Shown here: positions 1 to 42,641 of the stretch, piece by piece
How positions within the stretch are numbered: position 1 is the stretch's first letter
How the letters are laid out: every line of letters starts with the position of its first letter
Position numbers and translations under genes: made by a program
The notes under the pieces: model-generated
The model's input: only the letters and a program-made list of their open reading frames with translations
The model's database searches: none
Told to the model about the DNA's origin: nothing
Source of the DNA: a virus
IMG/VR virus record: IMGVR_UViG_3300047312_000208
Location: 1 to 42,641 of that record
DNA: 42,641 bases
Strand: one strand, 5' to 3'

Positions 1-127
1 GTTTTCATGATCCGGGACGAGCAGCCTTACTGGCTCACCCAGAAGTACGGAAACGGGATCCTGATGCCACAGGCAAGCTCCACCTTCCTGTACGGATCGC
101 TGGAGTGGTACGTCGAGCTGGCTTGCA
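1..127. repeat. 127-bp terminal direct repeat (left copy), circular contig overlap
   Basis: Bases 1-127 are identical to 42515-42641. An exact repeat of 127 bp at both contig ends is what an assembler leaves when a circular or circularly permuted genome is assembled with k-mer 127 (inference). The capsid frame reads through the joint without a break, which supports true circular continuity. A real 127-bp terminal repeat is the less likely alternative. Confidence 0.93.
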
Positions 128-168
128 GCCGCCGCAACGCGGTCGGTCAGTTCACGCAGCTCGCCTAG
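1..168 (+). CDS. Major capsid protein, C-terminal part (continues from the right edge)
   Basis: This open frame has no start in the window's left end. It is in frame with the gene that starts at 41450: joining at the 127-bp overlap gives one 410-aa protein whose last 55 residues are encoded here, with TAG at 166-168. The end contains the pattern CSRRNAVGQFTQLA, similar in style to the C-termini of podoviral capsid proteins. A hairpin terminator follows at 174. See the entry at 41450 for function. Confidence 0.85.
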   Translation, partial: VFMIRDEQPYWLTQKYGNGILMPQASSTFLYGSLEWYVELACSRRNAVGQFTQLA

Positions 169-173
169 CACCC

Positions 174-212
174 AGCCCGTTCCCGAGTCAAATCGGGGGC
201 GGGCTCTCTGTT
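174..212 (+). terminator. Hairpin terminator after the capsid gene
   Basis: AGCCCG (174-179) and CCCGA (182-186) pair with TCGGG (193-197) and CGGGCT (200-205), leaving a GTCAAA loop and a small internal loop. A pyrimidine-rich run follows but it is not a clean U-tract. It lies 5 bases after the capsid stop, so it may reduce read-through from abundant capsid mRNA into the tail genes. Confidence 0.65.
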
Positions 213-240
213 ATCTGGATCGCGACCAAAGGAGTCACAC

Positions 241-588
241 ATGTTCCTCCGTCTATTCATGGCGCTCTCGGCAGTTACAGCTGCGGTCGTACGTACGCAG
301 CGTGTCCCTGGCGCGGAGACGTTGACCGAAACCGACATCACCTGCGACAACTCCTATGCCGAAGGTGGGGAGCCGGTGACGGCCGCACAACTTGGGCTCA
401 ATCGGGTTTCGGCTGGGTGGTGCCAGATCAAGAACGGCTCCGAAGCGGAAGCCAACCCGGTCACGTCGGCCTTCTTCGACGCCTCCACGATGCTCCTCCA
501 CCTGAACAGCAGCAAAACGGGCAAAGAGGTCGCGAAAGAAGTGGACTGCTCGAAAGTCGTCGTCCGCATCTTCGCCCTGGGCAAATAG
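241..588 (+). CDS. Small virion-associated protein, unrecognised
   Basis: A 115-aa protein starting at ATG 241 after an AAAGGAG ribosome-binding site. The first about 17 residues are hydrophobic (MFLRLFMALSAVTAAVV), resembling a short signal peptide or membrane anchor, and three cysteines follow in the mature part. It lies directly between the capsid gene and the connector genes, where phages often carry decoration or minor head proteins, but I recognise no family. The signal-like N-terminus argues against a simple capsid decoration role. Confidence 0.75.
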   Translation: MFLRLFMALSAVTAAVVRTQRVPGAETLTETDITCDNSYAEGGEPVTAAQLGLNRVSAGWCQIKNGSEAEANPVTSAFFDASTMLLHLNSSKTGKEVAKEVDCSKVVVRIFALGK

Positions 589-594
589 ACGCTG

Positions 595-1176
595 ATGTCT
601 GATCTCCTGGTCCCAGGCCACGTTGCAGGCGCCTACCAAGAGGCGAATGCATCGATGGAGCGTCAGTCCATCGTGGACATCGCCGAGGCTGCGCGGTGGA
701 CTGACGAGCTGCGGCGCATCGACCCCTCCCTGGAAGTGGCCTGGGTGCCGGAACAGGCGACCGAGTTCGACAATCCCGGCCGCTGGCACCTGCGCAAACG
801 GATCCCTGGATCCTTTGACGAATGGTGGCCGCTGCTCACCGACGCGAAGGACGTTGCCGCGGGGCGGGCCCGCGAGGTAGGTGCGTACAAAGCGCCGGGG
901 CCGTGGCTGCTCGAGACCCTGACCGCCAACGATATGTGGAACCCGCGGGTGCACCGCTCCAAGCAGGAAGCTCGAGCCAAGTTCCGTGAGGCCAAACGGC
1001 GGGCGAAGGTCACGGAGGCCGAACAGCGCCAGGACGAAATGGCGCTGGCCAACCGGGCGGCCCGGCGGATCCGCGGTGACTCCGGTATGACCCGGCGCAC
1101 CGACCTCCAGGTGCCGAAGTCGATCGCCGCCGAGCGCAAAATGCAGCGTGACGCAGAGAGGGCCGGCGTCGATTGA
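595..1176 (+). CDS. Connector-region protein, unrecognised
   Basis: A 193-aa hydrophilic protein. The C-terminal third (about residues 120-193) is rich in Arg, Lys, Ala and Glu and looks like a charged helix or coiled coil. It begins 6 bases after the previous stop, and its own stop TGA overlaps the TTG start of the adaptor-like gene in a TTGA junction, so the two are translationally coupled. Its position suggests a minor head or connector component. No motif supports a specific assignment. Confidence 0.8.
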   Translation: MSDLLVPGHVAGAYQEANASMERQSIVDIAEAARWTDELRRIDPSLEVAWVPEQATEFDNPGRWHLRKRIPGSFDEWWPLLTDAKDVAAGRAREVGAYKAPGPWLLETLTANDMWNPRVHRSKQEARAKFREAKRRAKVTEAEQRQDEMALANRAARRIRGDSGMTRRTDLQVPKSIAAERKMQRDAERAGVD

Positions 1177-1790
1177 CCTTCAAAGAACTCAAGGAAGAAG
1201 TAATCGCCCGCGGGTTCGAAAACATCGCCACTGACACTGGCGGTGAAGCCCGGATCAAGCGGTGGATCAACCAGTCCTACCGGGAAGTCATCGACCACCG
1301 GGCCTGGGCCTTCCTTGAAGCCTCGAAAGAAGGCAAAGCGCCGTTGGCGATCGCCGACCTGGGGCACGTTCTCTCGGTCACCAACCTGACTGTCGAAACG
1401 CTGCTCACCTACATAGAGCGGGCGGCGCTCCTGCATTGGGATCCGGCGCTCAGCGGCACCGGCACCGGCACACAGTGGTACCTCGAGAACGGCAACTCGA
1501 TTCACGTCTATCCCGGCGACACCGCCTCGACCATCCTGGTCCGCTACCTGAAAGAGGTCGCGGATCTCGTCGCCGATGGAGACGAACCCGTGGTGCCGGC
1601 GGCCTACCACGGCGTGATCGAGGACGGCGCTGTACTGCGGGCCTACAAGACGACCGACAACTTCGAGGCGGTCATCGCCATCCGTGCCGAGTTCAACGCC
1701 GGGCTCAAGAGCATGGTCAAGGGCCTGCGGGTCAACTACGACGGCTCGAGGACGATCGTCCGCACGGGCTCGGTCAACGACTACATCTGA
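1173..1790 (+). CDS. Head-tail adaptor, tail tubular protein A (gp11)-like
   Basis: A 205-aa protein with a TTG start at 1173 inside the upstream stop. The N-terminus (TFKELKEEVIARGF, then RIKRWINQSYREVID) follows the pattern of podoviral adaptor proteins such as T7 gp11, which dock under the portal ring. Length is close to T7 gp11 (about 196 aa). The next gene is a nozzle-like protein, the expected partner. Family assignment comes from N-terminal pattern plus gene order, not from a database match. Confidence 0.65.
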   Translation: MTFKELKEEVIARGFENIATDTGGEARIKRWINQSYREVIDHRAWAFLEASKEGKAPLAIADLGHVLSVTNLTVETLLTYIERAALLHWDPALSGTGTGTQWYLENGNSIHVYPGDTASTILVRYLKEVADLVADGDEPVVPAAYHGVIEDGAVLRAYKTTDNFEAVIAIRAEFNAGLKSMVKGLRVNYDGSRTIVRTGSVNDYI

Positions 1791-3316
1791 TGCTCGACCC
1801 GACCAAAGCCTCCTTCAGCCGGGCTGAGGGCCTGCATCTGAATCAGCCCCTTGACGAGGTTGGCGGCGAAGCGGCGATCGACCTCCTCGACGTCGATTGG
1901 GACGGCTCGACCGGGGCGCTGCGCTCACGGGAAGGCTCGAAGGCGTTCACCCCTGAAGCTGGCGCCGCCAACTACGAAGCGATCTTCGCGCATTCCGACT
2001 CGAGGTTGCTGGCGCTCCGCGGCGAAACGACACTCGTCGCGATCTCCAACTCCACCGGCAAAGAGATCGCCGGCAAATCAATCGCCGTCACCAAAAACCA
2101 CCTGTCCTTCTCGCGGGTCGGGACGCCGGCAGCCTCTTACACCTACATCGCAGACAGCTCGGGGACGCTCAAGCGCTACGACGGCACCGACTTCACCGAA
2201 CCGACTGCGACCGTCGATGAAGTCGCCGGCAAAGCGATGCCGAAAGGCCAGTTCCTCACCACCTGGATAGATGAGGGCAACCGGCTCGTCGTCGCCGGCA
2301 CCGTGGCCAACGGCGGCCCCAACGGTGCGATCTCAAGCAGCTCCCACGTGTGGTTTGCGAGCCCCGGCAATGCGGAGGCGTACGAATCGACCGCCTTCGT
2401 GCAGCTCAACCCCGGCGACGGCGAGAACATCGTCGGTTGTTGCGTGTGGAGCGGCCAGGTCTTCGTCTTCAAGGAAACCCGCATGTTCGTCTTCGGAGGG
2501 ATCTCCCCCGATGCTGCAGGGCGGCCGATCTTCAACTTCCGCAGCGTCGACCTCGGCACCCGCCTGATCGCCCCATCGATCGTCGGAGGGAATGTCTGCA
2601 CGGCCGGCGGCGAAGGTGTCTACTTCATCTCCAACGACGGGCTCTGGGTGACGACCGGCGGTGAACCGTCGTTGCTCTCCGAAGATCTCGAACCGCTCGC
2701 CTCGAGCAAGGCGCTGATTGGGCCGGCGGCGACCACCTTCGGCAACCTGCGCTGGTCTGACGTCAAGGGCATCGCCTACTCCAACAACGCCGTGTTCATC
2801 GGGCTCGGCGTCGGGCACGTCGAACTACTACTCAAGTTCGATCTGCGGGCGCTGCGTTGGTCAGTGTGGAAGGCCAACCTCAATGCTTTTATTGCTTGGA
2901 ACGAAGAGACGAACGTACACCGCACTCGGTTGTTCTTCTCCTCGGCCGATGCGACCAAGAAGAAAATCTACTTCTACACACCCGCTGAATCGACTGACGC
3001 CGTAGTCACGATGGAACCCCGTTGGCAGGCGGGCTTTTACGACGTCGGCGATGTTGACGAGAAGACGCTGACCAACGTCAAGATGTGGGGCACCGGGGAA
3101 GTCGACCTCGAAGTCGCCGCCGATTTCGGTGCGCTCGGGAACCCGACCACCTTCAAACTCGGCGCGGCCCCGGCGATCGCCCAGGTGCAGCATCAGAAAG
3201 GGCAGACGGCGACGCTGTTCTCTCACCGCTTCTCAGGCAAAGGCCCTTGGTCGGTGCAGCGCATCTCGCGTTACCTGCGTGAGACGCGGGTGCCGGGAAC
3301 GCAGAAGAAGAAATGA
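1790..3316 (+). CDS. Tail nozzle / stabilisation protein, beta-propeller-like
   Basis: A 508-aa protein starting at an ATG that overlaps the previous TGA. It consists of recurring short beta-strand-like segments, including LLALRGETTLVAI, YTYIADSSGTLKRYDG and GVYFISNDGLWVTTGG, typical of phage propeller-containing tail nozzle proteins (T7 gp12 and P22 gp10 families). It sits between the adaptor-like gene and the tail fibre, as expected. T7 gp12 is longer (about 790 aa), so this would be a shorter version. Its stop overlaps the fibre start by an ATGA. Confidence 0.65.
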   Translation: MLDPTKASFSRAEGLHLNQPLDEVGGEAAIDLLDVDWDGSTGALRSREGSKAFTPEAGAANYEAIFAHSDSRLLALRGETTLVAISNSTGKEIAGKSIAVTKNHLSFSRVGTPAASYTYIADSSGTLKRYDGTDFTEPTATVDEVAGKAMPKGQFLTTWIDEGNRLVVAGTVANGGPNGAISSSSHVWFASPGNAEAYESTAFVQLNPGDGENIVGCCVWSGQVFVFKETRMFVFGGISPDAAGRPIFNFRSVDLGTRLIAPSIVGGNVCTAGGEGVYFISNDGLWVTTGGEPSLLSEDLEPLASSKALIGPAATTFGNLRWSDVKGIAYSNNAVFIGLGVGHVELLLKFDLRALRWSVWKANLNAFIAWNEETNVHRTRLFFSSADATKKKIYFYTPAESTDAVVTMEPRWQAGFYDVGDVDEKTLTNVKMWGTGEVDLEVAADFGALGNPTTFKLGAAPAIAQVQHQKGQTATLFSHRFSGKGPWSVQRISRYLRETRVPGTQKKK

Positions 3317-5271
3317 CCAAGATCCTCTCGCGGCCGGACGTGCAGATCAATGCCCGGCGGCTGGGACCGCCGCGGCTCACAGCTCCCGATCGCCAGGCGC
3401 TCGCCACAGTTGAAGACGCGAACCTGCGCCGGGTGCTCGGCGAGATCCTGCTCGCTTCCCAGGGCAACCAGGCGAACTTCGATGAGATCCGGGAATGGTT
3501 CCCGATCCAGCCCCAGGACGTCGCCAACTCCCTGCGCAATCAGGCCGAAGGCCCGGAGAACGAATCCGAAGCTGACACTAAACACTTCTGGGGCAGGTGG
3601 TTGCGTAACTCGAAAGTAATACAGTCGATTCGGGGTTACTTCAACGGCGGTGCCAGTGGGGAACACATTCTGAGGTTGACGTCCCAAGGGGAACCACAGG
3701 ACGCAAACCACCGGGCCGAGATCTATCTCTTCGCGAATGACACGAGTGAAGACTCGGGTGTGCTCGTGACCGTCAAGGGAGGCGCCACCGCCTACATCTT
3801 GAAATCGGTGGGGGGCAAACTCGAATCTGATTTTCTTCGCAAGGTCGAACTTCTTGCCAAGGGAGATCTTCTTTCGGCCAGTGCCGCTAGTACTCCGGTT
3901 CGGCTTGCGGTCGGCACGGACGGCAAGATCCTGGTTGCCGACTCAACTGCGACCAGTGGCCTCAAATGGAAGACTGCGGCTGAAGCTGCCGCCGAAGGAC
4001 CGGCTGGGCGAGCGGCCGCCCTGCACTACAAATGGCTGACCAACACGGAAGCCACCGACCCCGGCGCCGGCAAGATCAAGACGACAGTGGGGAAGACACT
4101 CGTCAGGATTTCCGAGACTGACCTCGACGGCAATGGGATCGCCGCTCTGATCGCCACTTGGGACGACTCGACCTCCCTGAAGCACGGTTACCTGACTGTG
4201 CGCCAGGTCTCCAACCCGAAAAAGTTCGTCACTTGGTTCGTCACCGGAGCTAATGTCGATGAAGGCACTTTCGACAAACTGACCACCGAAGTTGCTGTCG
4301 AAGGCGAAGCGATCGACAACGAAGCTGAAGTAATGGTCGAATTCAGTCGAACAGGCGACCTGGGTGAAAAAGGCGCGACAGGGGAAAAAGGCGCTACGGG
4401 TGAAAAAGGCGCTGCGGGAAGCTCAGGGGCTGTCTCATGGGAATGGAGTGAAGGGGGGGAACCGAGTGGTTCTAAGGCCCGTGTCTCGGGTGAATTCCTT
4501 GAAATCGGTAAGAACACATTTGGCACTTCCGCTATTGCCACCGGCTACATCAAGGCTTGGAAAAAAGCCGCTGTTGGGTCTCTCTTCATTATTTTCCAAA
4601 GTGAGACTAAATGGCAGGTGTACCGGGTTCTTGCACATGGCGAAATTGCCGAAGAAGGGACTTCAAAAGAACGCCTCAAGGTTAAAGTCGAATCAGTTGG
4701 TGGTCCGGGTCTCTCATTAGGTGTGGAGACGCTGATACGACTTGAGGAGATCGTTCCTACCAATTGGGGACTCGTCACTGAATTGCCGACTTCTCCCGTC
4801 TCTGGGGACACCTGCCAGTACATCGCCGATAAAGCGAACGGAATAATCTGGGACCTCGTCTACGACGGTGAAGGTGAATTCCCCTGGAAGAAGATTGGCG
4901 GTCCGGCCCTGAGGGTTGACGATCTCAATGTTCGTTCGACCAAATCCGAAGTTTTCCAAACCACAGGCGCCCCTACTATCACTGTGCCGCTAAAGATGGA
5001 ATTTCGCGCGAAGCTCGGATGCGAATATTTCCAAGGCACTGAAGCCGGGGCGGCAGAAGGCATACTCATCCTGTTCAACAACACCGTCGAAAAGGGTGGC
5101 GTGCACTTCTTCTGGATAACCGTTGGCGACGTGAAAACCCTGGAGCGCTCTCTCCCGAATGAAACCATCGAAAAAAGCAAAGTCATTGCTCTGAAGTACA
5201 AAGTAATCAACCCTAAGAACTGCAACTTTGCTCACATGTTTCTAGAGGTCGACCCAATCCGGGTCGGCTAA
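3313..5271 (+). CDS. Tail fibre / receptor-binding protein with collagen-like segment
   Basis: A 652-aa protein. Residues 1-90 look like a conserved tail-attachment region. Residues about 351-369 form a collagen-like Gly-X-Y run built from three GEKGA(T/A) units encoded by near-identical 18-bp repeats at 4363-4416. The C-terminal part (about 370-652) is beta-rich and probably the receptor-binding tip. From about 3570 onward the DNA is noticeably richer in A+T than the flanking genes, with AAA, TTC and GAA codons more common, as expected for a recently exchanged host-range module. Specific receptor is unknown. Confidence 0.75.
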   Translation: MTKILSRPDVQINARRLGPPRLTAPDRQALATVEDANLRRVLGEILLASQGNQANFDEIREWFPIQPQDVANSLRNQAEGPENESEADTKHFWGRWLRNSKVIQSIRGYFNGGASGEHILRLTSQGEPQDANHRAEIYLFANDTSEDSGVLVTVKGGATAYILKSVGGKLESDFLRKVELLAKGDLLSASAASTPVRLAVGTDGKILVADSTATSGLKWKTAAEAAAEGPAGRAAALHYKWLTNTEATDPGAGKIKTTVGKTLVRISETDLDGNGIAALIATWDDSTSLKHGYLTVRQVSNPKKFVTWFVTGANVDEGTFDKLTTEVAVEGEAIDNEAEVMVEFSRTGDLGEKGATGEKGATGEKGAAGSSGAVSWEWSEGGEPSGSKARVSGEFLEIGKNTFGTSAIATGYIKAWKKAAVGSLFIIFQSETKWQVYRVLAHGEIAEEGTSKERLKVKVESVGGPGLSLGVETLIRLEEIVPTNWGLVTELPTSPVSGDTCQYIADKANGIIWDLVYDGEGEFPWKKIGGPALRVDDLNVRSTKSEVFQTTGAPTITVPLKMEFRAKLGCEYFQGTEAGAAEGILILFNNTVEKGGVHFFWITVGDVKTLERSLPNETIEKSKVIALKYKVINPKNCNFAHMFLEVDPIRVG

Positions 5272-5299
5272 GGCTTTCAGAATCCCCAAGGAGGGTCAC

Positions 5300-5878
5300 A
5301 TGGCTGTACTAGGAAATGCACGGGTCGCTCGCCCCACTGCGCGCCAGAGCGAAATCTCCCGCGCTGGGCGGGCAGCTCGCGCTCCGCGTGTGGCACCGGG
5401 TACTCCGCCGGGGTTCGGCGGTCCTCCGGTCGGCGGTGGCACTCCTGCGCCCGGAAGTGGCGGCACCACGGCGCCAGGCCCCGGCCCACAGGCCGGCGGC
5501 GGTGGCGGCAACATCGGGCTCGGCCAGGGCGAACGTCCGGGACTCGGGCATCAGCTCACCCGCCGGGTCCAGTCAGGTGCACTCACCGGGCAGCAGGCCC
5601 AGCGCACAGTGCAGGAACGGCAGACCCTCAAAAAAGCCTTCGGGTCGGACTGGCGCCAGCACGTCTTCGGGGGTGCCGGCAAGGTCCAGCAGGCTCGCGC
5701 GCAGCTCGCGGCCAGCCCGAACGACCCGCGGCTCCTGGCGCTCAACCAGCGGCTCCTACAGCAGCGGAAATCCATGCTCTCGGCCGCCAAGCAGAAAATC
5801 GGTGGCGGGGGCAAAGGTGGCGGCAGGGTGAACCCTCAGGGCCGCGGCTTCATGAACCCTCCGGGGCAGAGCTACTAG
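5300..5878 (+). CDS. Gly/Pro/Gln-rich basic virion protein
   Basis: A 192-aa protein with an AAGGAGG ribosome-binding site before ATG 5300. Residues about 30-75 are a low-complexity Gly-Pro run; residues 85-165 are Gln/Arg/Ala-rich and probably helical. It is the first of four consecutive genes before the lysis cassette. In podoviruses this slot usually holds internal core or ejection proteins, and the basic composition suits packaged or DNA-contacting proteins. No family recognised. Confidence 0.75.
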   Translation: MAVLGNARVARPTARQSEISRAGRAARAPRVAPGTPPGFGGPPVGGGTPAPGSGGTTAPGPGPQAGGGGGNIGLGQGERPGLGHQLTRRVQSGALTGQQAQRTVQERQTLKKAFGSDWRQHVFGGAGKVQQARAQLAASPNDPRLLALNQRLLQQRKSMLSAAKQKIGGGGKGGGRVNPQGRGFMNPPGQSY

Positions 5879-5881
5879 GCA

Positions 5882-6616
5882 ATGGCGATGATCCCGGCTC
5901 GCCAAAGGCAGATCATGGCCGCCCGGCCGAACGTGCGCCGCGGGGGCTTGCCGCCGGGTGCTTCGACGCTGCCGGCGAGGGGTGGCACGCGGCCGGGTGA
6001 CGCCGCTGCCGGGGCTCGAGGGCAGACAGGTCGACCGGGACGCGGTCGCCCTGGTCGCTTCGGCAAGGCGGTCTCGCCTTGGGACTCACAGGCCGAGCGC
6101 GAACAGTCAGAGGCCGGGTTTGAAAAGGCCCAGACGACGGCGGACCTGGCCGGCGAACGGCAGGCCCAGGAAGAACAGTCGGGGCTTGGCCCGGCCGGCG
6201 CCGACAATCCCTACAGCGACGCGGCGATGCTCAAACGGCAACGCGAATCCAGCTCGAGGGGGCAGCTCAACACCGCCGGCAACCAGCTCTACGCGGGCTC
6301 GACCATCAACGCGCAGCGCGGGATCCAGAGCGCCTACGACCAGAGCTACAACCAGCTCACCGCCACAGACGCCCAGCAGGCGGCGGCCAATGCTCGCGGG
6401 GTCAACACGGCCAACCGGGAGTACGAACTCGGTCTCGCCAAGATCAAAGAAGGCGCCTACAACCGGGCGCTGGAAACCGAACCGGCACCGCTCGCTGTCG
6501 GTTCTCGCGGTGGTCGCCGCGGCCGCGTCGTCCGTCGTGGCGGCACCCCCCGCAACCTACCTGCACGTCTTCCGTCCACAATGGCTGCGATCAGCGGCCT
6601 ATACAGGAAGGGCTAG
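5882..6616 (+). CDS. Gln/Arg/Ala-rich basic virion protein, putative ejection component
   Basis: A 244-aa protein starting 3 bases after the previous stop. The central region (about 75-200) is rich in Gln, Glu and Ala, probably long helices; both ends are Arg/Gly-rich, and the C-terminus has an RGGRRGRVVRRGG run. Position between the fibre and the very large protein at 7839 suggests an internal virion protein. Low complexity limits any family call. Confidence 0.75.
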   Translation: MAMIPARQRQIMAARPNVRRGGLPPGASTLPARGGTRPGDAAAGARGQTGRPGRGRPGRFGKAVSPWDSQAEREQSEAGFEKAQTTADLAGERQAQEEQSGLGPAGADNPYSDAAMLKRQRESSSRGQLNTAGNQLYAGSTINAQRGIQSAYDQSYNQLTATDAQQAAANARGVNTANREYELGLAKIKEGAYNRALETEPAPLAVGSRGGRRGRVVRRGGTPRNLPARLPSTMAAISGLYRKG

Positions 6617-6619
6617 GCA

Positions 6620-7831
6620 ATGCCACTTCGCACTCGAGCACAGGTGATTCAGTCGGTGGGCTCTAGCGCTCGCCAGGGCCGCGCTGTACGTCGTGGTGGG
6701 AGTGGTGGGGGACGAGGTAACAGTGTTGGTGCCTTCCTCCAGCCTCACACGGGTAGGGCCGCAGGCCGGATCGCCAACGCCGAGGCGGGGACCGAATTCA
6801 ACCCCGCGATTCGCGAAGCTCGCCAGCAGGCGAAAGGCAGCCGCAAACGGCAGGCCGACATCGGCCAGTGGTACGGGCAGCTTGCCGGTGACTACGCCGG
6901 ATCCCAGGCCGCCGGCAACCAGGCGTTCAAGACCGCCCAGGACGCGGTCTCCAAACAGCTCGCCGAAGCTGGCGCCCGCGGTGCGGGTGAGGTCAACGAA
7001 CTGGCCGGCAAAGACGCCTCGATCGCCGCCCTGGTCGGCGGCCCGACCAACGCCGCCGGGCTCAGTCAGGCCGCGGCCGCGGGAGCTGCGGCCGATCGCT
7101 CGAGGGTGGCGCTCAACGCGCCGATCGCCAGCACCCAGGCTGCTTACCTCGCCTCCCTTGGCGGCCGGCGCACGGCGGCCCGGATGAAAGGGATCGAGGC
7201 CCGCGGCGAAGAGAGTGCCCGCCGCGAAAAAATCCTTCAGGACCTCGGTGCCGCCCGCAAGGAAAAGGGACAGGCGAAGGTCGGCAACCTCGAGAAGATC
7301 CGCGAATCCGATCGCGGTTACTCACTCGAACAGCGCAAGCTCCGCCAGGCCAAAAAGGAAGCGGCGATCTCCGCCCGGCAGGCTTCGGCATCGCTCGCCG
7401 TCACCCAGGCCAACTTGCAGCGCCAGGTCAACGAAGGACGGATCTCCGCGCAGCAGGCCCAGGAACGGATCGCGGTCGAGCGGCGCAACGCGGCGACGTC
7501 GGCGCGCTCGCAGCGGGCGACAGCGAAGCACTACAAGGAAACCCCGACTGGCGGCCTGACGGCTTCGGAGAAACGCTCGATCAAGCAGGGCCATCAGAAC
7601 GCGGTGGCGACCGCACACAGCCTCGTCAAGGCATCGGGGCACGGCTACCCGAAGAACGCGCAGGGTTGGGCGCAGCTCGAAGAAGCGATCCGCGCCGAAT
7701 CCGAAGTCAGCCCGGCCGAGGCCCGCGCCGCGGTCGCCCGGATGAAACGCGAACAGGGCAAGGCGGCCCAGAACAAGTACCCGACTCGCGCCGCGCTGGA
7801 AAAGGCGGCCGGCGGCGGGATGCACAGGTAG
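6620..7831 (+). CDS. Long helical basic virion protein, putative ejection component
   Basis: A 403-aa protein starting 3 bases after the preceding stop. It is dominated by Ala, Arg, Gln, Lys and Glu, predicted almost wholly helical, with repeated motifs of the type SARQA/AQQAQERIA between residues 200 and 310. Such helix-rich proteins upstream of a giant ejection protein are usual for podoviral inner-core proteins. Function is inferred from position and composition only. Confidence 0.75.
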   Translation: MPLRTRAQVIQSVGSSARQGRAVRRGGSGGGRGNSVGAFLQPHTGRAAGRIANAEAGTEFNPAIREARQQAKGSRKRQADIGQWYGQLAGDYAGSQAAGNQAFKTAQDAVSKQLAEAGARGAGEVNELAGKDASIAALVGGPTNAAGLSQAAAAGAAADRSRVALNAPIASTQAAYLASLGGRRTAARMKGIEARGEESARREKILQDLGAARKEKGQAKVGNLEKIRESDRGYSLEQRKLRQAKKEAAISARQASASLAVTQANLQRQVNEGRISAQQAQERIAVERRNAATSARSQRATAKHYKETPTGGLTASEKRSIKQGHQNAVATAHSLVKASGHGYPKNAQGWAQLEEAIRAESEVSPAEARAAVARMKREQGKAAQNKYPTRAALEKAAGGGMHR

Positions 7832-7838
7832 GCCCCCG

Positions 7839-10800
7839 ATGGCCTTCGGCTCGGGTCTCCTCGATCGCCTCGTGAAGGAGGCGGCCAAACCGCCAAAGCG
7901 GGTGGCACCGCCGAAGGTCAAGATCCGCCCGATCAAGCCGCCGGCCCCTCCGCGCCCGATGCGGACGCCGCCGATCCACAATCCCTACATCGCCAAGCCG
8001 TCGCGGCCTAAGCTGCGGCGGCTTTCGCCATCTCCGGGGCCGATCAGGACGCCGATCCAGGCCCTCCACCACACCCAGGCGGTCTTGGCCAAACACCCGA
8101 ACCCGGTAATGCGGGAGGCGGCCAGTCGACTGCGCCACGCGCTCGCTTCCGAGGCCCTCTTCAAGGCTCGCCAGCCGAGCCCCGAAGGCAGCGGCAACTA
8201 CCCCTCGCCGGCGCTGAAACGGTTGGCGCCGCGGGCCTACGCGAAGTCGCGCCGGGTGCAGCTGAAAGCCGGCAGCTCCGGTGGGGCGACGGCCGACCCG
8301 ATCGCCGAAGCCGTGATCGCCACCGGGGCGACTGCGGGGCTCGGTGCCGGCGCCAAGCTGGCCGGGCTCGCCGGCAAGGCGGGGGTCGAGGCGATCGGCT
8401 CGAAGCTCGCCTCTAAGGAGGCCACGGTCGGCGCCGAAGCGGCCGGCCACGGGATCAAGGCGCTGGCCGGCTCGGCCGGGAAGGCGATCGAGCGCGGTGC
8501 CTCGAGGCGTCTCACCCGGATCCGCGAGACGCCGACGCGGGTCAGAACGGCACCTCTCAGGGCCGCGAACCGCGTTAAAGCGGCCCCGAGGGACCTAAGA
8601 CGCGCCGCTACGACCCCCGAGGGCCGTCGTGCGGCCGCCAGGGCGACTGCGCGCTCTGCTCGCCGCCATCCGGTGCGGGCCGGCTACGGGGCCGCTGTGG
8701 CGCTCCCTCCGGGCGTCGTGCCGGGTGACGTGACCAATCGTGCCAGGGCTTTCGCCCAGGGCTCGGCACAGGCGATTCTCCGCCACCCGGTCGAAACCGC
8801 GCAGACGACGGGACGTTCGCTCTCCGCGGCGATCACCGCTCCTGCCGCGCTCGCCGAGGCCGCCGGCCTCTCGGCGATCCACGGCAACCCGAAGTACCTC
8901 GAGAACACGGCCTCCGCACAAGCCAAGGGGCTCGGGCACATCTTGGGGCAGTCGTTCTCGGGTAGCACCAAGAAGGCCGAAGAAGCGGCCCGCAAGGAAG
9001 GCTCACTGTCGTTGCTGACGCCGCTGCCGGCGCTGACCCGGCTGAAGGCATACGAGCGCGGCCGCGGGGTCCTGCGGCGCTCGGCCGCAGACGTCCGGCG
9101 CAACGTCGCGGCTCGATCGGAGAAGCTCAACCGCCGCGTCCGCCACGCGCCGAAAGGGATCGAGCAGCCGGTCTTCGGGTTGGCCGCCCGCCACGGCGAG
9201 CGCAAGACCACGGCGCTGATAAAGCAGCGCACCGACAACCCGTTCCGCATGGCGCGCTCGGCCCACCGGGAGAAGATCACGGCGCACATGGCGAAGGCGC
9301 CGAAGGGCTCCGACGTCGCCTTCCAGACTGCAGCCGAATTCGGGATCCGCGATCAGCGGATGGCCGATCTGGTTCGAGCGAAAGGGCCCGGCGACCCGCA
9401 TCTCATCAAGGCGCTCGACTACATGGATCGTCACCCTGGGCTGTGGCGCGACCCCCACTTCAAGGAGGCGCTGAAGGCCGGCGACGCGAACTCCAAAGCG
9501 CTGCCGGCCTCGCTGGTCGGCAAGGGCGAGAGGGCGCGACTGATGGCACAGGGTGATCTCTTCGGGGTCACGCGGCCCGAGAATGCCGTCCCCTTCGGCG
9601 CCCGTCACCTGACCCTTGCCCCCGATCGCCAAGGGGCCTACGAGGATCTCGCCCAGCTCGAGAAGACGGCCAAGGGGATGCGCCGGGTGGGCCACGACAA
9701 ACTGGTCCAGGCTCGCGTCCTGAAGGGCGCCCGGCAGAGCCGCAAAAAATCAGAGGTCGCGGTCCACTACCGCGATGCCCGCAAGCTCGAAGCCCACGCG
9801 AAGGCACTTCGCAACGCACTCGAGTACGGCCGCCCGAAAGGGGCGCGTTTCCGCGGCGAGCAGAAATTCACCAAACCGGGTGTCTCGATCGACCGCTCCG
9901 CCGGCAAACCGTATGACTCGCGGCTGCTCGCTGAGCACAAGGCGAAGGTCGAAGCTGCTCGCCAGGCGGCCGGCGCCGCTCCGGCGATCTGGACCCACCA
10001 TGCCGAAGCTCCCGGTCACGGCTCAGGTTTCGAGAATCCCTTCCCGACGCCGGCCGGGAGGGTTGAGCACATGCGCACCGGCCAGCTCGCCAAGGAAGGC
10101 AAGCTCGATCGCAGCTTCGAGTCCTACGTCAAGGGGACGATCGACCTGCCGCGCCAGCGGGAGTCCGGCCGCCGCTTCATGCGCAACTTGGTCGAGCACT
10201 ACAAGACGCCGTTCACGATCGACGGCAAGTCGAAGATGGTCGGCCAGGGCTCGAAGGACTGGAACGCGATTACCTCGAGGCGCGACGCCGCACACCCGAA
10301 CGGCGGCCAGATCGACCCGAGCTCCTGGGGCCGGCTCGCCTACCGCGAGTGGAAGAACGCGCTGAAGGATCCCTACATGAGCGAGGCCGAGAAGCAGGGC
10401 AAGCTCGACGCGTTGCTGCGCGATGCCGAGGCCGGCAAAGTGAAAGGCTCAGAGCCCTGGGTGCTGGTCCCGCGGGAGGCGATCAAGGAGGCTCGGCTGC
10501 AGATCACCCCGGAGCACTCGGCGATCGTCCAGGCGCTGAACGCCGGCAGCCGGATCGCCAACCGTTCGATCCTCGCCACCAACCCGGCCTGGGAGGTCGC
10601 CCAGACCGTCGCCGAGGGGATCCCGATCATCCTCGCCCACCCCGAGGCGTTGCTCAAGGCCCCACAGGTTCTGCGCGACATTCACCGTTACCACAAGTCC
10701 AACCCCGAGGGAGCAATCGCCCTCGAAGCAACTGCCGGCGCCGCGCCGATCTCCTCGGCCGCGCTGCGCACCCCGCTCGATATGCAGGAGACCTACACCC

Positions 10801-12164
10801 CGGCGCTCTGGGAGGAAGGCGCCAAGGAGCTGACCCGCGGCAAATCGGCGAAAGAGGCACTCAGCTTCGCCAAGCTGCGGACCTTGGGGCGGATCGACGC
10901 GAAGCGCCAGAACGTCTACCGGACGACGCTCTACGCCCTCGAGGCCGACAAGCGCTTCCGCAGCTTCCACTCCGGGCTGACCGGCCTCTTCGACAAGCAG
11001 CGCCAGCTCTCGGGCAAATTCAAGACGCGGGAGGAGCTGTGGAATTGGCTCGAGGGGACCAAGGAGGGCCGCGTCCAGAAAGCCAAGCTCGAAGACTACG
11101 TCGACAACATCGCCGGCAACTGGACCGCCTTCTCCCACTTCGAGCGCACCTACGCCCCGCTGGCAATCTTCTACGGGTTCCTGCGCTACTCGCTGCGCTG
11201 GACGCTGTGGACCTTCCCGAAAACTCACCCGGTGACGGCGACGATCGCCTACATGCTCGGCCAGCAGAACTCGAACCAGATCGAAAAGATCATCGGTGGC
11301 AAACCGTCCAATCCGCTCGAGTACGCCTACCCGGTCTACTCCACCCCGAGCGGCAAGAAAGCGGTGTTGCCGGCGGGCTCGAGGATCTCTCCTGGGCAGT
11401 CGCCTTTGACCCAGGTGCTCGCCACCGGAAACCCCGGCCAGGTGGTCTCCTCAGCCAACCCGCTCGTCGCTGCCGGCTATACGGCGTTCTCCGGACAGGA
11501 ACCGCTCAGCGGGGAAAAGTCGACGCTGCCGGCCGGGTACGCGGCGATCAAACAGCTCCTTGCGATGCCGGCGCCGGTCAGGGTCAATGCCCCGGACGGG
11601 ACGCCGCTGATCGGCGGCACGTCGATCTCGCAGAAGATCCTCGAGGCACTCGGTGCACCGTCGCAGTCGGCGGCCTCGAAGGCGTATGAAAAGTTCGACA
11701 AGAACCGTGGCCTGCGTTCACTCCTCTTGCCGCCACTGCCGCAGTCAGCTGCCGCCCTGCACGGCTCTGAGCACCTGAGCAAGGAGTTCGCCAAGAAGTA
11801 CGGTCAGGGCCACGTCCCCGGCCCGTTCGACTCGGCGATGGTGCAGGACTTGCTCTACGGCGGTCCCGGTGGCACCCCGCAGCCGAAGAAGCTGAAGGCG
11901 GTGCTGAAGGCGATCCACGGCTCCGAAGCTGCCAGTGCCTTCGTCAAAAAGGCCGAGCAACCGACCTACGGCAAGGGCAAGCCCTTCACGGCGACGCAGA
12001 AGGCGTTGCTGAAAGCAGTCGAAGAAGCCTGGACGACGGGACCTGGCGCCGCGGCCGCGTCGGGCTCCTCGAATCCGTACATGAAATCGACATCGGCCTC
12101 CTCCGGCAACCCGTACATGAAGTCCACCGGCAGCTCGTCCGGCAATCCCTACATGGGAGGTTGA
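7839..12164 (+). CDS. 1441-aa putative internal virion / DNA ejection protein
   Basis: The largest gene. The N-terminal 300 residues are Pro/Lys/Arg/Ala-rich with several hydrophobic Gly/Ala stretches (for example VIATGATAGLGAGAKLAGLAG) that could insert in a membrane. A long mixed central part follows, with an aromatic segment near residue 1110-1125 (FYGFLRYSLRWTLW). The C-terminus ends in three copies of a Ser-rich NPYM repeat at about residues 1412-1441. I see no muralytic glutamate motif or protease motif. Size and position before the lysis genes match podoviral ejection proteins (role of T7 gp16 or N4-type giant virion proteins). A tape measure role is unlikely because no tail-tube genes are present. 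Confidence 0.75.
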   Translation: MAFGSGLLDRLVKEAAKPPKRVAPPKVKIRPIKPPAPPRPMRTPPIHNPYIAKPSRPKLRRLSPSPGPIRTPIQALHHTQAVLAKHPNPVMREAASRLRHALASEALFKARQPSPEGSGNYPSPALKRLAPRAYAKSRRVQLKAGSSGGATADPIAEAVIATGATAGLGAGAKLAGLAGKAGVEAIGSKLASKEATVGAEAAGHGIKALAGSAGKAIERGASRRLTRIRETPTRVRTAPLRAANRVKAAPRDLRRAATTPEGRRAAARATARSARRHPVRAGYGAAVALPPGVVPGDVTNRARAFAQGSAQAILRHPVETAQTTGRSLSAAITAPAALAEAAGLSAIHGNPKYLENTASAQAKGLGHILGQSFSGSTKKAEEAARKEGSLSLLTPLPALTRLKAYERGRGVLRRSAADVRRNVAARSEKLNRRVRHAPKGIEQPVFGLAARHGERKTTALIKQRTDNPFRMARSAHREKITAHMAKAPKGSDVAFQTAAEFGIRDQRMADLVRAKGPGDPHLIKALDYMDRHPGLWRDPHFKEALKAGDANSKALPASLVGKGERARLMAQGDLFGVTRPENAVPFGARHLTLAPDRQGAYEDLAQLEKTAKGMRRVGHDKLVQARVLKGARQSRKKSEVAVHYRDARKLEAHAKALRNALEYGRPKGARFRGEQKFTKPGVSIDRSAGKPYDSRLLAEHKAKVEAARQAAGAAPAIWTHHAEAPGHGSGFENPFPTPAGRVEHMRTGQLAKEGKLDRSFESYVKGTIDLPRQRESGRRFMRNLVEHYKTPFTIDGKSKMVGQGSKDWNAITSRRDAAHPNGGQIDPSSWGRLAYREWKNALKDPYMSEAEKQGKLDALLRDAEAGKVKGSEPWVLVPREAIKEARLQITPEHSAIVQALNAGSRIANRSILATNPAWEVAQTVAEGIPIILAHPEALLKAPQVLRDIHRYHKSNPEGAIALEATAGAAPISSAALRTPLDMQETYTPALWEEGAKELTRGKSAKEALSFAKLRTLGRIDAKRQNVYRTTLYALEADKRFRSFHSGLTGLFDKQRQLSGKFKTREELWNWLEGTKEGRVQKAKLEDYVDNIAGNWTAFSHFERTYAPLAIFYGFLRYSLRWTLWTFPKTHPVTATIAYMLGQQNSNQIEKIIGGKPSNPLEYAYPVYSTPSGKKAVLPAGSRISPGQSPLTQVLATGNPGQVVSSANPLVAAGYTAFSGQEPLSGEKSTLPAGYAAIKQLLAMPAPVRVNAPDGTPLIGGTSISQKILEALGAPSQSAASKAYEKFDKNRGLRSLLLPPLPQSAAALHGSEHLSKEFAKKYGQGHVPGPFDSAMVQDLLYGGPGGTPQPKKLKAVLKAIHGSEAASAFVKKAEQPTYGKGKPFTATQKALLKAVEEAWTTGPGAAAASGSSNPYMKSTSASSGNPYMKSTGSSSGNPYMGG
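12076..12160 (+). repeat. Tandem NPYM repeat at the 3' end of the giant gene
   Basis: Three tandem copies of a unit encoding SSGNPYMKSTxS lie at the end of the 1441-aa gene. DNA copies share AATCC/AACCC-TACATGAA cores about 39 bp apart. Short, exposed terminal repeats may contact another virion component (inference). Confidence 0.75.
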
Positions 12165-12165
12165 C

Positions 12166-12408
12166 GTGACGACCGCAGAGCAAATCGACAAACGTCTCGC
12201 CGACCTCGAGGCGACAGTCTTCGGGGTCCGTGGCACAGGTGGGCTGCTCGACCAGCTCACCGGCCTGCGTCGTGACTTCCGGGCCTGGCGCGAAGAGGAC
12301 TCCGAGAAGCGAGTCGCCTCCCAGCGAGCCGCGGTGATCGCCCTTGGCTCTGCTTGCTGCGCTCTCCTTGCCGTGATCGCGACCCTGATTGGAGTGATCG
12401 TGAAATGA
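12166..12408 (+). CDS. XhlA-like small membrane protein (holin accessory)
   Basis: An 80-aa protein with a GTG start one base after the previous stop codon. Residues 1-50 are a charged coiled-coil-like region; residues about 55-79 are one hydrophobic membrane segment ending in K. This layout is that of hemolysin XhlA-type proteins, which assist holins. The ribosome-binding site is GGGAGG. Its stop overlaps the start of the next membrane protein. It begins the lysis cassette. Confidence 0.6.
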   Translation: MTTAEQIDKRLADLEATVFGVRGTGGLLDQLTGLRRDFRAWREEDSEKRVASQRAAVIALGSACCALLAVIATLIGVIVK

Positions 12409-13025
12409 AGCCCGCCCCAGAGTTGAGCCTGCTCGAGAGCTGGATCGCCGAACACTCGATCCGCATCTTCCTCCTGATCGCGGGGATCATGCTGCTCGGT
12501 GCCGGCGGGATCCTGCTCACCCTCCTCAACCAGGAATCGACCCAGCACCAAGTCGACGTCCTGAAGCCCCAGGTGACGAAGATCGTTCGCGCCGCCAATA
12601 CCTGCGACGCGAACGCGCTGACCCACAAACGGGCCTCTCGCGACTGCGCCACACAGATGCGCATCGCCCTCGTTGTCTGCCGCCGGCACCCAAAGTGCCA
12701 GGCCGCCTTCCTGGCGACCCTGCAGCTCCCCCCGCGCGTCTCGAGGGGGGGTGGTGCACAGAACCCGTCTAACCCGGGTCAGCAACCAGGGCCGGGCCCC
12801 GAACCCGGCCACAGCGGGCACGTGCACCACGCGGCGCAGCCGAAAAAGCCGCCCAAAAAGCACCTTCCCAAGTCGGTCCCTACGTTGCCGGCGCCCGCTC
12901 CGCCCGAACTACCTGCTACTCCTCCTGCCCCTGGAAACTCAGGCAATACGCCGGGCGGAGAACACGGCGTAAAGGCTTGTGTCGACGTCGCTGTCAGTGC
13001 TTGTGTCAAAGTCGAAGTTCCCTAA
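12405..13025 (+). CDS. Single-pass membrane protein with Pro-rich tail, lysis cassette
   Basis: A 206-aa protein starting with an ATG that overlaps the previous stop. Residues about 20-43 form one clear membrane helix (IFLLIAGIMLLGAGGILLTLL). A Cys-containing region (residues 60-100) and a long Pro/Gly/His-rich tail follow. With one N-terminal helix and a large soluble domain it could be a holin regulator or spanin-like envelope protein. No family is recognised; function is inferred only from its place between XhlA-like and holin-like genes. Confidence 0.7.
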   Translation: MKPAPELSLLESWIAEHSIRIFLLIAGIMLLGAGGILLTLLNQESTQHQVDVLKPQVTKIVRAANTCDANALTHKRASRDCATQMRIALVVCRRHPKCQAAFLATLQLPPRVSRGGGAQNPSNPGQQPGPGPEPGHSGHVHHAAQPKKPPKKHLPKSVPTLPAPAPPELPATPPAPGNSGNTPGGEHGVKACVDVAVSACVKVEVP

Positions 13026-13040
13026 CCGAAGGAGATCTAG

Positions 13041-13307
13041 ATGAAGCCCGGATACCTGACCACTGAGTTCTGGCTGACGATCGTTGTCGGCGTGCTCACC
13101 AACCTCGGCACGATCGAAGTCCCGGACAAGTTCAAATGGATCGTCAACGGCGGCCTGGTCGTCGGCTATGCGATCTCGAGGGGCCTGGCGAAGTACGACA
13201 CGCCCAGCTTCCCGGTGATCCCGAATGAAGCTGTCGATCCGACTGCCCTCGAGGTTGCCGACCAGAAGGCTGCGACTGCTGCAGCAAAGCGGAGCGCCCG
13301 CAAATGA
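13041..13307 (+). CDS. Holin-like protein
   Basis: An 88-aa protein after a GAAGGAGAT ribosome-binding site. Two hydrophobic stretches (about residues 8-24 and 34-48), separated by a short charged turn, fit a small two-helix holin; the C-terminus is Lys/Ala-rich and charged. It lies directly upstream of the amidase with an ATGA overlap, the usual holin-endolysin arrangement. Holins are too diverse for firm naming. Confidence 0.7.
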   Translation: MKPGYLTTEFWLTIVVGVLTNLGTIEVPDKFKWIVNGGLVVGYAISRGLAKYDTPSFPVIPNEAVDPTALEVADQKAATAAAKRSARK

Positions 13308-13897
13308 GCCACCCGCACGTCAATATCGCCAAGCGGGAAAGGTTGGCGCCGAACGTGGTGGTTCGGCACTACTCGCCCTGTCAGTCCGAACGGGATTCGG
13401 TGCCGCTCGACCTGATCGTCTTGCACGACACCGAGGGCGCCAATATCCCCAATTCGATTTCCGACCTCGCCGGGCTCGGGGACTTCTTCGGGGAGATCGG
13501 CACCCAGGCCAGCTCGCACGTCGCTACAGATGGCGACGGCAACTCCGCTCGCTTCGTCAGTGATCGGCGCAAAGCCTGGCACTGCATGGCCTACAACTCG
13601 GCCTCGCTGGGGATCGAGCAGATCGGCTTCGTTTCCCAGACGCGGGCGACTTGGATGCGCAACTGGCGCCAGCTCCGCGAGACAGCTCGCTGGATCGCTT
13701 ACTGGTCGCACAAGTACGGGATCCCGATCCGCAGGGCCAGCGTCTCCAATGGGGCGGTTACCCGTGCCGGCGTGACGCGACACATGGACCTGGGGATCAT
13801 CGGCGGAGGCCACGTTGACCCCGGTGCCAACTACCCGTTCAACCGCGTGCTCTGGCTCGCCAGGGCTTACCGCGCGGCCCGGTTCCTGAGGCGCTGA
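13304..13897 (+). CDS. Endolysin: N-acetylmuramoyl-L-alanine amidase (Amidase_2-like)
   Basis: A 197-aa single-domain enzyme that would cut the amide bond between muramic acid and the peptide stem in host peptidoglycan. Visible zinc/catalytic features of the type-2 amidase fold are H41 in IVLHDTEG, H72 in SSHVATDGDG, E105 in GIEQIG, H160 in TRHMD and the GHVDPG motif at 169-174. There is no signal peptide and no separate wall-binding domain, so export would depend on the holin. It overlaps the holin-like gene by four bases. Confidence 0.88.
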   Translation: MSHPHVNIAKRERLAPNVVVRHYSPCQSERDSVPLDLIVLHDTEGANIPNSISDLAGLGDFFGEIGTQASSHVATDGDGNSARFVSDRRKAWHCMAYNSASLGIEQIGFVSQTRATWMRNWRQLRETARWIAYWSHKYGIPIRRASVSNGAVTRAGVTRHMDLGIIGGGHVDPGANYPFNRVLWLARAYRAARFLRR

Positions 13898-14388
13898 TGT
13901 TCGATTCGCGTCTCGACACCCACGAGCACATAGCCCAGGTCAGGGGGCTTGTGCTCGGGGTGGTCGGCAACCTGCTCGATCGGGCCCATCGCCACGATCA
14001 GTCGAAACTCGTCTCACCCGAGGTCGAGGTCTTCGACCGGGTGACACCCAACCTCGCCAAGAGCACCTACGGCTCAGACGAGTACAAGGGCTTCCTCGAG
14101 GAAATGGGCGAGGGGCTGCGCCACCACTACGAGGTCAACGACCACCATCCCGAGCACTTCGGCCCGGAGTTAGACCGGGACGGCAACGTGATCGAGGGAA
14201 TGGCGGCGATGGACCTGCTCCAGCTCACAGAGATGCTCTGTGACTGGATCGCGGCGACCCGCCGGCACGAGAACGGCGACATCAGGGTCTCGATCGAGGC
14301 CAACGCCGAGCGTTTCGGCTACGGCCCAGAGATCAAACGACTGCTGCACAACAGCGTGGACGCGATCCTCTGGCTGGAGGAGAAATGA
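13897..14388 (+). CDS. DUF5662-family protein
   Basis: A 163-aa protein with the features of DUF5662: a run of histidine/aspartate-containing helices (RAHRHDQSKL near residue 30, HHYEVNDHHPEHF near 70-82 and DWIAATRRH near 115-123). The His/Asp pattern suggests an HD-like metal-binding helical domain, but the biochemical role of the family is unknown. Its ATG overlaps the endolysin stop and its end overlaps the next start (ATGA), so it is co-expressed with lysis and late genes. Confidence 0.75.
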   Translation: MFDSRLDTHEHIAQVRGLVLGVVGNLLDRAHRHDQSKLVSPEVEVFDRVTPNLAKSTYGSDEYKGFLEEMGEGLRHHYEVNDHHPEHFGPELDRDGNVIEGMAAMDLLQLTEMLCDWIAATRRHENGDIRVSIEANAERFGYGPEIKRLLHNSVDAILWLEEK

Positions 14389-14780
14389 GCGAGATCTGCT
14401 CACTGCACACGTCGCACTCGCCGGTCAACTTGACCATCGAGGATCACCACGTCATCCCGCGGGCGTGGCAGCGTTTCTTCGCTCCGGCCCCAGACCCGTC
14501 GAACGCCGAGCTGCTATATCCCGGCCACTACGGAGGAGAAACGCTCTGGGACGCGCGCACCGTCCCGATCTGCCCGACCGGCCATCGCAACGTCCACGCG
14601 ATCATCGTCGCCACGATGAAGCGGATCGCCCGGGAGGAAGAAGAATGGCCGTTGGCCATCTACAGGGCGGCTCGAAGCGGGAAGCAGCGCGACTGTGCGC
14701 AGCTCGCCCTTGAACGCTTTGTGGCGGCCGGTGGCAACCTGTTCCATCTCACTGAATTCGGCGAGTGGGGCGAGGCGTGA
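14385..14780 (+). CDS. HNH-like nuclease or HNH-fold protein
   Basis: A 131-aa protein. TIEDHHVIPRAW (residues 18-29) and VPICPTGHRNVHAII (residues 61-75) match the paired His of HNH endonucleases (HH...N/H...H), and an ICP-type Cys is present. Only one half of the usual zinc ribbon is visible, so catalytic activity is uncertain. Free-standing HNH proteins in phages may be packaging nucleases or homing enzymes; here it is followed by a RusA-like resolvase. Confidence 0.65.
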   Translation: MSEICSLHTSHSPVNLTIEDHHVIPRAWQRFFAPAPDPSNAELLYPGHYGGETLWDARTVPICPTGHRNVHAIIVATMKRIAREEEEWPLAIYRAARSGKQRDCAQLALERFVAAGGNLFHLTEFGEWGEA

Positions 14781-15139
14781 CCGAGATCGTCCTCGAGATC
14801 CCCGGCACGCCGCCCTCCTACAACGTGACGGCTCACGCGCACTGGACGAAGGTGCGCCGGGCCAAGCTCGGCTGGCAGGAATACTGCGAGATCGCCTTGC
14901 TCGAGAAGCAGGTGCCGCGAGACCAGCAGAGGATCACGGCGACGGCGCGGATCTTCTTCAAGCAGCGCCGACGTCGGGACGAGGGCAACTTCAGGGTGAT
15001 CGTGGAGAAGGCCCTCGGCGACGCCCTGGTCAACGGCCGTTGGCTGCCCGACGACACCCTCGAGCACTACCGCTTCGGCGCGGTCGAGCTGCTCGCCCCC
15101 TGCTCCTATCCGATGACCCAAATCACCCTGACCATGTAG
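14777..15139 (+). CDS. rusA: RusA-like Holliday junction resolvase
   Basis: A 120-aa protein, the usual RusA length. The GTG at 14777 overlaps the preceding stop (GTGA) and is preferred to an ATG 12 bases upstream. The RusA signature is visible: D68-E-G-N71, K78, D82 and D92-D93 (RRDEGN...VEKALGDAL...PDD). RusA enzymes resolve four-way DNA junctions, here presumably during recombination or before packaging. The replication genes are elsewhere, so this copy is transcribed with the late group. A strong terminator follows. Confidence 0.85.
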   Translation: MTEIVLEIPGTPPSYNVTAHAHWTKVRRAKLGWQEYCEIALLEKQVPRDQQRITATARIFFKQRRRRDEGNFRVIVEKALGDALVNGRWLPDDTLEHYRFGAVELLAPCSYPMTQITLTM

Positions 15140-15186
15140 ACTGCTTCGCAGGATCTCCCTTCGGACGATCTCGTTCATGCGGCACA

Positions 15187-15218
15187 GGCCCCTCACTTTC
15201 GGGTGGGGGGCTTTTGTC
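15187..15218 (+). terminator. Rho-independent terminator after the RusA-like gene
   Basis: GCCCCTCAC (15188-15196) pairs with GTGGGGGGC (15203-15211), with one G-T pair and a TTTCGG loop, then CTTTTG. This is a textbook terminator and closes the late transcript. Confidence 0.85.
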
Positions 15219-15240
15219 GTTCTAGGGGCTGTGGTAGGTT
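15213..15240 (+). promoter_or_regulatory. Putative promoter of the early/accessory block
   Basis: TTTGTC (15213-15218) and TAGGTT (15235-15240) are separated by 16 bp, immediately after the terminator. The TAGGNT -10 form recurs at other intergenic sites in this genome. The next gene starts at 15310 with its own ribosome-binding site. Confidence 0.5.
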
Positions 15241-15309
15241 GCCCGCGCCCCGGCCGGGCGACTCAGGATGCGGCCGGCTGGGGCCCAAACCACTACCGAA
15301 GGGAGCAGT

Positions 15310-15621
15310 ATGGAGGAGCAGCAAACAGGCGCAGGAGAGGCCGCGGGGAGGCCCGAGACGGAGACGCCTCGAGACTCGACCCCCGGCCCGTCGCTGGGGC
15401 GGATCGTCTTGATCCTGCCGATCGGGGAAAAAGGCCCCGGTGGCGAGATGCCGGCGATCGTCAACGGCGTCGAAGAGAGCGGAGACGGCTTCGGCACTCA
15501 GGTCTGCGCCAGGGGTTTCCCGAAATCGGGCGACCCGGTGCAGTTCACCGGCCTCCGCCAAGGCAGCGACGCAGACGTGCCGGAGCCGAACACCTGGCGC
15601 TGGCCTCCGCGGGCGGTCTGA
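15310..15621 (+). CDS. Small acidic protein, unrecognised
   Basis: A 103-aa protein with ribosome-binding site GAAGGGAG before ATG 15310. The first 30 residues are Glu/Thr/Pro-rich and likely disordered; the rest (RIVLILPIGEKGPGGEMPAI and onward) could be a small beta domain. First gene after the promoter at 15213. No family recognised. Confidence 0.65.
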   Translation: MEEQQTGAGEAAGRPETETPRDSTPGPSLGRIVLILPIGEKGPGGEMPAIVNGVEESGDGFGTQVCARGFPKSGDPVQFTGLRQGSDADVPEPNTWRWPPRAV

Positions 15622-15623
15622 CT

Positions 15624-15800
15624 ATGACCGAAGCCGAACTCAAGGAGTACGCCGAGGCCCTGGCCGAGCTACTGAAGGGGGTCGACGGGCTCGATGCCGT
15701 CGAGTTCATGAAGGAGGAGGAGCCGCTCGAAGGCGAGCCGGCTTCGATCTGCCTCGAGTTCAAGGGGCAGGCGTTGGCACTCGGGGTGCTGCCTCTGTAG
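15624..15800 (+). CDS. Small acidic protein, unrecognised
   Basis: A 58-aa protein starting at ATG 15624, two bases after the previous stop. It has Glu/Leu-rich helices at residues 1-30 and a short hydrophobic end. Its last codons overlap a candidate promoter -10 box. No family recognised. Confidence 0.6.
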   Translation: MTEAELKEYAEALAELLKGVDGLDAVEFMKEEEPLEGEPASICLEFKGQALALGVLPL

Positions 15801-15803
15801 GAT
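15774..15803 (+). promoter_or_regulatory. Putative promoter upstream of the tRNA-like element
   Basis: TTGGCA (15774-15779), 18 bp, TAGGAT (15798-15803). Transcripts would reach a strong hairpin at 15863-15917 after only about 50-110 nt, so this promoter-hairpin unit may make a short RNA or be attenuated. Confidence 0.45.
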
Positions 15804-15862
15804 CCCCCCGCGACTTCGGCCCGGTCAAGGCTTAGCGGCCGACACCGGGTCGTCGTCGTTTC

Positions 15863-15927
15863 AACGGCCGCCCCCTGAACCCAGCCTCCTAGCGGTTCTG
15901 CCAAGGGGGCGGCCGTTGCTCTTTCTC
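15863..15927 (+). terminator. Long 13-bp hairpin, putative terminator
   Basis: AACGGCCGCCCCC (15863-15875) pairs perfectly with GGGGGCGGCCGTT (15905-15917) around a 29-nt loop, followed by GCTCTTTCTC. The same CGGCCGCCCCC stem core occurs in the terminator at 18304. The weak U-tract leaves attenuation or RNA stabilisation possible. Confidence 0.65.
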
Positions 15928-15929
15928 GA

Positions 15930-16008
15930 GGGGGCGTGTGGAGCACTACATGGCCCCAGCTGACGAGCTGGGCCAGCCTGAAGGCGGGTTCGATTCCCGT
16001 CGCCTCCA
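15930..16008 (+). other. tRNA-3'-end-like sequence, candidate attP core
   Basis: GCGGG-TTCGATT-CCCGT (15984-16000) is a T-arm with a consensus T-loop. CGCCTCC (16001-16007) plus A matches an acceptor 3' strand, and GGGGGCG at 15930-15936 could pair with it (one G-T pair). The interior does not form a normal D-arm or a 7-nt anticodon loop, so this is not a convincing functional tRNA. Tyrosine-recombinase phages often carry the 3' end of a host tRNA gene as attP, and a recombinase gene starts 427 bp downstream. Candidate attP by inference. Confidence 0.55.
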
Positions 16009-16038
16009 TTCATTCCGTCCGTCGACCGTGGCTACAGT
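16009..16038 (+). promoter_or_regulatory. Putative promoter giving a leaderless transcript
   Basis: TTCATT (16009-16014), 18 bp, TACAGT (16033-16038). The ATG of the next gene begins at 16046, about the expected +1, and no ribosome-binding site precedes it, so the mRNA would be leaderless. Confidence 0.5.
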
Positions 16039-16045
16039 GCCCCAC

Positions 16046-16342
16046 ATGGCACGGCTACGACACATCGGGGCTCAGCGCGAAGCGGGTGAGATCCGCGAAC
16101 AGGCGGTCGATCTGCAGCGCAAGATGCGCCACGACGAGCGCTTCCAGGTGGTCGCCGGCCGGGCGATCGACAACCTCTCCGCGCTCGAGCGGCGTGCGGC
16201 CGAGATCGTCACCGTCGAAGAAGCGGTGGACGCCTCACTGACCTCGAGGGGCGAAGACGAGCTGCGGCACCGGGTCGCCAACGGCGAAGCGGGTGCTCTT
16301 GCCGAGCGCTGCCGGCGGACTGCTCTCCCCGCGGCCGCCTAG
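16046..16342 (+). CDS. Small helical protein, unrecognised (leaderless start)
   Basis: A 98-aa Arg/Glu/Ala-rich protein, probably all helical (for example EIREQAVDLQRKMRHDERF). ATG 16046 lies 7 bases after a -10-like box with no Shine-Dalgarno sequence. It sits between the attP-like sequence and the recombinase gene, where excisionases or regulators are often found; no winged-helix or MerR-like motif is visible, so that role is only a suggestion from position. Confidence 0.6.
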   Translation: MARLRHIGAQREAGEIREQAVDLQRKMRHDERFQVVAGRAIDNLSALERRAAEIVTVEEAVDASLTSRGEDELRHRVANGEAGALAERCRRTALPAAA

Positions 16343-16434
16343 TCCATCTGTCCACTTCCGGGCTGCGGACACATTCTGCGGTAGGCTCCCGCCAATGTCC
16401 GGCAAGGGGCCGGGCCAATCCGAAGGAGAGTCCC

Positions 16435-17031
16435 ATGCCCGACGAGTTAACGACCCCCTGGGCGAGTCGCGAAGAACTACGCAAGCTGCTCGCGGCCGCC
16501 GCCAAGAGCAACCCCCGAGACTTCCTGCTCGTCGCCCTCCTGGGGCTCAACGGGCTCCGCGTCTCCGAGGCCGTAGGAGCCGACGTAAGCCACCTGGGCA
16601 GCTCCGGGGGCCACCGCACCCTGCGGGTCACCCGCAAGGGCAGGAAGGTCGGCATGGTGCCCCTGGCGCCGGTCCTGGTCGACGCGGTCGACAGCTTCCT
16701 CGAGGGACGCGACGCAGGGCCGCTCCTGGCGCGCCTCAACCGCGCAGGAGCAGTCGCCGAGCCCCTACTGGGCATCTCCCGCCAGGCGGCCTACGAGCGC
16801 ATACAGACGCTCGCAGAGAGGGCCAAGGTCAATCCGGCGCTGACCCCGCACTCGCTGCGCCGCAGCTTTGTCACCCTCGCCCTGCAGGACGGGGTGCCGC
16901 TGCATCAGGTCCAGCTCGCCGCCGGCCACGCGGATCCGGCGACGACGATGATCTACTTCAAGGACGCCGGCAACCTCGACGCGAACCCAACCTTCGAGTT
17001 AGCTCAGTCTCTATGTCAGGTGGAGGGTTAG
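16435..17031 (+). CDS. int: Tyrosine recombinase/integrase, catalytic domain only
   Basis: A 198-aa protein starting at ATG 16435 after GAAGGAGAG. All catalytic residues of tyrosine recombinases are visible: R42 (GLRVSE), K68 in the beta-hairpin (RKGRKVG), H139-x-x-R142 (HSLRR), H165 (AGHADP) and nucleophile Y174 (MIYF). Phage integrases are usually 300-400 aa with N-terminal arm-binding and core-binding domains; here both are missing or reduced to a few residues. It may integrate the phage, resolve multimers, or need a partner for DNA binding. A tRNA-3'-like attP candidate lies upstream. Confidence 0.85.
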   Translation: MPDELTTPWASREELRKLLAAAAKSNPRDFLLVALLGLNGLRVSEAVGADVSHLGSSGGHRTLRVTRKGRKVGMVPLAPVLVDAVDSFLEGRDAGPLLARLNRAGAVAEPLLGISRQAAYERIQTLAERAKVNPALTPHSLRRSFVTLALQDGVPLHQVQLAAGHADPATTMIYFKDAGNLDANPTFELAQSLCQVEG

Positions 17032-17490
17032 ATGGCCGGCCGACAACTCAGGGCTCGAGAGCGTGTAGAGCGGGCGCTCGGGAAGGCGGTGCACCCGAAC
17101 GCGATCGATCGCCTGCTCGAGATCTGGCCGGATGCCTACGTCGAGGTCAAGCACTACCGGACAAAGCTCAGCGAGGAGCAGGCCAAGATCCGGTTCTCAC
17201 CGCCGGCTATCTATCGGGCAGCGGCCCTTCGCGACGCCGGAGAAGATCCGGGATCGAAAGGCGGCGCCACTACCGTCGTCCTCTGGGCCCGTAAGCCGGA
17301 GGAAGGGCCAAGGGGCGGCCACGGGATCCGCCACCACGCCGAGCAGGTGCGGTGCTACAGCGGCGACACCTTCGACCGGCGCATCGGGATCGAACTCGCT
17401 TTCCGGCGAGCCCTCCGCGCCGTGGTGACCAAAACCCGCTGGAATGACTTCGGTTTTGGGACGGCGGCCTCGAAGGGGGAGGTGACCTGA
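17032..17490 (+). CDS. Unrecognised basic protein
   Basis: A 152-aa protein whose ATG directly follows the recombinase stop. The N-terminus is Arg-rich and helical (GRQLRARERVERALG); the middle contains a Gly-rich loop and the end a helical FRRALRAVVTKTRW segment. It overlaps the next gene's start by one base. No family recognised. It is probably an accessory gene cotranscribed with the recombinase. Confidence 0.7.
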   Translation: MAGRQLRARERVERALGKAVHPNAIDRLLEIWPDAYVEVKHYRTKLSEEQAKIRFSPPAIYRAAALRDAGEDPGSKGGATTVVLWARKPEEGPRGGHGIRHHAEQVRCYSGDTFDRRIGIELAFRRALRAVVTKTRWNDFGFGTAASKGEVT

Positions 17491-17645
17491 TGCCGCCGCT
17501 ACCGAGAGGTCGGTGTCCTCACTGCAACCGCGACGTCGCTGTTCGACGGGGCGGCAAGATCCGCGAGCACCGCATCCCCGGCACGTCGCTGTCGAAGACC
17601 AAAAAGTGCCCAGGGTCGGGCAAACGGGCGGCGCTGGGATGGTAG
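17490..17645 (+). CDS. Small zinc-ribbon-like protein
   Basis: A 51-aa protein starting at an ATG that overlaps the upstream TGA (TGATG). CPHC at residues 9-12 with H27 and C40 can form a zinc-binding site; the rest is strongly basic. One of several very small Cys-rich proteins in this genome. No enzymatic role visible. Confidence 0.6.
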   Translation: MPPLPRGRCPHCNRDVAVRRGGKIREHRIPGTSLSKTKKCPGSGKRAALGW

Positions 17646-17857
17646 TCCCAGCCCCCGGCGAAGCGGATCCGCTCCACCCAGACGCCGTTTTGCTCAGCAA
17701 GCTCGGCAGCATCGTCATCCACACCGAAGAGGTCCTCGGCTCCGATGGCCAGGTGGTTGACGTCGCCGCGCTGAAGGGTCTCTGCGAGGATCCCGACGTC
17801 GTGGAGTGGCTCGAGCAGATGGGCAACCTCGCCCTCCTCCCGGTGAAGCGCTCATGA
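17639..17857 (+). CDS. Small acidic protein, unrecognised
   Basis: A 72-aa protein. ATG 17639 lies within the end of the previous gene (7-base overlap). It is acidic with likely helices (LKGLCEDPDVVEWLEQMGNL). Its stop overlaps the next ATG in an ATGA. No family recognised. Confidence 0.6.
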   Translation: MVVPAPGEADPLHPDAVLLSKLGSIVIHTEEVLGSDGQVVDVAALKGLCEDPDVVEWLEQMGNLALLPVKRS

Positions 17858-18096
17858 TCCCCGAGGGCGAGACGATCGTTTGCCGGGCGCGGCAGTCGAA
17901 GGACTGCGCTCACGGCAAGCCCTCTAGTGCCGACGGGATGGACCCCGAGGGCGATGGCATGGCCGAAGACGGCACGTGGGACGGCGAGAGCGTGGTCTGC
18001 ATGGCCTGCTACATCGCGATCGGGATGCCGACCAACAACGCGAATCCAGGGCTCGTAGCCGGCGGCAAAGGGACACCGGGTCGACCGCGATGGTGA
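17854..18096 (+). CDS. Small Cys-containing protein, unrecognised
   Basis: An 80-aa protein with four cysteines (C10, C18, then VCMAC at about 48-52) that could bind zinc, in an Asp/Glu/Gly-rich context. It overlaps both neighbours by a few bases, which supports translation. No family recognised. Confidence 0.6.
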   Translation: MIPEGETIVCRARQSKDCAHGKPSSADGMDPEGDGMAEDGTWDGESVVCMACYIAIGMPTNNANPGLVAGGKGTPGRPRW

Positions 18097-18269
18097 GGCC
18101 CTTCGACTGGCGGCGAGAGTGCCCCAACGACGTCTCGAGGCGCTTCCCGCCGATCACCGGCAGGGGCCGCGGGGAAACGCTCGAGCAGGCAGATGCTCGC
18201 CGCAAATTGCGTCCTCGAAAAGAGCGATTGCCGATGGAACCCTTGACGGAAGCAGACAATCCCGCGTAG
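18090..18269 (+). CDS. Small basic protein, unrecognised
   Basis: A 59-aa Arg-rich protein with ATG 18090 overlapping the end of the previous gene. The last codons overlap a TTGACG/TAGGGT promoter pair. No domain recognised; support comes from tight packing in the same operon. Confidence 0.5.
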   Translation: MVRPFDWRRECPNDVSRRFPPITGRGRGETLEQADARRKLRPRKERLPMEPLTEADNPA

Positions 18270-18272
18270 GGT
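18243..18272 (+). promoter_or_regulatory. Putative promoter
   Basis: TTGACG (18243-18248), 18 bp, TAGGGT (18267-18272). It is followed within about 35 bp by a strong terminator (18304), so it would yield a short RNA of about 70 nt or a regulated read-through transcript for the replication genes. Confidence 0.55.
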
Positions 18273-18303
18273 CTTCGAGCACGTTCGTTTCCGTAGGCAG
18301 GAC

Positions 18304-18347
18304 CGGCCGCCCCCGCTACTTGGGCTAGGGGGGCGGCCGTTTTCGTT
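18304..18347 (+). terminator. Rho-independent terminator before the replication block
   Basis: CGGCCGCCCCC (18304-18314) pairs with GGGGGCGGCCG (18329-18339), followed by TTTTCGTTGT. The loop is about 14 nt. The stem shares its core with the hairpin at 15863. Confidence 0.85.
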
Positions 18348-18448
18348 GTCCGGCCAGCAGGACTTTTCTTTCCGTCCGCCCGGCCTCCTAGCTTCGCGGC
18401 GTCTTCGTACATCGACGCTGAGGGGGCTGGCATGGAGGAGAGGTCGCG

Positions 18449-18649
18449 GTGAAGCAGACGATTCGGATGCACCAGTTCCGAGATCCCGGCAAGGGCTGCT
18501 TCCTCCCCAAGCCCCAGGTCGTCAAACAGACCGCCGAGGGCACTCTGATCGCCGCGCCGGCCGGCTGGGATCCCGACCGCAACGCCCTCATTCGCTACAA
18601 CTGGACGCGGGATTACTTCCTCGTTGACGACAACCTCCTGCCGGCGTGA
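18449..18649 (+). CDS. Small protein, unrecognised
   Basis: A 66-aa protein with a GTG start after GGAGGAGAGG. The N-terminus KQTIRMHQFRDPGKG and aromatic C-terminus (YNWTRDYFLVDD) look like a compact mixed fold. First gene of the replication operon. Its end overlaps the next GTG start. The 100 bases upstream of it (18348-18448) hold no clear promoter. Confidence 0.6.
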   Translation: MKQTIRMHQFRDPGKGCFLPKPQVVKQTAEGTLIAAPAGWDPDRNALIRYNWTRDYFLVDDNLLPA

Positions 18650-18825
18650 GCGAGCGCCTCGAAGTCGAGCTGTACGTCTGCCCCGAACCCGACTGCCGGC
18701 TGGTTGGCAAACGGCCGATCTCTGACATCGGCGGCAAGATCTCCGGCTATTGCCGGGGGCCGGCAAAACAGCCACACAAAAAGCGGCGGATGGAGAAGAT
18801 CCGCTTCGTGGAGGCCACTGAGTGA
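18646..18825 (+). CDS. Small zinc-finger-like protein
   Basis: A 59-aa protein with a GTG start overlapping the previous TGA. VCPEPDCRL (C12, C17) and C36 suggest an incomplete or partner-assisted zinc site, followed by a basic PHKKRRMEKIR tail. Its stop overlaps the GTG of the initiator gene, so the two are coupled. Function unknown. Confidence 0.6.
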   Translation: MSERLEVELYVCPEPDCRLVGKRPISDIGGKISGYCRGPAKQPHKKRRMEKIRFVEATE

Positions 18826-19574
18826 GCGGCCACGTCGTCGGCTGGGCTTTCCGGCAGGAGTTGACGTCTACCCAAAAGCTCGTTCTCGTCGCCCTCGCCG
18901 ACAACGCCCAGGACGACGGCAAAGCGTGGCCGGGTAAGGCGACGATCGTCAAGAAGACGGGCCTCAGCCGGTCGAGTGTCTATCGCTCGATCGAGCAGCT
19001 CGAGGAGGCCAATTTACTGCGCCACGGAGTAGACGATCGGGGGATCGAGTGCTATTGGCTCGCTGTCCCACAGTGGGACGCAGAATCCCACCGTGGGAAA
19101 GATCGTCCCACGGTGGGACGCCTTATAGAGAACCCTTATGAACCGTCAGAGAACCAACCCCCTACTAGCCCCCCAACGGTCAAGAGCAAACTGGCCGGAT
19201 CAATCGACAGCCTTTGGGCGACGTACGTTGCCGTAATGAAACCCCCCCCGCGCGGGCAAGTGCTCCACCGAGACGACCGGGCGATCCTGCGCGAAGTCGT
19301 CAAGGTCGCCGACGTCGCCGAGGCCGAGATCGCGATCCGCGAGTGTGCGGCCAGCGACTTCCACATGAAGCGCGGCAAGCACCGCGACCGCAAAGGCGGC
19401 AAGTACAAGTCGATCGGCAAGATCTTCAAGCCGCGGCCGACCAAGGGCGAGACCTGGCGCAGCCGGATCGAATGGTGGCTCGAGAAGGCTGCGGAACGCG
19501 AGGCCGGCAAGACGCCGCAGTACGACGTCAACGCCGAGTTCGACCGGATCCGCAAAGAACAGAAGGACGCCTAG
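18822..19574 (+). CDS. Replication initiator-like protein with winged HTH; contains iterons
   Basis: A 250-aa protein, GTG start in GTGA overlap. Residues about 8-75 resemble the HTH_36/replication-O type winged helix: LTSTQKLVLVALADNA, then TIVKKTGLSRSSVYRSIEQL as the HTH core. The middle (residues 82-105) is encoded by three tandem palindromes, and the C-terminal half is basic (MKRGKHRDRKGGKYKSIGK). This is the layout of lambda O-type initiators, where the origin iterons lie inside the initiator gene. A DnaB-like helicase gene starts one base after its stop. Specific binding to the palindromes is inferred. Confidence 0.75.
   Translation: MSGHVVGWAFRQELTSTQKLVLVALADNAQDDGKAWPGKATIVKKTGLSRSSVYRSIEQLEEANLLRHGVDDRGIECYWLAVPQWDAESHRGKDRPTVGRLIENPYEPSENQPPTSPPTVKSKLAGSIDSLWATYVAVMKPPPRGQVLHRDDRAILREVVKVADVAEAEIAIRECAASDFHMKRGKHRDRKGGKYKSIGKIFKPRPTKGETWRSRIEWWLEKAAEREAGKTPQYDVNAEFDRIRKEQKDA
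19065..19119. repeat. Three palindromic iterons, candidate replication origin
   Basis: Three near-identical palindromes: GTCCCACAGTGGGAC (19065-19079), TCCCACCGTGGGA (19086-19098) and GTCCCACGGTGGGAC (19105-19119). Their centres (19072, 19092, 19112) are exactly 20 bp apart, about two helical turns, so bound dimers would lie on one DNA face. A relatively A+T-rich stretch (19121-19150) follows, which could be an unwinding element. Placement inside the initiator gene fits an origin. Confidence 0.75.
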
Positions 19575-20912
19575 ATGGGCCACGTCACCGTCGAGCCGGA
19601 TCCCGGCGACGCACCGCCCCAGAACATCGACGCTGAGGAATCGGTGCTCGGGGCGATGCTCGTCGCCGATCGGGCCCTGAAGCGGATCCGGGTGGACTCC
19701 GGGCTCGTTCCGCGGCACTTCTACCTCGAAAAGCACAGCGAGATCTTCGCCGCGATCTGCCGGGTCGCCGATCGCAACGGCATCGCCGACGAGCTTTTGG
19801 TCGCCGCCGAGATCCCAGCCCACAAGGATCTCGTCTCCGAGCTGGCGGCGAAGGTGCCGGCGGCCGGGAACGCGATGCACTACGCCGAGATCGTCCTCCT
19901 CAACGCGCAGCTCCGGGCCAAACTCGAGGGCGGCCAGATGATCCAGCTCGGGGTGAAGGAACGCTTCGACCAGGAGAAGTCGGAGACGCTGATCCGGGAG
20001 GGCCTCCAGCTCGCCGCTTCAGACTTCACGATCGACGCCGAACCGACGTCGGGCGAAGAGATCCTTGACGAGCTGTTCGACCAGTTCGACCGTGGCGAGG
20101 AGGGCGAGGTCTTCGAGCTGCCCTGGGAGGATCTGAACGAGTGCGTTATGGGCGGCTACCGGCGCAAGCAAATGTCGGTGCTCGCCGGCTGGACCAACAT
20201 GGGCAAGAGCTGGGCGCTCGACCAGATGCTCGCCGCCTTCTGCTCGCAGGGGTTGAAGACGGCGATCTTCGCGACCGAGATGTCCCGTCAGGAACGAGCT
20301 GCTCGCTGGCTGACCTCGAGGACGTCGGTCTCACTGGAAAGGATCATGCGCAACTTGCTCAGCGGCGACGATCACCACCGGCTTGCGAAGGCGCGCAGCG
20401 AGGCCCGCGGTCGACTGCCCTTCGACTACTTCGAGGCTTTCGGTTGGTCGGCCGACCGGATCGCCGAGCGGATCATCTACGGCAATTACGACGTCGTCGC
20501 GATCGACCCCGTCACCGAAATCCCCGGCTTCGAGAAGACCGAGGTCGCGGCTGTCGCAGCTCGTCGCTTTGCCGAAGTCGCCGGCCGGGCCGACTGCCAC
20601 GTGATCTGCGTTTCCCACCTGAATCGCAATCGCCTGCGCGACCCGAACGGCGTCAAGCCGCGGCCGGTGCTCGCCGACCTCAAAGGCTCCGGTTCCCTCG
20701 AAACCAACGCCCACGCGGTTCTCTTCCTGCACCGCGAGCAGGACCCCGAGACGGCCTACATCTTGCCGAAGGGCGAACTGTTCTTCGCGAAGCTCAGGAA
20801 CGGCTTGCCGAAGACGATCGAGGTCCATCAGTCGAGCACCACCCACCAATTTCTCGCCGTCGAGCCGATGCCCGAGCCGACTGCGTTAGAGATCCAGCTG
20901 GGGGAGGCCTGA
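19575..20912 (+). CDS. dnaB: DnaB-like replicative DNA helicase
   Basis: A 445-aa protein, the usual DnaB size. Residues about 15-110 match the DnaB N-terminal domain (NIDAEESVLGAML, then FYLEKHSEIFAAI). The RecA-like ATPase core has Walker A GWTNMGKS (205-212), Walker B with D311 (VVAIDP), and VCVSHLNR-type sensor residues near 347-354. It would be loaded at the origin by the upstream initiator and unwind DNA ahead of the host replisome, since no phage polymerase or primase is seen. Confidence 0.88.
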   Translation: MGHVTVEPDPGDAPPQNIDAEESVLGAMLVADRALKRIRVDSGLVPRHFYLEKHSEIFAAICRVADRNGIADELLVAAEIPAHKDLVSELAAKVPAAGNAMHYAEIVLLNAQLRAKLEGGQMIQLGVKERFDQEKSETLIREGLQLAASDFTIDAEPTSGEEILDELFDQFDRGEEGEVFELPWEDLNECVMGGYRRKQMSVLAGWTNMGKSWALDQMLAAFCSQGLKTAIFATEMSRQERAARWLTSRTSVSLERIMRNLLSGDDHHRLAKARSEARGRLPFDYFEAFGWSADRIAERIIYGNYDVVAIDPVTEIPGFEKTEVAAVAARRFAEVAGRADCHVICVSHLNRNRLRDPNGVKPRPVLADLKGSGSLETNAHAVLFLHREQDPETAYILPKGELFFAKLRNGLPKTIEVHQSSTTHQFLAVEPMPEPTALEIQLGEA

Positions 20913-21646
20913 TGCTCGAGAAGTCCGACAGCCAACGCAAGCGGGAAGTGAACCGGGCGAAGAAAGCGGCCGCTCGCAAGGCACCGCCGGTCACGGTGAC
21001 GCGGCCGGGTGGCGAGATCGAGTCGGTGCCGGCGTCGCGCTTCCGCCGCAAGTCGACCTACGTCTTCCGTCTCGATCGCCGGCAGCGCCAGGCCCTCTTC
21101 GTCGGTGAGATGCCGCGGATCACGATCCCCTCTGGCGAATGCCCCTTCGAGCCCGGCGACGTCTACGACGTCCCCGGCACCAAGAACCTCTCGATCGGAA
21201 TTGTCGGCCTCGCTGAGGGCCACGGCCAAGATGTCCTGGTCTACACGGTCTTCGACCAGCGGCCGCGGTTGCTGCGCGCCAACGTCCACAGCGTTGACTT
21301 CGATTCCATCCGACGCAGTTACGACAGTAAGGGCGTGCCGAAGCCGATGGAGGATGCCGCCGCAGTTGCCCAGGCCGCCGAGGAGAGCGGCTACACGACG
21401 TCTCCGGGGGCGGCGCTGCGGAGCGAGCCGGAGGCGATCTCGAGGGACGAGCTCGACCAGCAGAACCAGCTCCGCCGCGATAAGCGGGAGCGCCAGATCC
21501 GCTCGCCGATCGCGGAGATCAACGGGAGGCTGGCTGACCTCGAAGACAACGATCTCTTCTCCTCCCACGGTTCGACCATCCGCTTCTTGCGCAACCGGCT
21601 CGCGAAGCTCGAGCAGGAACGTCTCGAGGAAGAGGGCGACGGGTGA
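20912..21646 (+). CDS. Unrecognised protein in replication operon
   Basis: A 244-aa protein whose ATG overlaps the helicase stop. The N-terminus (residues 1-30) is Lys/Arg-rich; the middle (about 45-140) looks like a beta domain (TYVFRLDRRQRQALFVGEMP); the C-terminal third is a charged coiled coil. It could be a helicase accessory or DNA-binding protein but no family is recognised. Confidence 0.75.
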   Translation: MLEKSDSQRKREVNRAKKAAARKAPPVTVTRPGGEIESVPASRFRRKSTYVFRLDRRQRQALFVGEMPRITIPSGECPFEPGDVYDVPGTKNLSIGIVGLAEGHGQDVLVYTVFDQRPRLLRANVHSVDFDSIRRSYDSKGVPKPMEDAAAVAQAAEESGYTTSPGAALRSEPEAISRDELDQQNQLRRDKRERQIRSPIAEINGRLADLEDNDLFSSHGSTIRFLRNRLAKLEQERLEEEGDG

Positions 21647-21891
21647 CCGACCCTCCCTTCAGCGAGCCGACCGGCAAGTGGACCGAGCGGGCGGCAGCGA
21701 AGATCAAGTCGGGCGACTACGTTGAGGACGGCAACGGCGATCGTCTCAAAGTGATCGCTTCCTACGCGGGTGTCGGGGGTGCCTCGGCTTCGGCGACGCT
21801 CTGGTACGTCGAGTGCTATCGCCACGGCGAGCCGACCCAGCGGATCGGCTGCGATCCGGGCGATCCGATCAAAGTCGAGATCCCGGCGTGA
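21643..21891 (+). CDS. Small protein, unrecognised
   Basis: An 82-aa protein with a GTG start overlapping the upstream stop. Likely a small beta-barrel-like fold (DYVEDGNGDRLKVIASY...ATLWYVECYRHG), perhaps KOW/SH3-like. Two Cys are present. No family recognised. Confidence 0.65.
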   Translation: MTDPPFSEPTGKWTERAAAKIKSGDYVEDGNGDRLKVIASYAGVGGASASATLWYVECYRHGEPTQRIGCDPGDPIKVEIPA

Positions 21892-22118
21892 ACCCGAGCG
21901 GCGAGGTCACACAGTGCGCTTGTTGCCTTGGCCGGCGCCGGCTGAAGACGGACGGCACCTTCTACGCCCACGATCGCGGCGGCCGCGTCAAGGTGAACTG
22001 CCCTGGGTCGGGCTTGACGCCCGAGGAGGCGAAAGCCCATCGTGCGCTCGAGAAGCGACAGGGTGCTCACGTCGAGTCCGGCCGGCAGGATTCAGTCCGC
22101 CCCGAGGACATCTTCTAG
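21888..22118 (+). CDS. Small zinc-finger-like protein
   Basis: A 76-aa protein with a GTG start in a GTGA overlap. CACC (residues 10-13), H28 and C38 can form a zinc site, followed by a helical, charged tail. The pattern CxxC...H...CPGSG also appears in the 51-aa protein at 17490, so the two may be paralogues. Confidence 0.6.
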   Translation: MNPSGEVTQCACCLGRRRLKTDGTFYAHDRGGRVKVNCPGSGLTPEEAKAHRALEKRQGAHVESGRQDSVRPEDIF

Positions 22119-22330
22119 TGGCGCCGGCGACCTGCAAGGACTGCCACGGGGAGATCGTCTGGGCCGCGATCGACGGCCACTCAGTGCCCTTCGAGAAAAC
22201 GGTCGCGGGCACCGGCCACTACGAGGTTTACAAGATGCACGGCACCTACAGGGCGCGCTCTCACCCCGGCATCGGCCACCCGTACGTTCCGGCATTCCGA
22301 CGACACGACTGCCGCAGGAGGCAACGATGA
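22118..22330 (+). CDS. Small zinc-binding protein
   Basis: A 70-aa protein with a GTG start overlapping the previous TAG (TAGTG). CKDC (6-9), GHYEVYKMHG in the middle and RRHDC near the end supply Cys/His ligands for one or two metals. It overlaps the nuclease gene start by ATGA, so all are co-translated. No family recognised. Confidence 0.6.
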   Translation: MAPATCKDCHGEIVWAAIDGHSVPFEKTVAGTGHYEVYKMHGTYRARSHPGIGHPYVPAFRRHDCRRRQR

Positions 22331-23430
22331 AGCGCGACATCAGCTACACCGAGCAGGCGATGCTCTTGACCTGTCAGGCCCAATGGGACTTCAACTACGG
22401 CGGCTACCTGGCCGGCACCGCGCTCCGCTCGAAGGAGACGCCGATCATCCTGCGTGAGGGTCGGGCCTGGGGTCGCGCCGTCGCCGCCCTCCATGCCGCG
22501 AAAGAGGATCACTTGGACGCCGCGATCGTCGTTCTCGCCGAAGTGCTCGAGGAAGACGCTGAGGAGCAACGAGAGGCCGGCTTCTACGATCCCGACGCCC
22601 ACCGCGAGACAGTGGCGAAGCTGCGTGCCGTCCTCGAGCAGTACGCCGAGGAAGTCGAACAGATCGGCATAGACCGGCTCGAGCACGAGCTGTTCGTGCC
22701 GCTGCCCTCGAGGTCGGGATCCGGCGACTCCAACCGCTACCGGCTGCAGGTTCTCTTCGACGGGATCCACGTCGACTCCGAGGGGCGCACTTGGCTGGTC
22801 GAGTTCAAGCTGCGAAATGAGCTGTCGGCCTACTCGCTGATCGCCAACTCGCGGCAGATCCGCTACTACGCTTGGGCCTGGGAACGGGAGACGGGCGAGC
22901 CAGTGACCGGCGTGATCGTGGACGAGCGGCTCAACGCGTCGCCGAAACCGCCGAAGATCAAAAATGGCAAAAAGGGTGAAGGCCGCGAAGAAGTGATCGA
23001 GGTCGAGATCAAGGACAAGGAGACGGGTGAGGTCACCGGCACCAAACCGAAAACGGTGTGGCGCGTGCCCTCCACCGACAAGGCCCAGATCACCACCCCC
23101 GAGCTTTACGAAGCCGCTTGCGAGGAGTACGGGGTCGAGCCCGATGCTGAGATGGTCGAGTCGCTCCGCACCCGCCGCTGGTCTCAGCGTGAGGCGATCT
23201 TCTTGACGCCGACCGAGATCGCCGAGTCCGGCAAGGAGCTGGTCTCCCTCGGCCGCCAGATCGCCCAGATCGACGCCGGCCAGATCTACCCGGTGCGCAA
23301 CGTCAAGCCCCAGAACTGCCGCGGGTGCCGCTTCCGCGAGATTTGCAATGCCCCCCAGGAGACCGAGCTGGTCGACGCCCTCTTCGATCGGGTGCCGGCG
23401 AAGCGCGACAGAGAGGAAATCCCAGCATGA
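22327..23430 (+). CDS. Cas4/RecB-like PD-(D/E)XK exonuclease with Fe-S cysteines
   Basis: A 367-aa protein. The nuclease core shows D145 (LFDGI) and E159-F-K161 (WLVEFKLR), followed by Q/Y residues (SRQIRYYAWAW) typical of the RecB motif. C16 and C331, C334, C340 (CRGCRFREIC) reproduce the Cas4/AddB arrangement of cysteines that ligate a 4Fe-4S cluster. A Lys/Glu-rich insertion lies at about 205-245. It is next to a Sak4-like recombinase and an SSB-like gene, so end resection for recombination is the likely role. No cas1, cas2 or CRISPR array is present. Confidence 0.8.
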   Translation: MKRDISYTEQAMLLTCQAQWDFNYGGYLAGTALRSKETPIILREGRAWGRAVAALHAAKEDHLDAAIVVLAEVLEEDAEEQREAGFYDPDAHRETVAKLRAVLEQYAEEVEQIGIDRLEHELFVPLPSRSGSGDSNRYRLQVLFDGIHVDSEGRTWLVEFKLRNELSAYSLIANSRQIRYYAWAWERETGEPVTGVIVDERLNASPKPPKIKNGKKGEGREEVIEVEIKDKETGEVTGTKPKTVWRVPSTDKAQITTPELYEAACEEYGVEPDAEMVESLRTRRWSQREAIFLTPTEIAESGKELVSLGRQIAQIDAGQIYPVRNVKPQNCRGCRFREICNAPQETELVDALFDRVPAKRDREEIPA

Positions 23431-24164
23431 GCGAGTTGAACTTCGAGCAGCCCGAGCTAGCTCAGGACGTTTGGAACATCTGCCTCTACGGGCCGACCGG
23501 CAACGGCAAGACGATCGGGGCCTGCTCGGCACCCGGCCCGCTGCTCCTGGTCAACGCCGAGGGGGCCGATCGCAGTCGCAAAGCGCACGGCATCTTCGGC
23601 GAGCGGATCAAGGAGGTCCGGCTCGACAAGAGCAACGCCGCCGCGGTGCTCGAGAAGGTCTACCTGTCGGCGAAGGCCGGCGAGTTCAAGACCTACGTGT
23701 TCGACACCGCCGGGGAGATCTACCAGGCCCTCCTTGACGAGGCGTCGAGCAGCGGCAAGGTCAGCCTGCCGATGCGCGGCGATGCCGTCGAGAAGCTCGA
23801 ACGCTATTACCGCTCGATGCGCGACCTCCCGGTCAACGTCGTGATCGTCGCCCAGGAGCAGATCGGCGACCAGGAGGAGGAGGTCGTCCGCTTCCCCCAG
23901 GTCGGGCCGCAGAAACCGCGGCTCAGCGGCAAGGTGCAGGAGTTCGTCTCGATCCTCGCCTACGTCGGGGTGATCCCCGAGGAGGGCGACAAATCGCGCC
24001 GGTACGTCGGGCAGCTGGTCGAAGCCGCCGGCCGCAAGGCGAAGGACAGTTCCGGCGGCCTTGGTGACTTCCGCGATCTCGATCTGACCGACTGGATCGA
24101 CACGGCAACTGCCGCAATGAAAAACGAGCCGCCCAAAGCGGAGAAGACGGAGGAGAGCAAGTGA
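23427..24164 (+). CDS. Sak4-like RecA-fold ATPase, phage recombinase
   Basis: A 245-aa protein. Walker A is GPTGNGKT (22-29) and the Walker B strand YVFDTAGE lies near residue 91-97; VVIVAQEQ provides the sensor Gln. Short P-loop proteins of this AAA_24/Sak4 type catalyse single-strand annealing or strand exchange in phages. ATG 23427 overlaps the nuclease stop by ATGA, and the next gene is an SSB-like protein, forming a nuclease-recombinase-SSB set. Confidence 0.75.
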   Translation: MSELNFEQPELAQDVWNICLYGPTGNGKTIGACSAPGPLLLVNAEGADRSRKAHGIFGERIKEVRLDKSNAAAVLEKVYLSAKAGEFKTYVFDTAGEIYQALLDEASSSGKVSLPMRGDAVEKLERYYRSMRDLPVNVVIVAQEQIGDQEEEVVRFPQVGPQKPRLSGKVQEFVSILAYVGVIPEEGDKSRRYVGQLVEAAGRKAKDSSGGLGDFRDLDLTDWIDTATAAMKNEPPKAEKTEESK

Positions 24165-24640
24165 GCTTCAAACTGAGTCTGGACGACGTCGAGCCCTGGA
24201 CCCCCGGCGGCATGATCCTCGGCCCCGGCGCTCACCCGATCCGGGTGGTCGAGGAAGAGGTCGATGAATCCGGCGATCACCCGGTGGTCAAGGTCCAGAT
24301 GGTCGCGACCGGCGGCGAGGAAAAGGGCGGCGAGATCCGCGACTGGATCCACGTCACCGAAAAGACCCTCGGCCGCATCGCCCAGATCTACAAGGCGTTC
24401 GGCATCGAGGTCCCGGCCGGCGAGTTCGAGTGGATCCCGATTGACGACAAGGAGGCGAAGATCATCGTCGTCAAGGAGCCGCGCCGCGACGGCGAGAAGG
24501 ACGACCAGGGCAACGTCAAGCTGGTCTCCGAAGTGAAGGCGTACGCGCCCCTCAGCGACGCCGACAAGGCCGTCCAGGGCACCAAGGACGCCTTCGCCGC
24601 GACGGAGGTCAAGGGCAAGGACGACGACATTCCCTTCTAA
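24161..24640 (+). CDS. DUF669-like single-stranded DNA-binding protein
   Basis: A 159-aa protein with a GTG start in GTGA overlap. The body (residues 1-110) fits DUF669, a phage family associated with ssDNA binding near Sak4-type recombinases. The C-terminus ends in DDDIPF, the acidic tip by which bacterial SSBs recruit partner proteins. It probably coats ssDNA during replication and recombination. No OB-fold signature is certain by eye. Confidence 0.7.
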   Translation: MSFKLSLDDVEPWTPGGMILGPGAHPIRVVEEEVDESGDHPVVKVQMVATGGEEKGGEIRDWIHVTEKTLGRIAQIYKAFGIEVPAGEFEWIPIDDKEAKIIVVKEPRRDGEKDDQGNVKLVSEVKAYAPLSDADKAVQGTKDAFAATEVKGKDDDIPF

Positions 24641-24642
24641 AG

Positions 24643-25194
24643 ATGGCAGGTAAACCGAGCAAGAAAAAGCCGTCCCCGGTCAAGCGCTCGAAGGAGGCTG
24701 AGGCTGCCTTCAAAGTCGAGCGCAAGATCGTGGACGGCTGCTCGGCGATCCGCCGCGTCTGGGTTGCTCTCGCCTCCTACTTGAGCGACTTCCACGAGAG
24801 CAAGATGTGGGAGCAGCTCGGCCACGACAGCCTCGAGGAATGGTTGGGTGCACCGGAGATCGGGCTCAGCCGCTCGCACGTCTACGCGCTGATCGAGGCG
24901 TACCGCGAGCTGGTCGTCAACCGCGGCTTGGACGAAGAGGAACTGGCGAAGCTGGAGGCCACGAAGATCGCTCAGGTGCTGCCGGCGCTGCGCCGCGGCG
25001 ACGTCGACCTCGAGACCGCGCTCGCCGACTGCGAGACCCTCTCGCGCTCGGCGCTGCGGGAGAAGTACGGCAAGGCACTGCCGGCGTCGCGCAAACCGCT
25101 AATCAAATGTGAGGACTGCGGGGCGATGCGCCAGGTGCACGATCCCGAAGCCGACCCCGAGTCGATCCCAGGGCAGACCTCGCTTGAGACGTGA
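24643..25194 (+). CDS. Putative HTH DNA-binding protein with C-terminal zinc motif
   Basis: A 183-aa protein. The N-terminus is Lys-rich. A helical region (residues 65-95: LEEWLGAPEIGLSRSHVYAL) looks like a helix-turn-helix of the type found in ParB/KorB-like and phage regulatory proteins, followed by helical repeats. The C-terminus has CEDCGAMRQVHD. It might regulate transcription or segregation. Family unproven. Confidence 0.6.
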   Translation: MAGKPSKKKPSPVKRSKEAEAAFKVERKIVDGCSAIRRVWVALASYLSDFHESKMWEQLGHDSLEEWLGAPEIGLSRSHVYALIEAYRELVVNRGLDEEELAKLEATKIAQVLPALRRGDVDLETALADCETLSRSALREKYGKALPASRKPLIKCEDCGAMRQVHDPEADPESIPGQTSLET

Positions 25195-25466
25195 GGCCCG
25201 AGAAGGCGTGTGTCAGGTGCAGGGTCGTCAAGCCGATCACCGCTTTCGGCCTTCGGAAGTCGGGCTGGGACGGCCACCTTGCGGTCTGCCGGGACTGTGT
25301 CGAGGAGATGCGACGTGAAGCGGAGCGCACCCTCGAGCGACTTGACCAAGGCGTTTCACCGAGCGGCGATGAGGCAGATCCGGCATCCGATGTTCATCGA
25401 CCAACGGCCGGTCTGCTGGCTCGCGCCGTTCGATCCACAGCGGAAGCCCTGCGGCGGCGGCACTAA
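25191..25466 (+). CDS. Zinc-ribbon protein (HNH-associated type)
   Basis: A 91-aa ORF with a GTG start overlapping the previous stop. Residues 7-36 (CVRCRVVKPITAFGLRK, then CRDC) follow the common phage pattern CxxC...KP...F...CxxC seen before HNH domains. The C-terminal half is encoded over 152 bases that are also coding in another frame for the next gene, so the protein's true end may lie earlier or the two genes may once have been one. Confidence 0.6.
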   Translation: MRPEKACVRCRVVKPITAFGLRKSGWDGHLAVCRDCVEEMRREAERTLERLDQGVSPSGDEADPASDVHRPTAGLLARAVRSTAEALRRRH

Positions 25467-25743
25467 GTGGGAGGCGTTCCACTACATCGGGCGCCAGGCG
25501 GTCCGCAACTGCCCGACGCTCGTCGGCCTCGATCCCGAGCTGGTTGAGCTGGCCGAATGGGATCCGCGGAACGCCGGTCTGGGTTGCGTCGAGCACCATC
25601 GGCGCTTCGATTCCCACGCGACTCCCGAGCTGAGCGTTCCATATGAAACGCTGCCGACCGAGGTCGTGGAGTTCATCGCCGATTGGGGGCTCGAGTCGGA
25701 GTGCGAGCGCAAGTTCCCGATCGCGCCGCTTTCGCCGCTGTAG
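25315..25743 (+). CDS. HNH-like protein
   Basis: A 142-aa protein with a GTG start after GAGGAG at ideal spacing. RPVCWLAPFD, CGGGTKWEAFHYIGR and LGCVEHHRRFDSH carry Cys and paired His that resemble a degenerate HNH/zinc-bound nuclease. It overlaps the zinc-ribbon ORF by 152 bases in another frame. In many phages a CxxC ribbon and an HNH core form one protein, so a frameshift or programmed slippage between these two is possible. An internal ATG at 25369 is an alternative start. Confidence 0.6.
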   Translation: MKRSAPSSDLTKAFHRAAMRQIRHPMFIDQRPVCWLAPFDPQRKPCGGGTKWEAFHYIGRQAVRNCPTLVGLDPELVELAEWDPRNAGLGCVEHHRRFDSHATPELSVPYETLPTEVVEFIADWGLESECERKFPIAPLSPL

Positions 25744-25747
25744 GCCC

Positions 25748-25753
25748 TATAAT
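25748..25753 (+). promoter_or_regulatory. Consensus TATAAT -10 box
   Basis: A perfect TATAAT lies 4 bases after the HNH-like gene stop in an otherwise GC-rich sequence. No good -35 box is found 16-18 bp upstream, so promoter activity is uncertain. Confidence 0.4.
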
Positions 25754-25799
25754 CGTGCCTGCCCGTGTGCAGTCCCTCCACATACCGAGGGACAGCCAA

Positions 25800-26042
25800 G
25801 TGCCCGGTGAACGCCGCGTGCCCTTGACCCACGAGGCACAGAGGACTCTCCTCCTCGCCCGCCGCCGCCGGATCCCTACCGGCTTCGACACAGGGCGGCG
25901 GGAGCTTCGCCGGACTGCGGCTCGTCAGGGCCAGCGGACCAAACGACCGACTGAGAAGGGTGCACCTGCACGGCTGCCTGGCTGGGGGTGGCCTGCCACG
26001 GCGTCCGGCGAGGAGAGCTTCACGGCGGTCGGGACGCGTTGA
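25800..26042 (+). CDS. Possible small Arg-rich protein
   Basis: An 80-codon open frame with GTG 25800 about 8 bases after GAGGGA. Product is very basic (RTLLLARRRRIPTGF, RRELRRTAARQGQRTKR). Its end runs into the tRNA-like element at 26024, which makes it doubtful. It could be a chance frame in a regulatory region. Confidence 0.35.
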   Translation: MPGERRVPLTHEAQRTLLLARRRRIPTGFDTGRRELRRTAARQGQRTKRPTEKGAPARLPGWGWPATASGEESFTAVGTR

Positions 26043-26129
26043 GTAAGTCGCCCGAGCATGGCAGGCACGTGACCCCGCTTCGGCCTGTGAGCAACTCGGG
26101 AGAGGCCGGTTCGACTCCGGCGGCCGCCA
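26024..26129 (+). other. tRNA-like element with abnormal anticodon arm
   Basis: GGCGGTC (26024-26030) pairs with GGCCGCC (26122-26128) as a 7-bp acceptor with A next. GCCGG-TTCGACT-CCGGC (26105-26121) is a perfect T-arm. GAC/GTC (26033-26035/26047-26049) could be a 3-bp D-stem and CCCGAG/CTCGGG (26051-26056/26095-26100) a 6-bp anticodon stem. But the anticodon loop would be 38 nt rather than 7, and removing 31 nt never gives a U33-containing loop. It may be a tRNA mimic, a degenerate tRNA or a second integration-site-like sequence. Confidence 0.5.
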
Positions 26130-26164
26130 CCCCTTCGTACGTTTGTCCGGCCGGCAGGATTCGA

Positions 26165-26193
26165 TTGACTGTGGGCACACTGTCCACTAGGGT
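26165..26193 (+). promoter_or_regulatory. Strong promoter with overlapping operator
   Basis: TTGACT (26165-26170), 17 bp, TAGGGT (26188-26193). The spacer carries ACTGTGGGCACACTGT (26168-26183), an imperfect palindrome; its 13-bp core GACTGTGGGCACA recurs at 29759-29771 on the other strand. The ATG of the next gene is 7 bases after the -10, so the transcript is probably leaderless. Confidence 0.75.
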
Positions 26194-26199
26194 TGCGGC

Positions 26200-26394
26200 A
26201 TGGAGCGCTGCCCCGTTCACCGTGAACTCCCGGCCCGACGTTGCAAGACGCGCGGCTGTCGAGTGTGGCTCAGCTCGGCCAACCCGAGCGAGAACTGCTC
26301 CGAACACGGCGGTTGGGTGCGGCTCCGCGAAGAGGGTTCGGCTCGCGCTCGCCGGGTGCGCGGCGAAGATCTCAGCGACCTACTCGCGGTCTAG
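26200..26394 (+). CDS. Small zinc-finger protein, leaderless
   Basis: A 64-aa protein beginning at ATG 26200, essentially at the expected transcription start, without a Shine-Dalgarno sequence. CPVH (4-7), CKTRGC (15-20) and NCSEHGG (32-38) give two possible Cys/His zinc sites, then an Arg/Glu-rich tail. It is controlled by the promoter with the shared 13-bp operator, so it may be an early regulator. No family recognised. Confidence 0.65.
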   Translation: MERCPVHRELPARRCKTRGCRVWLSSANPSENCSEHGGWVRLREEGSARARRVRGEDLSDLLAV

Positions 26395-26404
26395 ACTGCT
26401 CGCC

Positions 26405-26941
26405 GTGAGCACCACGGTTGCCGAGCCAGTCCCCACCTACACCGAAGCAGAGCGACGGATGGCGATGTCGGTCTACGCCTTCGTCTCCGGCCGCCAGAAG
26501 GCCGGTGAGCAGCTCCTCGCCGAAGCCGAGCTGGAGGTCAAGTGGGCGACGCTGCGCAGTTGGGTGAGTCGCTACCGCGATGACTATGCTCAGGTCAAGG
26601 CCGAAGTGGACGAGCACGCTCGCTCGATCCTCGGTGACTCGCATCGGCGTCTCGCGACGATGGCGATGGAGAACGAGGAGGAGGCGCTCCGCCAGGTGGC
26701 GACCCTGCTCGAAGAGGGCAAGGTCACCCCGAAGGAACTGCCCAAGCTGCTGCAGGCCCACGGGATCATCTCCGGGATCCACACCGAGAAGTCAGAGCTG
26801 CTCGCCGGCCACCCGACGTCGCGAGTCGCCTCGGACATCGGCGATATCGAAGCCGCCCTCGAGGCCGCTGGAGTCCAGGTGATCCAAGGCGTCGCTACTG
26901 AGGAGCCGGTCCCCGAGTTGCCGGCGCCGAGTGATGAGTGA
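26405..26941 (+). CDS. Terminase small subunit-like DNA-binding protein
   Basis: A 178-aa protein with a GTG start at 26405. Residues about 12-50 (TEAERRMAMSVYAF... WATLRSWVSRYRDDY) form an HTH; residues 55-110 are a long helix of the kind that oligomerises small terminases; the acidic C-terminus would contact the large subunit. TerS recognises phage DNA for packaging. It is 8.2 kb from the large terminase, which is unusual, so a general HTH regulator is the alternative. Confidence 0.6.
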   Translation: MSTTVAEPVPTYTEAERRMAMSVYAFVSGRQKAGEQLLAEAELEVKWATLRSWVSRYRDDYAQVKAEVDEHARSILGDSHRRLATMAMENEEEALRQVATLLEEGKVTPKELPKLLQAHGIISGIHTEKSELLAGHPTSRVASDIGDIEAALEAAGVQVIQGVATEEPVPELPAPSDE

Positions 26942-27125
26942 GATATGGCCGGACATAGTTCCCGACCCGACGTTGCCCGAGGACCACGTGAAGATCCTCT
27001 ATGGCGAGACGGCCGTCGTCTACCGCGCCGACTATGAGGCCGAGACGCTGGTCGCAGTGGCGAGCTGGCCGGAGATCCCGGTCAAGAATCATCGCCAGCT
27101 AGGGCCCAAAAACGCCGCGCCCTAA
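26934..27125 (+). CDS. Small protein, unrecognised, convergent with the leftward cassette
   Basis: A 63-aa protein starting at ATG 26934 inside the end of the TerS-like gene (8-base overlap). Mixed sequence (EDHVKILYGETAVVYRADYE) suggests a small alpha/beta fold. Its TAA (27123-27125) overlaps the stop of the opposite-strand protease gene, with no terminator between them. Confidence 0.6.
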   Translation: MSEIWPDIVPDPTLPEDHVKILYGETAVVYRADYEAETLVAVASWPEIPVKNHRQLGPKNAAP

Positions 27126-27544
27126 GAGCGAGTCAGCGAGCGCCAGGTGAGCGCCCAGCAGACCGGCGGCAGGTGCGAGGGGTCCGGGTACATGATCGAC
27201 CGCGGGTCGGTGGAGTGCTGCAGGCCGCGCAGGTGCCCCAGCTCGTGAGCCTCGAACATGCAGGCCGCGCCGATGTTGCGCGGAGCTGCCAGGGAGCGCA
27301 CGACGTAGAGCCAGCAGGGTTGCGGGACGGCGGTAGTGATCGTCGCTTCGCCCATGATCCCGGCCCCTAGCGAGCCGTCAGGGACGATCTGCCGATCCAG
27401 CGATGTGCAATTCAACGGCCCGCCGCCCCAGAATCGCTCTGCGGCCGTGTAAGCCCTTGCGAGTGAGGGCGTGAAGGGCGCCGCCGACGCTGCCGGCGCG
27501 GCGATCAAGCCGGCCAGCAGCGCAGCGGTGAGGGCACGTTTCAT
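27122..27544 (-). CDS. Secreted zinc metalloprotease, metzincin/matrixin-like
   Basis: A 140-aa protein. Residues 1-22 are a signal peptide (MKRALTAALLAGLIAAPAAS, cleavage near ASA-AP). The active site is the full metzincin signature HExxHxxGxxH (H100, E101, H104, H110: HELGHLRGLQH), followed by a Met-turn IMYP (117-120). Four mature Cys (46, 77, 95, 129) may form disulfides. The mature part, about 118 aa, is near the minimum for a matrixin-like fold. Its ATG overlaps the previous stop (ATGA). It would act outside the host membrane; substrate unknown. Secreted proteases are rare in phage genomes. Confidence 0.8.
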   Translation of the reverse strand: MKRALTAALLAGLIAAPAASAAPFTPSLARAYTAAERFWGGGPLNCTSLDRQIVPDGSLGAGIMGEATITTAVPQPCWLYVVRSLAAPRNIGAACMFEAHELGHLRGLQHSTDPRSIMYPDPSHLPPVCWALTWRSLTRS

Positions 27545-27897
27545 GGCGCGGGGATCGCCTCTACGGCCTCGTGGGCGTCGTACAGCAGACTCCCCCATTC
27601 GGTGAACGCCTCGACCTTGCCCGGCGTCACGTTGCCAATCGCACGGATGCGCGACCAGGCCGGTGCTCCCGGCGCTTTGACTTGCCACCCCGGCCCCAGC
27701 TCGCGAGCCCGGACCGTGTGGGACTGCGTTGCTTCGAGCTGGCGGCAGCGATCCTCCAGCGCGTTCTTGTATTCGATCAGCGAGTCTGTCGAGCTGTCCT
27801 CCTCCTCGCTGTAGCTGCAGGCCGCGCGCAACTCGGCCAGGGGATCGACGTCGGCCCCCAGGCCGTCAGCGGTTGCCATCTCTTGCTCTGCGTTCAT
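27541..27897 (-). CDS. Protein of leftward cassette, unrecognised
   Basis: A 118-aa acidic protein. ATG 27897 follows AAAGGAG and is preferred to an upstream ATG that would translate the hairpin spacer. Residues 30-65 are helical and charged (LIEYKNALEDRCRQLEA). The C-terminal half may be a small beta fold. It is coupled to the protease gene by ATGA. Function unknown. Confidence 0.7.
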   Translation of the reverse strand: MNAEQEMATADGLGADVDPLAELRAACSYSEEEDSSTDSLIEYKNALEDRCRQLEATQSHTVRARELGPGWQVKAPGAPAWSRIRAIGNVTPGKVEAFTEWGSLLYDAHEAVEAIPAP

Positions 27898-27968
27898 GGG
27901 TGCTCCTTTGGTCGTGTTGGGTGCTGCAAGGGGCGCCGGGGAATCGAACCCCGGCAACTCCATTCGCC
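27898..27968 (-). ncRNA. 71-nt intercistronic element with T-arm-like hairpin (copy 2)
   Basis: The spacer is exactly 71 nt, like copy 1 at 28901-28971, and about 73 percent identical to it (52 of 71 by eye). A perfect 7-bp stem GCCGGGG/CCCCGGC (27955-27949 and 27941-27935) encloses TTCGATT, a consensus tRNA T-loop. Two stem pairs differ from copy 1 by compensatory swaps. The 3' part ends in AAAGGAG, the ribosome-binding site of the next gene. No acceptor or anticodon arm is present. Confidence 0.7.
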
Positions 27969-28322
27969 CTAGACCGCAGTCGGCTCGCGCCGCTGCAGCA
28001 AGCCGACCAGCTCGACCAGCTCAGTCACTTCGCTCTGCGATGCCTTCAGCTGGGCGCGTAGCGCGGTGACGCTCGGCCCCCGTCGCTTCGCCTTGACCTT
28101 CGCCCGTGGCTTCTTGAAGGCCGCCAAGCGAGCCCGAGCAGCTCCGATGCTCTGCCCGTCATCCAACGGCGCCAGGCCGTGTCGACCGCGGATCTCAGTC
28201 GAGACCACGAGGACCCGGTCATAGGCGCCGACCGCCGCTGCCAGCTCAGCTCGCGGCAGCTTCGCCATCGGTCGATTGCGAGCCCGTCTCGCCTTGCTCG
28301 TGTACTCCGGTCCGCCGATCAT
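27969..28322 (-). CDS. Basic protein of leftward cassette, unrecognised
   Basis: A 117-aa protein, very basic in the first 90 residues (KARRARNRPMAKLPRAELAA, FKKPRAKVKAKRRGPS), ending in a helix that could dimerise (LRAQLKASQSEVTELVELVG). Its ATG overlaps the upstream stop (ATGA). It may bind nucleic acid. No family recognised. A short ATG at residue 19 is an alternative start. Confidence 0.65.
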   Translation of the reverse strand: MIGGPEYTSKARRARNRPMAKLPRAELAAAVGAYDRVLVVSTEIRGRHGLAPLDDGQSIGAARARLAAFKKPRAKVKAKRRGPSVTALRAQLKASQSEVTELVELVGLLQRREPTAV

Positions 28323-28900
28323 TCGCTCAGCTCCGGCACGACCCGGCGGGCGAACTCTTCAGCCGTCTCCCGATCATCACCGAGCAGCTCGACCTCTGCC
28401 GACCCCGACCAGGAGTAGCGGTAGACGATCCGCCGAATGTGATGACCCTGTACTGCGTTGTGTTCGCATTCGACCACGAGACGCCGATCCGGCCCTCCCG
28501 TGCCGAGCACGATTTCAAAGCAGACCGTGCGGTCGACGCAGAGCGGCAGCTGGTAGAGCCGCTCTTGTGCTGCCTCGACGATTTCTGACTCGTCCGCTGG
28601 CCCCTCCAGGTCGAGCACGTGGAGCATCTGGGTCTTATCCAACTCGCGGCCGCCTTCAGCGAGCGCGACGAGCAAGGCGATGTCGTCCAGCGCGTCCCGC
28701 ATCGACACGCCGACGTAGGCGGTGACGTCCGTCTCGTCTTCAGAGGGGTGGATGCGAATCCCTTCGCCGCGGTCGATCCGCCTTTCCGCCTCACGGCGGT
28801 AGACGTCTTTCTCAGTGGGCGAGAGATGGCGCCAGACCTTGACGGCATCGCTCGCTAGCTGCTTGGCCGCCGCTTCGCGGTCGGTGGTGATCTCACTCAT
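28319..28900 (-). CDS. Protein of leftward cassette, unrecognised
   Basis: A 193-aa acidic protein. ATG 28900 follows GAAGGAG; the longer frame would translate the hairpin spacer and is rejected. N-terminal helices (AAAKQLASDAVKVWRHLSPTEKD) are followed by an alpha/beta body with strands such as TVCFEIVLGTGGPDRRLVVE and an acidic end. No catalytic motif seen. It is coupled to the next basic protein by ATGA, so an acidic-basic pair that binds each other is possible. Confidence 0.7.
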   Translation of the reverse strand: MSEITTDREAAAKQLASDAVKVWRHLSPTEKDVYRREAERRIDRGEGIRIHPSEDETDVTAYVGVSMRDALDDIALLVALAEGGRELDKTQMLHVLDLEGPADESEIVEAAQERLYQLPLCVDRTVCFEIVLGTGGPDRRLVVECEHNAVQGHHIRRIVYRYSWSGSAEVELLGDDRETAEEFARRVVPELSE

Positions 28901-28971
28901 GGGAACTCCTTCGGTTGCGTTCATGGGTACAAGGCGCGGCCGGGAATCGAACCCGGCCAACTCCAGGCGCG
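28901..28971 (-). ncRNA. 71-nt intercistronic element with T-arm-like hairpin (copy 1)
   Basis: A 71-nt spacer between a 57-aa gene and the 193-aa gene. The stem GGCCGGG/CCCGGCC (28958-28952 and 28944-28938) encloses TTCGATT. The hairpin begins 13 nt after the upstream stop and ends 37 nt before the next start, the same distances as copy 2. Position 15-33 is G-C here and C-G in copy 2; position 17-31 is C-G here and G-C there. Function unknown: RNA processing site, translation control or tRNA mimicry are options. Confidence 0.7.
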
Positions 28972-29145
28972 CTAGAGAGGCTCAGGCAGGCCGAGCCATT
29001 CGCGGATTGCCCGTTCCCCGTTGCCAGTGAGCCGGGCGGCGCGTTCGACGCTTTCAGCGACGCTCATCCCCATCGCCCGCCCATCGAGGAAGGCCGTGCG
29101 AGCCTCTCGCTTGACTGCGTCGACCGTGGTCCGTGTGGTTGCCAT
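28972..29145 (-). CDS. 57-aa helical protein of leftward cassette
   Basis: A 57-aa protein with ATG at 29145-29143 sharing one base with the upstream stop (TGATG). It is helical and basic: TRTTVDAVKREARTAFLDG, then MSVAESVERAARLTGNGE and IREWLGL. The second half resembles a small helix-turn-helix or Arc-like unit, so it might be the DNA-binding regulator of its own cassette (inference). Confidence 0.6.
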   Translation of the reverse strand: MATTRTTVDAVKREARTAFLDGRAMGMSVAESVERAARLTGNGERAIREWLGLPEPL

Positions 29146-29345
29146 CAGGACTGGTCGATCAGGAAGCCGACGACGCCCAAGTGGTAGTGGCGCTCGACGT
29201 AGGTGAGGATCTGCGCATCCGGCGTCTCATCGAGCAGGAAGCGGGCGTCCTCGTAGCACTCCAGCTCGAAGGGGTCGCAGTCAGCGATCCAATCGCGCAT
29301 CGAGTCGAGGGTCTGTGCCGATTGCTCGGCGAGTGTGCGTGGCAT
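29145..29345 (-). CDS. First gene of leftward cassette, small acidic protein
   Basis: A 66-aa acidic protein. ATG 29345 is chosen because GAAGGAG lies at ideal spacing; an ATG 30 bases upstream has none. Its leader (ATGAACG...CCGAAGGAGCACC) resembles those of the genes at 28900 and 27897. Sequence is helical (AEQSAQTLDSMRDWIADCD). No family recognised. Confidence 0.65.
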   Translation of the reverse strand: MPRTLAEQSAQTLDSMRDWIADCDPFELECYEDARFLLDETPDAQILTYVERHYHLGVVGFLIDQS

Positions 29346-29382
29346 CTGGTGCTCCTTCGGTCGTAGGTCGTTCATGCCCGAT

Positions 29383-29411
29383 CATCATCGCCCTTCGGCG
29401 CCCACAGTCAA
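29383..29411 (-). promoter_or_regulatory. Putative promoter of the leftward cassette
   Basis: On the minus strand TTGACT (29411-29406) is followed by a 17-bp spacer and ATGATG (29388-29383), a poor -10. The first 12 bases, TTGACTGTGGGC, are identical to the start of the promoter at 26165, so the -35 and operator are shared. Confidence 0.5.
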
Positions 29412-29744
29412 GGGGTCGACAGCGGAAGCGGACGCATAGACGAGGCCGCTCGATGCGGACTCGCAGGCAGGGAACGGCACAACGACACGACGCGCGCCGG
29501 GTCAAAGGCGCGAGCTGGTCGACGGGTGCTGCCTTGTCAACCCACGGGGAATGTCAACCCAAGCAGGCGTGGATCATTCGAGCGTGTGAGTGAGCACGCG
29601 TGAGCTACTCACTTTCGGCCAGTCTCGGCCTGGACCCTCCGGTCGTTTCACGACCAGCGCGCGGTTGTCTGGGGGGCGGGGGAGTCGCCGTGATCGCGCG
29701 CCCGCCCTTACTTAAATCACCTCCCCCACCGACAAGAATTTGAC

Positions 29745-29773
29745 CAAATAGCGGCCACTGTGCCCACAGTCCG
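29745..29773 (-). promoter_or_regulatory. Second leftward promoter/operator
   Basis: On the minus strand CGGACT (29773-29768), 17 bp, TATTTG (29750-29745). The spacer contains the 14-bp perfect palindrome ACTGTGCCCACAGT (29757-29770). Geometry equals the promoter at 26165, with the operator straddling the -35 end and spacer. Confidence 0.5.
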
Positions 29774-29935
29774 CCGACGGCCGTGTTAGGTTGCTGTCGC
29801 CCGGCTTGACTGCGACGACTCAACCCAGGGACGAGCTAGAGCGTCCCGTCGATCCGAATTAGCCCCCGCCGAGGGTTGCGGGCGCCGGAAGTAGTCGGCC
29901 GGGTAGAACTTGACCACCGACACAGGAGGAGACGA

Positions 29936-30157
29936 GTGAAGCGCCTCAAGAGGATCTGGACCGTCAAATTGCAGGCCCAGACCGGCGAGATAGTCGATCG
30001 CACGGTCAGCGCCTTCTGGTCGAACGAGTACGAGTTCGTCAAGGAGGCGATCGGCATGGCGGCCGCGGTCGGGGCCTGGATGGACTCGGGCAAAGAGATC
30101 GAGTTCATCCCCGTCCTGGTTGAGGAAGTCGGCCCCGAGGCTCTGGTGCCCGCATGA
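29936..30157 (+). CDS. Small protein, unrecognised
   Basis: A 73-aa protein with GTG 29936 after AGGAGG. The N-terminus is basic with a strand-like run (IWTVKLQAQTGEIVDRTVSA), then helix AIGMAAAVGAWMDSG and an acidic end. First gene of the rightward block. Its end overlaps the next ATG (ATGA). No family recognised. Confidence 0.7.
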   Translation: MKRLKRIWTVKLQAQTGEIVDRTVSAFWSNEYEFVKEAIGMAAAVGAWMDSGKEIEFIPVLVEEVGPEALVPA

Positions 30158-31092
30158 GCGACGTCGTCACCGAAGCTCACGCCGAGCTGGACCGCGTCTC
30201 GATCCCCAGGGTCGACCAGGACGACGGGCATACGCCGCTCGGCCTGGTCCAGCGGGTGCGGTGTTTGACCGCTCGCTACGGCGAGGCCAGTGCCGAGGTC
30301 GCTGTCGCGGCTATTACCGCGCGACGGGCGCCCTTCGAGATCGGCGAGGAGGTCTGCACCACGAGAGATCTTGACTTCGGCCCACAGGGGATCGTCGGCA
30401 CGATCGAGGGGATCGTCTGCCAGGGCGGTGTCTGGTTAGCGGAAGTCGCCTGGTCCAACGGCGAGGAGTCCGACGGGATCGACTGCGGCCTCCTCAAGTC
30501 GACCCAGAGAAAGAAGTCGCTCAGAGACGTCCCGACCTCCGGCGAGGCGATCCGCAAGCTGCACTCGAGCCCCGAGGGCCATCCCTGGAAGGGCACCGAG
30601 CCCGGGCCGGGGACGCGCCGGGCGATGATCCGCGACGTGGTCCGCGATCTCGGCGAGCGCACCGAAGGCAACACGACCCCGCTGATGATCGCCGACGTGA
30701 TCGAGTCCGAACTGCTCGCCCAGACGATCGACGCGGAGGACGACTCCCAGGTCAGTGCCTTCGAGGTCATGCGCCGCGAGGATGGGATGCCGTTCATCGG
30801 CGTGCCGAGCCTGATCGATCTGCTCAGCTCGTTAGCCGCCGACGTCGAGCGCCGCCTCGGGGATCTGCCGGTCGAGTCCCCTGAGCAGGCTGAGGCCGCC
30901 GAGAAGTGTGACGACGGACCCGAAGACGAGTACAGCGTCGAGGGCGACGGCGAGGGGCCGATGCCGCCGATGCCCGAGCCCGACCCGGTCGAAGTCGTCG
31001 TCGCGATGGCGGCCGCTGAGCTGGTCAAGCGGATCGAGTCCGGCAAGATCGGCAACCCGGCCCTGGTCTTCGCCCTGGAGCGGCTCTCCTGA
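30154..31092 (+). CDS. Unrecognised acidic protein
   Basis: A 312-aa protein. Residues about 60-110 (FEIGEEVCTTRDLDFGPQGI, WLAEVAWSNGEESD) look like an SH3/Tudor-like beta-barrel; the rest is mixed with an acidic low-complexity patch near 255-280 and a helical C-terminus. It overlaps neighbours by ATGA and TGATG. No catalytic motif visible. Confidence 0.7.
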   Translation: MSDVVTEAHAELDRVSIPRVDQDDGHTPLGLVQRVRCLTARYGEASAEVAVAAITARRAPFEIGEEVCTTRDLDFGPQGIVGTIEGIVCQGGVWLAEVAWSNGEESDGIDCGLLKSTQRKKSLRDVPTSGEAIRKLHSSPEGHPWKGTEPGPGTRRAMIRDVVRDLGERTEGNTTPLMIADVIESELLAQTIDAEDDSQVSAFEVMRREDGMPFIGVPSLIDLLSSLAADVERRLGDLPVESPEQAEAAEKCDDGPEDEYSVEGDGEGPMPPMPEPDPVEVVVAMAAAELVKRIESGKIGNPALVFALERLS

Positions 31093-31184
31093 TGCCCCGC
31101 GATCGTTGGGAACTGCTCGGTTGGTTCATCGGCTGTTTGCTCGCTGCCGCGATCTTCCTCGGGATCAAAGCGGTGATCGGCTGA
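31092..31184 (+). CDS. 30-aa single-pass membrane peptide
   Basis: ATG 31092 overlaps the previous stop, and the TGA at 31182 overlaps the next ATG. After MPRDRWELLG comes one membrane helix (WFIGCLLAAAIFLGI) and a short KAVIG end. Overlap at both ends supports translation. Too short for family assignment; membrane micro-proteins in phages can modulate superinfection or lysis, but no evidence for either here. Confidence 0.55.
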   Translation: MPRDRWELLGWFIGCLLAAAIFLGIKAVIG

Positions 31185-31450
31185 TGGCGTTCTACCGCAA
31201 GAAACCCGTCGAGATCGAGGCCCTCCAGTACCTCCCCGTGGGCGGCGACTCCGACGCGATGGTCCACTTCCTCGAGGGCTGCGAGGGCTGGCATATGTCA
31301 GATGGCAAATCTGAGGTCGTCGGCATCGTGATCCCAACCCTCGAGGGCGACCACCTGGCGCTCCCCGGCGACTGGATCATCAAGGGCATCGCGGGCGAGT
31401 ACTACCCGTGCAAGTCGGCGATCTTCGACGCGACCTATGAACCCGTCTGA
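31184..31450 (+). CDS. Conserved phage protein (MAFYRKKPVEIEA type)
   Basis: An 88-aa protein of a type widely found in phages: N-terminal YRKKPVEIEALQ and C-terminal LPGDWIIKGIAGEYYPCK...FDATYEPV. The family has no established function. Both ends overlap the neighbouring genes. Confidence 0.8.
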   Translation: MAFYRKKPVEIEALQYLPVGGDSDAMVHFLEGCEGWHMSDGKSEVVGIVIPTLEGDHLALPGDWIIKGIAGEYYPCKSAIFDATYEPV

Positions 31451-31782
31451 TGGGTGCCGAGAAGAAGCCCCACACCACCCTCGAGGAATGCATCGCGGCC
31501 GGGGGCGCCCGCAACCCGAAGTCCAAACAGGTCGGCCTCGCCACCCTGGTCGAGCACTTCCTCGGCACCTACATGAACCGCCCGGAGGGGATCGAGAAGA
31601 AGTCTCAACGCTCCCAGGGCGAATGCGATGCCGAAATGCGCGGCTTCTACAAAGCGCAGGAGAAGCTCCGTGAGTACATCGCTATGGGTGGCACTGAGGC
31701 GATTGCCGAGCTGGCCGACGTCCGCGACGAGCATCAGATGCGGCCGAAGATGCTCGGCAACCTGCGCGTCTGGATGGGCTGA
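31450..31782 (+). CDS. Unrecognised protein
   Basis: A 110-aa, mildly basic helical protein (LATLVEHFLGTYMNRPEG, FYKAQEKLREYIAMGG). TGATG overlap on the left and on the right. No family recognised. Confidence 0.7.
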   Translation: MGAEKKPHTTLEECIAAGGARNPKSKQVGLATLVEHFLGTYMNRPEGIEKKSQRSQGECDAEMRGFYKAQEKLREYIAMGGTEAIAELADVRDEHQMRPKMLGNLRVWMG

Positions 31783-32180
31783 TGGACGAGTTCACCGACG
31801 CGGCGACGCGCGAAGAGGCGATAATGGGTAAGGCCGAGACCGCCCCTGAGGATCTGAGCCCCGGCGAGGAGTTCGCCGACGTGCGCGAGAAGATCGTCCG
31901 CATCGTTTCTGACGCGATCATCGTCGGCGACGACGGTCCCTTCCTCGACCTCGAGCTATTCACGCGGATGCTGCTGCACCGGGCGATCCCCTACCGCGAC
32001 CTCAACCGCGTCCTCCTCTTCTCCGAGCTACAGGTCGTCCGCGACGAGCAGCACGTCCAGCAGGTGAAGGCTGAGAACGAGCGGCTCGAACCCAATTTGC
32101 GCGATGAAGCTGACAATCGATTGCACGTCTTGCAAACCCGAGAGCGCCAGATCCTCGACCAGCTCTGGCCGCTACCGTGA
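31782..32180 (+). CDS. Unrecognised acidic helical protein
   Basis: A 132-aa protein, acidic, with a long C-terminal helix (residues 75-128, including VVRDEQHVQQVKAENERLE) likely to form a coiled coil. The following gene is also a coiled-coil protein; the two could pair (inference). An ATG at residue 15 is an alternative start. Confidence 0.65.
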   Translation: MDEFTDAATREEAIMGKAETAPEDLSPGEEFADVREKIVRIVSDAIIVGDDGPFLDLELFTRMLLHRAIPYRDLNRVLLFSELQVVRDEQHVQQVKAENERLEPNLRDEADNRLHVLQTRERQILDQLWPLP

Positions 32181-32479
32181 CGCGTTTCCGGACTGAGGTC
32201 AGGCGCTTCATGCACGTCCTGGAGGCGCGGGAACGCGGGCTCGAAATGGAACTCCACATCGCCAAGCGGGAGACCGAGCAGCTCCGCGAGAAGGTGCTGA
32301 AGGAGATTGGGCGGATCCGGGTCACCGCCGAACTACGCCGGATGGAAGGCCCCGACTTGAAGCGCAAGCGCGAACGTCAGATCTCGGCCGGCGCAGTCGG
32401 CTCCGCCTTCACGATCTGTGATCGGATCGAGAAGGTCGTCAAACCACCACAGAAGGGCGAGACCAATGCCAAGGGGTAG
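32177..32479 (+). CDS. Coiled-coil protein, unrecognised
   Basis: A 100-aa, strongly basic protein with a GTG start in GTGA overlap. Residues 5-65 form a continuous charged helix (ERGLEMELHIAKRETEQLRE). It overlaps the next gene's start by 14 bases. No family recognised. Confidence 0.65.
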   Translation: MTRFRTEVRRFMHVLEARERGLEMELHIAKRETEQLREKVLKEIGRIRVTAELRRMEGPDLKRKRERQISAGAVGSAFTICDRIEKVVKPPQKGETNAKG

Positions 32480-33374
32480 GCAGCGTCGCAAGCAGAAACA
32501 GCGCCAGCGCCAGGTTGCCGAGGCGATGGAGCAGGCCAGCACCGAGGCCCCGAGCTTGATGTCACCGAAGGCCCAGCAAGAGGAACCTGACCCCTCCGAC
32601 TTATTCGCGCCAGATCAGCACCCCGAGCACTCGCTGCTCCCCGGCATCCGCATGTTCACGGCGATGCTGGACGAGGCCCGCGGCGGCTACATCGTGGACC
32701 GGCTCGGTGAGATCGAAGCCACCCTGCGACTCGAGTTCAACCAGCTCGAGCGCGAAGGCATCATCCAAGTTGCCTCCGCCAGCCTCGACCCCTTCGGGGT
32801 GCCCGACGTCGAGTTCGCCGCCAACTTGGCACTCGAGCAGCGCCAACTCACGACTCCGCGGTTCACGCCGCCCGAGGTTGAGGAGGCCCCCGAGGACGTT
32901 GTGATCCCGGTGGTCGGCGTCGACTCCGGCCAGGTCTTGATCTGCGACCCGGCCCACATCTCCTCCGGCGCGCTCGATCTCACCAAGCCGATGCTCGCGA
33001 CGGACGACTCCGGGGTGTTCCAGCTCCACAGCATGAAGGCGCCCAACGTCCCGCTTGCGGTGCTGGTCCACACTCCCTTCGGCGATGGCAGCTTCCCGGT
33101 CTACATCGAAGACGCCGAGGACGGCTCCAAAGCCGGCGCGGTGCTGGTCTTCCAAGAGCCCGAGCAGCTCGCCGCCCTGGCCGATGCCGTCCCCGAGCCG
33201 GCCGAGCCCGACGAACAGGACCGGATTGACGAAGTCCGTGAGGCCGAGGCCCTCAACCGTGGTGACTCCCGGACGGCCGCCGAGCAGGAGGAGGACTTCG
33301 CGCCGCTCGAAGAGGGCGAGCCCGAGGACCCCGACGCGCCGGGCCCAGACGAGCCGGAGCCGATGGGCGCCTAG
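32466..33374 (+). CDS. Unrecognised acidic protein
   Basis: A 302-aa protein beginning at ATG 32466 (PRGRQRRKQKQRQRQ basic N-terminus) after GAAGGGCGAG. The middle (about 70-230) is an alpha/beta domain with strands such as DVVIPVVGVDSGQVLICDP; the C-terminal 70 residues are very acidic (EEDFAPLEEGEPEDPD). Such charged proteins near packaging genes can be DNA mimics or assembly factors, but no family is recognised. Confidence 0.7.
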   Translation: MPRGRQRRKQKQRQRQVAEAMEQASTEAPSLMSPKAQQEEPDPSDLFAPDQHPEHSLLPGIRMFTAMLDEARGGYIVDRLGEIEATLRLEFNQLEREGIIQVASASLDPFGVPDVEFAANLALEQRQLTTPRFTPPEVEEAPEDVVIPVVGVDSGQVLICDPAHISSGALDLTKPMLATDDSGVFQLHSMKAPNVPLAVLVHTPFGDGSFPVYIEDAEDGSKAGAVLVFQEPEQLAALADAVPEPAEPDEQDRIDEVREAEALNRGDSRTAAEQEEDFAPLEEGEPEDPDAPGPDEPEPMGA

Positions 33375-33635
33375 ATGCGCCCGCGTCGCACCCACGAGTC
33401 CCAGCAAGCGATCCGGCTCCCCGGCGGCAACGAGGACAACGATCTCTGGATGGCGCTGAAGCGCGACGAGGAGAACAGGGCGATTATCTCTTCGGTCTGG
33501 GAGCCCACACCCGAGGAGCGCGAGCGGATCGCGGCCGGCGAGAACATTGAGCTGATGGTCTGGGCGCTGCAGACGCCGCCCGTCGCGATGGCCGTCACCG
33601 ACGTCCCCCTCGGCCGCAAGAAGCGACGCAAATAG
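33375..33635 (+). CDS. Small protein, unrecognised
   Basis: An 86-aa protein whose ATG directly follows the previous stop. Acidic helix PTPEERERIAAGENIE in the middle and a basic GRKKRRK tail. Its last base overlaps the next GTG start (TAGTG). Confidence 0.65.
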   Translation: MRPRRTHESQQAIRLPGGNEDNDLWMALKRDEENRAIISSVWEPTPEERERIAAGENIELMVWALQTPPVAMAVTDVPLGRKKRRK

Positions 33636-33925
33636 TGCGACGGCTCTGGCGCCTCTGGAAGCGTCGCCGCTCGATCGACGGCGAGTACTACGTCGTCACG
33701 ATCGAGGGCGCCTGGTGGCGCCCCAGCAACCGCAGATCGGCTCGTATTGCTGCCGCTGTTGCCGACCAGTGCCACCCGGAAATCTCAGCCATTTCTCGCC
33801 GGATCGTCAGAGACACGATGCTCTACGGCAAGTCAGAGATGTTCGAGGATCTGTCCAAGCCGGTTCCCGACTTCGTCCCTGACGAGTGGCCGTACCCCGA
33901 CGAAGATCCCCCCGACCCCCTCTAG
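33635..33925 (+). CDS. Small protein, unrecognised
   Basis: A 96-aa protein with a GTG start. Basic N-terminus (RRLWRLWKRRRSIDG), central helices and an acidic Asp/Pro-rich end (DEWPYPDEDPPDP). No family recognised. Confidence 0.6.
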   Translation: MRRLWRLWKRRRSIDGEYYVVTIEGAWWRPSNRRSARIAAAVADQCHPEISAISRRIVRDTMLYGKSEMFEDLSKPVPDFVPDEWPYPDEDPPDPL

Positions 33926-33932
33926 GAGGACC

Positions 33933-34127
33933 ATGCAGACCCGCCCTCGCCCGCGTAGCTTTCGCTGCCGGCGTTGCAAGCACAGCTTCGGCCACGGCCC
34001 CTCCTGCCAGGAGTGCGGCGTCGGCCGCCACCGCGCCGTCCGCCGTCGACCCGGTCACCACAAGATCGGCGGCAAGCGCGGCAAGAACTCGGGCAAAGTC
34101 TCCCAGCACGGCAAGCGGTCCGGCTGA
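33933..34127 (+). CDS. Small basic zinc-ribbon protein
   Basis: A 64-aa protein after TAGGAGGACC. CRRCKHSF (C12, C15) and CQECG (C26, C29) form a four-Cys zinc ribbon; the remainder is Arg/Lys/His/Gly-rich, suggesting nucleic-acid binding. TGATG overlap with the next gene. Confidence 0.7.
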   Translation: MQTRPRPRSFRCRRCKHSFGHGPSCQECGVGRHRAVRRRPGHHKIGGKRGKNSGKVSQHGKRSG

Positions 34128-34411
34128 TGCCCCCTCATCGTGAGGACCGCGACTCGGTCCGCTCAATCACCTTCCGCTTCAGGATCTCCCCAGCCGAAGA
34201 CCGGCGCTTCCGCCAGCTCGCCCGCGAGCGCGGCGTCCACCGGGTCGAGCTGATCCGCGAAGCGCTCGGGCTCAACCTGATCGAGGGCAGCCCGCTTCCA
34301 CCTGCTGCTGTTCCGGCCGACAGGCCGGATCCCAAAACCGAACCGGGCGCCGCGGCAATGGTCGAGGTCGCCGAGCGCATCCAACGCAAGAAGGGGAAGA
34401 AGAATGGCTAG
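34127..34411 (+). CDS. Ribbon-helix-helix-like DNA-binding protein
   Basis: A 94-aa protein. Residues 13-48 (SITFRFRISPAEDRRFRQLA, then GVHRVELIREALGL) match an Arc/MetJ-type ribbon-helix-helix: strand, helix, turn, helix. The C-terminus is Lys-rich. RHH proteins bind DNA as dimers and commonly repress promoters, so this is one candidate to bind the shared palindromic operator. Its end overlaps the next start by 8 bases. Confidence 0.6.
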   Translation: MPPHREDRDSVRSITFRFRISPAEDRRFRQLARERGVHRVELIREALGLNLIEGSPLPPAAVPADRPDPKTEPGAAAMVEVAERIQRKKGKKNG

Positions 34412-34784
34412 AGGCAACTTCATAGCCGGGGCGATCAAAAAGCCCGGCGCCCTGCACGCAGACCTGGGTGTCCCGATGGGCAAGAAGATCCCCGCCGGCA
34501 AGCTGGCGGCCGCGGCGAAGGCCAGCGGCAAGCTTGGCGAGCGAGCCCGCTTCGCCCAGACCCTCGAGGGCCTGCGGCCGAAGGTCGATCGCGCCCAGGC
34601 GGTCGCCAAGACGGTCGCCAAACGGCGCAAGCACAAGAAAGGCGAAGAAGAATCCGAACCGTCCTCACCGGCCCCGCCGGCCGAAAGCGAATCGGCCTCG
34701 AGCGGCCCGAAGCTGAAGTTCGGCTCGCCCGAGTGGCGGGCCAAGTACGGCCATCCCAAGAAGGCAGCTGCGGCCCAGGAATAG
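34404..34784 (+). CDS. Conserved phage protein (basic, MARGNFIAGAIKKPGAL type)
   Basis: A 126-aa protein with AAGGGGAAGAAG before ATG 34404. The N-terminus GNFIAGAIKKPGALHADLGV is a pattern common in phage proteins of unknown function. Basic helices (30-85) are followed by a Ser/Pro-rich linker and a short C-terminal segment SPEWRAKYG. Probably nucleic-acid or virion-associated. Confidence 0.7.
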   Translation: MARGNFIAGAIKKPGALHADLGVPMGKKIPAGKLAAAAKASGKLGERARFAQTLEGLRPKVDRAQAVAKTVAKRRKHKKGEEESEPSSPAPPAESESASSGPKLKFGSPEWRAKYGHPKKAAAAQE

Positions 34785-34787
34785 GCG

Positions 34788-35006
34788 ATGGCCTCCGGTC
34801 CCTACGAGCGCGCCGCGCAGAGGCTCTTGACCAAGGCTGATGAGGCCCTGCTCGAAAAGATCTTCTACAAGCAGCCGCCGGCCGGCAGCGGCTATCCGGT
34901 CAGCTCCCCCCAGGAGCCCTTCGGACGTCCGGTGAAGGCCCGCGCCGGCCGGCTGCGACGGCGCTCCAATCGCCACACCGCGAAGCTGAAGCGGGTGAAG
35001 AAGTGA
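34788..35006 (+). CDS. Small basic protein, unrecognised
   Basis: A 72-aa protein. Helical N-terminus (YERAAQRLLTKADEALLEKI), C-terminus Arg/Lys-rich (RAGRLRRRSNRHTAKLKR). Its stop overlaps a GTG start of the next gene. No family recognised. Confidence 0.6.
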   Translation: MASGPYERAAQRLLTKADEALLEKIFYKQPPAGSGYPVSSPQEPFGRPVKARAGRLRRRSNRHTAKLKRVKK

Positions 35007-35197
35007 AGATGAGTCGTCGGCGAAGGGTCGCGGCGATCAAGCGATTGATCCAGAGTGGCCGTTATCGGGTTGATCCCGGCGCCCTTTCGGACGCGATGAT
35101 CGAGCGGGGTAATCGCCGTCTCGACGGCGAGGTCGTCGGCCGCGCTGACGAAATGGCTTCGGCCCAGATGCGGTTGATGCACGGCATCTTCGGGTGA
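35003..35197 (+). CDS. FlgM-like anti-sigma factor candidate
   Basis: A 64-aa protein (GTG 35003; ATG 35009 is an alternative). Residues 6-37 (RRVAAIKRLIQSGRY, then RVDPGALSDAMIERG) follow the FlgM C-terminal pattern: a helix with I..LK..I, then GxYxVD, then a helix with A..I. FlgM binds and inhibits sigma-28. A phage copy could redirect host RNA polymerase. The protein lacks a clear unfolded N-terminus and is shorter than FlgM (about 90-100 aa), so this is a pattern-based suggestion. It directly precedes the large terminase. Confidence 0.5.
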   Translation: MKMSRRRRVAAIKRLIQSGRYRVDPGALSDAMIERGNRRLDGEVVGRADEMASAQMRLMHGIFG

Positions 35198-36774
35198 GCA
35201 AGCTCGAGACCTTCGACCTATCCGCACTCCCCCCCGGCCTCAAGATCCGGGTTGACGATCCTCAGGCCCTCGCCAACCCGGTAGTCCAAGCGCAGCTCCG
35301 CGAGCTGATCGAGCGGCTGCGGGTCAACCCCCTGCTGCGCTACTACCCCCACTGCAAGCAGGCCCCCTTCCACGGCACCCCGCGCAAAGTCCGCGTCTTC
35401 CTCGGCGGCGAACGCTCGGGCAAGTCGGTCGCTGGCATCTTGGACGACCTGATCCAAAGTGTCGACTCCGAGATCCTCCCGCCCCACTTGCTCGACTACA
35501 AGATCTGGGACGAGTTCTTCTGCCGGATCATTACCCCCGACTTCGGCCGCGGCCAGCAGGAAATCCTCAAGACCCTGCAGGAGTGGGTGCCCTCGGCACA
35601 GCTCTACCGCGGCTCTTGGGAAGAGGCGTACTCAGACAAGAATCACGAGCTGCGCTTCGCCAACGGCAACTTCTTCGAGTTTATGACCTGTGAACAGGAC
35701 GTCTCGAAGTTCGGCGGCACGTCGCGCCACCGGATCCACTACGACGAGGAACCGAAGGGCGCCAAAGGCGAAGAGATCCGCCAGGCCAACGTCAACCGCC
35801 TGGTCGAGTACCGCGGCGACGAACTGTTCACTTTTTCCCCGGTCCACGGGCTCGGTTGGACCTACGACGAGCTGTGGGAAGAGAGGGGCGAGGAAGTCGC
35901 CGAGGACGTCTGGGTCTCGGACGGGATGATCCTGGTCAGGGCCGACCAGGACGACAACCCCCACCTGGACGAGGAAGGCAAGCGCGAAGCCGAAGAGAAA
36001 ATCCCCGAGGGGATGCGGGCGGCGCGCAAGTCCGGCTACTTCGTCCACGCCCAGGGGCTCGTCTACGAGAACTTCGATCGCGACCTCCACGTCTGCGAGC
36101 CGCTCAGCAAGGAGTTCGTACAGGGGCTCGCGCGCTACGAGTGCATCGATCCCGGCATCGTCACCACCGGCATCATCTTCGGTGGCTTCGACTCCGACAA
36201 CGTGCTCTGGATCTACGACGAGCTGTACTTGCACGATCGCTGGGCGGTCCCCGAAAACGCGGCCGAGAAGATCTTCGCCAAACGGGCCGAGTGGGAGGTC
36301 GGTGCACCGCGGCGCTCGATCATCGACCCGGCGGCCGACTCGCGCAACGTGCAGACCAACATCAAAACGGACAAGGCATACAAGAACGCCGGCATCCGGG
36401 TCCGCAAGGCGCGCTCCAACGACGTCGAAGCGGGTGTGTTTGAAGTAATGCGCCGGCTCGAACACACACACACGATCGAGAGCGAGAGTGGGGAAAAGCT
36501 CGAGATGGCCTTCCCACTCCTGAAGATCGCCGAGAACTGCAAGAAACTGCTCTGGGAGCGCGGCCGCTACCGGCGCGAACCCAACGACGACGGCAGCTTC
36601 GGCGTCGTCAAGCGCGACGATCACTTGATGGATCCGAAACGGTACCTCTGCATGGAGCGGCCGCTGAAAGCTCGCAAGCGAGGGCCTCGGCCGTATGAGT
36701 TCTCACCTGGCACCGCACCGCCGGCAGTCAAACGCGGTCGGCGCTCGGGTGGGCCGTTCGGCAAATACAGCTAG
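35194..36774 (+). CDS. terL: Terminase large subunit
   Basis: A 526-aa protein. The ATPase domain has Walker A GGERSGKS (71-78) and Walker B IHYDEEP (D about 183, E about 184-185). The RNase H-like nuclease domain shows D319 (ECIDPG), D378 (SIIDPAAD) and D475-D476 (RDDHLMD). It translocates DNA into the prohead and cuts concatemers. GTG start in overlap with the FlgM-like gene. The C-terminus is basic. The small subunit candidate is 8.2 kb upstream. Confidence 0.9.
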   Translation: MSKLETFDLSALPPGLKIRVDDPQALANPVVQAQLRELIERLRVNPLLRYYPHCKQAPFHGTPRKVRVFLGGERSGKSVAGILDDLIQSVDSEILPPHLLDYKIWDEFFCRIITPDFGRGQQEILKTLQEWVPSAQLYRGSWEEAYSDKNHELRFANGNFFEFMTCEQDVSKFGGTSRHRIHYDEEPKGAKGEEIRQANVNRLVEYRGDELFTFSPVHGLGWTYDELWEERGEEVAEDVWVSDGMILVRADQDDNPHLDEEGKREAEEKIPEGMRAARKSGYFVHAQGLVYENFDRDLHVCEPLSKEFVQGLARYECIDPGIVTTGIIFGGFDSDNVLWIYDELYLHDRWAVPENAAEKIFAKRAEWEVGAPRRSIIDPAADSRNVQTNIKTDKAYKNAGIRVRKARSNDVEAGVFEVMRRLEHTHTIESESGEKLEMAFPLLKIAENCKKLLWERGRYRREPNDDGSFGVVKRDDHLMDPKRYLCMERPLKARKRGPRPYEFSPGTAPPAVKRGRRSGGPFGKYS

Positions 36775-36791
36775 ACGAAAGGATCTCCAGC

Positions 36792-37136
36792 GTGAGACTC
36801 ATCAACACGAACGACCCTGAGTGTTACCCGCTGCAATTCCCGCCGAGGGCGTGTGTGGTCTCGGGTCGCGCGGAGGGTGAGATCGTTGACTTCCAAGTGG
36901 TGATCGACAGCCCCGAAGCCGTCCGCCTCTACATCGACCGTACGATCATCGAAGAGGCAGCGCGGGAGTTGTTCGGGATGGTCCCCGCGGGGAGAGCCAA
37001 GCAGCTCGAAGAACAGCACGCATATGAGAAGGGGCGTGCTGAGGATCTGCAAGAGACGTTGGACACGGCGGCTCAGCTCGAGGAGCGGCGCCCCGGTGCA
37101 ATCAACCGAAAGGAGCTGGCAGGCCATGCCCGCTAA
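36792..37136 (+). CDS. Unrecognised protein between terminase and portal
   Basis: A 114-aa protein with GTG 36792 after AAAGGATCT. N-terminal beta-like half, C-terminal charged helix (KQLEEQHAYEKGRAEDLQE). Phages often encode small head proteins here. It overlaps the next gene start by 11 bases. Confidence 0.7.
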   Translation: MRLINTNDPECYPLQFPPRACVVSGRAEGEIVDFQVVIDSPEAVRLYIDRTIIEEAARELFGMVPAGRAKQLEEQHAYEKGRAEDLQETLDTAAQLEERRPGAINRKELAGHAR

Positions 37137-37539
37137 TCAGGTTTTGAACCCCCGTCAGAGCAGGACGATCGAGACCCCGGTCCGCGAGATCGCAGTCCCG
37201 GTCGGCAAAGTGATCGTCACCGGAGACATCTCCAAGGGAGATTCCGAGTCGATCATCGGCATCGAAGCCGGAGAATCCCACGTCTTCGATCCACCCGTCG
37301 CCGGGTTGACCGTCTTCGCGCCGGAGGGTGGCGCCAGGCTGTCGGTCTACTACCACGACGAAGAAGGTGCGCCGAGCGCTGCGCCGCCGGCCGCGTCCCG
37401 CAAGCGGGTTCGACGGAACCGCCCCAAAGCGGCTGCGAAGCGCGCCAAGCCCCAGAGCAAGAGCAAGAGCCCGAAGCCCTCCGCGGCGAAGACGTCGAAG
37501 AAGGCGTCGCGGGCGAAGACGACCTCGAGGAAGCGCTAG
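37126..37539 (+). CDS. Protein with beta domain and histone-like basic tail
   Basis: A 137-aa protein; ATG 37126 follows AAAGGAG. Residues 1-80 form a beta-type domain (TIETPVREIAVPVGKVIVTG). Residues about 84-137 are almost only Lys, Arg, Ala, Ser and Pro, like the tails of histone H1-type proteins. It may bind DNA inside or at the surface of the capsid. The tail's simple codon pattern suggests slippage-driven expansion. Confidence 0.7.
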   Translation: MPANQVLNPRQSRTIETPVREIAVPVGKVIVTGDISKGDSESIIGIEAGESHVFDPPVAGLTVFAPEGGARLSVYYHDEEGAPSAAPPAASRKRVRRNRPKAAAKRAKPQSKSKSPKPSAAKTSKKASRAKTTSRKR

Positions 37540-37542
37540 GCG

Positions 37543-37941
37543 ATGGATACCAAGATCGCCCTGCTCTCCTCCGAAGAACGAGCCGCGACGACGTCGACGG
37601 ACGACATCAGCTCCCACGTTGACGACGACGGGGCGATGTTCTTCCTCGATGTCACCAAAGCCCCCAACACGGAAGAGAAACTCACCCTCATAGTCGAAGC
37701 CAAGGACGAGGCCAGCGGCAAGTACGTGCCGATCACTGCGTTCGCGGCCTCCAAAAAAGGCTCCGAACTCGGCGCCGGGGTGACGCTCACCTTCGTCGTC
37801 GCCAACTCTGTCATTGCGACGGCAGCGGTGACCGGGCTCGAAGTCCAGGGTCTGCCGATCCCCAAGCATTTCCGGGTCACGGTCAAACACTCTGCGGCCT
37901 CGAAATGGACCTACACGCTGGGGATGCAGTTTCTCGGCTGA
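37543..37941 (+). CDS. Putative head decoration/minor capsid protein
   Basis: A 132-aa protein with predicted beta-strands (AMFFLDVTKAPNTEEKLTLI, GVTLTFVVANSVIATAAVTG), Ser/Thr/Ala-rich, no enzyme motif. Position between terminase and portal and the beta-rich fold fit a decoration or minor capsid protein. Family not recognised. Confidence 0.6.
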   Translation: MDTKIALLSSEERAATTSTDDISSHVDDDGAMFFLDVTKAPNTEEKLTLIVEAKDEASGKYVPITAFAASKKGSELGAGVTLTFVVANSVIATAAVTGLEVQGLPIPKHFRVTVKHSAASKWTYTLGMQFLG

Positions 37942-38219
37942 TGGACGGGTCCACCCTCCTCTGCCTGGTCCTCGTGGCCTACATCGCTTGGCGCGAGCGC
38001 GCCCATGCCGTAGAGCGGCATTGGCTCCTCTCGCGCCGTGGCGGCGTTCCTCCTGCCCCGTTTGCTTCCTCCCGGCGGCGGGGTAGGGGAGGCGGCGCTC
38101 CGCGCGTCATATCGGCGGAGGACGACAAGGCGTTCAACGAGTGGCGGGACTCGCAGGTGCCACCCGAGCAGGTGCCGGCGGAGGACGACGAGGTCGAGCC
38201 CGAGGAGGAGATCGAGTAG
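37941..38219 (+). CDS. Small N-terminally anchored membrane protein
   Basis: A 92-aa protein. Residues 4-16 (STLLCLVLVAYIA) form a short N-terminal hydrophobic segment, then a basic linker and a very acidic C-terminus (EDDEVEPEEEIE). ATG 37941 overlaps the previous stop. Function unknown. Confidence 0.65.
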   Translation: MDGSTLLCLVLVAYIAWRERAHAVERHWLLSRRGGVPPAPFASSRRRGRGGGAPRVISAEDDKAFNEWRDSQVPPEQVPAEDDEVEPEEEIE

Positions 38220-40442
38220 ATGGCCATCTCCGCCGTCGTAGACAAGGTCGCTGGGGCCGCGGAAGCGGCGCTTGACAAGGTCAACCCGCCGAAGCCGCCA
38301 CCGATCCCCCCGGAGATCGAGAAGAAGCTCAAACGCGGCCGCGAACGTCTCGCCCAGGTCGCGCCTCGTCGGCGAGAGGGGGTCGAGTTCGCCCGCGGCA
38401 ACCACTACGTCTCGATCGACAAAAGCGGGCTCAAACTGGTCGAGCAGTCGACGGTGCCGAAGTGGGCTGGGGGCGAAAAGCCCGACCACCGCGTGCGCCG
38501 CTCGAGGGATCTGATCGGGCCGATCCTCAAGTCGAAGATCTCCGGCGCCACCCAGCGGATCCCCGGCTATGAAGTCGTCCCCTCCTCCAGCGATCCCGAA
38601 GACTATGCGGCGACCCGGATCAGCGAAAAGGTGCTCACCGCCGGCTACACACTGTGGAAGCTGAAGCGCGCCTTCCGCCGCCTGGTCTGGAACGCCCTGG
38701 TAACCGAGGAAGCCTTCATCGCCCCGATCTGGGACGCGGGTGTCGGGCCCTTCATCGAAGCCCCTGACGGCAAGCAGGTGGGGATGGGCGAGGTCCGTGC
38801 GGTCGTCTACTCGGGCCTCGAGGTCATTTGGGAGCCCGGTGTGCCTTACGAGGAGTCACCGTGGATGGCGATCGAGCACGCTCGGCCGATAGATCAGGTC
38901 GAAGCCGAACCTGACTTCATCGAAGGCATGAAACTGAAGGCCGACGCCGACTCGAAGTCGATGGAGAACGGGCTCGGGCTCAAGGAAAAGCCGAAGGGCG
39001 GCAACCTCTGCATCGTCACCGAGTTCTTCGAGCGGCCTTGCCTGAAGTACCCGAAGGGCTACCGGAAAGTCTTCGCCAACGGCCGCGAAATCTTCCCCGT
39101 CGAGGATTACCCGCTCGAAAACCACAAGGGCGAAGTGGTGGACGAGCCGTTCCTCAAACGGATCGCCTACTCGATCGACGGGATCTCCGATCGCGATCGT
39201 GGCCTCGTGCAGTCGATGATCGAGTCGATGCGCCAGTACGACTACGGCGCCAACAAGGCGGCCGAGTACCTGCAGCTCGTCTTGGTCCCGCAGATGATGG
39301 CGGCTGAGGGCTCGGTCAAGGGTGTGTTGAACGACGAGCCCGGCGGTGTGGTCGAGATCGACCCCGACGCCTGGGCCGAAGGCGAAGCCAAATGGCGCGA
39401 AATGCCGCCGATGCCCCGCGAGTACATGGAGATGCAGTCCGCGGCGCAGACGGAGATGAACGAAATCGCGCACAACTTCGAAGTGCCCCAGGGTGTGCGC
39501 TCGGCCCAGGCCCTGAGCTTCATCTCCGAAAAGGACACACTCGCCTGGAACGACTTCATGGAAGACCTGGCGGAGGCTTACGCCGGCTTCGCCCGCGACG
39601 CCCTGTGCCTCGTACAGCTCCACTACACCGAGGACCGCATGGTGAAGTTCCGCGGGCTCACTGGCTGGGAGGCCGTCGCCGACTTCCGCGGCGCCGACAT
39701 TCACGGACAGACCGATGTTCGCGTCAACGCCGGCTCCCTGGAACCGCTGACCCAGGCGAAGATCGAACAGCGGATTCTCTCCTGGGTCGGCCCCACCGGC
39801 CTCTTCCCCGGCCACTTCCCGCCGGAGCTGGTAATGCGGGCGCTCAGCGCCAACGACCTCGACGTGCTCAACCAGTCCTACGAAGAGGACGAAGCGCGGG
39901 TCAACTTCATCATCTCCCAGATTCGCTCGGGTAAATTCTGGGACCTCCCCGATCGCCCCGCCTTCCCCGGCGAGGAAGTCCCGAAAAAGAACCCCCTGAC
40001 AGGCGAAGTCGAATGGGTGCGGCCGCCGGCCGAAGGCACACCGCCGGAGACCGATTCCGAAACCGGAGAACCAGTTCCCGGCACCGGCACCGAAGCGGTT
40101 CCGGGGATCCCGGTGCTCGAGACGATGTTGCCGGGCTGGATGCCGCGGCCCTTCGACAACATCGCGGTCCACAAACTGCGGATCGAGACCTTCATGAAGT
40201 CCGACGAGTGGTCCCACCTGCCACCCGTAGATCAGAAGGCGACGATGGATTACTACCGCGCCCTGATCGATCTCGAGACCAAAAACGCTGCCCGTGCCAA
40301 CGAACTCCAGACCGAACGGGCAGAGCAGATGGGGATGCAGAACGCAGCCAAACCACAGGGCGCGAAACCACTTCCCTCCCAGCCCTCACCTGAGGGTGAA
40401 GGCGAAGGCGGCGGGGAAGCCCCCAGCCAGCCGGCCGAATAA
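38220..40442 (+). CDS. Portal protein
   Basis: A 740-aa protein starting one base after the preceding stop. The N-terminus (REGVEFARGNHYVSI) is typical of P22/T7-type podoviral portals, and its large size agrees. The dodecameric portal forms the vertex through which terminase pumps DNA. The C-terminal 130 residues are Pro/Gly/Glu-rich and probably the flexible barrel/crown region. It is followed by scaffold and capsid genes, as usual. Confidence 0.85.
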   Translation: MAISAVVDKVAGAAEAALDKVNPPKPPPIPPEIEKKLKRGRERLAQVAPRRREGVEFARGNHYVSIDKSGLKLVEQSTVPKWAGGEKPDHRVRRSRDLIGPILKSKISGATQRIPGYEVVPSSSDPEDYAATRISEKVLTAGYTLWKLKRAFRRLVWNALVTEEAFIAPIWDAGVGPFIEAPDGKQVGMGEVRAVVYSGLEVIWEPGVPYEESPWMAIEHARPIDQVEAEPDFIEGMKLKADADSKSMENGLGLKEKPKGGNLCIVTEFFERPCLKYPKGYRKVFANGREIFPVEDYPLENHKGEVVDEPFLKRIAYSIDGISDRDRGLVQSMIESMRQYDYGANKAAEYLQLVLVPQMMAAEGSVKGVLNDEPGGVVEIDPDAWAEGEAKWREMPPMPREYMEMQSAAQTEMNEIAHNFEVPQGVRSAQALSFISEKDTLAWNDFMEDLAEAYAGFARDALCLVQLHYTEDRMVKFRGLTGWEAVADFRGADIHGQTDVRVNAGSLEPLTQAKIEQRILSWVGPTGLFPGHFPPELVMRALSANDLDVLNQSYEEDEARVNFIISQIRSGKFWDLPDRPAFPGEEVPKKNPLTGEVEWVRPPAEGTPPETDSETGEPVPGTGTEAVPGIPVLETMLPGWMPRPFDNIAVHKLRIETFMKSDEWSHLPPVDQKATMDYYRALIDLETKNAARANELQTERAEQMGMQNAAKPQGAKPLPSQPSPEGEGEGGGEAPSQPAE

Positions 40443-40525
40443 CACTCTTACCGCCGAACCCGCGACACGCACTCGGCAACTTGGCGAACCCGCCGTAAGG
40501 CACTCGCCCGAAAGAAGGAGTCATC

Positions 40526-41425
40526 ATGCACGCAGTTGAGGCCCCTGCCTCTCGGCAGGATCAGCCCACGGCACTTGCTCACCTGGACGACGTCCTCGAG
40601 CTTGCCCGTCTACACGAACCACTCTGGCCTGAGATGCGAGAAGAGGCGCGTCGGTCGGGGCTCGTGAACGAGGCGCCCGAACCTGGCGGCGGCGAGGAAG
40701 GCGGGGAGCCAACACCCGGTCCCGAGGGCGAGGCGCCCGAGGGTGCTGAGGGTGAGGAGTCCTTCACGGACTTCGATCTCGACAGCCTCGACGGGGACGC
40801 ACGTAGGGCCGCTGAAGCCGCTGAAAAGCGGATGCAGGCGGACTACACCCGCAAGACCCAGGAGGCTGCCCAGAGAGTCACGGAGGCAGAGCAGTACCAG
40901 GCGATAGTGGAAGGGCTCGAGGACCCACAGCGGGCACCGGAGATCCTTCGCATTCTCGGCTGGGACCTGGAGGACGAAGGACAAGAGGAGTTGCCGCTCG
41001 AGGAGGAGTTCGAGCCGAGAGACCCACGGGTCGATCAGCTCGAGCAGCGCCTCGCCGAACGGGAGCGGATGGATGAGATTCGGCAGGAAGAACAGGCCGA
41101 GGACCAGTCCATCGCCGAGCAGATCGAATCTGCCGAGACTGAGCTGGAGCACAAGTTCTCGGAGGAGGAAATCGGTTTCCTCTACCTGTACGCCGACGAA
41201 TATCGCGACGAGCAGGGCAACCCCAACGTGAAGGCCGCAATCGACCTTCTCGAAGGGATCGTCTCCTCTCGCCAGCAAAGCTGGATCGAGACCAAGAAGG
41301 CCCCACGCCGGCTCCGCCAGGGCAAACCTGCCAACCGTGAGGTTGACCTGTCCACAGAGAGCCGAGAGGATCGCATCAAGCGGATGGCAGAGGCTGCCGA
41401 GGCTGCGCGCGGTTCTGCGGTGTAG
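40526..41425 (+). CDS. Scaffold-like protein
   Basis: A 299-aa very acidic protein, ATG 40526 after GAAGGAG. Glu/Gly/Pro-rich N-terminal third, then long charged helices (residues 90-245) and a basic C-terminal end (APRRLRQGKPANRE), which is where podoviral scaffolds bind coat protein. Placed between portal and capsid genes, the canonical scaffold slot. No protease is encoded nearby, as in T7 and P22 type assembly. Confidence 0.75.
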   Translation: MHAVEAPASRQDQPTALAHLDDVLELARLHEPLWPEMREEARRSGLVNEAPEPGGGEEGGEPTPGPEGEAPEGAEGEESFTDFDLDSLDGDARRAAEAAEKRMQADYTRKTQEAAQRVTEAEQYQAIVEGLEDPQRAPEILRILGWDLEDEGQEELPLEEEFEPRDPRVDQLEQRLAERERMDEIRQEEQAEDQSIAEQIESAETELEHKFSEEEIGFLYLYADEYRDEQGNPNVKAAIDLLEGIVSSRQQSWIETKKAPRRLRQGKPANREVDLSTESREDRIKRMAEAAEAARGSAV

Positions 41426-41449
41426 TAACAACCCTAAAAGGAGGCGTCC

Positions 41450-42641
41450 ATGCCGGCAACCGACATTACGGTAGTCGAAGCGACGCTGAAAGAGGGCTGG
41501 ACCCAGGACACCTTGGAGACCCAGTTCCTCAAGGACGACGAACTGATGAAACAGCTCGGCGTCCGCAACCCAGACGAGCTGATCGGTGACGTCGCACTTA
41601 CTGCGGTGCACACCGGACGCGGCGGTGGGTTCACGATGGTCCCGCCCACGGGATCTCGGGCGACCAACTCGCCCGACTCGCAGAAGACCAACCAGGCGAA
41701 ATGGACTCTTCGCCGGGCCTTCAACTCGATCGAAATCGACACGGCAGCGATCAAGCGGACTGGCAACAACAGCCAGGCCGTAGCTCGCGTGGTGGATACG
41801 GAGGTTTCAGGCACCGTCTCCGACACGCAGAAACAGATCGTCCGCCAGCTCGTGACCGATCAGAGCGGGTTTATCTGCGCGATCAAGAAACAGGGCGCGA
41901 AAGGCAAAACTGTCGAACTCGCAACGACCGGAGCTCTCGGGCTCGGGATCGAGGCGACGCGGCAGCAGTGGTTGCCGATCGGCCAGGAGATCGACATCGG
42001 TTCGGAAGAAGAAGAGGCCGTCGTCGCAGACGGTGCGGAAATCACCGCCTTCAGCGACCTCGAAACCAAACCGACGATCACCTTGAACAAAGAAGTCGAA
42101 AAAGAAAAAGAAGGCAACATCTCGATCAAGAATTCCCGGTCGGGCAAAACCTCTTTTTCGATGAACGGCTTCCGCAACATGGCAAGCCTGACTCTGAAAT
42201 TTGGGGAATTGGATCCCGCTACAGAGCCGGGTTGGGTCGCGGCGTTCGCCGACGCGACCGGCGGCGCGATCACCCGTCAGCGGGTAATCAAAGGCCGTCG
42301 CAAGGTGCGGCAGAGGGGTGTCAATCCCGATTGGGCTTGGACCTCACTGAAGCAGGTCGAAGCGCTCGAAAACGAGACCTACCCACAGGTCCGTTTCCAG
42401 GGCACTGACGGCCAGAACACGGGCGACGGGGAGTCGATCATGATCGGCAACCTGCGCGTCCAGGCGCACGAGGATTGCCCGGAGGGCGATTTCACGTACG
42501 TCAAGCAGGAACACGTTTTCATGATCCGGGACGAGCAGCCTTACTGGCTCACCCAGAAGTACGGAAACGGGATCCTGATGCCACAGGCAAGCTCCACCTT
42601 CCTGTACGGATCGCTGGAGTGGTACGTCGAGCTGGCTTGCA
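41450..42641 (+). CDS. Major capsid protein, runs off the right edge
   Basis: ATG 41450 after AAAGGAGG. The frame is open to the window's end (397 full codons) and, through the 127-bp overlap, continues to the TAG at 166-168, for a 410-aa protein. N-terminal helical segment (TVVEATLKEGWTQDTLETQF) resembles HK97-fold coat proteins of podoviruses. It follows the scaffold gene. Identification rests on position, length and general pattern. Confidence 0.8.
   Translation, partial: MPATDITVVEATLKEGWTQDTLETQFLKDDELMKQLGVRNPDELIGDVALTAVHTGRGGGFTMVPPTGSRATNSPDSQKTNQAKWTLRRAFNSIEIDTAAIKRTGNNSQAVARVVDTEVSGTVSDTQKQIVRQLVTDQSGFICAIKKQGAKGKTVELATTGALGLGIEATRQQWLPIGQEIDIGSEEEEAVVADGAEITAFSDLETKPTITLNKEVEKEKEGNISIKNSRSGKTSFSMNGFRNMASLTLKFGELDPATEPGWVAAFADATGGAITRQRVIKGRRKVRQRGVNPDWAWTSLKQVEALENETYPQVRFQGTDGQNTGDGESIMIGNLRVQAHEDCPEGDFTYVKQEHVFMIRDEQPYWLTQKYGNGILMPQASSTFLYGSLEWYVELAC
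42515..42641. repeat. 127-bp terminal direct repeat (right copy)
   Basis: Identical to 1-127. Remove one copy to obtain the circular sequence of 42,514 bp. Confidence 0.93.

Follow-up and report, generated by a model that had tools for sequence, protein, structure and literature searches.

Two 71-nt spacers in a leftward gene cassette of a virus each carry a miniature tRNA, made up of an acceptor-like stem, a linker with GG, and a T-arm, with no anticodon arm. The window analysed here is the whole 42,641-nucleotide IMG/VR virus record IMGVR_UViG_3300047312_000208, and the spacers lie on its minus strand at 28901-28971 and 27898-27968. We regard the structure class (an anticodon-less mini-tRNA) as secure. 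From the structure of the elements and their observed position between genes, we infer that they probably serve as RNase P-type processing signals which divide polycistronic phage mRNA.

The two elements of the window

The cassette runs, in minus-strand order, through genes for proteins of 76 aa (29145-29375) and 57 aa (28972-29145), the first spacer, genes for 193 aa (28319-28900) and 117 aa (27969-28322), the second spacer, and genes for 118 aa (27541-27897) and 140 aa (27122-27544). Both spacers therefore separate overlapping gene pairs: the first pair (28972-29375), upstream of element 1, overlaps by one base (TGATG), while the second (27969-28900), between both elements, and the third (27122-27897), downstream of element 2, each overlap at ATGA. 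The 140-aa gene at the cassette end encodes a small protein with a matrixin-like M10 metallopeptidase match. Upstream of the cassette are two TTGACA hexamers, 11 nt apart (29535-29557, minus strand), which are possibly part of a promoter. A comparison of cassette DNA with named phages found no similarity.

The original prediction for this DNA had described two spacers of exactly 71 nt, about 73 percent identical, each with a 7-bp hairpin (loop TTCGATT) 13 nt past a stop and 37 nt ahead of a start, and with two stem pairs swapped between the copies. Measurement bears this out: both spacers have that length and carry the hairpin at those distances, the two swapped T-stem pairs are present, and the ungapped identity is 52/71 (73.2%), compared to only 24/71 and 25/71 for the adjoining 71 nt on each side. 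The same prediction held that the spacers encode a structured RNA inside a polycistronic mRNA, which the preserved compensatory changes support, but that it resembles only the T-arm of a tRNA, which was too narrow, since each spacer also has an acceptor stem and a GG like that of a D-loop. It overlooked the conserved linker (TGGAGTTG) and a second helix. This helix, GCGCG/CGCGC in element 1 and GGGCG/CGCCC in element 2, has a compensatory swap of its own: acceptor pair 2 is C-G in element 1 and G-C in element 2. This acceptor-like stem is 5 bp long in both copies and closes directly onto the T-arm.

Element 1 (28934-28972, minus strand) shares its first base with the gene before it, as the G (28972) of the TAG stop of the 57-aa gene (28972-28974) is base 1 of the acceptor-like stem. 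The 5' strand of this stem, GCGCG (28968-28972), pairs with the 3' strand, CGCGC (28934-28938), a pairing indicated by covariation. Between these strands are a 10-nt linker, CCTGGAGTTG (28958-28967), which contains the D-loop-like GG and replaces the D and anticodon arms, and the 6-bp T-arm, GCCGGG TTCGATT CCCGGC (28939-28957), which could gain a seventh pair only at the expense of the innermost pair of the acceptor. The 3' strand is followed by CTTG, with no CCA, and a Shine-Dalgarno-like AAGGAG (28906-28911), read directly from the DNA, precedes the ATG at 28900.

Element 2 (27931-27969, minus strand) is built in the same way. The G (27969) of the TAG stop of the 117-aa gene (27969-27971) is base 1, the 5' strand GGGCG (27965-27969) pairs with CGCCC (27931-27935), and the linker AATGGAGTTG (27955-27964) leads into the T-arm CCGGGG TTCGATT CCCCGG (27936-27954). 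CTTG again follows the 3' strand with no CCA, and a directly read Shine-Dalgarno-like AAAGGAG (27903-27909) precedes the ATG at 27897. The linker sequence TGGAGTTG is conserved between both spacers, with UGG within its 10 nt; in tRNA, the GG of the D-loop contacts the T-loop. There is no D stem in the window copies and no obvious stem-loop after the element in either spacer.

The two elements exceed what chance would give. A pattern of the T-arm, TGGAGTTG, and TAG occurs twice in the window and not once in 100 shuffles. We also built a covariance model (R2) from 28 elements of other phages, leaving out the window phage and its relatives. With filters off, R2 falls below an E-value of 0.03 at only these two places in the window, i.e., 28926-28977 for element 1 (36.6 bits, E 2.4e-7) and 27923-27974 for element 2 (45.4 bits, E 1e-9), and the next-best match (17.1 bits) covers a T-arm only. 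Nearest-neighbour folding of the whole window spacers is no better than that of shuffles (z -0.02 and -0.38), so the window evidence consists of covariation and the profile match, not folding energy.

Conservation in syntenic relatives

Homologues of the 193-aa protein in relatives are 43-65% identical. An element stands before this gene or its homologue in five phages (the window phage, L040, L041, L053, and L199) and before the 118-aa gene in three (the window phage, L040, and L053). L040 also has a homologue of the 76-aa gene, likewise upstream of the element. Lost pairing in homologous spacers, or a lack of similar elements between the cassette genes of relatives, would have spoken against a structured RNA. 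We looked for both: pairing is intact at both positions, despite changed stems, and similar elements are found in L040, L041, L053, and L199.

In L002, none was detected before the 193-aa homologue and two were detected in neighbouring spacers; elements are therefore gained and lost. Scanning viral records with the 117-aa protein added no further relatives. Two further readings of the spacers were dropped: the linker TGGAG as a ribosome-binding site (relatives read TGGCG, TGGCT, and TGGTT) and a coding function (the changes disregard codons).

A family of anticodon-less elements

We collected the family by sequence-pattern scans of IMG/VR and a structure scan, which together yielded 161 distinct mini elements in 97 loci, or 203 with a slightly wider rule, in phages with a GC content of 31-69%. 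Inserts between acceptor and T-arm fall into two length classes, 8-16 nt (with a peak at 10) and, as in ordinary tRNAs, 38-46 nt, with almost none between. Counts of copies per phage are lower bounds, because the models R1 and R2 fix a 10-nt linker and penalise variants with D-arms or hairpins. A loose TAG pattern has many matches with neither stem, which were used as controls, and the one match from a pattern scan of genome contigs was unrelated and rejected as chance.

Pattern P7 fixes no acceptor letter, so acceptor pairing among its matches is unbiased by selection. All five acceptor pairs form in a fixed register in 50 of its 109 distinct matches (shuffle mean 2.3, maximum 8), and the outer four T-stem positions are paired in 82/109, versus 4.3 in shuffles. 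Most of the remaining matches, judged by eye, seem to pair if one additional 3'-side base is allowed. The linker GG is present in 78/80 elements that match no seed pattern. Across elements, an acceptor of 5-7 bp is combined with a T-stem of 5-7 bp and a near-invariant T-loop (UUCGA.U), and the total helix is 11-13 bp in 151/153 non-redundant cores, with the scan limited to 7 bp per helix. A pair-count covariation score of 1.00, versus 0.20 in shuffles, is illustrative only, as these elements were chosen for pairing.

Acceptor, GG, and T-arm form the core that stays constant among variants. In longer linkers, YGGU is often enclosed by a mini D-arm of 3 bp whose stems covary (CCC/GGG, GCA/TGC, GTA/TAC, ATA/TAT, CGA/TCG, and GCT/AGC), and such a covarying 3-bp stem occurs in 16/33 long linkers. 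Four L259 forms of 55-62 nt, which Rfam scores as tRNA, have a D-arm of 4 bp but likewise lack the anticodon arm. In some spacers of the Mycobacterium phages Indlulamithi and Cuke, the place of the anticodon arm is taken by a hairpin of no set length.

Several single variants were also seen. An L018 element (7100-7165, minus strand) has a 24-nt linker with two TGGAGTT(T)GG repeats, and a TAG overlaps its base 1. L283 is dense with mini elements at 1500-2900, some of which have T-loops of the TGCAAAT type instead of TTCGATT and were missed by the scans. The window itself has a tRNA-like sequence at 26024-26132 (plus strand), with a 7-bp acceptor (GGCGGTC/GGCCGCC), a T-arm of 5 bp whose loop is TTCGACT, and, replacing the anticodon arm, an inserted long hairpin (CCCGAG...CTCGGG); for this sequence, ARAGORN and Rfam make no call. 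At 15930-16008 (plus strand), shortly after a terminator-like inverted repeat, there is a large variant with acceptor GGGGGCG/CGCCTCC, a T-arm with TTCGATT, and the hairpin CCCAGCT GACG AGCTGGG between.

Standard tools overlook nearly all of the mini elements. ARAGORN makes no tRNA calls in the window or in 15 loci given to it, and its tRNA-Ile call over an L001 element is likely false. Rfam reports nothing in the window at the gathering threshold. A search with E allowed up to 5 gave one sub-threshold tRNA match (23.9 bits). Across nine loci, Rfam reports no mini element, only one ordinary tRNA, the four tRNA-like L259 forms, and HEARO. In a search of open-access journal papers, we found no earlier account of such elements recurring naturally in phages or bacteria.

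Position in phage genomes

Elements tend to follow genes. Among 182 elements unselected for TAG, 134 stand at the end of a same-strand ORF, versus 38% of random positions. Stop-to-element offsets cluster at -2 (the TA|G overlap) and around -15 to -9. An obligatory TAG was considered and dropped, as sets unselected for it contain TAA (66), TAG (48), and TGA (20). The TA|G overlap seen in the window recurs in nine further elements, from related or similar loci. Downstream, a Shine-Dalgarno sequence and start codon lie within 110 nt of 65/203 elements; the rate is 15% at random positions and 9% antisense. The 35 nt past the element fold more stably than their shuffles (mean z -1.49, versus -0.33 further downstream). 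CCA is found within 5 nt after only 6/153 mini elements, versus 125/306 full-length tRNAs from the same loci. In each record listed, all model matches are on one strand.

Named phages with elements include Streptococcus phage EJ-1 (one copy), Javan199 (two), and Clostridioides phage phiCD27 (one), and a 166-kb Ligilactobacillus salivarius plasmid has six model matches, with more found by scan. Indlulamithi and Cuke have about 11 model matches each, on one strand, one of Cuke's being partial. In the Indlulamithi region gp40-gp50, an element is present in 9/9 listed spacers of 85-222 nt, eight found by the model and one by eye, the latter with a long hairpin where the anticodon would be. The deposited records annotate no RNA features there. 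L226 (1-3200) looks like Indlulamithi, in that nearly every spacer has a mini-tRNA, a stem-loop of the TTCGCA...TGCGAA type, and a Shine-Dalgarno sequence.

Two records have dense arrays with no clear genes between the elements: L259, with about 15 mini-tRNAs in 2.2 kb (10700-12900) plus further copies, and L283, with about a dozen in 1.5 kb. The L259 array follows a gene whose product has an SSB-like DDLPF tail. The L259 record is viral, 180 kb long, and related to a linear plasmid of L. salivarius; the record also contains a HEARO RNA, and the plasmid encodes TnpB.

Proposed role and alternatives

The elements are natural, have the parts of an RNase P substrate, and lie between genes, so a processing signal is the simplest reading. 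Processing by tRNA enzymes was among the roles first suggested for the window hairpins; it pointed in the right direction and is the role we prefer. The mechanism we propose involves an elbow contact, cleavage, particular enzymes, and an effect on expression. The acceptor-like stem is stacked on the T-arm, giving 11-13 bp in total (cf. 7+5 in tRNA), and the linker GG would probably dock on the T-loop to form a tRNA elbow. Recognising the stack of acceptor and T-arm, host RNase P would cleave directly before base 1; in the window this cut would fall inside the TAG stop (TA|G) and remove the G of UAG. A 3' tRNA nuclease (e.g., tRNase Z) may cut past the 3' strand of the acceptor. In this way, the long leftward mRNA would become two-gene units, each beginning just ahead of its own Shine-Dalgarno sequence. 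Stem-loops at 5' ends protect bacterial mRNA, and in many other phages a protective stem-loop would become the new 5' end of the next message.

Some evidence weighs the other way, including the uninformative folding energies of the window spacers and the lack of an obvious stem-loop behind their elements. The elements usually lack the 3' RCCA with which RNase P substrates pair with RNase P RNA. CCA is also missing from many natural pre-tRNAs before CCA addition, and for RNase P it is a preference, not a strict requirement. Its absence weakens RNase P cleavage in vitro, with an example from phage T4, which counts against punctuation (PMC11143913). Knocking down RNase P had no effect on a plant t-element mRNA (PMC4368725), and resemblance to tRNA is thus no guarantee of cutting.

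The dense arrays in L259 and L283 are more than punctuation alone can account for, and suggest that some elements act in trans. It is conceivable, though unlikely, that this holds for the elements generally, i.e., that they are stable small RNAs which mimic tRNA and titrate or occupy host tRNA-binding enzymes or defence nucleases, with their intergenic place incidental. Besides the arrays, the L259 forms with a full 4-bp D-arm that Rfam scores as tRNA fit this account, but it leaves unexplained the tight link to stop codons, the single element in each Indlulamithi spacer, and the downstream stem-loop. Having no anticodon, the elements would also be no decoy for anticodon nucleases. A little less likely again is that they remain uncut and act as 3' ends or insulators, where a stable structure after the stop protects the upstream mRNA or blocks ribosome run-on. 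The stop-codon position and TA|G overlap agree with this, yet any hairpin would suffice, and the UUCGA.U loop, linker GG, and 11-13-bp stack are specific to tRNA.

Origins in DNA integration or recombination are both very improbable. In favour of decayed tRNA genes or T-arm attachment-site fragments, att cores usually coincide with the T-arm. Integrating elements also commonly leave partial tRNA genes behind (PMC9897764). Such a fragment would be the 3' part only, with no covarying 5' acceptor strand; here, acceptor strands covary across unrelated phages, which already contradicts it, and the many copies per phage with different stems, the insert length centred on 10 nt, and the synteny kept in relatives also count against it. 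The recombination seam between two-gene modules put forward in the original prediction draws on the fact that the window elements do part overlapping gene pairs. It fares no better, as the copies share only 73% DNA identity with compensatory changes at the RNA level, elements occur in unrelated phages, and in other phages they separate single genes. The same prediction also offered binding of a cassette protein, which is not needed to explain the elements.

Whether these anticodon-arm-less tRNAs form a widespread, undescribed natural RNA class that serves as a general punctuation code, in phages of at least Actinobacteria and Firmicutes, is in our view evenly balanced. Under such a code, host tRNA-maturation enzymes would cut the mRNA gene by gene, leaving a fresh 5' end behind a stem-loop and sometimes destroying the stop (UA|G). 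If the elements are cut, RNase P would be a general mRNA-processing enzyme during infection, and the minimal RNase P substrates used in vitro would gain a natural equivalent. A common phage RNA escapes the tRNA and RNA-family tools now in use, and it offers an easy marker for phage operon structure. Since it occurs in Mycobacterium phages able to grow on M. smegmatis, the proposal can be tested directly.

Comparison with known systems

The elements share with canonical tRNA (RF00005) an acceptor stem stacked on a T-arm, the T-loop consensus, and GG. However, they have no anticodon arm or 7-nt anticodon loop and usually no CCA, and their D stem is mostly absent or 3 bp long, with a 4-bp D-arm in some L259 forms. 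They fall outside the definition of a tRNA, and their function may instead be like that of a mitochondrial t-element.

Punctuation of mRNA by tRNA is textbook knowledge in mitochondria. There, as in plant mitochondrial t-elements, tRNA-like structures likewise stand at mRNA ends or between genes, and cutting by RNase P and related enzymes has been proposed. Our elements have the stack of about 12 bp with a T-loop and the position in mRNA spacers or at mRNA ends, on the same strand as the genes. Unlike the organellar t-elements, they belong to bacterial phages, are recurrent, covarying, and anticodon-less, and their cleavage is a proposal from structure.

The laboratory minimal RNase P substrates AT1, pATSer, and MD1 likewise consist of an acceptor/T-stem stack of about 12 bp, with a T-loop in hairpin versions, and are cut 5' of base 1. 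These are designed and usually end in a 3' CCA, whereas the elements are natural, CCA-less, and keep a linker with a D-loop-like GG. Host RNase P also cuts phage RNAs, namely bacteriophage M3 RNA, the P1/P7 C4 antisense RNA, and T4 gene 32 mRNA (PMC11143913), but these are single cases, not a repeated intercistronic family. The 3' tRNA-like structures of plant viruses are another form of viral tRNA mimicry, and some are RNase P substrates (PMC11143913). In contrast to those structures, of which there is one per genome 3' end, the elements described here recur with one in every operon spacer.
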